From Cytophagales bacterium CG12_big_fil_rev_8_21_14_0_65_40_12 (GTDB taxonomy: Bacteria; Bacteroidota; Bacteroidia; Cytophagales; Cyclobacteriaceae), in the NCBI GenBank assembly GCA_002786855.1, contig PCUU01000012.1, positions 1,821 through 48,088 on the forward strand: a DNA stretch of 46,268 nucleotides, read 5' to 3'. This document shows, piece by piece, positions 1 through 46,268 of the stretch (the stretch's first letter is position 1; each line of letters starts with the position of its first letter). The position numbers and the translations under genes were made by a program. Below the pieces are notes generated by a model. The model made no database searches. It had not been told where the DNA came from and saw only the letters and a list, made by a program, of their open reading frames with translations.

Positions 1-1
1 C

Positions 2-49
2 AGCCCTGAAGGTCAAGGCGAATTGCTGACCAAGCAAAAACACTTTTAA
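2..49 (+). CDS. 3' end of an unidentified gene (partial)
   Basis: An open frame enters from the left edge and reads SPEGQGELLTKQKHF followed by TAA at 47-49. It stops one base before the ATG of the cytochrome c peroxidase gene, the spacing expected of an upstream operon partner. Fifteen codons are too few to identify a family, and an open frame of this length can occur by chance, so this is a tentative call resting mainly on the tight junction. Confidence 0.4.
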   Translation, partial: SPEGQGELLTKQKHF

Positions 50-50
50 A

Positions 51-1208
51 ATGAAAAATGCCTTGTTCATTAGTGGCCTAATGATTACGCTGCTATTCTC
101 CTGCTCTAATACAGCAACAGAAATTGATGAGTTAGACACCGCGTTAAATGAAGATTTTTCGGATGTCCTATCATTGCCAACCGTGCGCTACAACTATGCA
201 GCGCCCGATTTACCCGCTCATTTTAGGGTCAACAACGTTCAGAACATCGATAACACGCCTAATAACAATCCTGTATCGGATGCAGGAGCAACATTAGGTA
301 GGGTGTTGTTTTACGATAAGCAGTTGAGCGCAAACAATACTACAGCTTGTGCTTCTTGTCATTTACAAGAAGATGGCTTTGCTGACACAAGGAGATTAAG
401 CATAGGATTTTTAGGCGGTACCACAGGCAGAAATTCCATGGGCCTGGCCAATGCTCGCTACTATAACAATGGACGCTTCTTTTGGGACGAGCGGGCGGCC
501 AATTTAGAGGCTCAAGTATTATTGCCCATCCAGGATGAGGTAGAAATGGGGCTTACCTTATCGGAATTAGTGGCCAAAATTCAATCAACTGATTATTATC
601 AGCCGCTATTTCAAGATGCCTTTGGAACGACAGAGGTAACCGAAAATCGAATTTCCAGAGCTTTGAGCCAATTCGTGCGCTCTATGGTTTCTTACCAAGC
701 CAAATACGATGTTGGCGCTGCACAAGTCAACGACATTGAGAACAATGACTTTCCAAACTTTAGTCAATTGGAAAACTTGGGGAAGGACCTATTTTTTAGT
801 GGAAGAACACAGTGCAGCAATTGTCATGAAACCGTCACCTTTTCAGGAGATCAAGCTCGAAATAACGGATTGGATGCAGTAATTACCGATGAAGGTGTTG
901 GAGGAGTGAATGGCAACAACCAAGATAGGGGTAAGTTCAAAGTGAATTCTTTAAGAAACATTGCGCTTACGGCTCCTTACATGCACGATGGAAGATTTGC
1001 TACGCTGCGCGATGTGATTCAATTCTATAACAATGGCATTCAAAATAGCCCTACACTGGACAATAGATTGCGCGTTCAAAATGGTCAAGTGAGAAGAATG
1101 AACCTCAATGGTCAGGAAATTGACGCATTAGTTGCCTTTTTAAATACACTAACAGACGAAAACTTCGTTACAAATGAGAAGTTCTCGAACCCATTCGTGG
1201 TCCGATAA
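51..1208 (+). CDS. Di-heme cytochrome c peroxidase, lipoprotein
   Basis: Probable periplasmic or membrane-anchored di-heme peroxidase of the CcpA/MauG superfamily, reducing hydrogen peroxide (or oxidising a partner) with c-type hemes. Two heme-attachment motifs are visible: CASCH at residues 100-104 and CSNCH at 255-259, the spacing of the two-domain family, with MHDGR downstream as a likely axial-ligand segment. The N terminus is a lipoprotein signal, with a hydrophobic stretch ending in the lipobox LLFSC and Cys18 as the lipidated residue. The length (385 residues) is normal. The gene begins one base after a preceding stop codon, so it is probably the last gene of an operon whose start lies outside the window. 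A hairpin with a T-rich tail follows. The physiological substrate cannot be told from sequence; MauG-like activities on proteins remain possible. Confidence 0.88.
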   Translation: MKNALFISGLMITLLFSCSNTATEIDELDTALNEDFSDVLSLPTVRYNYAAPDLPAHFRVNNVQNIDNTPNNNPVSDAGATLGRVLFYDKQLSANNTTACASCHLQEDGFADTRRLSIGFLGGTTGRNSMGLANARYYNNGRFFWDERAANLEAQVLLPIQDEVEMGLTLSELVAKIQSTDYYQPLFQDAFGTTEVTENRISRALSQFVRSMVSYQAKYDVGAAQVNDIENNDFPNFSQLENLGKDLFFSGRTQCSNCHETVTFSGDQARNNGLDAVITDEGVGGVNGNNQDRGKFKVNSLRNIALTAPYMHDGRFATLRDVIQFYNNGIQNSPTLDNRLRVQNGQVRRMNLNGQEIDALVAFLNTLTDENFVTNEKFSNPFVVR

Positions 1209-1235
1209 TTTATACAATTTATGTTTTGGTTGATT

Positions 1236-1266
1236 AGGAGTTCATACGGGACTCCTTTTCTTTTTT
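1236..1266 (+). terminator. Rho-independent terminator after the peroxidase gene
   Basis: AGGAGT (1236-1241) pairs with ACTCCT (1251-1256) across a nine-base loop, followed by TTTTCTTTTTT. It lies 28 bases after the peroxidase stop codon. The six-pair stem is modest. Confidence 0.6.
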
Positions 1267-1359
1267 GATTTAAATATTCTTCACAAGGCAATTTTACGCA
1301 CTAAAACAACTCAATAAATTAGTTCGATTAACATTATCGAAGTCTTAATCAAGTCACTA

Positions 1360-2433
1360 TTAAGCGTGAATCGTGCTGCTTATCTTTGTGTTTATATATT
1401 CATTCAGTTTTTTAAATTCCATCTGCTTCATATAGTTTGCCATATAGTCGTAGTCGGGTTTCTTGTTCTCGTTAACGGGAAGCATTATTTTTTGTCTGTT
1501 CATTCTAGTACCATTAAACTTATATCCATACTGATATTTATTTTTTTGTTTGAGGATTTGGGTTTTCACGAATAAAAATAAATGCCGATTACCTTCAATT
1601 TCCTTAAAACTTAACCGCTTGACATCGTCTGAAAAAATTGCTTTGTATGGGTGATAAAAATTCTCAACTACGCTACCATTATAATTTACTCCCAAGACAT
1701 TTGAGTCTTCAGAACCATTAGAGTTAGAGACAAATTCTGTTATGCCGTTGTTTGAGTCTGTTGCACCCACAAAAGGTTTAGTACCTTTTTTCATTTCTGC
1801 CTTTGTCAAACGCCTTCCTGAGCGAATGTTAAATATAGTTTCGATTTCGAACTCTAACCACTCAACTTCACTTAAGGGGATTACCCCCCCATGATTTAAG
1901 TCATTGATATTCAATGATATATAATTTTTGTACTTTGCTACTAATTTTGATTCCTTGTCACGCATGAACTTTTCCATGAAGTCAAAATCAGGATTGTCGT
2001 CTTTGTTTACTGGAAGAAGTATTTTTTCTTTCTTAATGCGAGTATCATTTATTTCACGATTGAAACTGTACTTTTCTGAAATTCTGCTTACCACGCTTGA
2101 GAGGAATAGGTAAACATATTTATTGAACTTGGGATTTTCTAATTTGGTCACGTGGTCACTTGCAACAAATTTATAAGGTTGATAAAAGCAAGACCCAACA
2201 CTACCACTATTAGCGAGCGAAAGACAATCAGAAAATGTACGAACCCCTTCGCTATTGCCAATAAATCCATCAACTCCGTTATTTGAAGCTGTTGAAGAGA
2301 CATAAGGAACTTTACCTTTTTGGTGGTCTGCTTTTTTAAGCCTTTTCCCACGTTGGATTTTTGGGAAAATCTCTTTTAAGTCAAACTCTTTCCAATCTTT
2401 ACTTTTAAGTTCTAAATCCATTTTATCTAGCAT
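1360..2433 (-). CDS. BcgI-like restriction system specificity (B/S) subunit
   Basis: DNA-recognition subunit of a type IIB/IIG restriction-modification enzyme. The protein is two diverged copies of one module: residues about 15-170 and 195-345 each start with a W-x-EF/LEFEI...IF segment, then GKRL/GRRL, a SNNG motif, a YQPYK/YHPYK motif, and close with ILLPVN/IMLPVN...PD-x-D. This is the layout of two target-recognition domains joined by helices, and the length (about 357) is close to that of BcgI B. The longest frame begins with a TTG at 2439; I chose the ATG at 2433 (11-base overlap with the methylase). The ATG at 2421, just after the methylase stop, is equally possible. It is the last gene of the three-gene operon. 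The base composition is visibly AT-richer than in clpC next door, as expected of transferred restriction genes. Confidence 0.85.
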   Translation of the reverse strand: MLDKMDLELKSKDWKEFDLKEIFPKIQRGKRLKKADHQKGKVPYVSSTASNNGVDGFIGNSEGVRTFSDCLSLANSGSVGSCFYQPYKFVASDHVTKLENPKFNKYVYLFLSSVVSRISEKYSFNREINDTRIKKEKILLPVNKDDNPDFDFMEKFMRDKESKLVAKYKNYISLNINDLNHGGVIPLSEVEWLEFEIETIFNIRSGRRLTKAEMKKGTKPFVGATDSNNGITEFVSNSNGSEDSNVLGVNYNGSVVENFYHPYKAIFSDDVKRLSFKEIEGNRHLFLFVKTQILKQKNKYQYGYKFNGTRMNRQKIMLPVNENKKPDYDYMANYMKQMEFKKLNEYINTKISSTIHA

Positions 2434-4318
2434 TTTCAAATAAAAATTCCTTTCCCTGCATAACCATATTAAACTCGAATGTCAGATAGTCTGATATAGT
2501 TTGCTCAAAATCTTCTGCTTTAGGTATTTCATCATTGAAATAGTAGAATGAGTGTAACCATTCGTCATCGGGTTCTATGGTAGTTTTAACCATAAATTTC
2601 GTTTCTGCTGGTGAATCGTGTAGCCAACAGTTGAGAAGGTGTGCTTTCCTTTCTTTTGCTCTTTCTGTTTCAACTAAACCAACATGTTTACGAACTGCAA
2701 AACCATCATCTTCATAGTTAATAAATTTGCAAAACTTCTTGCCTGAATGCGGTTTATGAGCCGTAAAAATGGCAATACAAGGATTTGTCCCCACACCATA
2801 AAAAGTTTCCTTGTTAAGTGTAATTACACCTTCTAAAGTGTGTTTGGTTAGAATGCGCTTTTTGACTTTCTTATCATCAGACGTTTTTCCAACCATTGTA
2901 GATTGAGGGACTATAACTACACAACGACCATTGTCTGTTAAACCGTCTAATAAATGCTCAATGAAGTGAATTTCTGATAAATGAGCGGTGTCTTTTCCTT
3001 TAGCCTGTGAATACGGTGGATTTATAAAGCCAACAGAGTAATTATTTGCTCGCATTGATTTTACATCCCGCTTTAGGAAGTCGTTTTTTATCAAGTTGCT
3101 TTTTCCATCTCCTCGCAGAATCATATTGGTAGTAGCAATCGAAAACATATCTTCCCGAATTTCTATTCCGTGAATACGTTCCTTTTTAATTATTTCGATT
3201 TCCTCGGGTTTTGCTTGCTCCAACATTTTGTGCATTGCTGAAATTAAAAATCCACCCGTTCCACAACAAGGGTCAAAGACTATGTCTGCTGGTTTTAAGT
3301 CTACTAAGTCACAAAAAATATCCGTAATATGACTTGGAGTAAGTACAACGCCTAAAGTTTGTCCATCTCCACCGCTATAACGTATAAACTCACCATAGAA
3401 ACGACCCAAAACATCTTCTGTTGAATTAGCGACAACGCTTGCATAAACATTCTTTTGCAAGAATTCAGTAAAATACTTCAAAGGTGTTTTCTCTAGACGC
3501 TCATCAATTTGGTTCAGTAAGGTTCTATTTTTTATTATATCGAATTGAGCCAGAACCTGCTCCTTCTTAGTTTCTGGCTTTACTTCTACACGTGTCATAT
3601 GCGTAGAAAGGGCATCATAAATAATCTTCCCATCTGTTTTTAAGTTGTCGCCTTTCAGTTGGTCAGCAATATTGGCATCTTCTCTAAGAGCCAAGAGAAT
3701 AGCCGAAACTACCAGCGGCTTTTCTGAGTCCCCTAATTGCCCATAATTTCGCAACGCTTCGTGAAGTTCAGCCGATTTTTTTAGAACCTCTTCAAGTTCC
3801 AAAGTCTCAACTGGCGTTTCTTCAAGAACTTGTTCTCGATAATATCTTTCGATATTTTCATTAGAGAAATTTTCAAAATTTTCAACTGGTTTTAAAAGCT
3901 TGTAGCCACTTTGGTCGATAAAGATAGGTCGGATTATATGGTGTTTTTCATCACCAGAACAACCGAAGGCAAATACTTTCTTGAAGTTAGTATTTTCAAT
4001 AATATGCTTACCGTAATGTAAAGCACCATTTTCAGCAAAGTCTTTCAGTGATTTAATATCTGTTGACAATTTGGTCTCTGCTTCGTCCGAATAGTTGGCT
4101 TGTTTTTCAAGTTCCGCTTTGTCTTCAACTACAATTATGAAATCTTTTGAAATTCCCACAAATTCAGGAAATCCAACCCTTCCTGTTCCTTTTTTAGAAG
4201 CAGTTTTTAACGCATCGTTAATTTCTTTGATGTTACTTCCATCAGCACTATATCTAATTTTAGCGCTATCTAACAGTTTACTGATAAAAATATCTAGGTT
4301 TTTCTCTTTCTTACTCAC
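2423..4318 (-). CDS. BcgI-like fused nuclease/N6-adenine methyltransferase (A subunit)
   Basis: Bifunctional restriction-modification subunit. Near the N terminus P51-E52, twelve residues, then E65-D66-K67 forms a PE-x12-EDK nuclease motif (PD-(D/E)xK type), in the position known for BcgI. A helical linker follows, then an N6-adenine methylase domain with motif I DPCCGTGGF (349-357) and the catalytic NPPY (433-436). At 631 residues it matches the size of BcgI A (about 640) and is longer than ordinary type I HsdM. The start is GTG at 4316-4318, overlapping the TGA of the upstream HTH gene (GTGA), which implies translational coupling; no nearby ATG exists. Together with the downstream specificity subunit it should methylate a bipartite site and cut on both sides of it. 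A pure type I methylase is less likely because no hsdR is present and the nuclease motif is intact. Confidence 0.88.
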   Translation of the reverse strand: MSKKEKNLDIFISKLLDSAKIRYSADGSNIKEINDALKTASKKGTGRVGFPEFVGISKDFIIVVEDKAELEKQANYSDEAETKLSTDIKSLKDFAENGALHYGKHIIENTNFKKVFAFGCSGDEKHHIIRPIFIDQSGYKLLKPVENFENFSNENIERYYREQVLEETPVETLELEEVLKKSAELHEALRNYGQLGDSEKPLVVSAILLALREDANIADQLKGDNLKTDGKIIYDALSTHMTRVEVKPETKKEQVLAQFDIIKNRTLLNQIDERLEKTPLKYFTEFLQKNVYASVVANSTEDVLGRFYGEFIRYSGGDGQTLGVVLTPSHITDIFCDLVDLKPADIVFDPCCGTGGFLISAMHKMLEQAKPEEIEIIKKERIHGIEIREDMFSIATTNMILRGDGKSNLIKNDFLKRDVKSMRANNYSVGFINPPYSQAKGKDTAHLSEIHFIEHLLDGLTDNGRCVVIVPQSTMVGKTSDDKKVKKRILTKHTLEGVITLNKETFYGVGTNPCIAIFTAHKPHSGKKFCKFINYEDDGFAVRKHVGLVETERAKERKAHLLNCWLHDSPAETKFMVKTTIEPDDEWLHSFYYFNDEIPKAEDFEQTISDYLTFEFNMVMQGKEFLFENAR

Positions 4319-4515
4319 CTTAGTTCCGTTTTGTCAATTAGTAAGTCCTTAGCAGAAATATTCAGTATTTCCGCAATTTCATATAAGTCTTCCAATCTCG
4401 GTTGTCTTTTATTTCGAGCGTACTCATTAATCGTATTGTAACTCTTGCCCATTTGTTTGGAAAGCCAAGTTTGGGTTATCCCCTTGTCCTTTAGAGCTTC
4501 TTTGATTCGGTTCAT
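4315..4515 (-). CDS. XRE-family HTH regulator, putative restriction controller protein
   Basis: A 66-residue single-domain lambda-repressor-like protein. The helix-turn-helix covers about residues 10-50 (ITQTWLSKQMGKSYNTINEY is the recognition region), followed by LEDLYEIAEILNISAKDLL, typical of XRE/Cro proteins. It is the first gene of the restriction operon and overlaps the methylase-nuclease start by four bases. Small HTH proteins in this position commonly act as controller (C) proteins that delay nuclease expression when the system enters a new host. That role is an inference from position and size. A candidate operator, an inverted repeat, lies 57-75 bases upstream. Confidence 0.85.
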   Translation of the reverse strand: MNRIKEALKDKGITQTWLSKQMGKSYNTINEYARNKRQPRLEDLYEIAEILNISAKDLLIDKTELR

Positions 4516-4571
4516 CTTAAACCCAATTTTATAAATCAGGGTAAAAGGTAACGAATACTCACTGAATTATA

Positions 4572-4590
4572 ATGCAAATATTCATTGCAT
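4572..4590. promoter_or_regulatory. Inverted repeat upstream of restriction operon, candidate C-protein operator
   Basis: ATGCAA (4572-4577) and TTGCAT (4585-4590) form a perfect six-base dyad with a seven-base spacer. On the minus strand the right arm overlaps AATATTTG, one mismatch from the Bacteroidota -7 element TAnnTTTG, so a bound regulator would sit on the promoter. No good -33 element is seen at the usual distance. Binding is inferred only. Confidence 0.4.
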
Positions 4591-4698
4591 CCTTGTGGAT
4601 TGAGTTTAATCAATTTTATTTAACCTTTATAGTTTCAATCATCTAATTGGAAAGGACCACATTCAATTGATAGAACACTGAAATTACGTTGTTCACAT

Positions 4699-4721
4699 AA
4701 AAAAACCCCGACAAGTCGGGG
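4699..4721 (-). terminator. Rho-independent terminator of clpC
   Basis: CCCCGAC (4706-4712) and GTCGGGG (4715-4721) form a GC-rich hairpin; on the minus strand it is followed by seven T residues. It lies 26 bases beyond the clpC stop codon. Confidence 0.88.
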
Positions 4722-4746
4722 CTTTGTTCGATTTATGGGTTAAAGA

Positions 4747-7302
4747 CTATTTCGGGTCTTCTTCTTCTTTTTTGCGGCCTCTTTTTTTCTTCACTTTGAG
4801 GGTCAACTGCTCTGCACCTGCCTCATAGTCTGCCAAAAGTGTATCACCTTCATTGATCTCGCCTTTCAAAAGCTCTTCAGCAATTTGGTCTTCCAGGTAC
4901 TTCTGAATCGCCCGGTTGAGCGGACGTGCACCGTACTGCGGATCGAAGCCTTTGTCAGCCAAAAAGTCTTTGGCCGTTTCGGTGAGCTCCACCTTGTATC
5001 CCATTTCATCAATGCGATTCAAGAGCTTTTTAAGCGTGATATCAATGATTTTGTGAATATCCTCTCTTCCTAATGAATTGAAAATGATCACATCATCCAA
5101 ACGGTTTAAAAACTCTGGGCTAAAGGTCTTCTTCAAAGCTCTTTGAATAGTATCTTTAATCACATTGTCTTCATTTTCCTTTCTGGTTTGTGTATTGAAG
5201 CCAATTCCGGCACCAAAATCCTTAAGATCTCTAACACCAATGTTGGAGGTCATAATGATAATTGTATTCCTGAAATCAACTCTTCTACCCAATCCATCGG
5301 TTAAAATACCATCATCCAAAACTTGAAGTAAGATATTGAAAACATCTGGATGTGCTTTTTCAATCTCATCTAGTAAAACCACTGAATAGGGCTTTCTTCT
5401 TACCTTCTCAGTAAGCTGGCCGCCCTCTTCGTAACCTACATAACCAGGAGGCGCTCCCACCAAGCGAGATACCGAGAATTTCTCCATGTACTCACTCATA
5501 TCAATTCGTACTAAAGAATCCTCTTTGTCGAATAAATAGGTAGAAAGCTCTTTGGCCAATTCCGTTTTACCTACCCCTGTCGGGCCTAAGAAAACGAAAG
5601 AGCCGATCGGTTTTGTAGGATCTTTTAGGCCTACTCTAGTCCTTTGAATGGCTTTGGTCAATTTGGCTATGGCCTCATCTTGGCCCACCACTCTCTTTCT
5701 CAGCTCATCGCCCATTCCCACCAATTTCGATTGCTCCTTTTGAGCAATTCGTTTTGTAGGTATACCGGTCATCATGGCAATCACCTCGGCTACATTCTCT
5801 TCGTCCACAGTATAGCGTTTTGCTTTACTATCTTCTTCCCATTTCGCCTTGGCCCTATCTAACTGATCGATAAGCTTCTTTTCCTTATCTCTCAATTGGG
5901 CAGCCTCTTCATATTTTTGGCTTTTCACCACCCTATTTTTTTCCTTTTTGATATCCTCGATGGCTTCTTCAAGCTTTACGATATCCTCAGGAACGTGAAT
6001 ATTATTGATGTGTACTCTAGCGCCAGATTCATCCAAAACATCTATGGCTTTATCCGGTAAAAAGCGGTCAGAAATGTATCGATCTGACAGTTTTACGCAA
6101 GCATTAATCGCTTCAGGAGTGTAATTCACATGATGGTGATCTTCATATTTATCCTTGATATTGGCTAGGATTTGAACGGTTTCCTCCACGGTTGTTGGGT
6201 CTACCATTACTTGCTGAAAACGCCTTGCCAATGCACCATCCTTCTCAATGTATTGTCTGTATTCATCAAGCGTTGTCGCTCCAATGCATTGGATTTCGCC
6301 CCTTGCCAAAGCTGGTTTAAACATGTTGGACGCATCTAAAGAACCTGAAGCTCCACCAGCCCCTACAATGGTATGGAGCTCATCGATGAAGAGTATCACT
6401 TCTGGTGATTTTTCCAGCTCGTTCATCACGGCCTTCATTCTCTCCTCAAACTGACCTCTGTACTTTGTTCCAGCCACAAGCGAGGCCAAATCGAGTGTAA
6501 CTACTCTTTTATTGAAGAGCACCCTTGATACCTTTTTTTGAATAATCCTTAGGGCCAAACCTTCTGCAATGGCAGATTTACCAACACCCGGCTCACCAAT
6601 CAAGATTGGATTGTTCTTCTTTCTTCTGCTCAAGATTTGAGCAACTCTTTCGATTTCCTTCTCCCTGCCGACAATCGGATCTAATTTATCCTCTTCGGCA
6701 TACTTGGTTAGATCTCTTCCAAAGTTGTCTAAAACTGGAGTTCTTGATTTTTCATTGCCTTTGTTTCCTGGCTTATCGCCAGTACTTCCAGAGCCTCCTC
6801 CAAACATTTTTGAAGATTCTTCATCTGAATCGTCAGTGTCCGAAGATGCCATTGGGCCATCGCTGTCAGTTTGATATTCTAGCATTTCTTTTACCACTTC
6901 GTAGTTAACATCGAATTTTTCTAATATTTGAGTTGCGATATTGTCCTCATCCCTTAATATGGAAAGGAGTAAATGCTCCGTTCCAATCAATTGACTCTTG
7001 AATATCTTGGCTTCTAAATAGGTGATTTTCAACACTTTTTCTGACTGCCTAGTTAAAGGAATATTCGCCAGATTTTTGACATTGTGATTGGCGGTGCCTT
7101 TCGTGGCACGTTCAACTGATTCACGCAACTCTTCTAATGAGGTTCCCAATTTTTTTAGGATACTCACGGCTACGCCTTCTCCTTCTCTGATCATTCCGAG
7201 CAAGAGGTGCTCTGTACCGATGTAGTCATGCCCCAATCTTAAGGCCTCTTCACGGCTTAGAGAAATTACCTCTTTGACTCTATTCGAAAATTTAGCTTCC
7301 AT
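4747..7302 (-). CDS. clpC: ATP-dependent Clp protease ATP-binding subunit ClpC
   Basis: Hexameric AAA+ unfoldase that feeds substrates to the ClpP peptidase in the cytoplasm. Domain order is complete: two Clp N-terminal repeats (about residues 5-60 and 80-140), an acidic/Gly-rich linker (145-185), the first AAA+ module with Walker A GEPGVGKS (236-243) and Walker B-type LFIDELH (304-310), the UVR-containing middle domain (KYEEAAQLRD region, about 463-472) that marks ClpC rather than ClpA or ClpB, and the second AAA+ module with GPTGVGKT (573-580). An IGF tripeptide in GAGIGFNTQ fits the ClpP-docking loop. The 851-residue length is normal for Bacteroidota. The C terminus is a basic KKKRGRKKEEE tail. 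It is a single gene with its own terminator; no McsAB or CtsR partner is adjacent. Confidence 0.96.
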   Translation of the reverse strand: MEAKFSNRVKEVISLSREEALRLGHDYIGTEHLLLGMIREGEGVAVSILKKLGTSLEELRESVERATKGTANHNVKNLANIPLTRQSEKVLKITYLEAKIFKSQLIGTEHLLLSILRDEDNIATQILEKFDVNYEVVKEMLEYQTDSDGPMASSDTDDSDEESSKMFGGGSGSTGDKPGNKGNEKSRTPVLDNFGRDLTKYAEEDKLDPIVGREKEIERVAQILSRRKKNNPILIGEPGVGKSAIAEGLALRIIQKKVSRVLFNKRVVTLDLASLVAGTKYRGQFEERMKAVMNELEKSPEVILFIDELHTIVGAGGASGSLDASNMFKPALARGEIQCIGATTLDEYRQYIEKDGALARRFQQVMVDPTTVEETVQILANIKDKYEDHHHVNYTPEAINACVKLSDRYISDRFLPDKAIDVLDESGARVHINNIHVPEDIVKLEEAIEDIKKEKNRVVKSQKYEEAAQLRDKEKKLIDQLDRAKAKWEEDSKAKRYTVDEENVAEVIAMMTGIPTKRIAQKEQSKLVGMGDELRKRVVGQDEAIAKLTKAIQRTRVGLKDPTKPIGSFVFLGPTGVGKTELAKELSTYLFDKEDSLVRIDMSEYMEKFSVSRLVGAPPGYVGYEEGGQLTEKVRRKPYSVVLLDEIEKAHPDVFNILLQVLDDGILTDGLGRRVDFRNTIIIMTSNIGVRDLKDFGAGIGFNTQTRKENEDNVIKDTIQRALKKTFSPEFLNRLDDVIIFNSLGREDIHKIIDITLKKLLNRIDEMGYKVELTETAKDFLADKGFDPQYGARPLNRAIQKYLEDQIAEELLKGEINEGDTLLADYEAGAEQLTLKVKKKRGRKKEEEDPK

Positions 7303-7400
7303 TTATTCCTTTCTGAATGGCTTGTTCTAAAACATATAATAAGGTTAGATCAATATACTAAGAATCTAGTAACGACCTACCACAAAACGTAATCATTAAA

Positions 7401-8039
7401 CTAATTGTTCTCCAACATAACAACTGATTGCTTCAAAACCTTTAGGGCTTCTGGCCCAGTGCAAAACAAAAGGTCTAAGATGCTGAGGTTGGAAACAAAG
7501 TTGCTGCCAAATATTTGTTGATAGGGGTCGGGGTTAAACCACTTTAGGTCAGAAAAGGGGTTTCTAGGGTGCAGCGCGCTTCGAAGGTCTGTAATTTCGG
7601 CTTTTGGTTTTTTTTCGAAAGAAGTAGTGAAAGTCACTTTCGTGTCAATCTGGAGATATTTTAGACAGATTGTCAGTAGCTTTTGGTTTAAGTTAAAAAG
7701 GTTTGTTTCCTGTGATTTGAGAATTGACTCAAATCCATCGGCATAAAAATCAAAAAAAGGAGATTTCCCATAAGCAGATTGAATCGCACGCCAATGATTG
7801 TTCACCCATTTTTCATGATAGTCGATTTCAATTTTAGAGGTCAAAATCTTTTTGTTCGCACCATGCACAGGCACCGTCAAGTCTAATTTGCCATTGGCCG
7901 TTAAAATTGTGCACCGATTCCGATACGATCTTTTCTCGAACCATTCATTGACCTCAATAATTACCTTTTCAGCTTGATAGAGGACAGAAAAATAAGCCAC
8001 CGAAGGAAGGTATTGAGACTCTATTAGGATTGTTTTCAT
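7401..8039 (-). CDS. WbqC family protein
   Basis: About 212 residues matching the WbqC-like family: the opening ILIESQYLPSVAYFSVLYQA, the NRCTI...LTVPVHG segment and the WRAIQSAYGKSPFFDFYAD block are family hallmarks. WbqC proteins were first seen in O-antigen loci and are widespread in Bacteroidota; their biochemical function is not settled. The longest frame starts at a TTG (8042). I place the start at the adjacent ATG (8037-8039), which forms a TGATG overlap with the stop of the upstream threonylcarbamoyl-AMP synthase gene, so the two are translationally coupled. No surface-polysaccharide genes are nearby. Family assignment is firm, function is not. Confidence 0.85.
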   Translation of the reverse strand: MKTILIESQYLPSVAYFSVLYQAEKVIIEVNEWFEKRSYRNRCTILTANGKLDLTVPVHGANKKILTSKIEIDYHEKWVNNHWRAIQSAYGKSPFFDFYADGFESILKSQETNLFNLNQKLLTICLKYLQIDTKVTFTTSFEKKPKAEITDLRSALHPRNPFSDLKWFNPDPYQQIFGSNFVSNLSILDLLFCTGPEALKVLKQSVVMLENN

Positions 8040-8662
8040 CAAATGTATTGCTGAATATCCCCCAGCCCTTCTCTTATAACATCAAATTCATCATTGGAAC
8101 AATCAATAACAGTGGATGGAATATTGCCTCCATATCCACCGTCAATGACCAAATCCACCAAGTTGACATACTTCTCAAATATCAAACTAGGATCGGTAGA
8201 ATACTCAATCAAGTCATCTTCATCATGAATTGAACTCGTGATGATTGGATTTCCTAGTTCCTTGACAATAGAACGAGCAATGTTATTGTTGGGCACCCGA
8301 ATACCAACGGTTTTCTTTTTGGCATTCAAAATTTTAGGCACCGAACTATTAGAATTCAATATAAATGTAAATGGCCCTGGCAACGCCTTTTTCATTACTT
8401 TGAAAATTGGAGTACTTAATTGCTTGACGTAAGATGATATCTCGCTTAAATCATAGCAGATAAAAGATAAATTCTGTGGCTTTACTCCGTTGATCTTGCA
8501 AACTCTTTCAACTGCCTTGGCATTTGTGAAATCGCAGCCAATACCATAAACCGTATCCGTTGGATAAATAATCACTCCTCCCGACCTTAATACGTCCACG
8601 ACAGCATCAATTTTGACCCGTTCTGGATTTTCTTCATAAAGTTTAATCAATTCGGCAGGCAT
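8039..8662 (-). CDS. L-threonylcarbamoyladenylate synthase (Sua5/YciO/YrdC family)
   Basis: YrdC-fold enzyme that makes threonylcarbamoyl-AMP from threonine, bicarbonate and ATP for t6A37 modification of ANN-decoding tRNAs. The core begins with [22 protein letters not shown] (about residues 23-44), then [20 protein letters not shown] and VGIRVPNN, all typical of the fold. It has only the YrdC domain, lacking the C-terminal Sua5 domain, and its 207-residue length matches the short YciO/TsaC-type group common in Bacteroidota. YciO-like paralogues can be weakly active, so the gene symbol is left blank. It heads a two-gene unit with wbqC and is divergent from mltG across 53 bases. Confidence 0.87.
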
Positions 8663-8700
8663 TCGAGTTATTTTAGCGAATCGAAGTTAGGCAAAAAGCC

Positions 8701-8708
8701 TATTTTTG
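8701..8708 (+). promoter_or_regulatory. Candidate -7 promoter element of mltG
   Basis: TATTTTTG matches the Bacteroidota primary-sigma -7 consensus TAnnTTTG exactly and lies seven bases before the mltG ATG. It would give a nearly leaderless transcript. No strong TTTG -33 element is seen at the expected distance, which lowers confidence. Confidence 0.5.
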
Positions 8709-8715
8709 TGACCAA

Positions 8716-9750
8716 ATGAAGAAAAGAAAGATTTTCATGCTCGGGATGGTAGTATTTTCAGTACTGCTCACCTCCTTCAGCTTCTATTTTTATCAAGTCT
8801 TTTATGGCGCCAATATTTTGCTCGACCAACAAGACCAAACCATCATCATTCAAAAGGAAGATGACTTTGATGACGTAAGGAATAAGTTTTATGACGCCAA
8901 TATCATCAATGATGTGATCTCTTTTAGTTTTGTCTCCAAAGTTTTAGGCTATCAAGATCTTGTAAAGCCAGGGGTCTACCAGCTAAATTCAGGAATGTCT
9001 AACCTTGCGGCAGTCAGAATGCTAAGGGCGGGAAATCAGAAACCGGTAAGAATCACTTTCAATAATGTTCGGCTAAAATTTGAATTGGCCCAAAAGATTA
9101 CCGAAAACACAGGAATTGAAACTTCGGAATTTGAGTCTTTGCTGGAAAACAATGATTTTTTAAGTCAGTTCGGTGTCAATACCGAAAACGTGATGACTCT
9201 CTTTTTGCCCAATACATACGAAGTGTATTGGACTATAACGGCCAAAGAGCTTTTTGCCAAAATGGTGGCCGAGCATCAAAAGTACTGGAATGCTGACCGA
9301 CTTTCTAAAGCAAAAGGGTTGGAAATGACACCCATCGAAGTTTCCATTCTGGCCTCAATAGTGCAAGCCGAAAGCATCAAGGATGACGAAAGACCTACAA
9401 TCGCAGGTTTGTATTTGAATAGGTTGAAGAAAAACATAGCCTTGCAAGCAGACCCAACTTTGGTTTATGCGCTTGGTGACTTTACGATACAAAGGGTTTT
9501 GAACGAGTTTAAAAGAGTCCAAAGCCCCTACAATACCTACATGAATAGAGGTTTACCACCTGGGCCAATTAACCTTCCTACCATAAGTTCAATCGATGCG
9601 GTATTGAATCATGAAGTCCATGACTACATTTATATGTGTGCGAAAGAGGACTTTTCGGGTTATCATCGTTTTGCCAAAACTTTGGTTGAACACAATAAGA
9701 ATGCTGCCCTATTTCAAAAAGCCTTAAACGAAAGAAGGATTTACAGATAA
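8716..9750 (+). CDS. mltG: Endolytic murein transglycosylase MltG
   Basis: Inner-membrane lytic transglycosylase that cuts nascent glycan strands and helps set peptidoglycan chain length. A single N-terminal membrane anchor (about residues 8-28) is followed by a LysM-like segment (IIIQKEDDFDDVRNKFYDANIIND) and the YceG catalytic domain. The catalytic glutamate is E219 in IVQAESIKDDERPTIAGLYLNRL, with LQADPTLVYALG and SPYNTYMNRGLPPGPI as further family blocks. The length (344) is normal. It is the first gene of a compact plus-strand operon with a thioesterase (two-base gap) and a YihY protein. A -7 element sits just before the start. Confidence 0.95.
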   Translation: MKKRKIFMLGMVVFSVLLTSFSFYFYQVFYGANILLDQQDQTIIIQKEDDFDDVRNKFYDANIINDVISFSFVSKVLGYQDLVKPGVYQLNSGMSNLAAVRMLRAGNQKPVRITFNNVRLKFELAQKITENTGIETSEFESLLENNDFLSQFGVNTENVMTLFLPNTYEVYWTITAKELFAKMVAEHQKYWNADRLSKAKGLEMTPIEVSILASIVQAESIKDDERPTIAGLYLNRLKKNIALQADPTLVYALGDFTIQRVLNEFKRVQSPYNTYMNRGLPPGPINLPTISSIDAVLNHEVHDYIYMCAKEDFSGYHRFAKTLVEHNKNAALFQKALNERRIYR

Positions 9751-9752
9751 CA

Positions 9753-10166
9753 ATGTATACAGCCAATTGTCAAATAAGAGTACGATACGCAGAAACAGAC
9801 CAAATGGGCTATGTTTATTATGGCAACTATGCCATGTATTATGAAGTAGCCCGGGTAGAAGCTCTGAGACAAATAGGCCTAAATTATGTTGAACTGGAAA
9901 AAGCGGGAATCATGATGCCAGTGCATGAAAATTTTAGTAAATACCATGTCCCTGCCAAGTATGATGACCTTTTGGAGATAAAAGTGAGCATTGCTGAATT
10001 ACCAAAAGTAAGGATGCGTTTCGATTATGAAATAAGAAACCAAAATCAAGAACTGATTAATGAAGGTTATACTACTTTGGTTTTTATAGACATGAAAACG
10101 AATAAGATTGCAAGAGCTCCGCAAGCTATGATAGAAATCCTTAGTCCATTCTACCATGAAAAATAG
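9753..10166 (+). CDS. Acyl-CoA thioesterase, YbgC/4-hydroxybenzoyl-CoA thioesterase type
   Basis: Small hotdog-fold thioesterase, 137 residues. The motif ETDQMGYVYYGNYAMYYEVARVE (about residues 15-37) is the hallmark D-x-x-G-x-x-x-N-x-x-Y-x-x-x-E of the YbgC group, with the Asp (residue 16) as probable active site. The middle strand pattern (KVSIAELPKVRMRFDYEI) and a C-terminal VFIDMKTNKIAR also fit. It follows mltG by two bases and overlaps the YihY gene by 11. In proteobacteria ybgC is linked to Tol-Pal envelope genes; here its neighbours are envelope functions too. The acyl substrate is unknown. Confidence 0.9.
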   Translation: MYTANCQIRVRYAETDQMGYVYYGNYAMYYEVARVEALRQIGLNYVELEKAGIMMPVHENFSKYHVPAKYDDLLEIKVSIAELPKVRMRFDYEIRNQNQELINEGYTTLVFIDMKTNKIARAPQAMIEILSPFYHEK

Positions 10167-11100
10167 GATACTGCACCTGATTTTCGAGAATAAGCTGTAT
10201 TTGCAGCTAGTGGCCTTTTTGCAGCGCATAAAAATAGGAAAGGACAAGATCGGGCTTTATGATGCTATCATCATATTCCTTACTAAAATGTCGAATGACG
10301 AAATCCTAGACCGGGCCAATGGGGTCGCGTTTAGCTTTACAATGGCCATCTTTCCCGCCATAATTTTCCTATTCACACTCACCCCTTATATCCAGAATTT
10401 CTTCCCTGATTTGACCAATGATGAAATCATTGGCTTTTTGGAGAATATTCTACCCGCCAACCTTTATGCTGCTGCCGAAACGACCATCCACGATATAATC
10501 AGCAAAGAACGAGGAGGCTTACTGTCATTTGGTTTTATCATGACTCTGATTCTTTCAACAAATGGTATGACCTCATTAATGGGAGCTTTCAACGCATGCT
10601 ATAAAACCATAGAAACGCGTGGTTTTTTCTCCGTGCGGCTTACAGCGACTGGGCTGATTTTTATTTTATCTATTTCATTCATTAGTTCTATTGCCCTTTT
10701 GATTGTAGGTCAGCAGCTATTAACTGATTCAGAAATCAGATCAATAGTCAACGATACCATCTCAGTAGACATCCTCTTTATTCTTAGGTTCGTTTTTCTT
10801 TATATCATCTTTCAATTTGCCATTTCATCGATCTATTACTTTGCACCTGCAATTCACGAGCGATGGCATTTTTTAAGCGTTGGATCAGTCTTCTCTACTT
10901 TGGCCATCATTATGGCATCATTCGGCTTTTCATATTACGTGAATAACTTCGGTAACTATAATAAGCTATATGGCTCAATAGGTGTTCTATTGGTGTTTAT
11001 GCTATGGTTATTTATAATTTCTTTGATCCTTTTAGTTGGTTTTGAGATGAACGCAGCCATCCATAAAGCCAAAATGAACATACGCGAATCAATAGAATAA
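10156..11100 (+). CDS. YihY/virulence factor BrkB family membrane protein
   Basis: Polytopic inner-membrane protein of 314 residues. Family signatures include the first hydrophobic segment with NGVAFSFTMAIFPAIIFLFTLTPY (the equivalent of the A-aal-ayy-ll-al-P-l region), a long loop, then about five more membrane helices ending in YGSIGVLLVFMLWLFIISLILLVGFEMNAAI, the most conserved block of the family. A cytoplasmic N-terminal stretch of roughly 45 residues precedes the first helix. The start ATG lies within the last codons of the thioesterase gene (11-base overlap). Once mislabelled as ribonuclease BN, the family has no confirmed biochemical role. It is the last gene of the mltG operon. Confidence 0.9.
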   Translation: MKNRILHLIFENKLYLQLVAFLQRIKIGKDKIGLYDAIIIFLTKMSNDEILDRANGVAFSFTMAIFPAIIFLFTLTPYIQNFFPDLTNDEIIGFLENILPANLYAAAETTIHDIISKERGGLLSFGFIMTLILSTNGMTSLMGAFNACYKTIETRGFFSVRLTATGLIFILSISFISSIALLIVGQQLLTDSEIRSIVNDTISVDILFILRFVFLYIIFQFAISSIYYFAPAIHERWHFLSVGSVFSTLAIIMASFGFSYYVNNFGNYNKLYGSIGVLLVFMLWLFIISLILLVGFEMNAAIHKAKMNIRESIE

Positions 11101-11118
11101 TAATTTTTCGCTAAGCTG

Positions 11119-11148
11119 TTTGCAAAAATAAAATTACGGCTATCTTTG
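11119..11148 (+). promoter_or_regulatory. Promoter of the tRNA-Ser/tRNA-Glu unit
   Basis: TTTG (11119-11122), 18 bases, TATCTTTG (11141-11148): a full match to the Bacteroidota primary-sigma promoter (TTTG ... TAnnTTTG). It ends 25 bases before tRNA-Ser, a suitable leader length for tRNA processing. Confidence 0.8.
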
Positions 11149-11173
11149 CAGTCCCAAATGGGAGATCACACAC

Positions 11174-11258
11174 AGAGGAGTGGCAGAGTGGTCGAATGCG
11201 GCGGTCTTGAAAACCGTTGTACTGAAAGGTACCGGGGGTTCGAATCCCTCCTCCTCTG
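11174..11258 (+). tRNA. tRNA-Ser (anticodon TGA)
   Basis: Acceptor AGAGGAG (11174-11180) pairs with CTCCTCT (11251-11257), with discriminator G at 11258. The anticodon loop CTTGAAA carries TGA at 11208-11210. A long variable arm (TGTACTGAAAGGTACC region) is present as required for serine tRNA, and the T-loop is TTCGAAT. CCA is not encoded. Confidence 0.97.
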
Positions 11259-11267
11259 CAAGTTAAT

Positions 11268-11339
11268 GGTCCGTTCGTCTAGGGGTTAGGACGCCAGGTT
11301 TTCATCCTGGTAACAGGGGTTCGATTCCCCTACGGACTA
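11268..11339 (+). tRNA. tRNA-Glu (anticodon TTC)
   Basis: Acceptor GGTCCGT (11268-11274) pairs with ACGGACT (11332-11338) with one G-T pair, discriminator A. The anticodon stem CCAGG/CCTGG holds TTTTCAT with TTC at 11301-11303; the T arm is AGGGG-TTCGATT-CCCCT. CCA is not encoded. It follows tRNA-Ser by nine bases and shares its promoter. Confidence 0.97.
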
Positions 11340-11340
11340 C

Positions 11341-11371
11341 AAAAAAGGCTCAGCAATGCTGAGCCTTTTTT
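11341..11371. terminator. Bidirectional terminator between tRNA-Glu and pfkA
   Basis: GGCTCAGC (11347-11354) and GCTGAGCC (11358-11365) form an eight-pair stem with loop AAT, flanked by six A residues on the left and six T residues on the right. It starts two bases after tRNA-Glu and can also stop pfkA transcripts from the other side. Confidence 0.92.
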
Positions 11372-11451
11372 GTTTTCAATTCTCGTTGTTTTGATTGAGG
11401 GAGCAAAATAACATTGGTCACCCCATCGGATGATTAGATTTAGAGAACTTG

Positions 11452-12435
11452 CTATATAGAAAGGATCTTGGCAATTCGGAACTCATCATCATCGAGCCTC
11501 TTCACAGTTTTTACAGCTTCACTTATAGGAGTATAGGCTATTTTATTATTGATGACCCCAACCATCACATTGGATTGGCCGTTTAGCAGCCCTTCTACAG
11601 CTGCAACTCCCATTCTACTGGCCAGTACTCGGTCTGAAGTGGTAGGTGAACCTCCTCTTTGCAAATGCCCCAAAACGGATACCCGTATGTCAAAATAATC
11701 GAGTTGTTCCTTTACTTTAGCTGCGATATCATAACTAGAACCAAGCTTACATCCTTCGGCTACGATGACCACATTGGAGGCTTTTTGGTTAGCTGCGCCC
11801 TTTCTAAGTCTTTTAATTAGATCTTCTAAACTCCAATTATGCTCTGGCACTAGCATTGCTACCGCACCACCCCCAATAGCACAGTTCACTGCAATAAAGC
11901 CAGCATCGCGACCCATTACTTCGACAAAAAAGAGACGTTCATGAGAAGAGGCAGTATCTCTGATTTTATCAATGGCCTCAGTAGCTGTATTGCATGCCGT
12001 ATCGTAACCAATGGTAAAGTCTGTTCCAGCCAAATCATTGTCGATAGTACCTGGAATGCCAATCACTGGCACATCGTATTCATGACTAAAAATATCTGCA
12101 CCCGTAAACGATCCATCACCTCCAATTACCACCAAGGCGTCAAGCTCATTCGCTTTGAAATTCTTGTACGCCTTTTCTCTGCCTTCCTTCGTCCTAAATT
12201 CCGAACTTCTGGCCGAAAGCAGGAAAGTGCCTCCTCTGCTCAAAATATTGGAAACCGATCTTACTTGAAGTTGCTCCAAGTCTCCTTTGATTAACCCATC
12301 ATAACCTTTGTAAATCCCATACACATCAAGTTTATAAAAGATGCTGGCACGAACTACAGCCCTTACAGCCGCATTCATTCCAGGCGCATCGCCTCCCGAT
12401 GTTAAAACAGCAATTTTCTTAATATTTGAATTCAT
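11452..12435 (-). CDS. pfkA: ATP-dependent 6-phosphofructokinase
   Basis: Commits fructose 6-phosphate to glycolysis by phosphorylation at C1. The 327-residue protein has the classic group A PFK blocks: TSGGDAPGMNAAVRA (12-26, nucleotide site), GGDGSFTGA (105-113), PGTIDND (128-134, with D132 as catalytic base), the FFVEVMGRDAG substrate loop and the LGHLQRGGSPT segment. G109-type Gly/Ser at the GGDGS motif points to use of ATP rather than pyrophosphate. It is a single-gene unit on the minus strand, ending near the bidirectional tRNA terminator. A weak -7-like TAATTTTG lies about 40 bases upstream on the minus strand. Confidence 0.96.
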   Translation of the reverse strand: MNSNIKKIAVLTSGGDAPGMNAAVRAVVRASIFYKLDVYGIYKGYDGLIKGDLEQLQVRSVSNILSRGGTFLLSARSSEFRTKEGREKAYKNFKANELDALVVIGGDGSFTGADIFSHEYDVPVIGIPGTIDNDLAGTDFTIGYDTACNTATEAIDKIRDTASSHERLFFVEVMGRDAGFIAVNCAIGGGAVAMLVPEHNWSLEDLIKRLRKGAANQKASNVVIVAEGCKLGSSYDIAAKVKEQLDYFDIRVSVLGHLQRGGSPTTSDRVLASRMGVAAVEGLLNGQSNVMVGVINNKIAYTPISEAVKTVKRLDDDEFRIAKILSI

Positions 12436-12531
12436 GGATTGAATAAAGGATAGAGTATAAATTTAGACTTTCAAAATTAATGAAAGTCGCAGGGTCGTTT
12501 AATCATCATGCAATCGATTGAAAAAGGCATA

Positions 12532-12556
12532 AAAAAAAGACGGCTACAACCGTCTT
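12532..12556 (-). terminator. Terminator of the Nfu gene
   Basis: AAGACGG (12537-12543) and CCGTCTT (12550-12556) form a seven-pair stem with a six-base loop; the minus-strand product ends in a run of T residues. It lies 27 bases past the Nfu stop. Confidence 0.85.
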
Positions 12557-12582
12557 CAATTTAATTCTTTTATACAAAACGC

Positions 12583-13152
12583 TTAAACGCCCTCTGCCAC
12601 CACTTCCTTAACATCGTTAGGAAGCATTCTCTTTAAGAGATTTTCGATTCCAGATTTCAAAGTAACTGTAGAGGCTGGACAACCACTGCACGATCCTTGA
12701 AGATTCACTTTAACCACTCCTTCTTGAAAAGAAGAAAAAGCTATTGCTCCGCCATCTTGCTCAACCGCAGGACGGATGTACTCATCCAAAATACCTTTGA
12801 TTTGTTTTACAACCTCAGAGTCATTCTCATCGAATAATGGGTCTTTGTCAAACTCTTGAAGAATTAATGGCTTATCATTTTCGAGATAAACTTTAATGGT
12901 TTCCTTGATTTGGTTTTGGACTTCTGGCCATTCAACGCCCTCACTTTTGGTAACCGTTACGAAATTGCTCATGTAGAAAACTCTTTCTACAGCCGGAATT
13001 GCGAACAATTCTTGGGCCAAGGGAGAATCTTGAGCCATGGCCAAATTTGGGTAATCGAAGCTCACACCTTCCTGCAAGAGCATGAAATTAACCACAAATT
13101 TCATTGAATTTGGGTTAGGGTTGGCCTCCATGTATATATTCACCGCTTTCAT
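12583..13152 (-). CDS. NifU-type iron-sulfur scaffold/carrier protein (Nfu)
   Basis: Fe-S cluster carrier that delivers [4Fe-4S] clusters to apo-proteins. It has an N-terminal Nfu scaffold domain (EANPNPNSMKFVVNFMLLQ onward; the PNP-x-S-MKF signature) and a C-terminal NifU-like domain with the cluster-binding pair C155 and C158 in GSCSGCPAS and the AVEQDGGAIAF block. The longest frame begins at a TTG (13180-13182), but that codon is part of a perfect -7 promoter element, so I start at the ATG at 13150-13152 (MKAVNIYMEANP), giving 189 residues. It is a monocistronic gene with its own terminator. Confidence 0.92.
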   Translation of the reverse strand: MKAVNIYMEANPNPNSMKFVVNFMLLQEGVSFDYPNLAMAQDSPLAQELFAIPAVERVFYMSNFVTVTKSEGVEWPEVQNQIKETIKVYLENDKPLILQEFDKDPLFDENDSEVVKQIKGILDEYIRPAVEQDGGAIAFSSFQEGVVKVNLQGSCSGCPASTVTLKSGIENLLKRMLPNDVKEVVAEGV

Positions 13153-13179
13153 AAGTTCTTTAGTAGAATGTGTTAACTG

Positions 13180-13187
13180 CAAAGGTA
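13180..13187 (-). promoter_or_regulatory. -7 promoter element of the Nfu gene
   Basis: The minus strand reads TACCTTTG, an exact TAnnTTTG match, 27 bases before the chosen ATG. The upstream TTG that opens the longest frame lies inside this element, which argues against its use as a start. The -33 region is weak. Confidence 0.55.
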
Positions 13188-13212
13188 AAAGAAAAGTTCT
13201 GAAAGGAACACC

Positions 13213-14502
13213 TTAAGCCGCTTTGAGTCTTGACTTCTCACTTTTGTCGACAATGGCAGCCACAATGGCATCACCTAATACATTCGGGATTGTTCGGATC
13301 ATGTCTAAAGGTCGATCGATGGCAAGAATCAAAGCAAGCCCTTCGGCCTCCACCCCAAGCGAGCCCAATACAATCAATAACATGATTATACCCGCACCTG
13401 GGACTGCGGGCGCACCCATTGAAGATAGCACACAAGTAAAAATAACAATGAGATATTCCGTAATCCCTAAATCGTGGCCAAACGCCTGGGCAATAAAAAC
13501 AGCAGAAATGGCCTGATGGATGCAGGTGCCATGCATATTAATCGTAATCCCTAGCGGTAAAACGAACCCTGAAACCTCATTACTTAGTTTTAGATTCTTT
13601 TCGGCACAGTCAATCGTAACGGGCAGAGTGGCCGCACTTGAACTTGTAGAAAAAGCCAAAATTTGAGCGGGAATGGTCTTTTTAAGGAAATCTAAGTATT
13701 TGAATTCTGTAAATCTATTGACCAAAATAGGGTAAACTATGGCCATTAGAAACACGATTGCTCCGATCACGGTCAATGCAAAAACGCCAAGCACTTTCAG
13801 CAATGAAATGGCTTCTTTGGGATTATCTCCAGCTAAATCGACCAACAATGCAGCAATTAATGCCATCACCCCTATCGGGGCAAACTTCATGATGAGGTGA
13901 ACCATTTTGAGCATTGCCTCATTCACCCCTAAAAAGAAACTCTTTAAGCCAGCCACCTTTTCATGCGGACTGATCACCATTCCAATTCCAAAAAGTATAG
14001 AAAAGAAAATGACCTGCAGCATGTTTCGATTGTCTTGAGAAGCATAAAAAATATTACCCGGAACAATGTCCTCTAGGATTCGCAAAGGCCCATTGCTCTG
14101 AACCGCATTGGCCGCATTAAGCCTGTTTGAAACATCATCGGCATATTTTACTTTAAGCTCTTCTCTTTTTTCTACTGGAAGGGATTTTCCTGGAGAAACT
14201 GCCAAAACGAAAATTAGCCCAATCGTTGAACTGATGAGTGAAATAGCCACAAACCAGCCCAAAGTCTTTGAACCAATTCTGGTAAGTTTGGTGGTATCCG
14301 AAAGGCTGGTGATTCCACCTATGATGGTGACAATCACCAAAGGAACGGCCACCAACTTTAATAAGTTAATGAAAATTGATCCGAATGGTTTTACCCAATT
14401 GGTAGTGAATTGAATCCAACCGAAATTACTTGCGAGCAACCCATAAACAACGCCAATGATCATTCCTAAAATGATCATTACGTGTAAGGCTGGCTTCTTC
14501 AT
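13213..14502 (-). CDS. Dicarboxylate/amino acid:cation symporter (DAACS family), paralogue 1
   Basis: Secondary transporter of the glutamate/aspartate/C4-dicarboxylate symporter family with the elevator fold: about eight membrane helices and two re-entrant loops. Family signatures are the serine-rich hairpin AFSTSSSAATLPVT (283-296), the PLGITINMHGT motif (316-326), and AIDRPLDMIRTIPNVLGD near the end. The usual NMDGT reads NMHGT here (H324), removing an aspartate that contributes to a sodium site in archaeal homologues, so ion coupling may differ. The length (429) is normal. It lies 84 bases downstream of a paralogue on the same strand; the pair probably arose by duplication and may have different substrates, which cannot be assigned from sequence. 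Confidence 0.9.
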   Translation of the reverse strand: MKKPALHVMIILGMIIGVVYGLLASNFGWIQFTTNWVKPFGSIFINLLKLVAVPLVIVTIIGGITSLSDTTKLTRIGSKTLGWFVAISLISSTIGLIFVLAVSPGKSLPVEKREELKVKYADDVSNRLNAANAVQSNGPLRILEDIVPGNIFYASQDNRNMLQVIFFSILFGIGMVISPHEKVAGLKSFFLGVNEAMLKMVHLIMKFAPIGVMALIAALLVDLAGDNPKEAISLLKVLGVFALTVIGAIVFLMAIVYPILVNRFTEFKYLDFLKKTIPAQILAFSTSSSAATLPVTIDCAEKNLKLSNEVSGFVLPLGITINMHGTCIHQAISAVFIAQAFGHDLGITEYLIVIFTCVLSSMGAPAVPGAGIIMLLIVLGSLGVEAEGLALILAIDRPLDMIRTIPNVLGDAIVAAIVDKSEKSRLKAA

Positions 14503-14586
14503 TCGTTAATATTTAATGATTATTATTTACCTGAGCGTTTTCGCTGCAATCATCGAGGCATATTCCCAATCATCCAAAAAGACAAA

Positions 14587-15891
14587 TTAATCTTCCAAGT
14601 CCTTAGGATGGGTAAGCTCACCTTCGGTTGCCGCCACCACTACTGCCACGGCAGCATCTCCAGTAAGATTGACCATGGTCCTGACCATGTCCAAAATACG
14701 ATCTGGGGCGACAATGAGCGCAATGCCCGCTGTTGGAATACCTACAGATTCCAAAACAATTACCAGCATAACCATTCCTGCTCCTGGCACACCCGCAGAA
14801 CCCACAGCTGCAAGCGTTGCAGTAAGCACAATCATGATTTGCGAACCAATAGACAGATCGAGACCCAACGCTTGGGCAATAAAAATAGCAGCCACTCCTT
14901 GATACAAACTGGTGCCATTCATATTGATGGTGGCACCTAAAGGAAGTACAAAACTGCTCACCTCTTCTGATACCCCTAATTTTTTCTCGACTAACTCCAT
15001 CGTCACAGGAAGTGTGGCTGAGCTTGAGCTTGTGCTAAATCCTAAAAGCATGGCCGGCCTCATTCCTTTAAAGAAGTCCAAAAACTTAATTTTTGAAAAG
15101 AACTTTAGCATGATTGGGTACACCACCAACATCATCACGAAAAGTCCGCCAATCACTGTAAGTGAATACCATAATAATGCTGTTAAAAGCTCCCAAGCCT
15201 TTTGTGGATCATCGCCAGCAATTTCAACGATAAGGGAAGCGATCAAAGCAAAAACGCCATAAGGTGCAATAATCATAATGTACTCCACCAGCTTTATAAT
15301 GACATCATTCAAACCATCAAAAAATTTGACCACGGTTTCCCCTTTCTTTTTAGGAATTTGCAGCAGCGCAATCCCTACTATAATGGCGAAAAACACCACC
15401 TGAAGCATGGCGCTGTTATCCGTAGCTGCAGCAATAATATTTTCAGGAACGATATCAATTAAAGGTTGAAGTGGGGTTCCACTTTTAATGCCTGCCGCCA
15501 CATTCGCCTTGTCCGCAGCCGTAGAATTGTAGAGGCTCATTAGATTCTCCCTAGTTTCCAATGGAAGTTGCTTTCCTGGCTTAAAGGTATTGACCAGCAC
15601 TAATCCTATTGATGTTGAAATAACGGTGGTAATCAAAAAAATCATCAAGGTTTTTCCACCCATTCGAGAAAGTTTTGAGATATCTCCAATGTTGGCAACG
15701 CCTATGATCAATGAAGCTAGAATTAAAGGCACCGCGATCATTTTCAATGACTTCACGAAAATGGTACCGATTGGCTTGATATAATTAACCGTGAACTCAG
15801 CAGACCAGCCGAGTTGAATACTTGCAATTCCGAACGCCAAACCTAAAACAAGACCAATAAGAATCTTGGTGTGCAGTGGAAGTTTCTTCAT
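14587..15891 (-). CDS. Dicarboxylate/amino acid:cation symporter (DAACS family), paralogue 2
   Basis: Second member of the tandem pair, 434 residues, clearly homologous to the downstream gene throughout. It has the serine-rich re-entrant loop GFSTSSSSATLPVT, the PLGATINMNGTSLYQG motif (N325 where most members have Asp) and PDRILDMVRTMVNLTGD with the conserved substrate-binding Asp, Arg and Asn. These features fit a sodium- or proton-coupled glutamate/aspartate or C4-dicarboxylate importer in the inner membrane. It follows aroC by 17 bases on the same strand, so it could be read from the batD-aroC transcript. Confidence 0.92.
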   Translation of the reverse strand: MKKLPLHTKILIGLVLGLAFGIASIQLGWSAEFTVNYIKPIGTIFVKSLKMIAVPLILASLIIGVANIGDISKLSRMGGKTLMIFLITTVISTSIGLVLVNTFKPGKQLPLETRENLMSLYNSTAADKANVAAGIKSGTPLQPLIDIVPENIIAAATDNSAMLQVVFFAIIVGIALLQIPKKKGETVVKFFDGLNDVIIKLVEYIMIIAPYGVFALIASLIVEIAGDDPQKAWELLTALLWYSLTVIGGLFVMMLVVYPIMLKFFSKIKFLDFFKGMRPAMLLGFSTSSSSATLPVTMELVEKKLGVSEEVSSFVLPLGATINMNGTSLYQGVAAIFIAQALGLDLSIGSQIMIVLTATLAAVGSAGVPGAGMVMLVIVLESVGIPTAGIALIVAPDRILDMVRTMVNLTGDAAVAVVVAATEGELTHPKDLED

Positions 15892-15908
15892 TTTTAAGGG
15901 GATAAGGT

Positions 15909-16988
15909 TTATTGAATTTTATTGGATTTGCTAATTAACAAATAATCAGCAATAACCAAAGCTGCCATTGCTTCAACGATAGGCACAGCCCGTGGCACAA
16001 CACATGGATCATGGCGCCCTTTTCCGGATACAGTAATAGATTCTCCCGCTTCATTTACGCTTTCTTGATCTTGCATAATTGTGGCGACTGGCTTAAAGGC
16101 AACATTAAAGTAAATATCCTCTCCGTTCGAAATACCGCCTTGAATGCCCCCAGAGTGATTGGTCCTTGTTTTCACCTCGTTACCTTCTGAATAAAAGGCA
16201 TCATTGTGAGCAGACCCATTCAATTTGACTCCCTCAAAACCACTGCCGTATTCAAAGCCCTTCACCGCATTGATGGAGAGCATGGCTTTTCCAATTTCGG
16301 CATGCAGCTTATCGAAAACCGGCTCGCCCAATCCAGCCGGAACCCCTTGAATCACCCCAGTCACAATTCCACCAATGGTATCGCGATCAAGACGGGTTTG
16401 GTCGATGAGGGCTATCATTTTCTCTGCCATCTCTTGGTCCGGACAACGGACAATATTTTCTTCAGCAGATTTTAAGTCAAGCTGCTGATAAGGTGTTTCG
16501 AGCTTCAAGCTGCCCACCTGAGAAACATAGGCAGCCACCGTGATATTGTAATGTTTTAATAAAAGCTTGGCAATTGCTCCTGCTGCAACGCGAGCTACAG
16601 TTTCTCTTGCAGAACTCCTCCCTCCTCCACGATAATCCCTAATGCCGTACTTAGCTTGAAATGTATAATCGGCATGCGAGGGACGAAATTTATCGGCTAT
16701 GTGAGAATAGTCCTTGCTCTTTTGGTCTTCGTTTCGAATGATGATGCTAATGGGAGTGCCTGTAGATTTACCCTCGAAAACCCCAGATACAATCTCGAAT
16801 TCATCGGCTTCCTTTCGTTGCGTGGTAATCTTAGATTGACCAGGTTTCCTTCGATCTAATTCAGCTTGAATAAAGTCTTCATCAATTACCAAACCTGCCG
16901 GGCAGCCATCAATGATTACCCCTAATGCTTTGCCATGTGATTCACCATAAGTGTGAATCCTAAAAAGATGCCCGAACGAATTCCCCAT
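15909..16988 (-). CDS. aroC: Chorismate synthase
   Basis: Final enzyme of the shikimate pathway: reduced-FMN-dependent conversion of EPSP to chorismate, the precursor of aromatic amino acids, folate and menaquinone. Signature blocks are [18 protein letters not shown] at the N terminus, the [20 protein letters not shown] active-site block (about 121-140) and the C-terminal [25 protein letters not shown]. The length (359) is typical. The ATG immediately follows the batD stop codon with no intervening base, implying co-transcription with batD. Confidence 0.97.
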
Positions 16989-18437
16989 TTATTTTTTAAA
17001 GTAGATAAAACCTGCGCCTACTAACATAGCCAATATTAAAAGATTGGCAACAATTTGCATCGTCTTATCTTCTTTTAAACTCATTAACTCGTTTGATTCT
17101 AGGTCAATATTGTCGTAGAAAGAGCCTAAATCGACTGAAGAAATCGAATTGTTTTTTTTGCTTTCGCCAGTGACTTCAAATTTAATTTTTGATTGTAGCG
17201 TATCATATTTAGCCGTTCTTGGATTGAAATAAACCCAGCTAAAATAATCCTTCATATCGTATTCACCGGGCTCGTTGGGTAAACCAAAATAGCTGAACTT
17301 TTTAGAGCCTGCCACTTTACCTCCTCCTCTATTGATGTCTTGGTTAACATCGGGCGTATAAAACTCTATCTTTTTGTTTGTTGGAATTTTGGGTTCGTTA
17401 ATCCCTGAAATATTGCCCTCTCCATATACATTGAAATCGTATTCAAAGCTCCCCCCGGTTTCAACAGTGTACTTACTGATTTTCTCATCAAGTTCAAAAT
17501 CTCCTACTGAGACGACATCCTTCAATGGATGTGGCGGCAAGGCTTTTACCTTCACCGTTTTCTCTTTAGAATAGAAAGTTTTGAAATCCTCTTGACGATC
17601 TCGACCAAAGAACGAAGGTGATTTGGCTACTTTGTACTTGATCATTTCAAAAGGGACCGATGGAAAATTCACGGGTTCTAAATTCAATGGGAAATAAGTG
17701 GCTTGGTAAATTTTATACCTCATGTAACTTTTGCCTGAAAGGGTCACTCTCTCACCATAAATGTTCTCAATATTGAAATTCTCTTCCCAGCAATTTTCAG
17801 GTCTAAGCTCTTTTAATATTTCGGAAAGTTGTTTTCCTGCTTCATGAAATTGCAAAGGTGCGCGATTGGCATCTGCTACATAAAAGGCAAGAGTCGTTGT
17901 AAAACCTTCGCCCACATAAACTTCGTCTTTATCAGTGGTCAAAGCCAAAAATGCATCTTCTTTCACATCCACAAACTCAGGGTTTCGTTCAGAGCCAAAA
18001 AGATCATCAAAGGGGCTACGACCAAATGGATCTCTTCGAGCGTTTCTATTTCTATCTATGGCTGGCCCAACTTTAATTTTCTTTCCGGGAGCGCCCACTT
18101 TCTCTCCATTTACATCGATAGAAAAGTTAGGCAATTCAAAGGTGCCTTCTTCTAAGGGTAAATAGCGTTGGATGATACTTTGAGAAGAACTCACTTGCCC
18201 ATTGATGATGTTGGTGCTACTTGAAGAAGAAGTGCCTCGCTTCGCAAAACCATCTATATCGGGAAAGTCGGAATAGGATTTTAATTTACCGTTTTGAATG
18301 GTGACTTTAATGGTGAAAAGTTCGTTCAGCGCAAGCTCTCCAGAGCCTACTTCGATAGAGATTTGCTGTGCGTTCAAACCAAAGCTCAGCAGCAATAAGC
18401 TGATGACAAGTGTAAGTTTCGACCTTTTAGTTTTCAT
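16989..18437 (-). CDS. batD: BatD family protein
   Basis: Large periplasmic, membrane-anchored protein of the Bacteroides aerotolerance family. A signal peptide (about residues 1-23, ending LNAQ) leads into ISIEVGSGELALNELFTIKVTIQNGKLKSYSDFP, the characteristic BatD opening, followed by tandem immunoglobulin-like modules with the YLPLEEGTFELPNFSIDVNG block and GEYDMKDYFSWVYFNP near the end. A single C-terminal membrane helix (about 463-480, IVANLLILAMLVGAGFIYF) is followed by KK. At 482 residues it is somewhat short for BatD, lacking the longer cytoplasmic tail seen in some members. BatD normally sits with batA/B/C/E; none is next to it here, so it is an orphan copy coupled directly to aroC. 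Confidence 0.88.
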   Translation of the reverse strand: MKTKRSKLTLVISLLLLSFGLNAQQISIEVGSGELALNELFTIKVTIQNGKLKSYSDFPDIDGFAKRGTSSSSSTNIINGQVSSSQSIIQRYLPLEEGTFELPNFSIDVNGEKVGAPGKKIKVGPAIDRNRNARRDPFGRSPFDDLFGSERNPEFVDVKEDAFLALTTDKDEVYVGEGFTTTLAFYVADANRAPLQFHEAGKQLSEILKELRPENCWEENFNIENIYGERVTLSGKSYMRYKIYQATYFPLNLEPVNFPSVPFEMIKYKVAKSPSFFGRDRQEDFKTFYSKEKTVKVKALPPHPLKDVVSVGDFELDEKISKYTVETGGSFEYDFNVYGEGNISGINEPKIPTNKKIEFYTPDVNQDINRGGGKVAGSKKFSYFGLPNEPGEYDMKDYFSWVYFNPRTAKYDTLQSKIKFEVTGESKKNNSISSVDLGSFYDNIDLESNELMSLKEDKTMQIVANLLILAMLVGAGFIYFKK

Positions 18438-18579
18438 CTTAATTTCTTAAATTCGGAGTGCCTCTTTCCAAAAGCGTTTGAAGTTAATTCAAAATTTTGA
18501 GGTAACTAAATCCTTTTGGTTGCGTTCTTTTCAACGTGCCGAAGGTACAATAGATTTATAACCCATAAACGATCTTAAC

Positions 18580-18771
18580 ATGTTGGAATATTTCAAAACT
18601 ATCCTCGCGAAGGTGAGCTTTGATAAAAAGCTGTTTGAAAAAGAGTTGAGAAAGGCAATTCACTCCGTAGTGGGTGACGAGTTAGGAGAACTAAAACGGT
18701 GGTGCTACGCTAAATTTGGGCACTTATATGGAAATGTTCTTGAAGAGCAGTTCTTATTAGCAAGAGTTTAA
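18580..18771 (+). CDS. Small conserved-looking protein of unknown function (63 residues)
   Basis: A compact charged, helical protein with no signal peptide or membrane segment. It is rich in Lys/Glu/Leu with an amphipathic pattern (FDKKLFEKELRKAI, then ELGELKRWCYAKFGHLYG). Support that it is real: a good ATG, an isolated position in the intergenic space between divergently placed batD and convergently placed queG, codon use like its neighbours, and its own strong terminator 13 bases downstream of the stop. I recall similar small proteins in Cytophagales but cannot name a family. No function is proposed. Confidence 0.7.
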   Translation: MLEYFKTILAKVSFDKKLFEKELRKAIHSVVGDELGELKRWCYAKFGHLYGNVLEEQFLLARV

Positions 18772-18783
18772 AGTCATTTTTCG

Positions 18784-18818
18784 GCCCATTGTTGATCTAC
18801 GATGGGCTATTTTTTTTT
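18784..18818 (+). terminator. Terminator of the 63-residue gene, overlapping the queG 3' end
   Basis: GCCCATTGT (18784-18792) pairs with ACGATGGGC (18799-18807, one T-G pair) and a run of T follows. The right arm and T tract are also the last codons of queG (NSPS) on the opposite strand, whose TAG is at 18797-18799. Confidence 0.8.
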
Positions 18819-19741
18819 GCCATTTCCAAATTGCGCATCAGCCCCTCAAACTTGGTGCGTTTTACTGCGGATCCCTTGAAAACCGACCTAAAAACCTCTT
18901 CTGTTAAATCTTGCCAATTATTGTTAAAAAGTTCTAAGAGCTCATTTTTAGGAGAAAAAGCAGGTTCATTGTGTGGTTTTGCAAAGCGATTCCATGGACA
19001 AACATCCTGACAAATGTCACAACCAAAAATCCAGTTTTCCATTTTGCCTTGAAACTCCGCAGGGATGTTGTCTTTCAGCTCAATGGTGAGGTAAGAAATG
19101 CATTTAGAGGCATCCAACTCAAAAGGGGTGATGGCCTCGGTTGGGCAGGCATCGATGCAACGCGTACAGGTGCCACAGTAATCTTTGATTGGGCCATCAT
19201 TTACCAACTCCAGGTCTAAAACCAATTCCGCCAAAAAAAAGAAACTTCCCCTTTCCTTGTTAATCAAGAGTGTATTTTTGCCCACCCAGCCAAGACCACT
19301 TTTGGCTGCCCATTGCCGTTCCATAATTGGCGCAGAATCTACAAAAACCCGTCCATCAATATCACCAATTTCTTCAGCCAATAAGGACATAAAAGTTTTC
19401 AGCTTATCCTTTATAATGAAGTGATAATCCTCGCCATAGGCATATTTTGCGAGTTTAAATTGATCCTCCTTGTGCTCTACCAAATCTTGTTCTGGATAAT
19501 AATTATAAAGTAAAGAAACCACTGACTTTGCGCCTTCCACCAACTTCGATGGGTCTAGTCGTTTATCGAAGTGATTTTCCATGTACCCCATTTTGCCATG
19601 CCGGCCATTTTTGAGCCAAGCCTCAAGCCTAGGGGCTTCTTCGGCCAACATCTCTGCCTTGGAAATACCACAAAAATCAAAACCCAACTGCTTCGCTAAG
19701 CCCTTGATAATGTTAGTGTTTCTTTGGATTTGAGGGTTCAT
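18797..19741 (-). CDS. queG: Epoxyqueuosine reductase QueG
   Basis: Cobalamin- and Fe-S-dependent enzyme catalysing the last step of queuosine synthesis, epoxyqueuosine to queuosine in tRNA. The two ferredoxin-like motifs are complete: C189-C192-C195-C199 (CGTCTRCIDACP) and C241-C244-C248 (CDICQDVCPWN) with C214 in between. The N-terminal cobalamin-binding part includes FVDSAPIMERQWAAKSGLGWVGKNTLLI with the conserved Asp135. The length (314) matches the short QueG form without the HEAT-repeat tail. It is monocistronic and its 3' end overlaps the terminator of the facing small gene. Confidence 0.96.
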   Translation of the reverse strand: MNPQIQRNTNIIKGLAKQLGFDFCGISKAEMLAEEAPRLEAWLKNGRHGKMGYMENHFDKRLDPSKLVEGAKSVVSLLYNYYPEQDLVEHKEDQFKLAKYAYGEDYHFIIKDKLKTFMSLLAEEIGDIDGRVFVDSAPIMERQWAAKSGLGWVGKNTLLINKERGSFFFLAELVLDLELVNDGPIKDYCGTCTRCIDACPTEAITPFELDASKCISYLTIELKDNIPAEFQGKMENWIFGCDICQDVCPWNRFAKPHNEPAFSPKNELLELFNNNWQDLTEEVFRSVFKGSAVKRTKFEGLMRNLEMAKKNSPS

Positions 19742-19837
19742 TAATACGATTGGAAGGACTCGAAAATATTTATTTGCTCTTTATGTGACCTTTTTGAAAT
19801 GATGCGTCAAAAGGCTCAAAGATTGAAAAATTAACAC

Positions 19838-20602
19838 ATGAAACAAACTATTATCCTTGGCTTTCTGGCACTAGTATTATTGAGCTGCAACCAAGAAAAG
19901 GAATTACTAACCAACCAAAACTTAGCATTAAGCGCAAAACTTGACAGCCTCTCGGTTGAACTGGAAAGCAGTCAAAAATCAGCCGCTACACTTGTGCAAG
20001 CCATGAGCTTGATGGACTCCATTACTATGGGCAGACAATCCTTGAGACTAACGCTAGAAGGAAGCGATTCTCAGCAGGATTTTCTTGATCATATGAAAGA
20101 GTTGAACAATTACTTAGATCAAACTGCAGCTCAAATTGCCTCGTTAGAGAAATCATTGAAGCAGTCCAAGTCGGCACAAAACACTTACGCCAACAGTCTG
20201 AAATCATTGAAGGCTTCGTTTGAACAACAAAAATTAGAAATTGCTACTTTGGAAGCGAAGTTGGAAAACGAAAAGAGCAACAACAGTAAACTGGTAGCAT
20301 TGAACAACATGCAATCTGAAACCATTTTAGATCAAGACGAAAAGATTGCGGCCAAAACATTGGAATTAGAACTTTTAGATAAGCAAATAGCTGAGCTAAA
20401 ATCCACCTTTCAAGTAAGCGAAGCAGATGCTTTTTACACACAAGGTGAAGCCTATGCGCTAGCAGCCCAAAGAATAAAACTTGCCCCAGGTAAAAAGAAA
20501 GCTACTTACAAACTAGCACTTGAGACCTATCAAAAAGCACTAGACCTTGGCAAAACAGAAGCTCAGGAAAAAATTGATGTCATTGCTAAAAAGCTTCATT
20601 GA
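19838..20602 (+). CDS. Coiled-coil lipoprotein of unknown function
   Basis: Probable periplasm-facing lipoprotein: the signal MKQTIILGFLALVLLSCNQ has a lipobox LLSC with Cys17. Residues about 20-195 are almost continuous heptad-like coiled coil (SAKLDSLSVELESSQKS, LASLEKSLKQS, QQKLEIATLEAKLENEK). The last 55 residues (AFYTQGEAYALAAQRIKLAPG...ALETYQKALDLG) look like one or two TPR-type helices. No named family was recognised. It is a single gene flanked by a terminator and divergent from queG. Such proteins often span or tether envelope components, but nothing in the neighbourhood indicates a partner. Confidence 0.8.
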   Translation: MKQTIILGFLALVLLSCNQEKELLTNQNLALSAKLDSLSVELESSQKSAATLVQAMSLMDSITMGRQSLRLTLEGSDSQQDFLDHMKELNNYLDQTAAQIASLEKSLKQSKSAQNTYANSLKSLKASFEQQKLEIATLEAKLENEKSNNSKLVALNNMQSETILDQDEKIAAKTLELELLDKQIAELKSTFQVSEADAFYTQGEAYALAAQRIKLAPGKKKATYKLALETYQKALDLGKTEAQEKIDVIAKKLH

Positions 20603-20626
20603 TCCGAATCTTCTTTATAAATCAGA

Positions 20627-20657
20627 AAAGGGGACGCCAAATGCGTTCCCTTTTTTT
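20627..20657 (+). terminator. Terminator of the coiled-coil lipoprotein gene
   Basis: GGGGACGC (20630-20637) pairs with GCGTTCCC (20643-20650, one G-T pair), followed by seven T residues. It lies 25 bases past the stop. Confidence 0.87.
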
Positions 20658-20791
20658 ATTATCCGCTTTTCAATCGATTTCATTGAATTGATAGCCAACC
20701 CTATCATACAGAAACCAAAATTCTATTTATTTACGTGTTGAAAATAATTTTAGGGTTAATTTTAAACCTAAACTAAACTTCATTTCATAAA

Positions 20792-22141
20792 ATGATTAGA
20801 AAACAGTGGATCCCGGGGTTTACAATTTTAATACTGATTGCTCTCATTAGTTTATTCGATGTAGACAATGGAGAAATTGTAGCCGATGCTAACATCAGCG
20901 GTGCCGACACAGCTTGGATGCTCGCAGCAACAGGTTTGGTACTGCTCATGACGCCAGGCCTATCCTTTTTTTATGGTGGAATGGTGAATAAAACCAGTGT
21001 AATCTCCACCATGCTTCAGAGCTTTATTTGTATGGGTATCATTACACTCTTATGGGTCATTTGCGGCTTCAGTTTAGCCTTTGGTGATTCCATTGGTGGC
21101 ATTATAGGTAATCCCAGCACTTACTTCTTTTTTAAAGGAGTTGGTGGTGCAACTCAAGCCGATTTGGCTCCCACTATACCATTTGTTTTGTTTGCTCTTT
21201 TTCAAATGAAGTTCGCCATCATTACTCCAGCATTAATCACTGGGTCATTTGCCGAAAGAGTGCGGTTTTCGAGCTTTTTAGTATTTATACTGCTTTTCAG
21301 CCTGCTCGTATATGCACCATTGGCACACATGACCTGGCATCCCGAAGGTTTTTTGAGAAAATGGGGAGTGCTGGATTTTGCGGGAGGTACCGTAGTGCAT
21401 ATGTCAGCAGGATTTGCAGCCATTGCAGCCGCAATCATTCTGGGTAAAAGAAAAAATCATGGTACAAACCATCAGCCAGCCAACGTACCCTTTGTGCTTT
21501 TAGGTACTGGCCTTTTGTGGTTTGGCTGGTTTGGATTCAACGCAGGATCTGCCCTAGGTGCCAATGAAAGCGCAGCTTTAGCTTTTGCAACAACCACTGT
21601 GGCATCAGCTGCAGCCATGTTGGCTTGGGTATTTTATGATGCCTTAATGGGAAGAAAGATCTCCGGCATGGGAGCATCTATTGGGGCCGTTGTGGGCTTG
21701 GTGGCGATTACCCCCGCAGCAGGTTTTGTCACGATCGGTCAAAGTATTTTCATTGGGGTGGCTGGTGCCATAATCTCAAATATTGTGGTTTACTACAAAA
21801 ATAAAACGGGAATTGACGACACGCTTGACGTGTTTCCCTGCCATGGAGTAGGTGGAATCGTTGGGATGATCCTCACTGGTGTTTTCGCTAAAGATGTAGG
21901 TTTGATCTATGGAGATCCTACTACCTTTTTGAGACATCTAGCCGCCATATTCTTGGTCGGTGGATTTACTTTCGGCATGTCTTATTTATTGTTTAAACTC
22001 ACTAACTTGATCATCCCAATGAGGGTTAGCGAAGCAGCTGAAGAAATGGGCTTAGATTTAAGTCAACATGGGGAAAGCATTCTAGACCATAAAACACATA
22101 GTTCCGAAGAGATTAAAAAACTATTGAAGAAAGCTTCTTAA
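20792..22141 (+). CDS. amt: Ammonium transporter (Amt family)
   Basis: Inner-membrane ammonium channel/transporter. An N-terminal hydrophobic segment is followed by ADTAWMLAATGLVLLMTPGLSFFYGGMV, the standard Amt opening, and about eleven membrane helices. The twin-histidine pore motifs are present as GGTVVHMSAGFAA and VFPCHGVGGIVG, and GTGLLWFGWFGFNAGSALGAN is the signature of the family. The cytoplasmic C-terminal tail is about 35 residues and includes GLDLSQHGESIL. The length (449) is normal. No glnK/PII gene is adjacent, so post-translational control cannot be read from this locus. The gene is monocistronic with a bidirectional terminator behind it. Confidence 0.95.
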   Translation: MIRKQWIPGFTILILIALISLFDVDNGEIVADANISGADTAWMLAATGLVLLMTPGLSFFYGGMVNKTSVISTMLQSFICMGIITLLWVICGFSLAFGDSIGGIIGNPSTYFFFKGVGGATQADLAPTIPFVLFALFQMKFAIITPALITGSFAERVRFSSFLVFILLFSLLVYAPLAHMTWHPEGFLRKWGVLDFAGGTVVHMSAGFAAIAAAIILGKRKNHGTNHQPANVPFVLLGTGLLWFGWFGFNAGSALGANESAALAFATTTVASAAAMLAWVFYDALMGRKISGMGASIGAVVGLVAITPAAGFVTIGQSIFIGVAGAIISNIVVYYKNKTGIDDTLDVFPCHGVGGIVGMILTGVFAKDVGLIYGDPTTFLRHLAAIFLVGGFTFGMSYLLFKLTNLIIPMRVSEAAEEMGLDLSQHGESILDHKTHSSEEIKKLLKKAS

Positions 22142-22169
22142 GACAACTACAAATAAACTACTAACTAAG

Positions 22170-22203
22170 AAAAGGCTGTTTCTGAAAAGAAGCAGCCTTT
22201 TAT
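22170..22203. terminator. Bidirectional terminator between amt and the aminotransferase
   Basis: AAAGGCTG (22171-22178) pairs with CAGCCTTT (22193-22200) with a T-rich tail on the plus strand and TTTTC on the minus strand. It lies between two convergent stop codons (22141 and 22205). Confidence 0.82.
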
Positions 22204-22204
22204 T

Positions 22205-23308
22205 TTAGGCAAAAAACAGTTGAATATGTTCAACTATAAAATGTAGTTCTTCCGAACTCAATTCTGGATAAATGGGCAAGGAAAGCACCTCGTTCTGAAG
22301 CTGATAGCTTAAAGGAAAATCTGATGCCTCCCAATTATTATCATTGAAGGCTGTGGTAAATGGCGATGCGACTGGATAATGGATCTCAGTGCCAATTCCC
22401 AGATTTTCCAAGTGGCGCTTCAAAGCATCCCTATGTTGTGTCCTGATGACATAGATATGGAAATTTGGTTTGGAATGGTCAACCATGCAGGGCACTTGAA
22501 TATCACCAACTCCCTTTAATTGTCCTGAATAAAATGCTGCAATTTCCCTTCTCTGATCAATCCAGTCTTCAACAAAATTGAGCTTGACCATTAGCACTTG
22601 TGCCTGCAATGCATCCAACCGACTGTTGATCCCCTTGATTTCATGATTGTTTTTTGAAAGGCCTCCGTGATTGGCAAATTTTCTGCAAGCCAACGCCAGT
22701 TCATCACTATTTGTCAAAATTGCGCCTCCATCTCCATAGGCGCCAAGCATCTTGCTTGGGTAGAAACTAAAAACACTCGCAATCCCCCAATTTCCGGCTG
22801 ATTGACCCTTAAAGGTTGCAAAATGGGCCTGCGCACAATCTTCGATCAGATGAATTTTATGATGTTCAGCCAATTCACAAAGCGCCTCAATTTCACAAAT
22901 CTGACCATACAAATGAATGGCGATTATGGCTTTGGTTTTTGAATTGATTTTAGAGGCTACATCAGTGGCACAGATGCCGAAAGTTTTAGATTCTACATCG
23001 GCAAATACCACCTTTGCCCCCGTAAGAGCAACCATTTCAGCGGCCGAAATCCAACCGTGTGCAGGCACAATTACCTCATCTCCTGCTCCTATTTGCAGGG
23101 CTTTGAGTACAACGAAGAGGGCATCTGTCGCATTTCCAGTTCCAATACAATGTTTAGAATGATGTGCTTTAGCAAATTTGGATTCAAAAGTGGCGACTTT
23201 ATCACCTCCAACGAAGTGCTGGTCGGCAATAAAGGCAGAAACCGCCCCATCCATTTCGTTTTGAATGGTTCTGTATTGTCGTTTTAAATCTAAATATGGA
23301 ATCCTCAT
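22205..23308 (-). CDS. DegT/DnrJ/EryC1/StrS family sugar aminotransferase
   Basis: PLP-dependent aminotransferase that typically converts a nucleotide-linked keto-sugar to an amino sugar for surface polysaccharide. Blocks: IPYLDLKRQY at the N terminus, GTGNATDALFVVLKAL (cofactor phosphate region), EDCAQAH with D157 binding the pyridine ring, and SFYPSKMLGAYGDGGA with Lys186 as the Schiff-base lysine; the C-terminal NFHIYVIRT and EIHYPVASPF also fit. The length (367) is normal. No other sugar-nucleotide genes are adjacent, so the substrate cannot be narrowed. It is convergent with amt. Confidence 0.9.
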   Translation of the reverse strand: MRIPYLDLKRQYRTIQNEMDGAVSAFIADQHFVGGDKVATFESKFAKAHHSKHCIGTGNATDALFVVLKALQIGAGDEVIVPAHGWISAAEMVALTGAKVVFADVESKTFGICATDVASKINSKTKAIIAIHLYGQICEIEALCELAEHHKIHLIEDCAQAHFATFKGQSAGNWGIASVFSFYPSKMLGAYGDGGAILTNSDELALACRKFANHGGLSKNNHEIKGINSRLDALQAQVLMVKLNFVEDWIDQRREIAAFYSGQLKGVGDIQVPCMVDHSKPNFHIYVIRTQHRDALKRHLENLGIGTEIHYPVASPFTTAFNDNNWEASDFPLSYQLQNEVLSLPIYPELSSEELHFIVEHIQLFFA

Positions 23309-23425
23309 AAATTCTGTACGCCATGATTCAAATCATCCATTGCGCTGACACAGGTCATCTGAATTCTAAATATACCAACATAGCTTTAATATGATTTAGT
23401 AAGGTCGCCTTTAAATACTGAAATC

Positions 23426-24253
23426 ATGAAAAAGATCATTGTTCCCCTAGACTTTTCCAATTGTTCAACCAATGCACTTAAAAATGCGATAACGATGGCT
23501 GATCGATTGCACGCTCAGCTGATCTTATGCCATGCACTTACGCTGCCCATTGGTTTTGCTGAAGGAGCCCCGGTTGGGCTAACAGATTATGGCTTTGATG
23601 AGCTCCAAGATAAAGCTGAAAAAGACATTAAGGACTTGGTATCCAAATTTCCTTTGATTGAAAGATTAACATACACAAGTGTTGTGCAGTTTGGTCCGCT
23701 GCCCGAGGTAGTGAATGTACAAATCAATAAAGAAGAAGATGCGCTGGTTGTAATGGGCACTCACGGAGCCAAGGGATTTATTGGCGCACTTTTGGGCACC
23801 AACACCTACAACGTAATTAAACACGTGAAATGCCCTGTATTGGCACTTCCCGAGAATGCCGATCTCACCCAAATGAACAAAATTGCCCTCGCGGGTGATT
23901 ACAAAGACATTCCTTCTCATGAGGTACTACATTTTATAAGCGATCTGGCCAAAGCCTTTTATGCTCATTTGTATATAGTACACATTGACCACCAAGACAC
24001 GCTTCAAAACCAAGAGCTGGAAATTGCCAGAAGTATGGAGAAATACCTAAAGCACGTTAACCACTCATTTATTTTTAGGAAAGATGACGACTTGGAACAA
24101 GGGCTCATGGCTTTGGTAAACAAGGAGAAAATCCAGCTATTGGCAATGATTTCGAAGCAACATAGTTTTATTGAAAGGTTGACCAAGCCAAGCGAAACCA
24201 AATCGATCATTCTGCATATTCCGATGCCAATATTGGTGCTTCAGGATAAGTAG
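23426..24253 (+). CDS. Tandem universal stress protein (two UspA domains)
   Basis: Cytoplasmic protein of 275 residues built of two USP domains. The first (about 1-142) opens with KKIIVPLDFSNCSTNALKNAITMA and has the ATP-binding signature G-x2-G-x9-G-T as GTHGAKGFIGALLGT, so it probably binds ATP. The second (about 148-275) keeps the fold and the PMPILVLQD end but has MISKQHSFIERLTKPSETKS where the glycine motif should be, suggesting it does not bind nucleotide. This active/degenerate pairing is common in Bacteroidota. The gene stands alone; its stop is only eight bases from the convergent epimerase stop, with no terminator visible between. Confidence 0.9.
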   Translation: MKKIIVPLDFSNCSTNALKNAITMADRLHAQLILCHALTLPIGFAEGAPVGLTDYGFDELQDKAEKDIKDLVSKFPLIERLTYTSVVQFGPLPEVVNVQINKEEDALVVMGTHGAKGFIGALLGTNTYNVIKHVKCPVLALPENADLTQMNKIALAGDYKDIPSHEVLHFISDLAKAFYAHLYIVHIDHQDTLQNQELEIARSMEKYLKHVNHSFIFRKDDDLEQGLMALVNKEKIQLLAMISKQHSFIERLTKPSETKSIILHIPMPILVLQDK

Positions 24254-24261
24254 CAGGTGGA

Positions 24262-25137
24262 TTAGCGTACAATATACCTCAATCCACAGCTGAAGGATTT
24301 GGACTGGTCGGGCGCTAAAACAATGAGTCCATCGCCAGAATTTAGCACATTTACTCCACAGGTCATTGGTTCGATAGCAATGGACTTTCGGCTTGGGTGC
24401 GTATAGACTTGAGTAAACGGAAAAGATGCATCCTGCCAAATCTCAATTAAATCACCGTTCTCAAAAAGCAGTTCAGATTGGCTAAGGCCATTGGTTAAGT
24501 TCAGTCTAAAGCAGTCGTCAAGATGCGTATCATGGATCACCCGACTCTCGTCAAAACAGTGGCTAGGATGTTCTTTGCCAGTTGGTATTCCTAAAGGATC
24601 TAGCTCCACAATGGTAGAACCCGGCAATTTCAAACTTAGGGTTTCCAAGCCTTCATCTGCAACAAAATACGGATGCCAACCAAAACCGCATGGCATATTT
24701 TGTTGCCCCGTATTCTTTACCATAACATTGCAAGTCAACGCATCAGGCAAAAGTTCAAGGCCAAGGGTAATGCTAAAAGCAAACGGGTAATAGGCATAAT
24801 CCCCATTGTATTCATATTTCAAGGTACACGCGGACTTCGTTCTATGGACAATCTCAAAATGTTTGTTGCTGATGAAACCATGAAGGGCATTCGGGCGGTT
24901 TTCCATATCGTTTTGTGGAAATTGATAAGTTTGGCCCTCGAAGGTATAAATGCCGTTTTTCAATCTATTGGGAAAAGGAAATAACCAAGCATTTTCGAAT
25001 TGATAATTCGGATGAAAGGCTAGAAGCGCTCGAGTTGAGTTGCCTGATGACAATTGCAATGAACTGATTGATGCACCGGCATCGAGTGCAAAGCTTGCCA
25101 ATGCCCTATGATTTTCGAGCGAAATTTGAGAATTCAT
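24262..25137 (-). CDS. Aldose 1-epimerase family protein
   Basis: Galactose-mutarotase-like enzyme interconverting alpha and beta anomers of sugars, or a hexose-6-phosphate epimerase. The family's His and Glu residues are visible: NALHGFI, GFGWHPYFV (the catalytic His region) and IAIEPMTCGVN (catalytic Glu), with the CNVMVKNTG and PFTQVYTHP strands typical of the fold. The longest frame opens with a TTG at 25176. I chose the ATG at 25137 (MNSQISLENHRALA), giving 291 residues, near family length. It is the last gene of a minus-strand group with a HAD phosphatase, an oxidoreductase and a glycosyltransferase. The sugar substrate is unknown. Confidence 0.86.
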   Translation of the reverse strand: MNSQISLENHRALASFALDAGASISSLQLSSGNSTRALLAFHPNYQFENAWLFPFPNRLKNGIYTFEGQTYQFPQNDMENRPNALHGFISNKHFEIVHRTKSACTLKYEYNGDYAYYPFAFSITLGLELLPDALTCNVMVKNTGQQNMPCGFGWHPYFVADEGLETLSLKLPGSTIVELDPLGIPTGKEHPSHCFDESRVIHDTHLDDCFRLNLTNGLSQSELLFENGDLIEIWQDASFPFTQVYTHPSRKSIAIEPMTCGVNVLNSGDGLIVLAPDQSKSFSCGLRYIVR

Positions 25138-25193
25138 AATTGCATCAAACCTACTTACGCAAACATTAATATCCAACTACGAAAGTTCGGACA

Positions 25194-25970
25194 CTATTTC
25201 CACCAAGGTAAAGGCAACTTGATGTCGGCAATGGAATCAACTACCATATCAGGCTTGAAAGGAAAATCATTGATGTTCTCTTTTTTCGACATTCCCGAAA
25301 GTGTTAGGATGGTATTATAACCTACTTGAACGCCACCCTGAATGTCTGTGGCGAGGGTATCTCCGATTACAGTCACTTCGTCCGTGGCCAGGCCAATGTG
25401 CTTTCGCGCTTGGCGCATCATTACAGGGCTTGGTTTACCCACTGAAAAAGCAGTTTTGCCCGTGGCCGATTCGATCATAGACACTATGCCCGCGATACCC
25501 AAGTTATTCCAGCCTTTTTTGCGCGGTGAGGGGTCGAGATTGGTTGCGATAAGTTTTGCACCATCTAATATAAAGTCGATTGCCTTCCGCACCATTTCTA
25601 AAGTGAAATTGATGCCTTCACCCACTACCACAAAATCTGGATCATTTTGAACCAAAGTAAAACCGTGTTCATGAAGGCTAGAAATTAGTCCTCCTTCACC
25701 CAAAACGTAGGCCGTACCATTGGGAAACTGCTGCCCCATAAAATGCGCTGTTGCCATTGCACTAGTATAAACATTCGCTTCCTCGACATGTATGCCCAAT
25801 TTGTCGAGCTTGCGTACGGCATCTAATGGACTGCGTTGGCTATTATTTGTCATGAAAGTAAAGGGGATTCCTTCCTTTTGAAGGGTTTGGATAAACTTAT
25901 CCGCACCAGGAATTAATTTGTTTTCGACATAAATAACCCCGTCTTGATCGATCAAAAAACCTTTTGGCAT
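25194..25970 (-). CDS. HAD-superfamily hydrolase, class IIA (NagD/4-nitrophenylphosphatase-like)
   Basis: Mg-dependent phosphatase acting on small phosphorylated metabolites. HAD motif I is LIDQDGVIY (Asp nucleophile and DxD), motif II TFMTNNSQRSP, the class IIA cap follows, the motif III Lys is in VGKPSPVM, and motif IV is GDTLATDIQGG. The length (258) is typical of the NagD group. It sits between the aldose epimerase (56-base gap) and the oxidoreductase (11-base gap) on the same strand, consistent with a small operon. The substrate is not predictable. Confidence 0.9.
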   Translation of the reverse strand: MPKGFLIDQDGVIYVENKLIPGADKFIQTLQKEGIPFTFMTNNSQRSPLDAVRKLDKLGIHVEEANVYTSAMATAHFMGQQFPNGTAYVLGEGGLISSLHEHGFTLVQNDPDFVVVGEGINFTLEMVRKAIDFILDGAKLIATNLDPSPRKKGWNNLGIAGIVSMIESATGKTAFSVGKPSPVMMRQARKHIGLATDEVTVIGDTLATDIQGGVQVGYNTILTLSGMSKKENINDFPFKPDMVVDSIADIKLPLPWWK

Positions 25971-25981
25971 AACAGTAATCT

Positions 25982-26941
25982 TTAATTCTTATTCAATATG
26001 GAGGATAGAATTTTCTCTACCAACCTAGCACTCATTAAGCTATCGTTAAGGCTGAAAAGTGAAGACTCCATTTTCCCTTTCTCGATAGACCCAATTACTT
26101 CTTCAATTTCATGCACATAGCCATTGCTCTTGAATGGTAAAGTGACCGTTTCTATGTCTTCTCCTTTGTGAATGGAAAATGATTCAGCTTTCCAAAACAT
26201 TGGAAGTTTAATAAAGCCATCTTCTCCATAAATATAAGCTTCTTTGCTTGTCACCAAAGCAATACTGCCGAACAGTTGGGCGAATCGATTTCCGCCAAAA
26301 TCCATTTGAATTTGAATGCTCTCGTCAACTCCAGTATCTGATTTGATGGCGTGGGCAACAAAATTCTTTGGCTCCCAACCGAATAAGTCGGCTGCAAAAG
26401 TGAGCGGATAAACTCCTACATCATACAAGGCGCCACCCGCCAAATCGGGGTTCAGCAATCGCCCATCCTTGGTGAGTTTATCTATAGATCGGAAGCCGAA
26501 ACTTCCTGTTAAATACATTATTTGTCCGATTTCGCCTGATTTTGCCCTGCGAATTGCTTCGCGATAAGCAGGCAAAAAGCGCATCCACATGGCCTCCATC
26601 AAAAATTTTCCAGAGGTCTTTGCAGCCTCAGCCATTTTTAAAATTTCAGCCGAAGAAATGCCCATCGGTTTTTCACAAAGCACATGTTTGCCAGCAGAAA
26701 GCGCATCAATCGCGTTTTGACAATGAAAATTATGCGTAGTGCTGATATAAACGATATCGACCTTAGGATCTGCTAAAAGCGCCTCATAACTCTCATAAAT
26801 TTTCACTTCTGAAAATTCTTCTCTCAAAGCCGAAGCGTTAGATCGCGAAGCAAAGGCATAGGCGGTTTGACCATCAACAGTCATTAAACTTTCTAGAAAT
26901 TTTCGTGCAATTCGGCCAAAGCCAATAAATCCCCAATTCAT
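25982..26941 (-). CDS. Gfo/Idh/MocA family oxidoreductase
   Basis: NAD(P)-dependent sugar or inositol-type dehydrogenase. The N-terminal Rossmann fold starts with WGFIGFGRIARKFLESL, followed by IVYISTTHNFHCQNAIDALSAGKHVLCEKPM, in which EKP is the hallmark of the family. The C-terminal alpha/beta substrate domain contains GGALYDVGVYPLTFAADLFG, with the conserved D and Y/H-type catalytic positions. The length (319) fits the short dihydrodiol-dehydrogenase/1,5-anhydrofructose-reductase-like branch. It is 11 bases upstream of the HAD gene and 31 downstream of the glycosyltransferase. The substrate is unknown. Confidence 0.9.
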   Translation of the reverse strand: MNWGFIGFGRIARKFLESLMTVDGQTAYAFASRSNASALREEFSEVKIYESYEALLADPKVDIVYISTTHNFHCQNAIDALSAGKHVLCEKPMGISSAEILKMAEAAKTSGKFLMEAMWMRFLPAYREAIRRAKSGEIGQIMYLTGSFGFRSIDKLTKDGRLLNPDLAGGALYDVGVYPLTFAADLFGWEPKNFVAHAIKSDTGVDESIQIQMDFGGNRFAQLFGSIALVTSKEAYIYGEDGFIKLPMFWKAESFSIHKGEDIETVTLPFKSNGYVHEIEEVIGSIEKGKMESSLFSLNDSLMSARLVEKILSSILNKN

Positions 26942-26972
26942 ATTTCAATTTGATCATTTATTTTAGATAGAA

Positions 26973-27701
26973 CTATCTGATGTCTTTGTAAATTCTAGCC
27001 AGTCGAGAAGCAGAAACTCCGAAGCCCCAAGCAATTACAATCATAATATAGATAAAATGTGCTTTCATACTTCCCCAATAAACAACCCTTCTATCAGACG
27101 AATAAACCTTTTCCCTCACTTGAACAATCTTACCTAATTGGTACATTTTTAAGCACAGATCGGCCTCCTCCATAATGCTAATCTCAGGATTAAAGCCTCC
27201 TGACTTTAAATAATCTACCTTCCTACAAAACATGAGTTGATCACCAAACAACAGCCTCAAACCTTTGAAAACCGTTTTGTATGGGTTATAGAAAAAAGGG
27301 GCATAGTAAGTTTTTATCCGATTATGGAAGGAAATCAAATGTCGAATTTTCCGACCTCTCATGATAGATTGAAATCCACCCAGCACAATCTTTGAATCTT
27401 TCAAAGTAGTTTCTATAGAGTGGATAAAGCTCAAACAAGGATAGGTATCTGCATGAAGAAAACAAAGGATTTCGCCTTTGGCAGAAAGAGCTGCATTATG
27501 CATTTGGTTGGCTCTTCCGTATCCAGAATTGGATACAATTTTGACATTGAATCTCTTTGCAAGTTCAATTGTATTATCTGAACTACCACCATCCGAAATA
27601 ATGATTTCAAAAGGAAGTGGATCTAATTTTTCCAAATAAGCCAAGAGCTTTGGGAGTTCCATAGCTTCGTTAAGGGTCGGAATGATAATGGATACTGACA
27701 T
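26973..27701 (-). CDS. Family 2 glycosyltransferase, TIGR04283-like
   Basis: GT-A fold glycosyltransferase of 242 residues. The core is VSIIIPTLNEAMELPKLLAYL, SDGGSSDNTIELA (nucleotide-sugar site) and ILCFLHADTYP (the DxD-type metal site), followed by FGDQLMFCRK and ISIMEEADLCLKM (acceptor-site acidic pair). One hydrophobic segment near the C terminus (HFIYIMIVIAWGFGVSA) may anchor it at the membrane. The sequence resembles the TIGR04283 subfamily linked to arsenosugar biosynthesis in some bacteria. No arsenic-handling methyltransferase or radical SAM gene is nearby, so that role is not supported here. It is the first gene of the four-gene minus-strand set. Confidence 0.85.
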   Translation of the reverse strand: MSVSIIIPTLNEAMELPKLLAYLEKLDPLPFEIIISDGGSSDNTIELAKRFNVKIVSNSGYGRANQMHNAALSAKGEILCFLHADTYPCLSFIHSIETTLKDSKIVLGGFQSIMRGRKIRHLISFHNRIKTYYAPFFYNPYKTVFKGLRLLFGDQLMFCRKVDYLKSGGFNPEISIMEEADLCLKMYQLGKIVQVREKVYSSDRRVVYWGSMKAHFIYIMIVIAWGFGVSASRLARIYKDIR

Positions 27702-27779
27702 GCGTGGTTTCAGTAGCTAGTTCTAAAAGAAGCCGAAACGAAGCAACAGAATTCTCATTTATTATAGACGAGATGGTGC

Positions 27780-27816
27780 TAAAAAATGTAGGGTTGCCTT
27801 TGAGCGACAACCCTAC
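27780..27816 (-). terminator. Terminator downstream of the sigma/beta-barrel genes
   Basis: GTAGGGTTG (27788-27796) pairs perfectly with CAACCCTAC (27808-27816) across 11 bases; read on the minus strand it is followed by ATTTTTT. It lies 112 bases past the stop of the beta-barrel gene and upstream of the glycosyltransferase gene on the same strand. The rest of the 227-base gap (27702-27928) shows nothing recognisable. Confidence 0.8.
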
Positions 27817-27928
27817 TCTTCAACCAAAACATGCAGCACCTGCTATACTGCATATCTTATAAACCTTATGATCTCAATAATTATTGTTGGATATACACAT
27901 TTTCTCTTCAGAAATAGTTAAAGATGGC

Positions 27929-29122
27929 CTACCTCCACTTAATTGCCAGATTCGCCCCGAAGCTCAAAAATTTCACTTCGCCAGCGCCAATACCTGTAAG
28001 TGGAAGTTTAAAGAATGGCTCAAGCCCCAAGGCAAGCCTATCGGTGAGAGGCTTTTCATACCCAACAGAAAAGTTGAGAATGCCCAAATAATGCTGATTT
28101 TTATTCTTAAGGCTCCACTCTGTAGGCCATGCAGGATGATTCCCATTATAATCGTATTGATAATCCTCGCGCAACATCAAATAAGAGGAAAGCCCAGCAG
28201 AGGTGAAAAAGCGATGATCCTTTTTAGTTTCTAAGTACCTTCTAAAATTCACAGGAATATCAATCACTTTACAAACGGCATCAACACTATTGAGCGCATA
28301 GCTAACTCCTTGAGTCCAATTTGGGGCTTCGTATTCAGTGCCAAATGCTGAATATAGCTTATTTGAGTATCCAAAACCTGTCATCAAGCTCCACCGCTCG
28401 TTGACAAAATATTCTACATTAAGCCCATACAGCGTGCCTGGTTTTGTAAAACCGCTGAGTCCTGTAGCACTAAAATCTCCCGAAACGAAAGCAGCTATCG
28501 CCCATTTCGATTTATGCGTTGCGCTGTCTTCAAGTTCTTCTTTCAAAATAAAGTTGGAGGGCAGTTCAATAAAAATAGGCTGATCGGATATCAGGCCTAA
28601 GGGAGTCCAGATCAAATCAATTAGCGCAATTGTTGGCTGAGCGGTGTTGTTGATAAGCTCCTGCTTTGCTGAGAAGTAAGAGGTATTCTCATCAACGCGA
28701 AACTCCGATGCCACATTTGTTCTGATTTTTTCTTCGACTGCGGGTGCATTTGTAAGGCTTTCCAAAGGCTTTTCCTTTTTTACCTCACCATTTGTTTGTA
28801 TTCCCTCTGCACTTGGATTTGCCTCTTCAACCTTTAGCGATTCCCCTTGTATTGCTTCTTTTGGTACCTCCTTAGAATCCTTTGGCACGAAATTGATCAA
28901 GGCGGCATCTATTGGCCAAAAATTCGTGAGTGAAACAATCACCAAAAGAATGGCTGGCCCAATGAATTTTCGCCAATTCAATGACTTTTTAGGAACGAAG
29001 GCCGTTTCGAGTTGCTTGTCCAGGGCATTCCAAGCCTGCTCATTCAATTCAAAATGAGCTTCTTCGGCTGCCTTCCTCACCAATTTTTCTAAGCCGTCTT
29101 CAGGATTTTTTATCTCATCCAT
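27929..29122 (-). CDS. Membrane-anchored putative anti-sigma/outer-membrane beta-barrel-like protein
   Basis: Three parts are visible in 397 residues. Residues 1-45 are charged and soluble (LEKLVRKAAEEAHFELNEQAWNALDKQLE), resembling the short cytoplasmic segment of Bacteroidota proteins encoded behind ECF sigma genes. Residues about 52-72 (FIGPAILLVIVSLTNFWPI) form one membrane helix. After a low-complexity Glu/Lys/Ser linker (75-210), residues about 225-397 alternate polar and hydrophobic residues with aromatic turns (WAIAAFVSGDFSATG, YFVNERWSLMTGFGYS, LNFSVGYEKPLTDRLALGLEPFFKLP), like the PorT/OmpA-like beta-barrel family. The start overlaps the upstream sigma gene by eight bases, so it is very likely the sigma partner. 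Anti-sigma function is inferred from position. A single-pass helix plus a barrel-like domain is topologically puzzling. Confidence 0.75.
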   Translation of the reverse strand: MDEIKNPEDGLEKLVRKAAEEAHFELNEQAWNALDKQLETAFVPKKSLNWRKFIGPAILLVIVSLTNFWPIDAALINFVPKDSKEVPKEAIQGESLKVEEANPSAEGIQTNGEVKKEKPLESLTNAPAVEEKIRTNVASEFRVDENTSYFSAKQELINNTAQPTIALIDLIWTPLGLISDQPIFIELPSNFILKEELEDSATHKSKWAIAAFVSGDFSATGLSGFTKPGTLYGLNVEYFVNERWSLMTGFGYSNKLYSAFGTEYEAPNWTQGVSYALNSVDAVCKVIDIPVNFRRYLETKKDHRFFTSAGLSSYLMLREDYQYDYNGNHPAWPTEWSLKNKNQHYLGILNFSVGYEKPLTDRLALGLEPFFKLPLTGIGAGEVKFLSFGANLAIKWR

Positions 29123-29702
29123 ATTTAACCTCCTCTCTCTCCAGCATTGCTCTCAATATGGCTTTAGCCCTTGTCAAGTTCGATTTCGATGTGCTTTCTG
29201 TAATCCCCAATAATGAGGCAATGTCGGAATGCTTGTACCCGTCAATCACGTACAAGTTAAAAACAGCCCTATAGCCAGGGGACAGTTGACCAATTTTTGT
29301 TAATATCTCCTCATAGTTTAAATTATGCTCGGGCGTCTCGAGCGTAGATTGGCTTACTTCAGCTTCCGAAATATCTGCCAGCTGGTTGTGCTTGGCATTT
29401 TTTTTTATGTGATCTAAACAAGAATTGACCAGAATTCTTCTTAACCAAGGCTTGAAGGGTTTTTCAATGTCAAATTTTTTAATGTTCAAAAAGACTTTGA
29501 GAAAACCATCATTCAGTACTTCAACGGCATCGGCCTGATTACCAGTATAGCGTATGCATATACTCATGGCATAGCTGTAGAAGTTGCCATATAGCTCCTT
29601 CTGGCTTTGCCTGTCGTTGTCAATGCAACCCTTGATAATCAGTTCCAAAAGCTTTTCAATCTTGGTCAATTGCTGCCCCTTTTCATTATAGGTTACTGGC
29701 AT
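29115..29702 (-). CDS. ECF-type RNA polymerase sigma factor
   Basis: Sigma-70 family protein of 195 residues with regions 2 and 4 only. Region 2 spans about residues 40-105 (YSYAMSICIRYTGNQADAVEVLNDGFLKVFLNIKKFD...PFKPWLRRILVNSCLDHIKK). Region 4 lies near the end (GYRAVFNLYVIDGYKHSDIASLLGITESTSKSNLTRAK), with the helix-turn-helix that reads the -35 element. It starts 21 bases after the xylA stop codon on the same strand and overlaps the next gene by eight bases. The next gene encodes a membrane protein, the usual place for the anti-sigma factor. It may be co-transcribed with xylBA; no separate promoter is evident. Confidence 0.92.
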   Translation of the reverse strand: MPVTYNEKGQQLTKIEKLLELIIKGCIDNDRQSQKELYGNFYSYAMSICIRYTGNQADAVEVLNDGFLKVFLNIKKFDIEKPFKPWLRRILVNSCLDHIKKNAKHNQLADISEAEVSQSTLETPEHNLNYEEILTKIGQLSPGYRAVFNLYVIDGYKHSDIASLLGITESTSKSNLTRAKAILRAMLEREEVKYG

Positions 29703-29723
29703 AACCCATGAAAGGCTGCGTAA

Positions 29724-31052
29724 TTAAATGTACTGGTTCAGAATATTTTCAAATAATTCCTGTTTTCCGCTTTTAAGCGTTAGCTCTCCGTTGTCATGCG
29801 CCATTTTATAAAGGTCGCTCAGAGACAATTTTCCACTTGCAAACAGCCTGCCATCAGGGCTTTCAAACGAGGCGTAACGTTCTTCCAACATTTTCAAATA
29901 GTTGGACTCGCGAAGAATTCGATCGGCCGTAAGCAATGCCCTTGCAAAAACGTCCATTCCTCCAATATGGGCATGAAAAATATCTTCCAAATCGGTAGAA
30001 TTCCTTCTGGTTTTTGCATCGAAATTAATGCCTCCACCTTGCAAGCCACCTGATTTGAGCAATACGAGCATGGCCTCTGTCACTTCTGTAATGTTGTTGG
30101 GGAATTGATCCGTATCCCAACCGTTTTGATTGTCGCCACGATTTGCATCAAGGCTGCCCAACATACCTGCGTTAGCCGCTACCTGCATTTCGTGTTCAAA
30201 AGTATGGTTGGCCAAAGTAGCATGGTTCACTTCAATGTTTAATTTGAAGTCGTCTAGTAGATTGTATTCTCTTAAAAAGCCAATCACCGTAGCGCAATCA
30301 AAATCATATTGATGTTTTGAAGGTTCGGCTGGTTTGGGTTCGATGAAGAAATTGCCTTTGAAACCTTGGCTTCTGGCGTAATCCTTTGCCATATGAAGAA
30401 ATTGGGCCATATGGTCTAGCTCCGCTTTCATGTTGGTGTTGAGCAAAGACATATAGCCTTCTCTACCTCCCCAAAAAACATAGTTTTCGCCTCCCAGTTT
30501 CATGGTTACGTCCAGTGCGTTTTTCACTTGAGCACCAGCGTAGGCCACCACTTTAAAATCTGGGTTTGTGGCAGCTCCATTCATATACCTCGGGTTAGAA
30601 AACAAGTTGGCTGTGCCCCAGAGCACTTTTACTCCGGATTCTTTTTGCTTCAATAGGGCATAATCCGAAATGGCCTCCAGCCTTTTTTCAGTCTCCAGAA
30701 GGCTCGCCCCTTCATCAACAAGATCGACATCATGAAAGCAATAGAATGGAGCGCCAATTTTAGTGATGAACTCAAAACCAGCATCCATCTTATCTTTGGC
30801 CCTTTGATTAGCATCGGCACTGGAATTCCAAGGAAACACTTTGGTGCCTGGGCCAAAAGGATCACCGCCAGTGCCGCAGAGGGTGTGCCACCAAGCAATG
30901 GCAAAACGGAAGTGCTCCTCCATACTCTTACCAGCGACCAATTGTTTGGCATCGTAATATTTAAAGGCAAAAGGATTATCGGACCCTTTTCCTTCAAATG
31001 ATATTTTACCTATGCCTTTGAAATATTCTTTATCTCCCAATGAAATGCCCAT
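29724..31052 (-). CDS. xylA: Xylose isomerase
   Basis: Cytoplasmic metal-dependent TIM-barrel enzyme converting D-xylose to D-xylulose. Family motifs: VFWGGREGY (signature 1), the metal-binding [19 protein letters not shown] block, the GSLDANRGD block, and [25 protein letters not shown] near the C terminus. The catalytic [13 protein letters not shown] segment is present. The length (442) matches the longer class II enzymes. It follows xylB by 24 bases on the same strand; together they channel xylose to xylulose 5-phosphate. No xylose transporter or XylR-type regulator lies in the window. Confidence 0.97.
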
Positions 31053-31076
31053 TTTTTCAGTTCTTTTGATTGAAAC

Positions 31077-32561
31077 TTAAGTTAATAATTTGATCAATTC
31101 GGAATGCCATTCTTCGTATCCCGATTTGTACTCGTTTGCATTATCTGCTGGCGTATATCGACTCACTATTTTTTGATCTTGCATCAACTCTTCGAGGGAA
31201 TCAAATAGACCCGCCCCAACAGCCGAGGCTTTAGCAGCCCCTACGGCACCAGTGGTTGATAACATCTCAATTTCGCAATCCAGCACAGAGGCTATTGTGG
31301 TTGAAAAAACATGAGACTGAAACAGATTGTCGTTGCCTACTTTCATCACCTGAATCTTCATGCCCATTTCTTTAAGAATTTGGCAACCATAGACAAACGA
31401 ATAAGCGATACCTTCTAATGCTGCTCGGTAGAGATGTGCTTTCTTGTGTCGATTGAAGTTGATATTTAAGATGCGGCCGCCAATATCTCGGTTTTCCAAA
31501 ATTCGTTCCGCACCATTTCCGAACGGTAGAATTTTCAGACCATCAGCATTAATGGATACCGATGCGGCAATCCTTTCTATTTCCGTGTAGCTCGTTTTTC
31601 CTGAATCCAGGAGGCCTTTCATCCAGCCGTATTGTATTCCTGCGCCATTGATGCATAGCAAAATTCCCAAGCTCGGTTTTGATGGGGCATGGTTTACATG
31701 AGCAAAGCCATTGACCCTCGACTTCTTATCTGATGCATATTGATCCGTCACGCCAAAAACCACCCCCGAAGTACCTCCAGTGGCGGCCACCTCTCCTGGC
31801 TTTAACACATTCAAAGCCAGCGCATTATTGGGTTGATCTCCCGCCCTGTAGGCAACAGGTATTCCTTCGCTCAATTTCAGTTTTTGGGCAGCCGATTTGC
31901 TTACATGGCCTTGAACACCGATTGTATTCACCAAATCAGGTACAATAGATTGATCGAAACCGAAGTAGGAAAGCAATTCCTCTGATGGCCTATTATTCTT
32001 AAAATCCCATAAAACCGCCTCAGAAAGGCCACCAATCGTAGTATTAATTTCACCTGTGAGTTTCATATTAATGAAGTCTCCAGGAAGCATGATTTTATGT
32101 ATTCGCTCGAAAACCTGAGGTTCATTTTCCTTTACCCACTTGAGTTTTGAAGCAGTAAAGTTTCCAGGGGAATTAAGTAGGTGGCATAAGCAAAAATCAG
32201 AACCTAATTCATCAAATGCCTTATTTCCAATTTCTACCCCACGGCTATCACACCAAATAATGGAAGGCCTTAGCACTTCAAAATCCTTATTTACCAAAAC
32301 AAGGCCATGCATTTGATACGAAATGCCTATCGATTTGATCTGTGTGCTGTCAATACCCGTTTGAGCAAAGAGCTTTTGAGTTACCAAAATCAGGTTCTCC
32401 CACCATAATTGTGGGTCTTGCTCTGCCCATCCGGACTTTACTGCAAGAATATCCATTTCGTTGTTGGGATATTGGGCTGTGCCAATCGTGCTTAGGGAGT
32501 TATTATCAACAAGTGCTGCTTTTATGGAGCTGCTGCCAATGTCGTAACCGAGGGAGTACAT
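31077..32561 (-). CDS. xylB: Xylulokinase
   Basis: FGGY-family kinase phosphorylating D-xylulose to xylulose 5-phosphate for the pentose phosphate pathway. The N-terminal actin-like fold opens with YSLGYDIGSSSIKAALVD (phosphate-1 loop), then SIGISYQMHGLVLV (QMHG binds xylulose) and IIWCDSRG. The C-terminal domain has GGTSGVVFG and the TGAVGAAKASAVGAG segment. GDFINMKLTG is a family signature. The length (494) is normal. First gene of the xylBA unit; its promoter must lie between 32562 and about 32660, where no strong consensus element is visible. Confidence 0.95.
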   Translation of the reverse strand: MYSLGYDIGSSSIKAALVDNNSLSTIGTAQYPNNEMDILAVKSGWAEQDPQLWWENLILVTQKLFAQTGIDSTQIKSIGISYQMHGLVLVNKDFEVLRPSIIWCDSRGVEIGNKAFDELGSDFCLCHLLNSPGNFTASKLKWVKENEPQVFERIHKIMLPGDFINMKLTGEINTTIGGLSEAVLWDFKNNRPSEELLSYFGFDQSIVPDLVNTIGVQGHVSKSAAQKLKLSEGIPVAYRAGDQPNNALALNVLKPGEVAATGGTSGVVFGVTDQYASDKKSRVNGFAHVNHAPSKPSLGILLCINGAGIQYGWMKGLLDSGKTSYTEIERIAASVSINADGLKILPFGNGAERILENRDIGGRILNINFNRHKKAHLYRAALEGIAYSFVYGCQILKEMGMKIQVMKVGNDNLFQSHVFSTTIASVLDCEIEMLSTTGAVGAAKASAVGAGLFDSLEELMQDQKIVSRYTPADNANEYKSGYEEWHSELIKLLT

Positions 32562-32652
32562 AGAGTGCTGGCTAGAATGTCAATCAATTTAAAAATATGA
32601 AGTCAAATGGCCTAAAACTTCAAAGCCAGATTTTAAAACAAAAAATAAGGCC

Positions 32653-32683
32653 AAAATAAAAAGAGCCACCCGTACGGTGGCTC
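32653..32683 (-). terminator. Second hairpin terminator between rho and xylB
   Basis: GAGCCACC (32663-32670) pairs with GGTGGCTC (32676-32683) around CGTAC; on the minus strand TTTTTATTTT follows. It lies about 150 bases after rho, behind another terminator, and would insulate xylB from rho read-through. Confidence 0.8.
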
Positions 32684-32775
32684 CATGATATGACTATTTA
32701 ATTACCTCAACCAATAGTCGATCAATAGTACTTTTAATATTTTAAAATCCTTAGCCTATGGCTACGCTTAGTTAA

Positions 32776-32812
32776 CAATAAAAATGGCAATCATCAAAAG
32801 ATAATCGCCATT
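32776..32812 (-). terminator. Terminator of rho
   Basis: AATGGCAATCATC (32783-32795) and GATAATCGCCATT (32800-32812) form a 13-pair stem with two G-T-type pairs and an AAAA loop; the minus strand continues TTTTATTG. It lies 24 bases after the rho stop codon. Confidence 0.85.
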
Positions 32813-32835
32813 TATTTAAAGTTTGCATGCAGAAT

Positions 32836-34530
32836 TTATCCGTTCATTGAAATCAAGAACTCTTCGTTGTCCTTCGTGCCTTTCATTCTGTCTAGTAAGA
32901 ATTCCATGGCTTCGATTGAGTTCATGTCGGACATGAATTTTCTCAAAATCCATACTCTTTGCAATTCTTCTTTGCTCATCAATAGGTCTTCTCTTCTAGT
33001 TCCTGAAGCTGGTACATCAATAGCAGGATAGATACGCTTGTTGGCAAGCTTTCTATCTAATTGAAGTTCCATGTTACCAGTACCTTTGAATTCTTCAAAG
33101 ATTACTTCGTCCATTTTAGAACCAGTTTCAATCAATGCAGTAGCGATAATGGAAAGCGAACCTCCATTTTCAACGTTTCTAGCCGCACCGAAGAATCTCT
33201 TTGGTTTGTGTAAAGCATTGGCATCCACACCACCAGAAAGGATTTTTCCAGAAGAAGGCACCACAGTGTTGTAAGCCCTGGCCAAACGAGTGATTGAATC
33301 CAAAAGAATCACCACATCGTGACCACACTCTACCATTCTCTTGGCTTTTTCGAGCACGATGTTAGACACCTTTACGTGACGATCCGCTTGCTCATCGAAG
33401 GTAGAAGAGATTACTTCTGCCCTTACGCTTCTTGCCATGTCTGTTACCTCTTCAGGTCTTTCATCGATCAATAGAATAATCAAGAAAATTTCAGGATGGT
33501 TTTCAGCAATTGCGTTGGCAATTTCTTTGAGCAATACCGTTTTACCCGTTTTTGGCTGGGCAACGATCATTCCTCTTTGTCCTTTACCAATTGGCGCGAA
33601 CATGTCCAAAATTCTGGTAGAGGTAAGGCTTGGTTTGGTACTTAGATTAATTTTTTCTTCAGGGAAAAGTGGAGTGAGGTATTCAAAAGGAACTCTGTCT
33701 CGAATTTCCTCGGTGGTCTTTCCATTCACTGACTCTACTCTTAAAAGCGCAAAGTACTTTTCTCCTTCTTTTGGTGGCCTGATTTGACCTTTAACTGTAT
33801 CGCCTGTTTTTAAACCAAACAATTTGATTTGAGAAGGTGATACATAAATATCATCGGGGCTTGCTAGGTAATTGTAATCCGAAGACCTTAGGAAGCCGTA
33901 GCCATCTTGCATGATCTCCAAAACACCTTCGCTTTCGATTAGTCCGTCAAAATCTTTGATGCTCTGATTGTATTGTTGCCTGTTCGGTTTTCTATTATCC
34001 CTTCGGTCTATATTGCCGTTATCGCGCTTGTCGTTTCTTCTTTCTTCTTGTTTTTCGCCAGTCTGTTCGCCTTCTTGATTATCGCGCTCATCGGTTTCAG
34101 AAGCTTCTACTTTTGGCGGACGATTTCCACTTTCTCTTTCTTCTCTTGGCGCTCTCGGTTCTCTTGGCTCTCTTTTATCTTTTGGCGCAGGCTTTTCTGA
34201 TTCTGAAGCTTTTTCTGTAACGTTCTCACGGACTACCTTTCTAGGCCCGCGGTCTGTTCTATCAGGCCTATCTCTTTTTTCTCTTTGAGCAGGTCTTGGT
34301 GTTTCATTCCCTGCTTCCGATTGAATTTCAGGCGTCTCTTCGGCCTCAACTTCTACCTTAGCACTTGGCTTTTTAGGTAGTTCACTATCAGGAATTCGTG
34401 CCTGATGATCAAGAATGGCGTAAATAATTTCTTGTTTTCCGAGCTTCTTGTAGTTTTTCAAGCCCATTGCTTCGGCAATCTCTTTCAATTCTGAAAGGAG
34501 CCTTAGCTTCAATTCTTCAATTGTGTACAT
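32836..34530 (-). CDS. rho: Transcription termination factor Rho
   Basis: Hexameric RNA-dependent ATPase helicase that ends transcription. Order: N-terminal Rho helical domain ([39 protein letters not shown]), a roughly 140-residue highly charged, low-complexity insertion (about 55-195, rich in Arg, Asp, Glu, Asn), a cold-shock-type RNA-binding domain ([21 protein letters not shown]), and the ATPase domain with [20 protein letters not shown] (P-loop), [13 protein letters not shown] and [11 protein letters not shown], plus the Q/R-loop segments. At 564 residues it is longer than E. coli Rho because of the insertion, a known trait in Bacteroidota, where it can drive phase separation in Bacteroides. 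It is monocistronic with a long upstream region shared with serS. Confidence 0.97.
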
Positions 34531-34653
34531 AAATATATTCTTTGGGGAATCCCATTTCCGAATGGTGGGAGTAAATTAAAATTATTGATTATTTCTTTGA
34601 GTAATTCGAGAGATGAGGTGTAGAAAAATAGTCACTGTCATCCTAGGAACACG

Positions 34654-34684
34654 CAAGTATAGAGCAATCGCTTCTACTTATCAA
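34654..34684 (-). promoter_or_regulatory. Candidate rho promoter
   Basis: On the minus strand TTG (34682-34684), 20 bases, then TATACTTG (34654-34661), one mismatch from TAnnTTTG. It would give a rho leader of roughly 115 bases, room for autoregulation. Weak match; the rest of 34531-34784 shows no hairpin or other element I could recognise. Confidence 0.35.
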
Positions 34685-34784
34685 GCTTTATACGCTAATT
34701 TTAAATAAACAGACATACTAATCGTCTTCTTGCCCCTCTTTTTGGTCGGAATTCATTTAATTTGCGCCTCGAAAACGAAAAATC

Positions 34785-36056
34785 ATGTTGCAGGTCAGTC
34801 AAATAATTGCGGAAAAAGAACGGTTCATTGAAGGTCTAAAAAAGAGGAAGTTTCCTAATGCTGAAGCTACCCTGGCAAAGGCGATTGAGTTGGATGAAAT
34901 GCGGAAATCAAGCCAGCAATCTTTAGATGCGAACTTAGCCGAAGCCAATGCCATTGCCAAAGAAATTGGTGCTTTGATGAAGCAAGGCCAACATGCGGAA
35001 GCAGATAAGATTAAAATCAGAACTGCAGAGCTTAAAGCGCAAAGTAAAGATTTGGCTGAAAAGAAAGAGGAAGTTGAAAAGGAGCTTCAAACTTTATTAT
35101 ATACCATCCCCAACATTCCGCATATTTCTGTGCCTTTTGGTGCTTCTGAAGAGGATAACGAGGTAGTTAAACTCGTTGGAGAGATGCCAGTGCTTCCAGA
35201 AAGTGCACTTCCACATTGGGAATTGATCAAGCAGTATGATATCATTGATTTTGACCTGGGCATAAAAATTACTGGTGCTGGGTTTCCTGTTTTCAAAGGT
35301 AAAGGGGCGCGACTACAAAGGGCTTTGGTTAACTTCTTTTTAGACGAAGCCACCGCTGCCGGTTTTGGCGAAGTACAGCCTCCAATTTTGGTAAATGAAG
35401 CTTCTGGCATCGCTACAGGGCAATTACCAGACAAGGAAGGTCAAATGTATTTTGTGAATAACGACAATCTATATCTTATTCCTACAGCTGAAGTGCCAAT
35501 TACCAACCTTTATAGAGATGTGATACTGAATGAAGACCAGCTTCCTGTAAAACACGCAGGCTTTACGCCTTGCTTTAGAAGAGAGGCTGGCAGCTGGGGA
35601 GCGCATGTTCGCGGCTTGAACAGACTGCATCAATTTGATAAAGTAGAAATCGTACAAATTTGTAAACCAGAAGATTCTTACAAAGCACTCGATGGCATGT
35701 GCAACCATGTGGCTGGTTTGTTAGAAAAACTTGGATTGCACTACCGTATTCTTAGACTTTGCGGGGTAGATATCGGGTTTACATCAGCACTAACCTACGA
35801 TTTTGAAGTGTTTTCTGGAGCCCAGAAAAAATGGTTAGAAGTCAGCTCTGTGAGTAATTTTGAAACTTATCAGGCCAATCGACTGAAATTAAGGTACAAG
35901 GATTCAGACAAAAAGACCCAACTTTTGCATACGCTCAATGGCAGCGCTTTGGCCTTACCAAGAATTATTGCTGCAATACTCGAAAATAACCAAGATGAGC
36001 ATGGCATTAGAATTCCCGAAGTACTTATACCTTATACTGGCTTCGACCGAATTTAG
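34785..36056 (+). CDS. serS: Seryl-tRNA synthetase
   Basis: Class II aminoacyl-tRNA synthetase charging serine tRNAs, including the one at 11.17 kb. The N-terminal long antiparallel coiled coil that grips the tRNA-Ser variable arm spans about residues 25-105. The catalytic core contains GAGFPVFKGKGARLQRALVNFFLD (motif 1), HAGFTPCFRREAGSWGAHVRGLNRLHQFDKVE (motif 2, with the ATP-binding Arg-Glu) and LNGSALALPRIIAAILENNQDEHGIRIPEVL (motif 3). The length (423) is normal. The gene is divergent from rho and is followed after 55 bases by the large adhesin-like gene. Confidence 0.97.
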   Translation: MLQVSQIIAEKERFIEGLKKRKFPNAEATLAKAIELDEMRKSSQQSLDANLAEANAIAKEIGALMKQGQHAEADKIKIRTAELKAQSKDLAEKKEEVEKELQTLLYTIPNIPHISVPFGASEEDNEVVKLVGEMPVLPESALPHWELIKQYDIIDFDLGIKITGAGFPVFKGKGARLQRALVNFFLDEATAAGFGEVQPPILVNEASGIATGQLPDKEGQMYFVNNDNLYLIPTAEVPITNLYRDVILNEDQLPVKHAGFTPCFRREAGSWGAHVRGLNRLHQFDKVEIVQICKPEDSYKALDGMCNHVAGLLEKLGLHYRILRLCGVDIGFTSALTYDFEVFSGAQKKWLEVSSVSNFETYQANRLKLRYKDSDKKTQLLHTLNGSALALPRIIAAILENNQDEHGIRIPEVLIPYTGFDRI

Positions 36057-36111
36057 AATTGGCATAAACTGAACCTATATTAGCGAAGCCAAAACTGCGT
36101 TAAGGTTTAAG

Positions 36112-38520
36112 TTGAAGGTCTTTCTCCACCGTTTTAAGTTTTTATTAGGCTGTGTTCTGGTTTTTTCTGGCCACTGGGTTTTTGCTCAGGAGGCGATTAA
36201 ACTAACAATACAGCCCAATTTCTGCTACACTCCAGAAATGGCACTGGCAATTGGCAGCATTGCCACTATTGAGGGCGACCCTACTAATGAGTTAGAAGGT
36301 TTACAAATTGAAATCAGCAAAAATTTCAACACCGACACAGATACTTTTACTTTTACCTCCATCCATGGCATTACAGGCAATTTCGATAACACCAACGGCA
36401 TTTTCATTCTATCGGGAAAAGCCAGTACTGCTCAATATCAAGAAGCCCTTGATCAGCTGTTCTTCATTTCCTCTTCTACCTTATTCGAAATAAAAACCTT
36501 TAATGCCACGCTCTCCAATCTGGATTTTCTGATTGAAAATGGTCATTTCTACCAATTGTTTCCTATTCCCAACATCACTTGGACCAATGCCCGAAATGAA
36601 GCTGCCAGCAAAGAATTATTTGGTTTAAAGGGTTACTTAGCCACGGTTACCACACAAGCGGAACACGACTTTATTCTCGCGAGAGTCTCGGGCACCGCTT
36701 GGATTGGCGCAAGCGATGAGAACGTTGAAGGCGATTGGCGATGGGTTACTGGCCCTGAAGCACTTGAAAATGGAGGATTAGGAAGACCTATCAATAATGG
36801 TTTTACCTTCTGGGACAATGGCGAGCCCAACAACAGTGGCGATGAAGACTACGCGCATATGATGGACTGGTCAACGCCACCAGGAAGGTGGAACGACTTG
36901 CCCAATGCAGGAGGGGCAGGGCAATATGTGCCAACGGGTTACATTGTTGAATATGGCGGGCAAGTTGGCGAACCAGATATCTTGGCCAACATTTCGGGGA
37001 CAAGCCAAATTGAAATTGGCCAGAATGTTGAGATTTCGGGGCCAAATTCTGTCTGCCCAAACCTGATCGGAGCAACTTATTCCATCCCAGATATTCCAGG
37101 TTATGTGATTACATTTTCTGTAAGTGGTGGTCAAATTAATCCCATTTCTAACCAACAGAACGAAGTTTTTATCAATTGGGGAAATACAAATCCCTCAGCC
37201 GAGGTCAAGGTGATCATAAGCAACATCAGTGGACAATGCCTGTATGAATCTATATTGGCCGTAGTCGTCAACGAACAATTAATGCCCTCAATTCCAACAG
37301 GCAACACTTATATCTGTTTCGATGAACTTAGTAATGAATTCACCTATACGGCCATCAGTTCGCCCGGCTCAAATTATAATTGGCACATCACGGGAGGACA
37401 AATAGTATCAGGACAGGGCAGCAGCCAAATTCAAGTGCTTTGGAACAGCCCTGGAATTGGAACCCTTTACTTCACTGAATCAACAACCACCGCCACAGAT
37501 ATTTGTGAAGGTGATTCACCGGTCCTGGAAATTGACATTCGTGAGTCGATCGAGTTTGAAGAAGAAATTACGCATGTAAGTTGTTTTGGCGGTAATGATG
37601 GAGCTTTGGAAATTACCATAACTCAAGGCAAAGGCCCAATTAGCTACGTTTGGGAAACTTCAAACCAAGGAACGACCAACCAAAATCGAATATCTGGGCT
37701 TACAGCAGGAAATTATTCCGTAAAAATCAATGCTGCTGATTGTATTAAGGAATTCAGTTTCACCATTGCCCAACCTGCTCAACTCACGGGTACAATTGAA
37801 CCTAGTAACGTACTCTGTTTTGGTGAGGCTACAGGCAGCGCAATCGCCAATATTACAGGTGGCACAGGTGCCTATACCTATAAATGGAGTATCAATGGAT
37901 TAAACGCACCTTCCATCAACGGATTAAGCAAAGGGGAATATACCTTAGAAGTAACAGACGAAAATAATTGCACGCTCAATTTGACTTATAATATCGATGA
38001 ACCGCCTCTTTTAGTACTCGATTCGATCCGCTCGACTTTAATTTCCTGTCCAAACGGAAACGATGGAACATTAGAAGCTTTCGTAAGTGGTGGAACCCCG
38101 CCCTACAGCTATGCATGGGATTTATCTGATGATATTGTTGCCTTGGCCACAGGTTTTCCTAAAGGCGAGTATGCCGTGGTGATCACCGATGCTAACGGAT
38201 GTACAACCAGCGGTGCTCAAACCGTAACCGAAGCCATCCCAAAGATCTTTTTACCTACTGCCTTTTCCCCAAATGGGGATGGCGTAAATGATACCTTTGG
38301 CCCAACGACCAGTTGCCCCTTCGAATTCTTTATGACGATTTACAATCGTTGGGGCAGTGTGATTTTTCATACGAATTCCACAACCAATCAATGGGACGGT
38401 CGAATGAACGGCCAGCCTGCGCAAAGTGGCCAATATACTTATATTGCAGCCTGGAAAATCCAAGCAAATGATAGGATTATCGCTGAAGAACGAACGGGAA
38501 AAATCAACCTCATCAATTAG
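36112..38520 (+). CDS. Secreted C-type lectin / SprB-repeat protein with type IX secretion sorting domain
   Basis: An 802-residue predicted cell-surface or secreted protein. Signal peptide 1-25 (FLLGCVLVFSGHWVFAQ); a cadherin-like region (about 30-135); a C-type lectin-like domain (about 145-283) with WIGASD, WDNGEPNNSGDEDYAHM (EPN sugar-site motif, 238-240) and WND (260-262); Ig/PKD-like modules (about 300-480); three SprB-type repeats (about 495-555, 565-625, 640-705), each opening with V/I-x-CxGxxxG and containing a SYxW or TYKW strand and a K/AGEYxVxI turn; and a gliding-motility-associated C-terminal domain (IFLPTAFSPNGDGVND onward), the type B sorting signal of type IX secretion. The start is TTG at 36112: an in-frame stop lies at 36070-36072 and no ATG lies between, and the TTG gives a perfect signal peptide. 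Probable role: adhesion or carbohydrate binding at the surface. Confidence 0.87.
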   Translation: MKVFLHRFKFLLGCVLVFSGHWVFAQEAIKLTIQPNFCYTPEMALAIGSIATIEGDPTNELEGLQIEISKNFNTDTDTFTFTSIHGITGNFDNTNGIFILSGKASTAQYQEALDQLFFISSSTLFEIKTFNATLSNLDFLIENGHFYQLFPIPNITWTNARNEAASKELFGLKGYLATVTTQAEHDFILARVSGTAWIGASDENVEGDWRWVTGPEALENGGLGRPINNGFTFWDNGEPNNSGDEDYAHMMDWSTPPGRWNDLPNAGGAGQYVPTGYIVEYGGQVGEPDILANISGTSQIEIGQNVEISGPNSVCPNLIGATYSIPDIPGYVITFSVSGGQINPISNQQNEVFINWGNTNPSAEVKVIISNISGQCLYESILAVVVNEQLMPSIPTGNTYICFDELSNEFTYTAISSPGSNYNWHITGGQIVSGQGSSQIQVLWNSPGIGTLYFTESTTTATDICEGDSPVLEIDIRESIEFEEEITHVSCFGGNDGALEITITQGKGPISYVWETSNQGTTNQNRISGLTAGNYSVKINAADCIKEFSFTIAQPAQLTGTIEPSNVLCFGEATGSAIANITGGTGAYTYKWSINGLNAPSINGLSKGEYTLEVTDENNCTLNLTYNIDEPPLLVLDSIRSTLISCPNGNDGTLEAFVSGGTPPYSYAWDLSDDIVALATGFPKGEYAVVITDANGCTTSGAQTVTEAIPKIFLPTAFSPNGDGVNDTFGPTTSCPFEFFMTIYNRWGSVIFHTNSTTNQWDGRMNGQPAQSGQYTYIAAWKIQANDRIIAEERTGKINLIN

Positions 38521-38522
38521 GT

Positions 38523-38993
38523 ATGGAAATAAGAAAAGGAACTAAGGACGATTTAGCGCAAGTTTTCGAGCTTATAAAAGAATTGGCTGAATACGAAAAA
38601 GCCCCAGAACAAGTCAATAATTCTGTGGCCAGAATGGAAGAAGATGGCTTTGGCGAGAAACCGATTTTCGAATTCTTTGTTGCAGAAGAAGGCCATGATA
38701 TTATTGGAACAGCCATTTTTTATTATCGCTATTCTACTTGGAAAGGAAAGGCCATTTATCTTGAAGATTTAATTGTTCGTGAAGCGAAAAGAGGAAGTGG
38801 AACTGGAAAAAAATTGCTAGACGCCATCGTGAACGAAGCAAAAAGAGTTGACGCCCGTCAGGTGATGTGGCAAGTGCTCGATTGGAACGAACCCGCCATT
38901 AACTTCTATAAAAAGCTCGGTACTGATTTAGATACAGGATGGATCAACTGCAAATTAGAATATGATCAAATCCAAAATTACTCTACAGACTGA
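38523..38993 (+). CDS. GNAT family N-acetyltransferase, diamine acetyltransferase-like
   Basis: Acetyl-CoA-dependent acetyltransferase of 156 residues. It begins EIRKGTKDDLAQVFELIKELAEYEKAPEQV, close to the SSAT-like (spermidine/diamine) branch, and has the acetyl-CoA pyrophosphate loop as REAKRGSGTGKKLLDAI (R/Q-x2-G-x-G/A type) after EDLIV. The C-terminal block WNEPAINFYKKLGT is typical. The substrate is not certain. The last four codons and the TGA (38991-38993) fall within the left copy of the 32-bp repeat that brackets the McrBC cassette, so the gene's end is shared with the repeat but its frame is intact. It starts two bases after the adhesin stop codon. Confidence 0.88.
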   Translation: MEIRKGTKDDLAQVFELIKELAEYEKAPEQVNNSVARMEEDGFGEKPIFEFFVAEEGHDIIGTAIFYYRYSTWKGKAIYLEDLIVREAKRGSGTGKKLLDAIVNEAKRVDARQVMWQVLDWNEPAINFYKKLGTDLDTGWINCKLEYDQIQNYSTD

Positions 38994-39007
38994 AGTAAAG
39001 TTCGGAA
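38976..39007. repeat. Left copy of a perfect 32-bp direct repeat flanking the McrBC cassette
   Basis: The 32 bases from AATTACTC to GTTCGGAA are identical to 42276-42307, an offset of exactly 3300. This copy contains the last codons and stop of the GNAT gene and, on the other strand, a stranded 3' tail (RTLLQSVE and stop) of the DUF4286 gene. That indicates both genes once converged here with a 16-base overlap and that the cassette inserted with duplication of this segment. Confidence 0.95.
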
Positions 39008-39053
39008 ATCACACTTAGCCATCAATTCATTAATATTAGTAGTTGTGCATATT

Positions 39054-40328
39054 TCAATTGATTGTAGGAAGCTTTAACCCAAGCTTAAAAATATCATAAT
39101 ATTTAGGTATAACTGTATCTCTTAAGTTAATTTCTTCTAGGTTATCAAATCCGTTTTCCTGATCAGGATAAATAATTAGGCAATCGATCGTTTTTCCTTT
39201 CTCAATACCTAGAGTTTCATACACCTTTTCGAGTCTTGCATATCCGCTTACTTGGCGGATATCTTCATGGTTTACCCCATTCAAATACTTTAGTTTGTAC
39301 TTGGTGTCAATCACCATTTTAAATTCAGGATGGTTCAGTAAGAAGTCTAATTCACTTCCCGAACCTTTGAATTGAAACTGGACTTGTTTCTGAAATCTAT
39401 CCTTTAACAAGCCAAGGGCATAGAGTTCAAACAGCTTACTCATGTCTATCCAGAATGGAGGTGTTTTTATTATCTGCTTTTTGGTGTTCGAAATGTTATA
39501 GCCAAACCGCTTTAGAATGAGCTTGGCCAGGTCCATAGCGGGTTTATATTCTTTATAGAAGGCGTTGACCTTAGTGCTCTTTATTTCAGAAAGTTCTATT
39601 TCGTCCGAAACAGTATGAAATGCAGGATTGATGAAGTTAAAAGTATCTGTTAGTTCTCGATGACTAGCCAATTGTGTGTAATTGGGCAGATATCTTTTAA
39701 CGAACGTTAGAGCCTTTTTTAGTAATCGGTTTTCGAGATTGTTTAATCCGTATTCCTCAAAAGTACAGACAGTGTAGAGGTTTTTATTTTGAAGTAAATT
39801 CTGCTTGATCGTTTTGCCAACCGATATTTTACCCTTAACCCTGCTATTTAGGTTTTGCTCAACTCTGTAATAAGATTTCTTTAATCCTTTTCTGACAATT
39901 GTTTTAATAAGGCTCAAAAACTCTACAACCAAGAAGGGGGTTAGCAGATCTCGTTTTTGCTCGATTTCGATAGGTGGTTCATTCCATTTTACCTCAAAAA
40001 GCTCATTGATTTCGGTAGCTAGATCTGAATGCCTTAGACAAGAGAAGAGCATTTTTATAAAATCAACCTCGCTGTTCTGCTTATTCAGTTTTGGGCTTAT
40101 GCAAATTGCGGCTCTCTCAGGCACTATCCAGTCAACCCCGATAAAGTAGCTGGTCTCTATTTTATAATTGGTTTCAGTGCGCTTAATGATGTAGCAGGGT
40201 AAGCTTACATCTTGGCTATTGCGTATTTTATTGAAAAGCGTTTCATAACGCTGCTCAACAAGCAGTGATGAATCATTTGGGAATGTTTCATTCTGATGTT
40301 CTCGATATGCAAGTAGCTTAAAATCCAA
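39054..40328 (-). CDS. mcrC: McrC-like 5-methylcytosine restriction nuclease subunit
   Basis: Nuclease partner of the McrB GTPase in a type IV restriction system that cleaves modified DNA. The N-terminal region (1-130) is a beta-rich McrB-interaction domain with WIVPERAAICISPKLN. The C-terminal PD-(D/E)xK nuclease has SELDFLL (D328) and VIDTKYK (D341, K343), preceded by WIDMSKLFELYALGLL, the family's helical element. The length (424) is in the normal range for McrC. The only available start is TTG at 40326-40328: an in-frame stop lies just upstream and the next Met is at residue 93. It overlaps the end of mcrB by 11 bases, so expression is probably coupled. It lies inside the segment bracketed by the 32-bp repeats. 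Confidence 0.9.
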   Translation of the reverse strand: MDFKLLAYREHQNETFPNDSSLLVEQRYETLFNKIRNSQDVSLPCYIIKRTETNYKIETSYFIGVDWIVPERAAICISPKLNKQNSEVDFIKMLFSCLRHSDLATEINELFEVKWNEPPIEIEQKRDLLTPFLVVEFLSLIKTIVRKGLKKSYYRVEQNLNSRVKGKISVGKTIKQNLLQNKNLYTVCTFEEYGLNNLENRLLKKALTFVKRYLPNYTQLASHRELTDTFNFINPAFHTVSDEIELSEIKSTKVNAFYKEYKPAMDLAKLILKRFGYNISNTKKQIIKTPPFWIDMSKLFELYALGLLKDRFQKQVQFQFKGSGSELDFLLNHPEFKMVIDTKYKLKYLNGVNHEDIRQVSGYARLEKVYETLGIEKGKTIDCLIIYPDQENGFDNLEEINLRDTVIPKYYDIFKLGLKLPTIN

Positions 40329-42207
40329 AACCTGAAATTTCTTTTAACTTGTCTTTAGCCGATTCTAACAGGATGCCATCTTTGATGTACTCGTTAAGTA
40401 TTGGCAAAATTTCATATTGTAGTCTCATCTTAAGTTCTTCTGTTTGATCTTCTACTGAGCCCTCTTTTATCATGAAATAGCTATGGCCTAGTTGTACATC
40501 TTTATAGTCAAAATCAGAAGCCAAGTGCTCTGAATTGGTATTGTCTTCTTTAACAAAAAGCGCTGATACTAACCTGAAGAGTTCTTTGGCTTTTTCATTA
40601 TTGATTATCTCGATATTGGGCAATACATCTACAAAAGCGAATCGTCTTTTAATCGCATAGTCAATATGGCCAACGCTTCGGTCCGCTGTGTTCATAGTAC
40701 CTATGATGTAAAGGTTATCTGGCAATACAAGAGAATTATCTCCATCAATACCATAAATGCTTTGTACGGATTCATTTCTGTATTCCAATGCATAGATCAA
40801 TTCACCAAGTACTGAAGGCAGGTTCGCTCGGTTAATTTCATCAATAATAAGCACATGATTTATTGAAGCTTGCTTTAGCCTATCAACAAAAGCGATAAAA
40901 TCACTTTGTATGGCTAGTAAGCTTGACTGAATGAAATCGTCATCGAAAGTGCTAGGGTTATTATAATTTTCCCAAGTAAATGACTCTTCAATATCGATCC
41001 AGGTAGGCATAACCCAACTACCGTCTCGAAAAATTTCATACCTCAATTTTCCAATTCCGCTGTAATTATTTTTATACCAAACATCCAGAAGTCTTACTTC
41101 GTGATTATTATTAAAGTAATAAGGAACATGAGTAGATTCCTTTAAGCTTTGCTTCATTAAGAGATAATCAAGATACTTAGCTGCTATAAAGTCTTCTTCA
41201 GATAGCGAGGTTGCAAATTTTGCAGACATGGCACTTCGCGCAAACTTTGCAAGCGTCTTGTTTTCTACTTCGTATTTAACATTGCCATTTTCATTTGTTT
41301 TGGATATTATGCCTCGAACAAAATCTTCATAAGAATAGGAGGGGTGAAACTGCACCAAAACAAACTGATCCGAAGACTCAAGCTTCTCTTTTTGTTGTTT
41401 CTTATTAGAAGAAACCGAACCAAAAATCATCTCCTCAGCAATGTCTTTAGCTGTATAGGTTTTGCCTGTTCCAGGAGGACCTTGGAGAATAATTTGCTTC
41501 TTCGCTTTTAAAACATCAGTATTTTTTGTCATGTTTTTACGTACTAAAAGTTGTGTATACCAATTATTGATAAAATTCCATGTCAAAGTGCTTGGATCAG
41601 TTGCTTTTTGTAAAGTTCCTTGCGGTTGCGGAAAATCTGTTGTGCCACTATAAAATTCTAATACTTCTACCTCTCTGAAGTTTTCATTGAAGTATTTTTC
41701 CGTTAGTTCTTTATCCTTGAAGTTCTCACTAGTCACTTTACAAAGTGCCAATATCCTTTTCCCTTCTTTGACACAAACAATATCACCAATGGTCATTATT
41801 GTTTTAAAATCTATGCATTGTCGGTTATCCCACTCCCCAGTAGCAATTAATGGAGGCTCTTCGTATAGCAGCTTGATTGAATCTATCTCCATACCACCTC
41901 TTCCTTGGGGAAGAAACATCTGCAAATGCCAATAAGTAATTGGATAGTTCTTGTTAACTACTCTAAACCCAAACTCCTCTTCAAATTTAAAACGATTTGC
42001 TCTGCTACTGTTGAAGAAGCTCGGCTCAAGATTGACCCCAGCAAGTTTAGCAGCTTCTGAAACTATTAATTTATACGGATACTCTTTATTATTTATTTCT
42101 ACAGCGTAAGTTGTTCCAACTCGTTTTGCGGGAATGCCTTTCTCATTAATCTTAGCCGCGGCTTCATTAATCAAATCTTTGGTTAGAAAATTGAGCTTAC
42201 CATCCAT
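40318..42207 (-). CDS. mcrB: McrB-like AAA+ GTPase with EVE-like modified-base-binding N terminus
   Basis: Motor subunit of a type IV restriction system. Residue numbers count from the ATG at 42207 (the frame extends three codons to a TTG). Residues about 1-90 include NKEYPYKLIVSEAAKLAG...FFNSSRANRFKFEEEFGF, resembling the N-terminal module of ScoMcrA-type enzymes. Residues about 92-195 (YWHLQM...GDIVCVKEGKRILALCKVTSE...VEVLEFY) look like an EVE/PUA-type domain, known to bind modified bases. The AAA+ GTPase follows with Walker A GPPGTGKT (243-250), Walker B VLIIDE (452-457) and the McrB signature MNTADRS (505-511), then RRFAF. Domain calls for the N terminus are by eye. It is the first gene of the cassette; the 60 bases between its start and the right repeat should hold the promoter, but none is clear. 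Confidence 0.9.
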   Translation of the reverse strand: MDGKLNFLTKDLINEAAAKINEKGIPAKRVGTTYAVEINNKEYPYKLIVSEAAKLAGVNLEPSFFNSSRANRFKFEEEFGFRVVNKNYPITYWHLQMFLPQGRGGMEIDSIKLLYEEPPLIATGEWDNRQCIDFKTIMTIGDIVCVKEGKRILALCKVTSENFKDKELTEKYFNENFREVEVLEFYSGTTDFPQPQGTLQKATDPSTLTWNFINNWYTQLLVRKNMTKNTDVLKAKKQIILQGPPGTGKTYTAKDIAEEMIFGSVSSNKKQQKEKLESSDQFVLVQFHPSYSYEDFVRGIISKTNENGNVKYEVENKTLAKFARSAMSAKFATSLSEEDFIAAKYLDYLLMKQSLKESTHVPYYFNNNHEVRLLDVWYKNNYSGIGKLRYEIFRDGSWVMPTWIDIEESFTWENYNNPSTFDDDFIQSSLLAIQSDFIAFVDRLKQASINHVLIIDEINRANLPSVLGELIYALEYRNESVQSIYGIDGDNSLVLPDNLYIIGTMNTADRSVGHIDYAIKRRFAFVDVLPNIEIINNEKAKELFRLVSALFVKEDNTNSEHLASDFDYKDVQLGHSYFMIKEGSVEDQTEELKMRLQYEILPILNEYIKDGILLESAKDKLKEISGFGF

Positions 42208-42275
42208 TATTCCCAACTAAATTTAATTTTTTACTCTGCCATTAAGGTAAACTTTTTATTTGTTCTAGACCTGAT

Positions 42276-42307
42276 AATTACTCTACAGACTGAAGTAAAG
42301 TTCGGAA
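42276..42307. repeat. Right copy of the 32-bp direct repeat flanking the McrBC cassette
   Basis: Identical to 38976-39007. On the minus strand it encodes the last nine residues (FRTLLQSVE) and the stop codon of the intact DUF4286 gene, so this copy belongs to the functional 3' end of that gene. No inverted repeats were seen just inside either copy and no recombinase is encoded between them. Confidence 0.95.
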
Positions 42308-42580
42308 TGAAACAAACTTGCCAGGAAAAGCCTCTTGACTCTTTTGCTGAAGCGCTGGTGAATGTTGTGCCACATAGGTTTGGACTTTGAGCAAGTCATC
42401 AGCGAAGTACTGAATGCTGTAGGACGTTGAATCTTCCTCTTCCCTCATTACCCTAAAAAACTTGAACTCAACAAAAGTACCTGTCGCCATCACTTCTGGA
42501 ATATGAATGTCGCGCATCCACACCTTCCAATCCTCTTCCACAGACTTTTCGATAGCCACAGTAACATTGTATAAGATCAT
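42278..42580 (-). CDS. DUF4286 family protein
   Basis: About 100 residues matching the DUF4286 family common in Bacteroidota: ILYNVTVAIEKSVEEDWKVWMRDIHIPEVMATGTF is the characteristic opening, and YSIQYFADDLLKVQTYVAQHSPALQQKSQEAFPGKFVSFRTLLQ the typical second half. The pattern suggests a dimeric alpha/beta-barrel (ABM-like) fold; no biochemical role is known. Two ATG codons are possible (42586 and 42580); I prefer the second because family members usually start MIxYNVTV. The 3' end lies inside the right copy of the 32-bp repeat; before insertion of the McrBC cassette this gene would have overlapped the end of the GNAT gene by 16 bases. Confidence 0.87.
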   Translation of the reverse strand: MILYNVTVAIEKSVEEDWKVWMRDIHIPEVMATGTFVEFKFFRVMREEEDSTSYSIQYFADDLLKVQTYVAQHSPALQQKSQEAFPGKFVSFRTLLQSVE

Positions 42581-42661
42581 ATGCATTAGATTTACTGCAA
42601 ATTTATCAGAATCATTTAAGACCTCTAAAACATTTCAGAATGTTAAGGGCTTTTCTTCATT

Positions 42662-43315
42662 ATGCTTGAAAAATTACTTTCAACGGGAATCAGAAATCAA
42701 AGGTTGGCAACGGCCTTTTTGATCGCTACTCACCTAGCAGGTGCTATTGGACTGATCTATGAGCCCACCAGGGCACTTTTTCAAAATCTTACTCCATTGA
42801 ATCTACTGGTTACTGCAGGCATTATATTCCATTTCGAAAAAGGAAAAAGTGCTCACTACTTTATATTCATAATCACCACCTTTCTTATTGGCTATTTTGT
42901 CGAAGTGCTGGGTGTAAAAACTGGGCTAATCTTCGGAGAATATGTTTATGGCAATACTCTAGGTTTCAAAGTATTTGACGTTCCGCTGTCTATAGGTTTA
43001 AATTGGGCAATCCTTATCTACGTCTCAGGAATAACCAGTAACCGCCTAACAAAGAATTTTTGGCTTCGCATTGTCTTAGGTGCGCTAATCATGCTGCTCT
43101 TGGACTTTCTAATCGAACCCGCAGCAATTGCGTTCGATTTTTGGACTTGGTTTACCATTGAGGTGCCCATGCAAAATTACATTGGCTGGTTCTTGCTGTC
43201 ATTCTTGCTCCATGCATTTTTTCAAAAACTTCGTTTCGAAAAAATAAACCCATTGGCCGTGATACTTTTAATTATTCAGTTTTTCTTTTTTGCATTGTTG
43301 AACATATTTTACTAA
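42662..43315 (+). CDS. cruF: Carotenoid 1,2-hydratase, CruF-like
   Basis: Polytopic membrane protein (217 residues, about six or seven helices) of the CruF/bisanhydrobacterioruberin hydratase family, which adds water across the 1,2 double bond of an acyclic carotenoid end to give a tertiary hydroxyl. Family features: HFEKGKSAHYFIFIITTFLIGYFVEVLGVKTG with E/H residues in the membrane, then IFGEYVYGNTLGFKVFDVPLSIGLNWAILIY, the best conserved block, and LLDFLIEPAAIAFDFWTW. It is the first gene of the carotenoid set and is followed by crtZ after 39 bases. With crtZ it predicts a monocyclic carotenoid with one hydroxylated ring and one 1'-hydroxy acyclic end (saproxanthin/flexixanthin type). That product is an inference. 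Confidence 0.88.
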   Translation: MLEKLLSTGIRNQRLATAFLIATHLAGAIGLIYEPTRALFQNLTPLNLLVTAGIIFHFEKGKSAHYFIFIITTFLIGYFVEVLGVKTGLIFGEYVYGNTLGFKVFDVPLSIGLNWAILIYVSGITSNRLTKNFWLRIVLGALIMLLLDFLIEPAAIAFDFWTWFTIEVPMQNYIGWFLLSFLLHAFFQKLRFEKINPLAVILLIIQFFFFALLNIFY

Positions 43316-43329
43316 TTGCTTAAACAAAA
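43316..43329. promoter_or_regulatory. Shared 14-base motif TTGCTTAAACAAAA upstream of crtZ
   Basis: This 14-mer, directly after the cruF stop codon and 26 bases before the crtZ ATG, is identical to 44918-44931 upstream of the ECF sigma gene. Its reverse complement starts TTTTGTTTAA, a 10-mer also found at 44741-44750 and 44895-44904. Candidate binding site of the cluster regulator, or a promoter element for the ECF sigma factor. Confidence 0.5.
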
Positions 43330-43354
43330 CTTCTGATCTCTGGTTTTCAATTTT

Positions 43355-43804
43355 ATGATGATGGCAGTATTGTGGCTTTTGATAGGTTTCGTGCTGATGG
43401 AAACATTCTCTTGGTGGATTCACAAGTATGTCATGCATGGCGTGCTTTGGAAGATTCATAAAACCCATCATCAACACACCAAGGGATATTTCGAACTCAA
43501 TGATTTATTCACCCTTCTTTTTGGAGGGATTGCCGTAACGCTCATATTATTGGGTGCTTCGGCATTAGATTATAGATTTTGGATGGGCTGCGGTATCAGT
43601 CTTTACGGTTTGCTTTATTTCTTTCTTCACGATGTGCTCATACACAAGAGGTTGAATTTACTAGGTAGGCCAAAAACAAAATACCTCAGGGCCATTACAA
43701 AAGCGCATAGAGACCATCATAAAACGAACGAAAAAGACGATGCAGTCTCGTTCGGTTTATTCATTGTCCCCAAAAAGTATTTTAGTGAAGAAGGAAAGAA
43801 CTGA
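43355..43804 (+). CDS. crtZ: Beta-carotene 3-hydroxylase CrtZ
   Basis: Non-heme di-iron membrane hydroxylase that puts the 3-hydroxyl on beta-ionone rings. All four histidine clusters of the fatty-acid-hydroxylase superfamily are present: HKYVMH, HKTHHQH, HDVLIH and HRDHH, in the spacing of CrtZ, between about three or four membrane helices. The length (149) is normal for bacterial CrtZ. The start offers three tandem Met codons; the first is used. It lies 39 bases after cruF and two bases before the MerR regulator start, so the three are probably co-transcribed, possibly with an extra regulated promoter in front of crtZ where the TTGCTTAAACAAAA motif lies. Confidence 0.94.
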   Translation: MMMAVLWLLIGFVLMETFSWWIHKYVMHGVLWKIHKTHHQHTKGYFELNDLFTLLFGGIAVTLILLGASALDYRFWMGCGISLYGLLYFFLHDVLIHKRLNLLGRPKTKYLRAITKAHRDHHKTNEKDDAVSFGLFIVPKKYFSEEGKN

Positions 43805-43806
43805 CA

Positions 43807-44712
43807 GTGGCAAATTATTCAATCAAGGACTTAGAACATTTATCGGGCATTAAAGCCCATACACTCCGCATTTGGGAACAGCGCTATGCTTTGATCGAAC
43901 CCAGCAGAACGGATACCAACATTAGATTTTACGATCAAGAAGATTTAAAGCTTGTGCTCAACGTATCTCTTTTGAAAGACAATGGCTATAAGATCTCTAA
44001 AATTGCTTCGATGAGCAAAGAAGAGATGTTTAGCGCAGTAATTGAAGTTTCGGAAAAGTCGACCAATTTCGCAGATCAAATTTATGCTTTAACCCTATCG
44101 ATGATCGATTTGGACGAGCAGCGGTTTGAGAAGATCATCAGCACCAATATTCTAAAAATCGGGTTCGAAAGAACCATGATGAATGTGATAACTCCCTTCC
44201 TTGCCAAAATTGGAATCATGTGGGTGACTGATGCCATAAATCCCGCCCAAGAGCACTTCATCACTCATTTGATCAGACAAAAGATAATGGTTGCAATTGA
44301 TGGACAATATCCAGCAACTGACGCCAATGCCATTAAATACATGCTCTTTCTGCCCGAAGGCGAGCTTCACGAATTGAACCTTCTCTTTGCCAATTATTTG
44401 ATCAAAGCTAGAAACAACAGGGTCATCTATTTAGGACAAACCTTGCCTATCGGGGATTTGCGTTTGGCCTATGAAACCTATCAGCCGGAATATCTACTAA
44501 CGGTTTTAACTTCGAAACCATTAGAAATGACCACAGATGAATATTTAAAAAATCTCTCCAATTTATTCCCGAAAAGTAAAATTCTGGTCAGCGGTAGGCA
44601 GGTGGTTGGGCAAGACTTAAGATTGCCTGAAAACGTAATTCAAATTACCAGTCTGCCCAATCTGATATCCTTCTTGGAAGAGCATTCAATGGCAGTGGCG
44701 ACACCTGCCTAG
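43807..44712 (+). CDS. MerR-family regulator with cobalamin-binding domain (CarH/LitR-like photoreceptor)
   Basis: Transcription factor of 301 residues. An N-terminal MerR winged helix (YSIKDLEHLSGIKAHTLRIWEQRYALIEPSRT) is followed by a four-helix light-sensing capping domain with W139-x9-E149-H150 (WVTDAINPAQEH), the signature of adenosylcobalamin photoreceptors such as CarH, and a Rossmann B12-binding domain with ExH at 186-188 (EGELHELN; His188 as probable lower axial ligand) and VIYLGQTLP. The usual Gly of the ExHxxG motif is Asn191 here. Start is GTG at 43807; the next Met is residue 69, inside or beyond the DNA-binding domain, so GTG must be used. In known systems the dark tetramer represses carotenoid genes and light breaks it up. 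Its place in a carotenoid cluster supports that role. Confidence 0.88.
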   Translation: MANYSIKDLEHLSGIKAHTLRIWEQRYALIEPSRTDTNIRFYDQEDLKLVLNVSLLKDNGYKISKIASMSKEEMFSAVIEVSEKSTNFADQIYALTLSMIDLDEQRFEKIISTNILKIGFERTMMNVITPFLAKIGIMWVTDAINPAQEHFITHLIRQKIMVAIDGQYPATDANAIKYMLFLPEGELHELNLLFANYLIKARNNRVIYLGQTLPIGDLRLAYETYQPEYLLTVLTSKPLEMTTDEYLKNLSNLFPKSKILVSGRQVVGQDLRLPENVIQITSLPNLISFLEEHSMAVATPA

Positions 44713-44740
44713 CATCGAGGCCTACTCGAAAAGAAATATA

Positions 44741-44776
44741 TTTTGTTTAAGTGTATTTAAATTAAGTGTACGTACA
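44741..44776. promoter_or_regulatory. Repeat-rich segment after the MerR gene (TTTTGTTTAA, TTAAGTGTA x2, TGTACGTACA)
   Basis: Contains TTTTGTTTAA (44741-44750), two direct copies of TTAAGTGTA (44747-44755 and 44762-44770), and the perfect palindrome TGTACGTACA (44767-44776). It lies before the MerR gene terminator, so it is in a 3' untranslated region; it could still be an upstream operator of the divergent-free sigma gene region. Function is unproven. Confidence 0.3.
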
Positions 44777-44777
44777 T

Positions 44778-44814
44778 AAAATAGGCTCTCATTCCTTGTG
44801 AGAGCCTATTTTAT
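44778..44814 (+). terminator. Terminator of the cruF-crtZ-merR unit
   Basis: AAATAGGCTCTCA (44779-44791) pairs with TGAGAGCCTATTT (44799-44811) around a seven-base loop and continues TTATT. A long, strong stem about 65 bases after the MerR gene stop. Confidence 0.88.
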
Positions 44815-44825
44815 TAGGGATTGCC

Positions 44826-44843
44826 TTGTATCGCCCCATACAA
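44826..44843. promoter_or_regulatory. MerR-type dyad TTGTAT-N6-ATACAA, candidate photoreceptor operator
   Basis: TTGTAT (44826-44831) and ATACAA (44838-44843) make an 18-base dyad with a six-base spacer, the size and TGTAT/ATACA flavour of MerR-family operators. It lies about 100 bases upstream of the ECF sigma gene and 45-70 bases before its candidate promoter. Binding is inferred. Confidence 0.45.
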
Positions 44844-44889
44844 ATGACAATTTGTTTAATCATTCAAAAAAAAGATTCCACAAAATTGC

Positions 44890-44931
44890 TTGTGTTTTGT
44901 TTAACTGATCACCATATTTGCTTAAACAAAA
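44890..44931 (+). promoter_or_regulatory. Candidate promoter/operator of the carotenoid ECF sigma gene
   Basis: TTG (44890-44892), 20 bases, then CATATTTG (44913-44920), one mismatch from TAnnTTTG. The -7 element is flanked by an inverted repeat, TTTTGTTTAA (44895-44904) and TTAAACAAAA (44922-44931), with a 17-base spacer. A further TTTGTTTAA is at 44851-44859. The right arm belongs to the 14-mer shared with the crtZ upstream region. The start ATG follows at 44942. Confidence 0.45.
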
Positions 44932-44941
44932 TTTAATAACC

Positions 44942-45451
44942 ATGACAGCTCTTGAGTACAATCACGAAATTAGTCAGATGACAAAGTCTTTAAAGCCATT
45001 TGCCATGAAATTGACTAAGGATTCTGAAGATGCAAATGACTTGCTTCAGGAGACTTTGATGAAAGCCTTCAAAAACAGAGAAAAATTTTCTGAAGGAACA
45101 AATCTAAAAGCTTGGTTATATACCATCATGAAAAACACCTTTATCACCAATTATCAGAAAATGGTGAGAAGAGGAACCTTCATCGACACTACCGATAATT
45201 TACATTTTATCAATTCATCCGACAGTAAAATTGAAAATAGAGCTTATGGGGATTTTGCTCTAAGAGATATTAATGAAGCCATTGACAAACTAGATGACGT
45301 TTACAAAACACCATTTATGATGTACTTCCGTGGTTTCAAATATCAAGAAATTGCTGAAAGACTAGAAATTCCAATTGGAACCGTAAAAAACAGAATTCAC
45401 ATTGCCCGCAAACTTTTGAAGGAAAAGTTAACAACATACGGTACTCGCTAG
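44942..45451 (+). CDS. ECF-type RNA polymerase sigma factor of the carotenoid cluster
   Basis: Sigma-70 region 2/region 4 protein of 169 residues. Region 2 lies at about 20-85 (KPFAMKLTKDSEDANDLLQETLMKAFKNREKF...NLKAWLYTIMKNTFITNY) and region 4 at about 115-165 (YKTPFMMYFRGFKYQEIAERLEIPIGTVKNRIHIARKLLKEKL). The longest frame opens with TTG at 44918; I use the ATG at 44942, since the TTG would overlap the candidate -7 element. No anti-sigma gene is adjacent: the next gene, 13 bases on, is crtI. Control is therefore probably transcriptional, through the CarH-like regulator encoded just upstream, as in LitR-LitS of actinomycetes. That link is inferred. Confidence 0.92.
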   Translation: MTALEYNHEISQMTKSLKPFAMKLTKDSEDANDLLQETLMKAFKNREKFSEGTNLKAWLYTIMKNTFITNYQKMVRRGTFIDTTDNLHFINSSDSKIENRAYGDFALRDINEAIDKLDDVYKTPFMMYFRGFKYQEIAERLEIPIGTVKNRIHIARKLLKEKLTTYGTR

Positions 45452-45464
45452 TAGTTTAGCCTCT

Positions 45465-46268
45465 ATGAAAAAAGGCGAAGTACTTGTCATCGGTTCTGGA
45501 TTTGCAGGTTTGTCGAGCGCTATTTGTTTGGCCGACCAAGGTTTCAAAGTAAAAATTTTAGAAAAAAACTCCACTATAGGTGGAAGAGCCCGCCAGTTTA
45601 TTGAGGCGGGCTTTACTTTTGATATGGGGCCAAGCTGGTATTGGATGCCCGATGTATTCGAAGCCTTCTTCAACAAATTCGGTAAGTCAACTTCGGATTA
45701 TTACAAGCTCATTCGCCTCGATCCTTCTTACCAGGTGATTTACGGCAAAGATGATTTTATGCCTCTACCAGCAAAAATGACGGAACTCGAAGCGCTATTT
45801 GATTCCATCGAAGCTGGTGCAGGATTGCAGCTTCGTAAGTTTTTAAAACAAGCTGAGTATAAATACCAAGTTGGTATCAATGACCTGGTATATAAGCCTG
45901 GGAGATCATTGCTAGAATTTTCAAATCCAAAGTTACTCGTGGATGTCATTAGAATGGATGTTTTCCAATCCATGGCTAAACATGTTAGAAAGTTCTTCAA
46001 ACATGAAAAACTGATTCAGTTGATGGAATTCCCTGTTTTGTTTTTGGGGGCATTACCTGAAAACACTCCGGCTCTTTATAGCTTGATGAATTATGCTGAC
46101 ATGTCTCTAGGCACTTGGTATCCTGAGGGGGGCATGTATAAAATTATTGAAGCGCTTGAAAGTCTTGCGAAAGAAAAAGGAGTTGAAATACTGGTTAACC
46201 ATGAAGTAAAGTCAATTAACAGCGCAGGCGGAAAAGCAACGAGCTTATCGACCAACCAAGGAGAATTT
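45465..46268 (+). CDS. crtI: Phytoene desaturase-type carotenoid oxidoreductase (CrtI family), partial
   Basis: The frame is open from ATG at 45465 to the right edge (268 codons, no stop). The N-terminal FAD-binding motif VLVIGSGFAGLSSAICLADQGFKVKILEK is followed by GGRARQFIEAGFTFDMGPSWYWMPDVFEAFF, the CrtI-family signature; YADMSLGTWYPEGGMYKIIEALESLA is also typical. It introduces double bonds into phytoene (or a later intermediate) on the way to lycopene. About half of a roughly 490-residue protein is visible. It starts 13 bases after the ECF sigma stop codon, so the two genes are probably one transcript; crtB may follow outside the window. CrtD-like (3,4-desaturase) function cannot be excluded from this half. 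Confidence 0.9.
   Translation, partial: MKKGEVLVIGSGFAGLSSAICLADQGFKVKILEKNSTIGGRARQFIEAGFTFDMGPSWYWMPDVFEAFFNKFGKSTSDYYKLIRLDPSYQVIYGKDDFMPLPAKMTELEALFDSIEAGAGLQLRKFLKQAEYKYQVGINDLVYKPGRSLLEFSNPKLLVDVIRMDVFQSMAKHVRKFFKHEKLIQLMEFPVLFLGALPENTPALYSLMNYADMSLGTWYPEGGMYKIIEALESLAKEKGVEILVNHEVKSINSAGGKATSLSTNQGEF

Follow-up and report, generated by a model that had tools for sequence, protein, structure and literature searches.

A McrBC operon framed by a 32-bp direct repeat at the joint 3′ end of two convergent genes in a Roseivirga-type bacterium

The window analysed here, a stretch of 46,268 nucleotides from a marine Roseivirga-type bacterium, contains a GNAT acetyltransferase gene and a DUF4286 gene in convergent orientation, with a block carrying mcrB and mcrC placed between their 3′ ends and framed by a direct repeat (Table 1). 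The two copies of this repeat are identical in 32 of 32 bases, are spaced by 3300 bp, and differ at the very next base on both sides, as was stated in the original prediction and reconfirmed on the window. The left copy provides the last five codons and the TGA of the GNAT gene, and the right copy provides the last nine codons and the TAA of DUF4286, while the antisense tail of DUF4286 (FRTLLQSVE followed by the stop) persists in the left copy, where it is useless. This arrangement of the gene ends had been proposed earlier and agrees with the open reading frames. Scripted removal of one repeat copy together with the cassette reproduced the restoration that had been claimed, yielding a GNAT protein of 156 aa and a DUF4286 protein of 102 aa encoded by genes that overlap by 16 bases.

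Table 1. Features of the GNAT–DUF4286 junction in the window.
Feature	Position	Strand	Evidence or content
GNAT acetyltransferase, 156 aa	38523..38993	+	ORF; Pfam Acetyltransf_1 8.1e-18; convergent neighbour of DUF4286 in relatives
Left repeat copy	38976..39007		GNAT last codons and TGA, 14-base tail, antisense DUF4286 remnant
Inserted block, 3268 bp, G+C 35.9%	39008..42275		Between the repeat copies
mcrC, 424 aa, nuclease subunit	39054..40328	-	ORF; Pfam McrBC 3.8e-32; alignment
mcrB, 629 aa, AAA+ subunit, GPPGTGKT and MNTADRS	40318..42207	-	ORF; phmmer to McrB structures 2.2e-33; alignment
Right repeat copy	42276..42307		DUF4286 last codons and stop
DUF4286 gene, 102 aa	42278..42586	-	ORF; Pfam DUF4286 7.2e-33

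The mcrB and mcrC genes overlap, are both located on the minus strand, and are the sole genes between the repeats; the claim that the cargo consists of these two alone is borne out by the ORFs as well as by Pfam and phmmer. The start of mcrB is the ATG at 42207, with a TTG at 42216 also possible, and the non-coding bases at the ends of the insert number 46 and 59 (~105), or 46 and 68 if the ATG is used. The G+C content of the block compares with 40.4 ± 1.9% for 3268-bp windows taken over the whole window, block included. In addition to the matches given in Table 1, McrB matches Pfam AAA_5 (1.5e-15), and its sequences GPPGTGKT and MNTADRS, which we take to be the Walker A and McrB AAA+ motifs, are invariant in an alignment with eight relatives. 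In McrC, residues D328, D341, and K343, presumably those of the PD-(D/E)xK site, are likewise invariant in eight aligned McrCs. The block is an McrBC operon of foreign origin (type IV restriction, directed against phages), and it shares with the McrBC systems of E. coli and Thermococcus gammatolerans an AAA+ McrB with the Walker A and MNTADRS motifs and a McrC partner. It differs from them in an extra N-terminal part of McrB comprising ~88 residues, which is also absent in the eight family relatives and for which no Pfam match appears among the 25 best matches listed. The model of McrB is of low confidence (mean pLDDT 56.5); with it, Foldseek finds 6ut4 (1.0e-15), as well as weak matches to THYN1 (with 5-methylcytosine DNA) and VcaM4I (E 2e-3 to 4e-3), which may be taken only as a hint at a modified-base reader at the N terminus.

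McrB is found (E <= 1e-20) in none of the other 18 genomes of the genus and in 34 of 389 other genomes of the family, and one congener carries a different McrC elsewhere in its genome. A sample of the phylum (394 other genomes) contains a single, partial McrC match (E <= 1e-30). The nearest relatives in the family are 37–45% identical in McrB and 43–48% in McrC, and their operons, set between other genes, lack exact repeats of 16 bp or more at their flanks. The possibility of a travelling McrBC cassette was also considered and rejected on the basis of searches of viral contigs, plasmids, and phage records, none of which holds a close copy: no McrC relative was found in the viral contigs with a query able to detect only close relatives, the plasmid search returned ten records with 24–29% identity, and no similar DNA was found in the phage records.

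A chance origin of the 32-bp repeat is negligible. In 20 simulated windows (first-order, with the same dinucleotide make-up), the longest direct repeats with a spacing of 300–15000 bp measure 14–17 bp, and a simple estimate from base composition puts the expected number of pairs of 32 bp or longer at ~2e-10 for the window. There is no third copy in the 4.06-Mb assembly with up to three mismatches allowed, and a search with a 21-bp core leads to the same two places only. We find it scarcely credible that the structure is an artefact of assembly, even with the genome being a draft of 99 contigs, since the contig, within the window, extends 39 kb to one side of the cassette and no less than 4.0 kb to the opposite side, the neighbouring genes are by eye the same as in a congener, and a repeat of 32 bp should be far below the usual read lengths.

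Comparison with relatives of the organism, of which the nearest named ones are Roseivirga species, shows that the event took place, in which direction it went, and that it duplicated the target. The nearest relatives are 79–81% identical in the GNAT and DUF4286 proteins, and 14 of the 18 congeners have the aligned ends of the two genes at -10 to +8 bases from each other, which means that they overlap or abut; their junctions, as judged by eye, align with the 32 bp. The empty arrangement is known from the comparison between species, and the empty target of the window's own species would be the one seen in these congeners. Since the relatives mostly have overlapping or abutting gene ends and no McrB, the insertion is the derived state. 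The original prediction of a cassette inserted into convergent overlapping genes with a duplication of 32 bp therefore agrees with the empty arrangement in these 14 congeners and is, on such comparative grounds, very probably correct. Among the genomes examined, there is no relative that lacks McrBC and yet has two copies of the repeat, nor do the flanking genes prove never to have been adjacent, the two observations that had been named as contradicting the prediction. The insertion is probably recent, since the two copies still agree throughout the 14 non-coding bases that form the tail of the left one.

In the remaining four congeners, the junction is occupied by a spacer or by other genes. 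The two stop codons are 35 bases apart in the one matched to R. echinicomitans. The one matched to R. seohaensis has a PIN-domain toxin with a probable antitoxin, the latter without a Pfam match (L073 1433-2042), the one matched to R. ehrenbergii has a small ORF that resembles a lipoprotein and likewise lacks a Pfam match, and the fourth has a prolyl oligopeptidase. The GNAT tail is altered in these four, reading, for example, QIQEYKxG or NYKA versus QIQNYSTD. It had been suggested to look for the same 32 bp around other cargo at this site, but the repeat is absent in all four. The idea of the same kind of repeat around other cargo was likewise abandoned: in three of them, the flanks share no string beyond what shuffles give (a string as long arises in 64, 70, and 162 of 200 shuffles), and in the congener with the spacer of 35 bp the flanks taken for comparison overlap each other, which makes a long self-match meaningless, and the next best match has 7 bases. 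As four congeners hold a spacer or other genes there, DNA has entered this junction repeatedly within the genus, but intact ends together with a repeat are seen in the window only. In the family, 132 genomes besides the window's own have both genes (148 searched, own included), and in 74 of them the genes are convergent within 20 kb, with at most 60 bases between them in 47, 61–400 bases in 11, and more than 400 bases in 16; genes located on different contigs cannot be judged in these counts. By eye, the 16 longer cargos look like ordinary genes, with one toxin-antitoxin-like pair, and a comparison of the flanks that covered these 16 genomes gives 5–10 bases as the longest common string.

The search for a mobilising enzyme utilised a profile built from six tyrosine recombinases of this genome, which recovered, as controls, these six and a seventh fragment, seven matches in total. 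No tyrosine recombinase is found with this profile in the insert or in the 20 other cargos at the junction, and no transposase gene is found among the ORFs of the insert. Neither an integrase nor a transposase is favoured by these findings, although one might have acted in trans and then been lost. Five stretches surrounding the tyrosine recombinases were viewed and revealed no link to the 32-bp site. Elsewhere in the same genome (L162 7161-9590, contig C54), an integrase gene is found by eye beside the 3′ end of a hemC-like gene, near defence-island-like genes, and is likely to belong to an integrated island unrelated to the 32-bp repeat. The earlier suggestion of a site-specific enzyme acting in trans may still apply, given the seven matches in the genome, but nothing found backs it and a third copy of the repeat is lacking.

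The repeats might, nevertheless, represent attL and attR of an element of the tyrosine-recombinase type, the integrase of which was lost or acts in trans (CIME), a reading that we consider possible but rather unlikely. In the passages available from a review of such elements, their att sites are described as direct repeats of 8–60 bp at the 3′ ends of protein genes, with one repeat restoring the gene end, and decayed CIMEs are described as well (PMC5704250). The junction analysed here resembles them in each of these respects, with a repeat of this length class at the 3′ end of a gene that is restored by one copy, and the seven recombinase matches of the genome add to the case. However, the insert is operon-sized and filled by mcrBC, with little non-coding space and no integrase or remnant of one, and neither the 20 other cargos at the junction nor any relative at this site in the genomes examined carries such an enzyme; this test of absence covers only relatives and remnants, since a CIME has by definition lost these genes. 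Besides the lack of a third core copy in the genome, the exact 23-bp core of the repeat is present in no viral contig, and three viral contigs that fit a loose pattern of the core are devoid of such a recombinase and look like chance matches. The dyad in the repeat is no better than in shuffled sequences (132 of 1000 shuffles reach it).

A transposon-like element that makes a very long staggered cut is very unlikely. The ends of the insert have in common four inverted bases, ATCA, which could hint at an enzyme but are near chance (~1/256). The terminal inverted repeats and short duplication of a DDE-type transposon are not seen here, with four inverted bases and a 32-bp duplication, the insert has no transposase gene, and we know of no transposase that makes a duplication of 32 bp. 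In turn, a circle that already held the 32-bp gene end beside mcrBC could have been integrated by a single homologous crossover. Integration of the Campbell type yields exactly such a structure. Against it stand the lack of a third copy or a donor in the assembly, the phylum sample, and the plasmid and phage records, as well as the length of the repeat, 32 bp being close to the shortest that RecA can use; moreover, the explanation only shifts the question to how the circle gained the 32 bp. We therefore regard integration of such a circle as improbable.

The process that we favour, while giving it no better than an even chance, is a one-off illegitimate insertion with a long target duplication, followed by retention, and it is inferred from the structure that the event left. 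A foreign McrBC operon entered as an operon-sized block at the 16-base overlap of the GNAT and DUF4286 3′ ends, and 32 bp of the target were duplicated, by which each gene kept a complete end. The incoming DNA might have been joined at a break with long staggered ends that were then filled in or, alternatively, a template switch might have returned 32 bases upstream. Retention would follow from both neighbours still working and from the operon being useful or self-maintaining. The length of the duplication may in part reflect the events that survived, because fewer than 16 duplicated bases would spoil one of the gene ends. What speaks against illegitimate insertion is that such a mechanism leaves no direct trace, and that an att-flanked element fits the ends equally well. 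The comparison of the empty site between species only, the lack of a second such case among 48 other McrBC loci and in the scanned fifth of the genome, and the four inverted bases at the ends of the insert also count against it. We can also speculate that operon-sized defence blocks of these bacteria are moved by a dedicated machinery that works in trans where convergent genes overlap at their ends, duplicating ~30 bp and leaving the genes intact; this is a doubtful proposition which, if true, would mean mobility of defence genes without a mobility gene of their own.

Other McrBC loci were compared in the same manner at 48 of the 69 other places in the family, taking ~8 kb to either side, or a shorter stretch where the contig ended. 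In five of the 48 (L205, L216, L219, L224, and L227), the operon is flanked by exact repeats of 16 bp or more, and none of the 48 has one longer than 24 bp. In L219, a palindromic 24-bp direct repeat, TTCGAAATTGCAAATTTCGAAGAG, is found at positions 6143 and 14344, 8.2 kb apart, enclosing a block of mcrBC and three other genes, with its second copy located in a short ORF. The next longest repeat, in L224, measures 21 bp, with the copies 10.4 kb apart and one of them in a coding frame. These five cases were not accepted as the same phenomenon. Because the 48 loci show no comparable repeat, the 32-bp duplication is not a habit of McrBC operons, or else the other cases are too old.

Within the same genome, 46 stretches totalling 776,545 bases of the 4.06 Mb (a fifth) were scanned, and exact direct repeats of at least 20 bp with a spacing of 300–15000 bp are present in 15 of the 45 stretches besides the window. 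By eye, these resemble either modules that recur in proteins or non-coding repeats of the dispersed kind, and no second comparable insertion was recognised in this fifth of the genome, where two of the repeats (L165 and L172) were examined closely. The first of them (L165 13738-15500, contig C3) includes a gene for 227 aa between long, similar non-coding copies 1.3 kb apart, with runs of 94, 37, and 35 identical bases and more, and could be either another long-duplication insertion or a tandem duplication. The second (L172 3855-3960 and 15045-15150, contig C11) is a dispersed non-coding element of ~75 bases, with further copies in L245-L250 and eight places in the genome within three mismatches of a 23-base motif. 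The ends of this element are complementary over 12 bp (CTCCAAAAGT...ACTTTTGGAG), and a stretch resembling GCTCATTCATAG is conserved in it; Rfam gave no convincing match, and the element may represent either a structured RNA or a transposable element of the miniature type. The window itself contains, at 1360-4318 on the minus strand, a restriction-modification pair with a G+C content of 35.5%, consisting of a methyltransferase that matches PADLOC type IIG models and a specificity subunit, and there is no flanking direct repeat of at least 17 bp around it.

Passages from papers by the Kobayashi group, and from others citing it, describe restriction-modification genes that insert with long and variable target duplications (PMC1643837, PMC3031569), a pattern which, according to these and other excerpts, came from the comparison of two Helicobacter pylori strains (PMC1643837, PMC3031569, PMC4978471, PMC2749054, PMC3154945) and which the citing papers credit to Nobusato et al. 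2000 and Furuta et al. 2010 (PMC1643837, PMC3031569, PMC3154945, PMC4978471). McrBC has been argued, in another paper of that group, to be mobile itself, with horizontal transfer, linkage to integrases or transposases, presence on plasmids, and insertion into restriction gene complexes (PMC2614495). With an empty allele in congeners, a 32-bp repeat made from the target, and a restriction cargo without a mobility gene, the case described here is a fresh instance of the known pattern of restriction-gene movement. It differs from the published ones in the type IV (McrBC) cargo and the Roseivirga-type host, in a target that is an overlap of convergent gene ends with both genes left whole, and in an empty allele known from other species only. 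The original view that the duplication is far longer than usual, and the mechanism consequently unusual, was too strong, as a long duplication has been published for restriction genes and repeats of 8–60 bp are normal for integrative elements. No paper on Roseivirga and McrBC together was found within the literature collection searched, and among the matches listed for defence insertions with direct repeats (titles and abstract starts, one literature collection) none is alike.

Restriction genes that lie between long target duplications and lack a mobility gene are, according to the passages cited above, still unexplained since their description in Helicobacter. The sharp ends of the block, the empty arrangement in relatives, and a duplication that saved two genes make precise excision or a circular form directly testable at this locus. 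The locus shows, moreover, that McrBC can be acquired as an operon on its own, away from any defence island.
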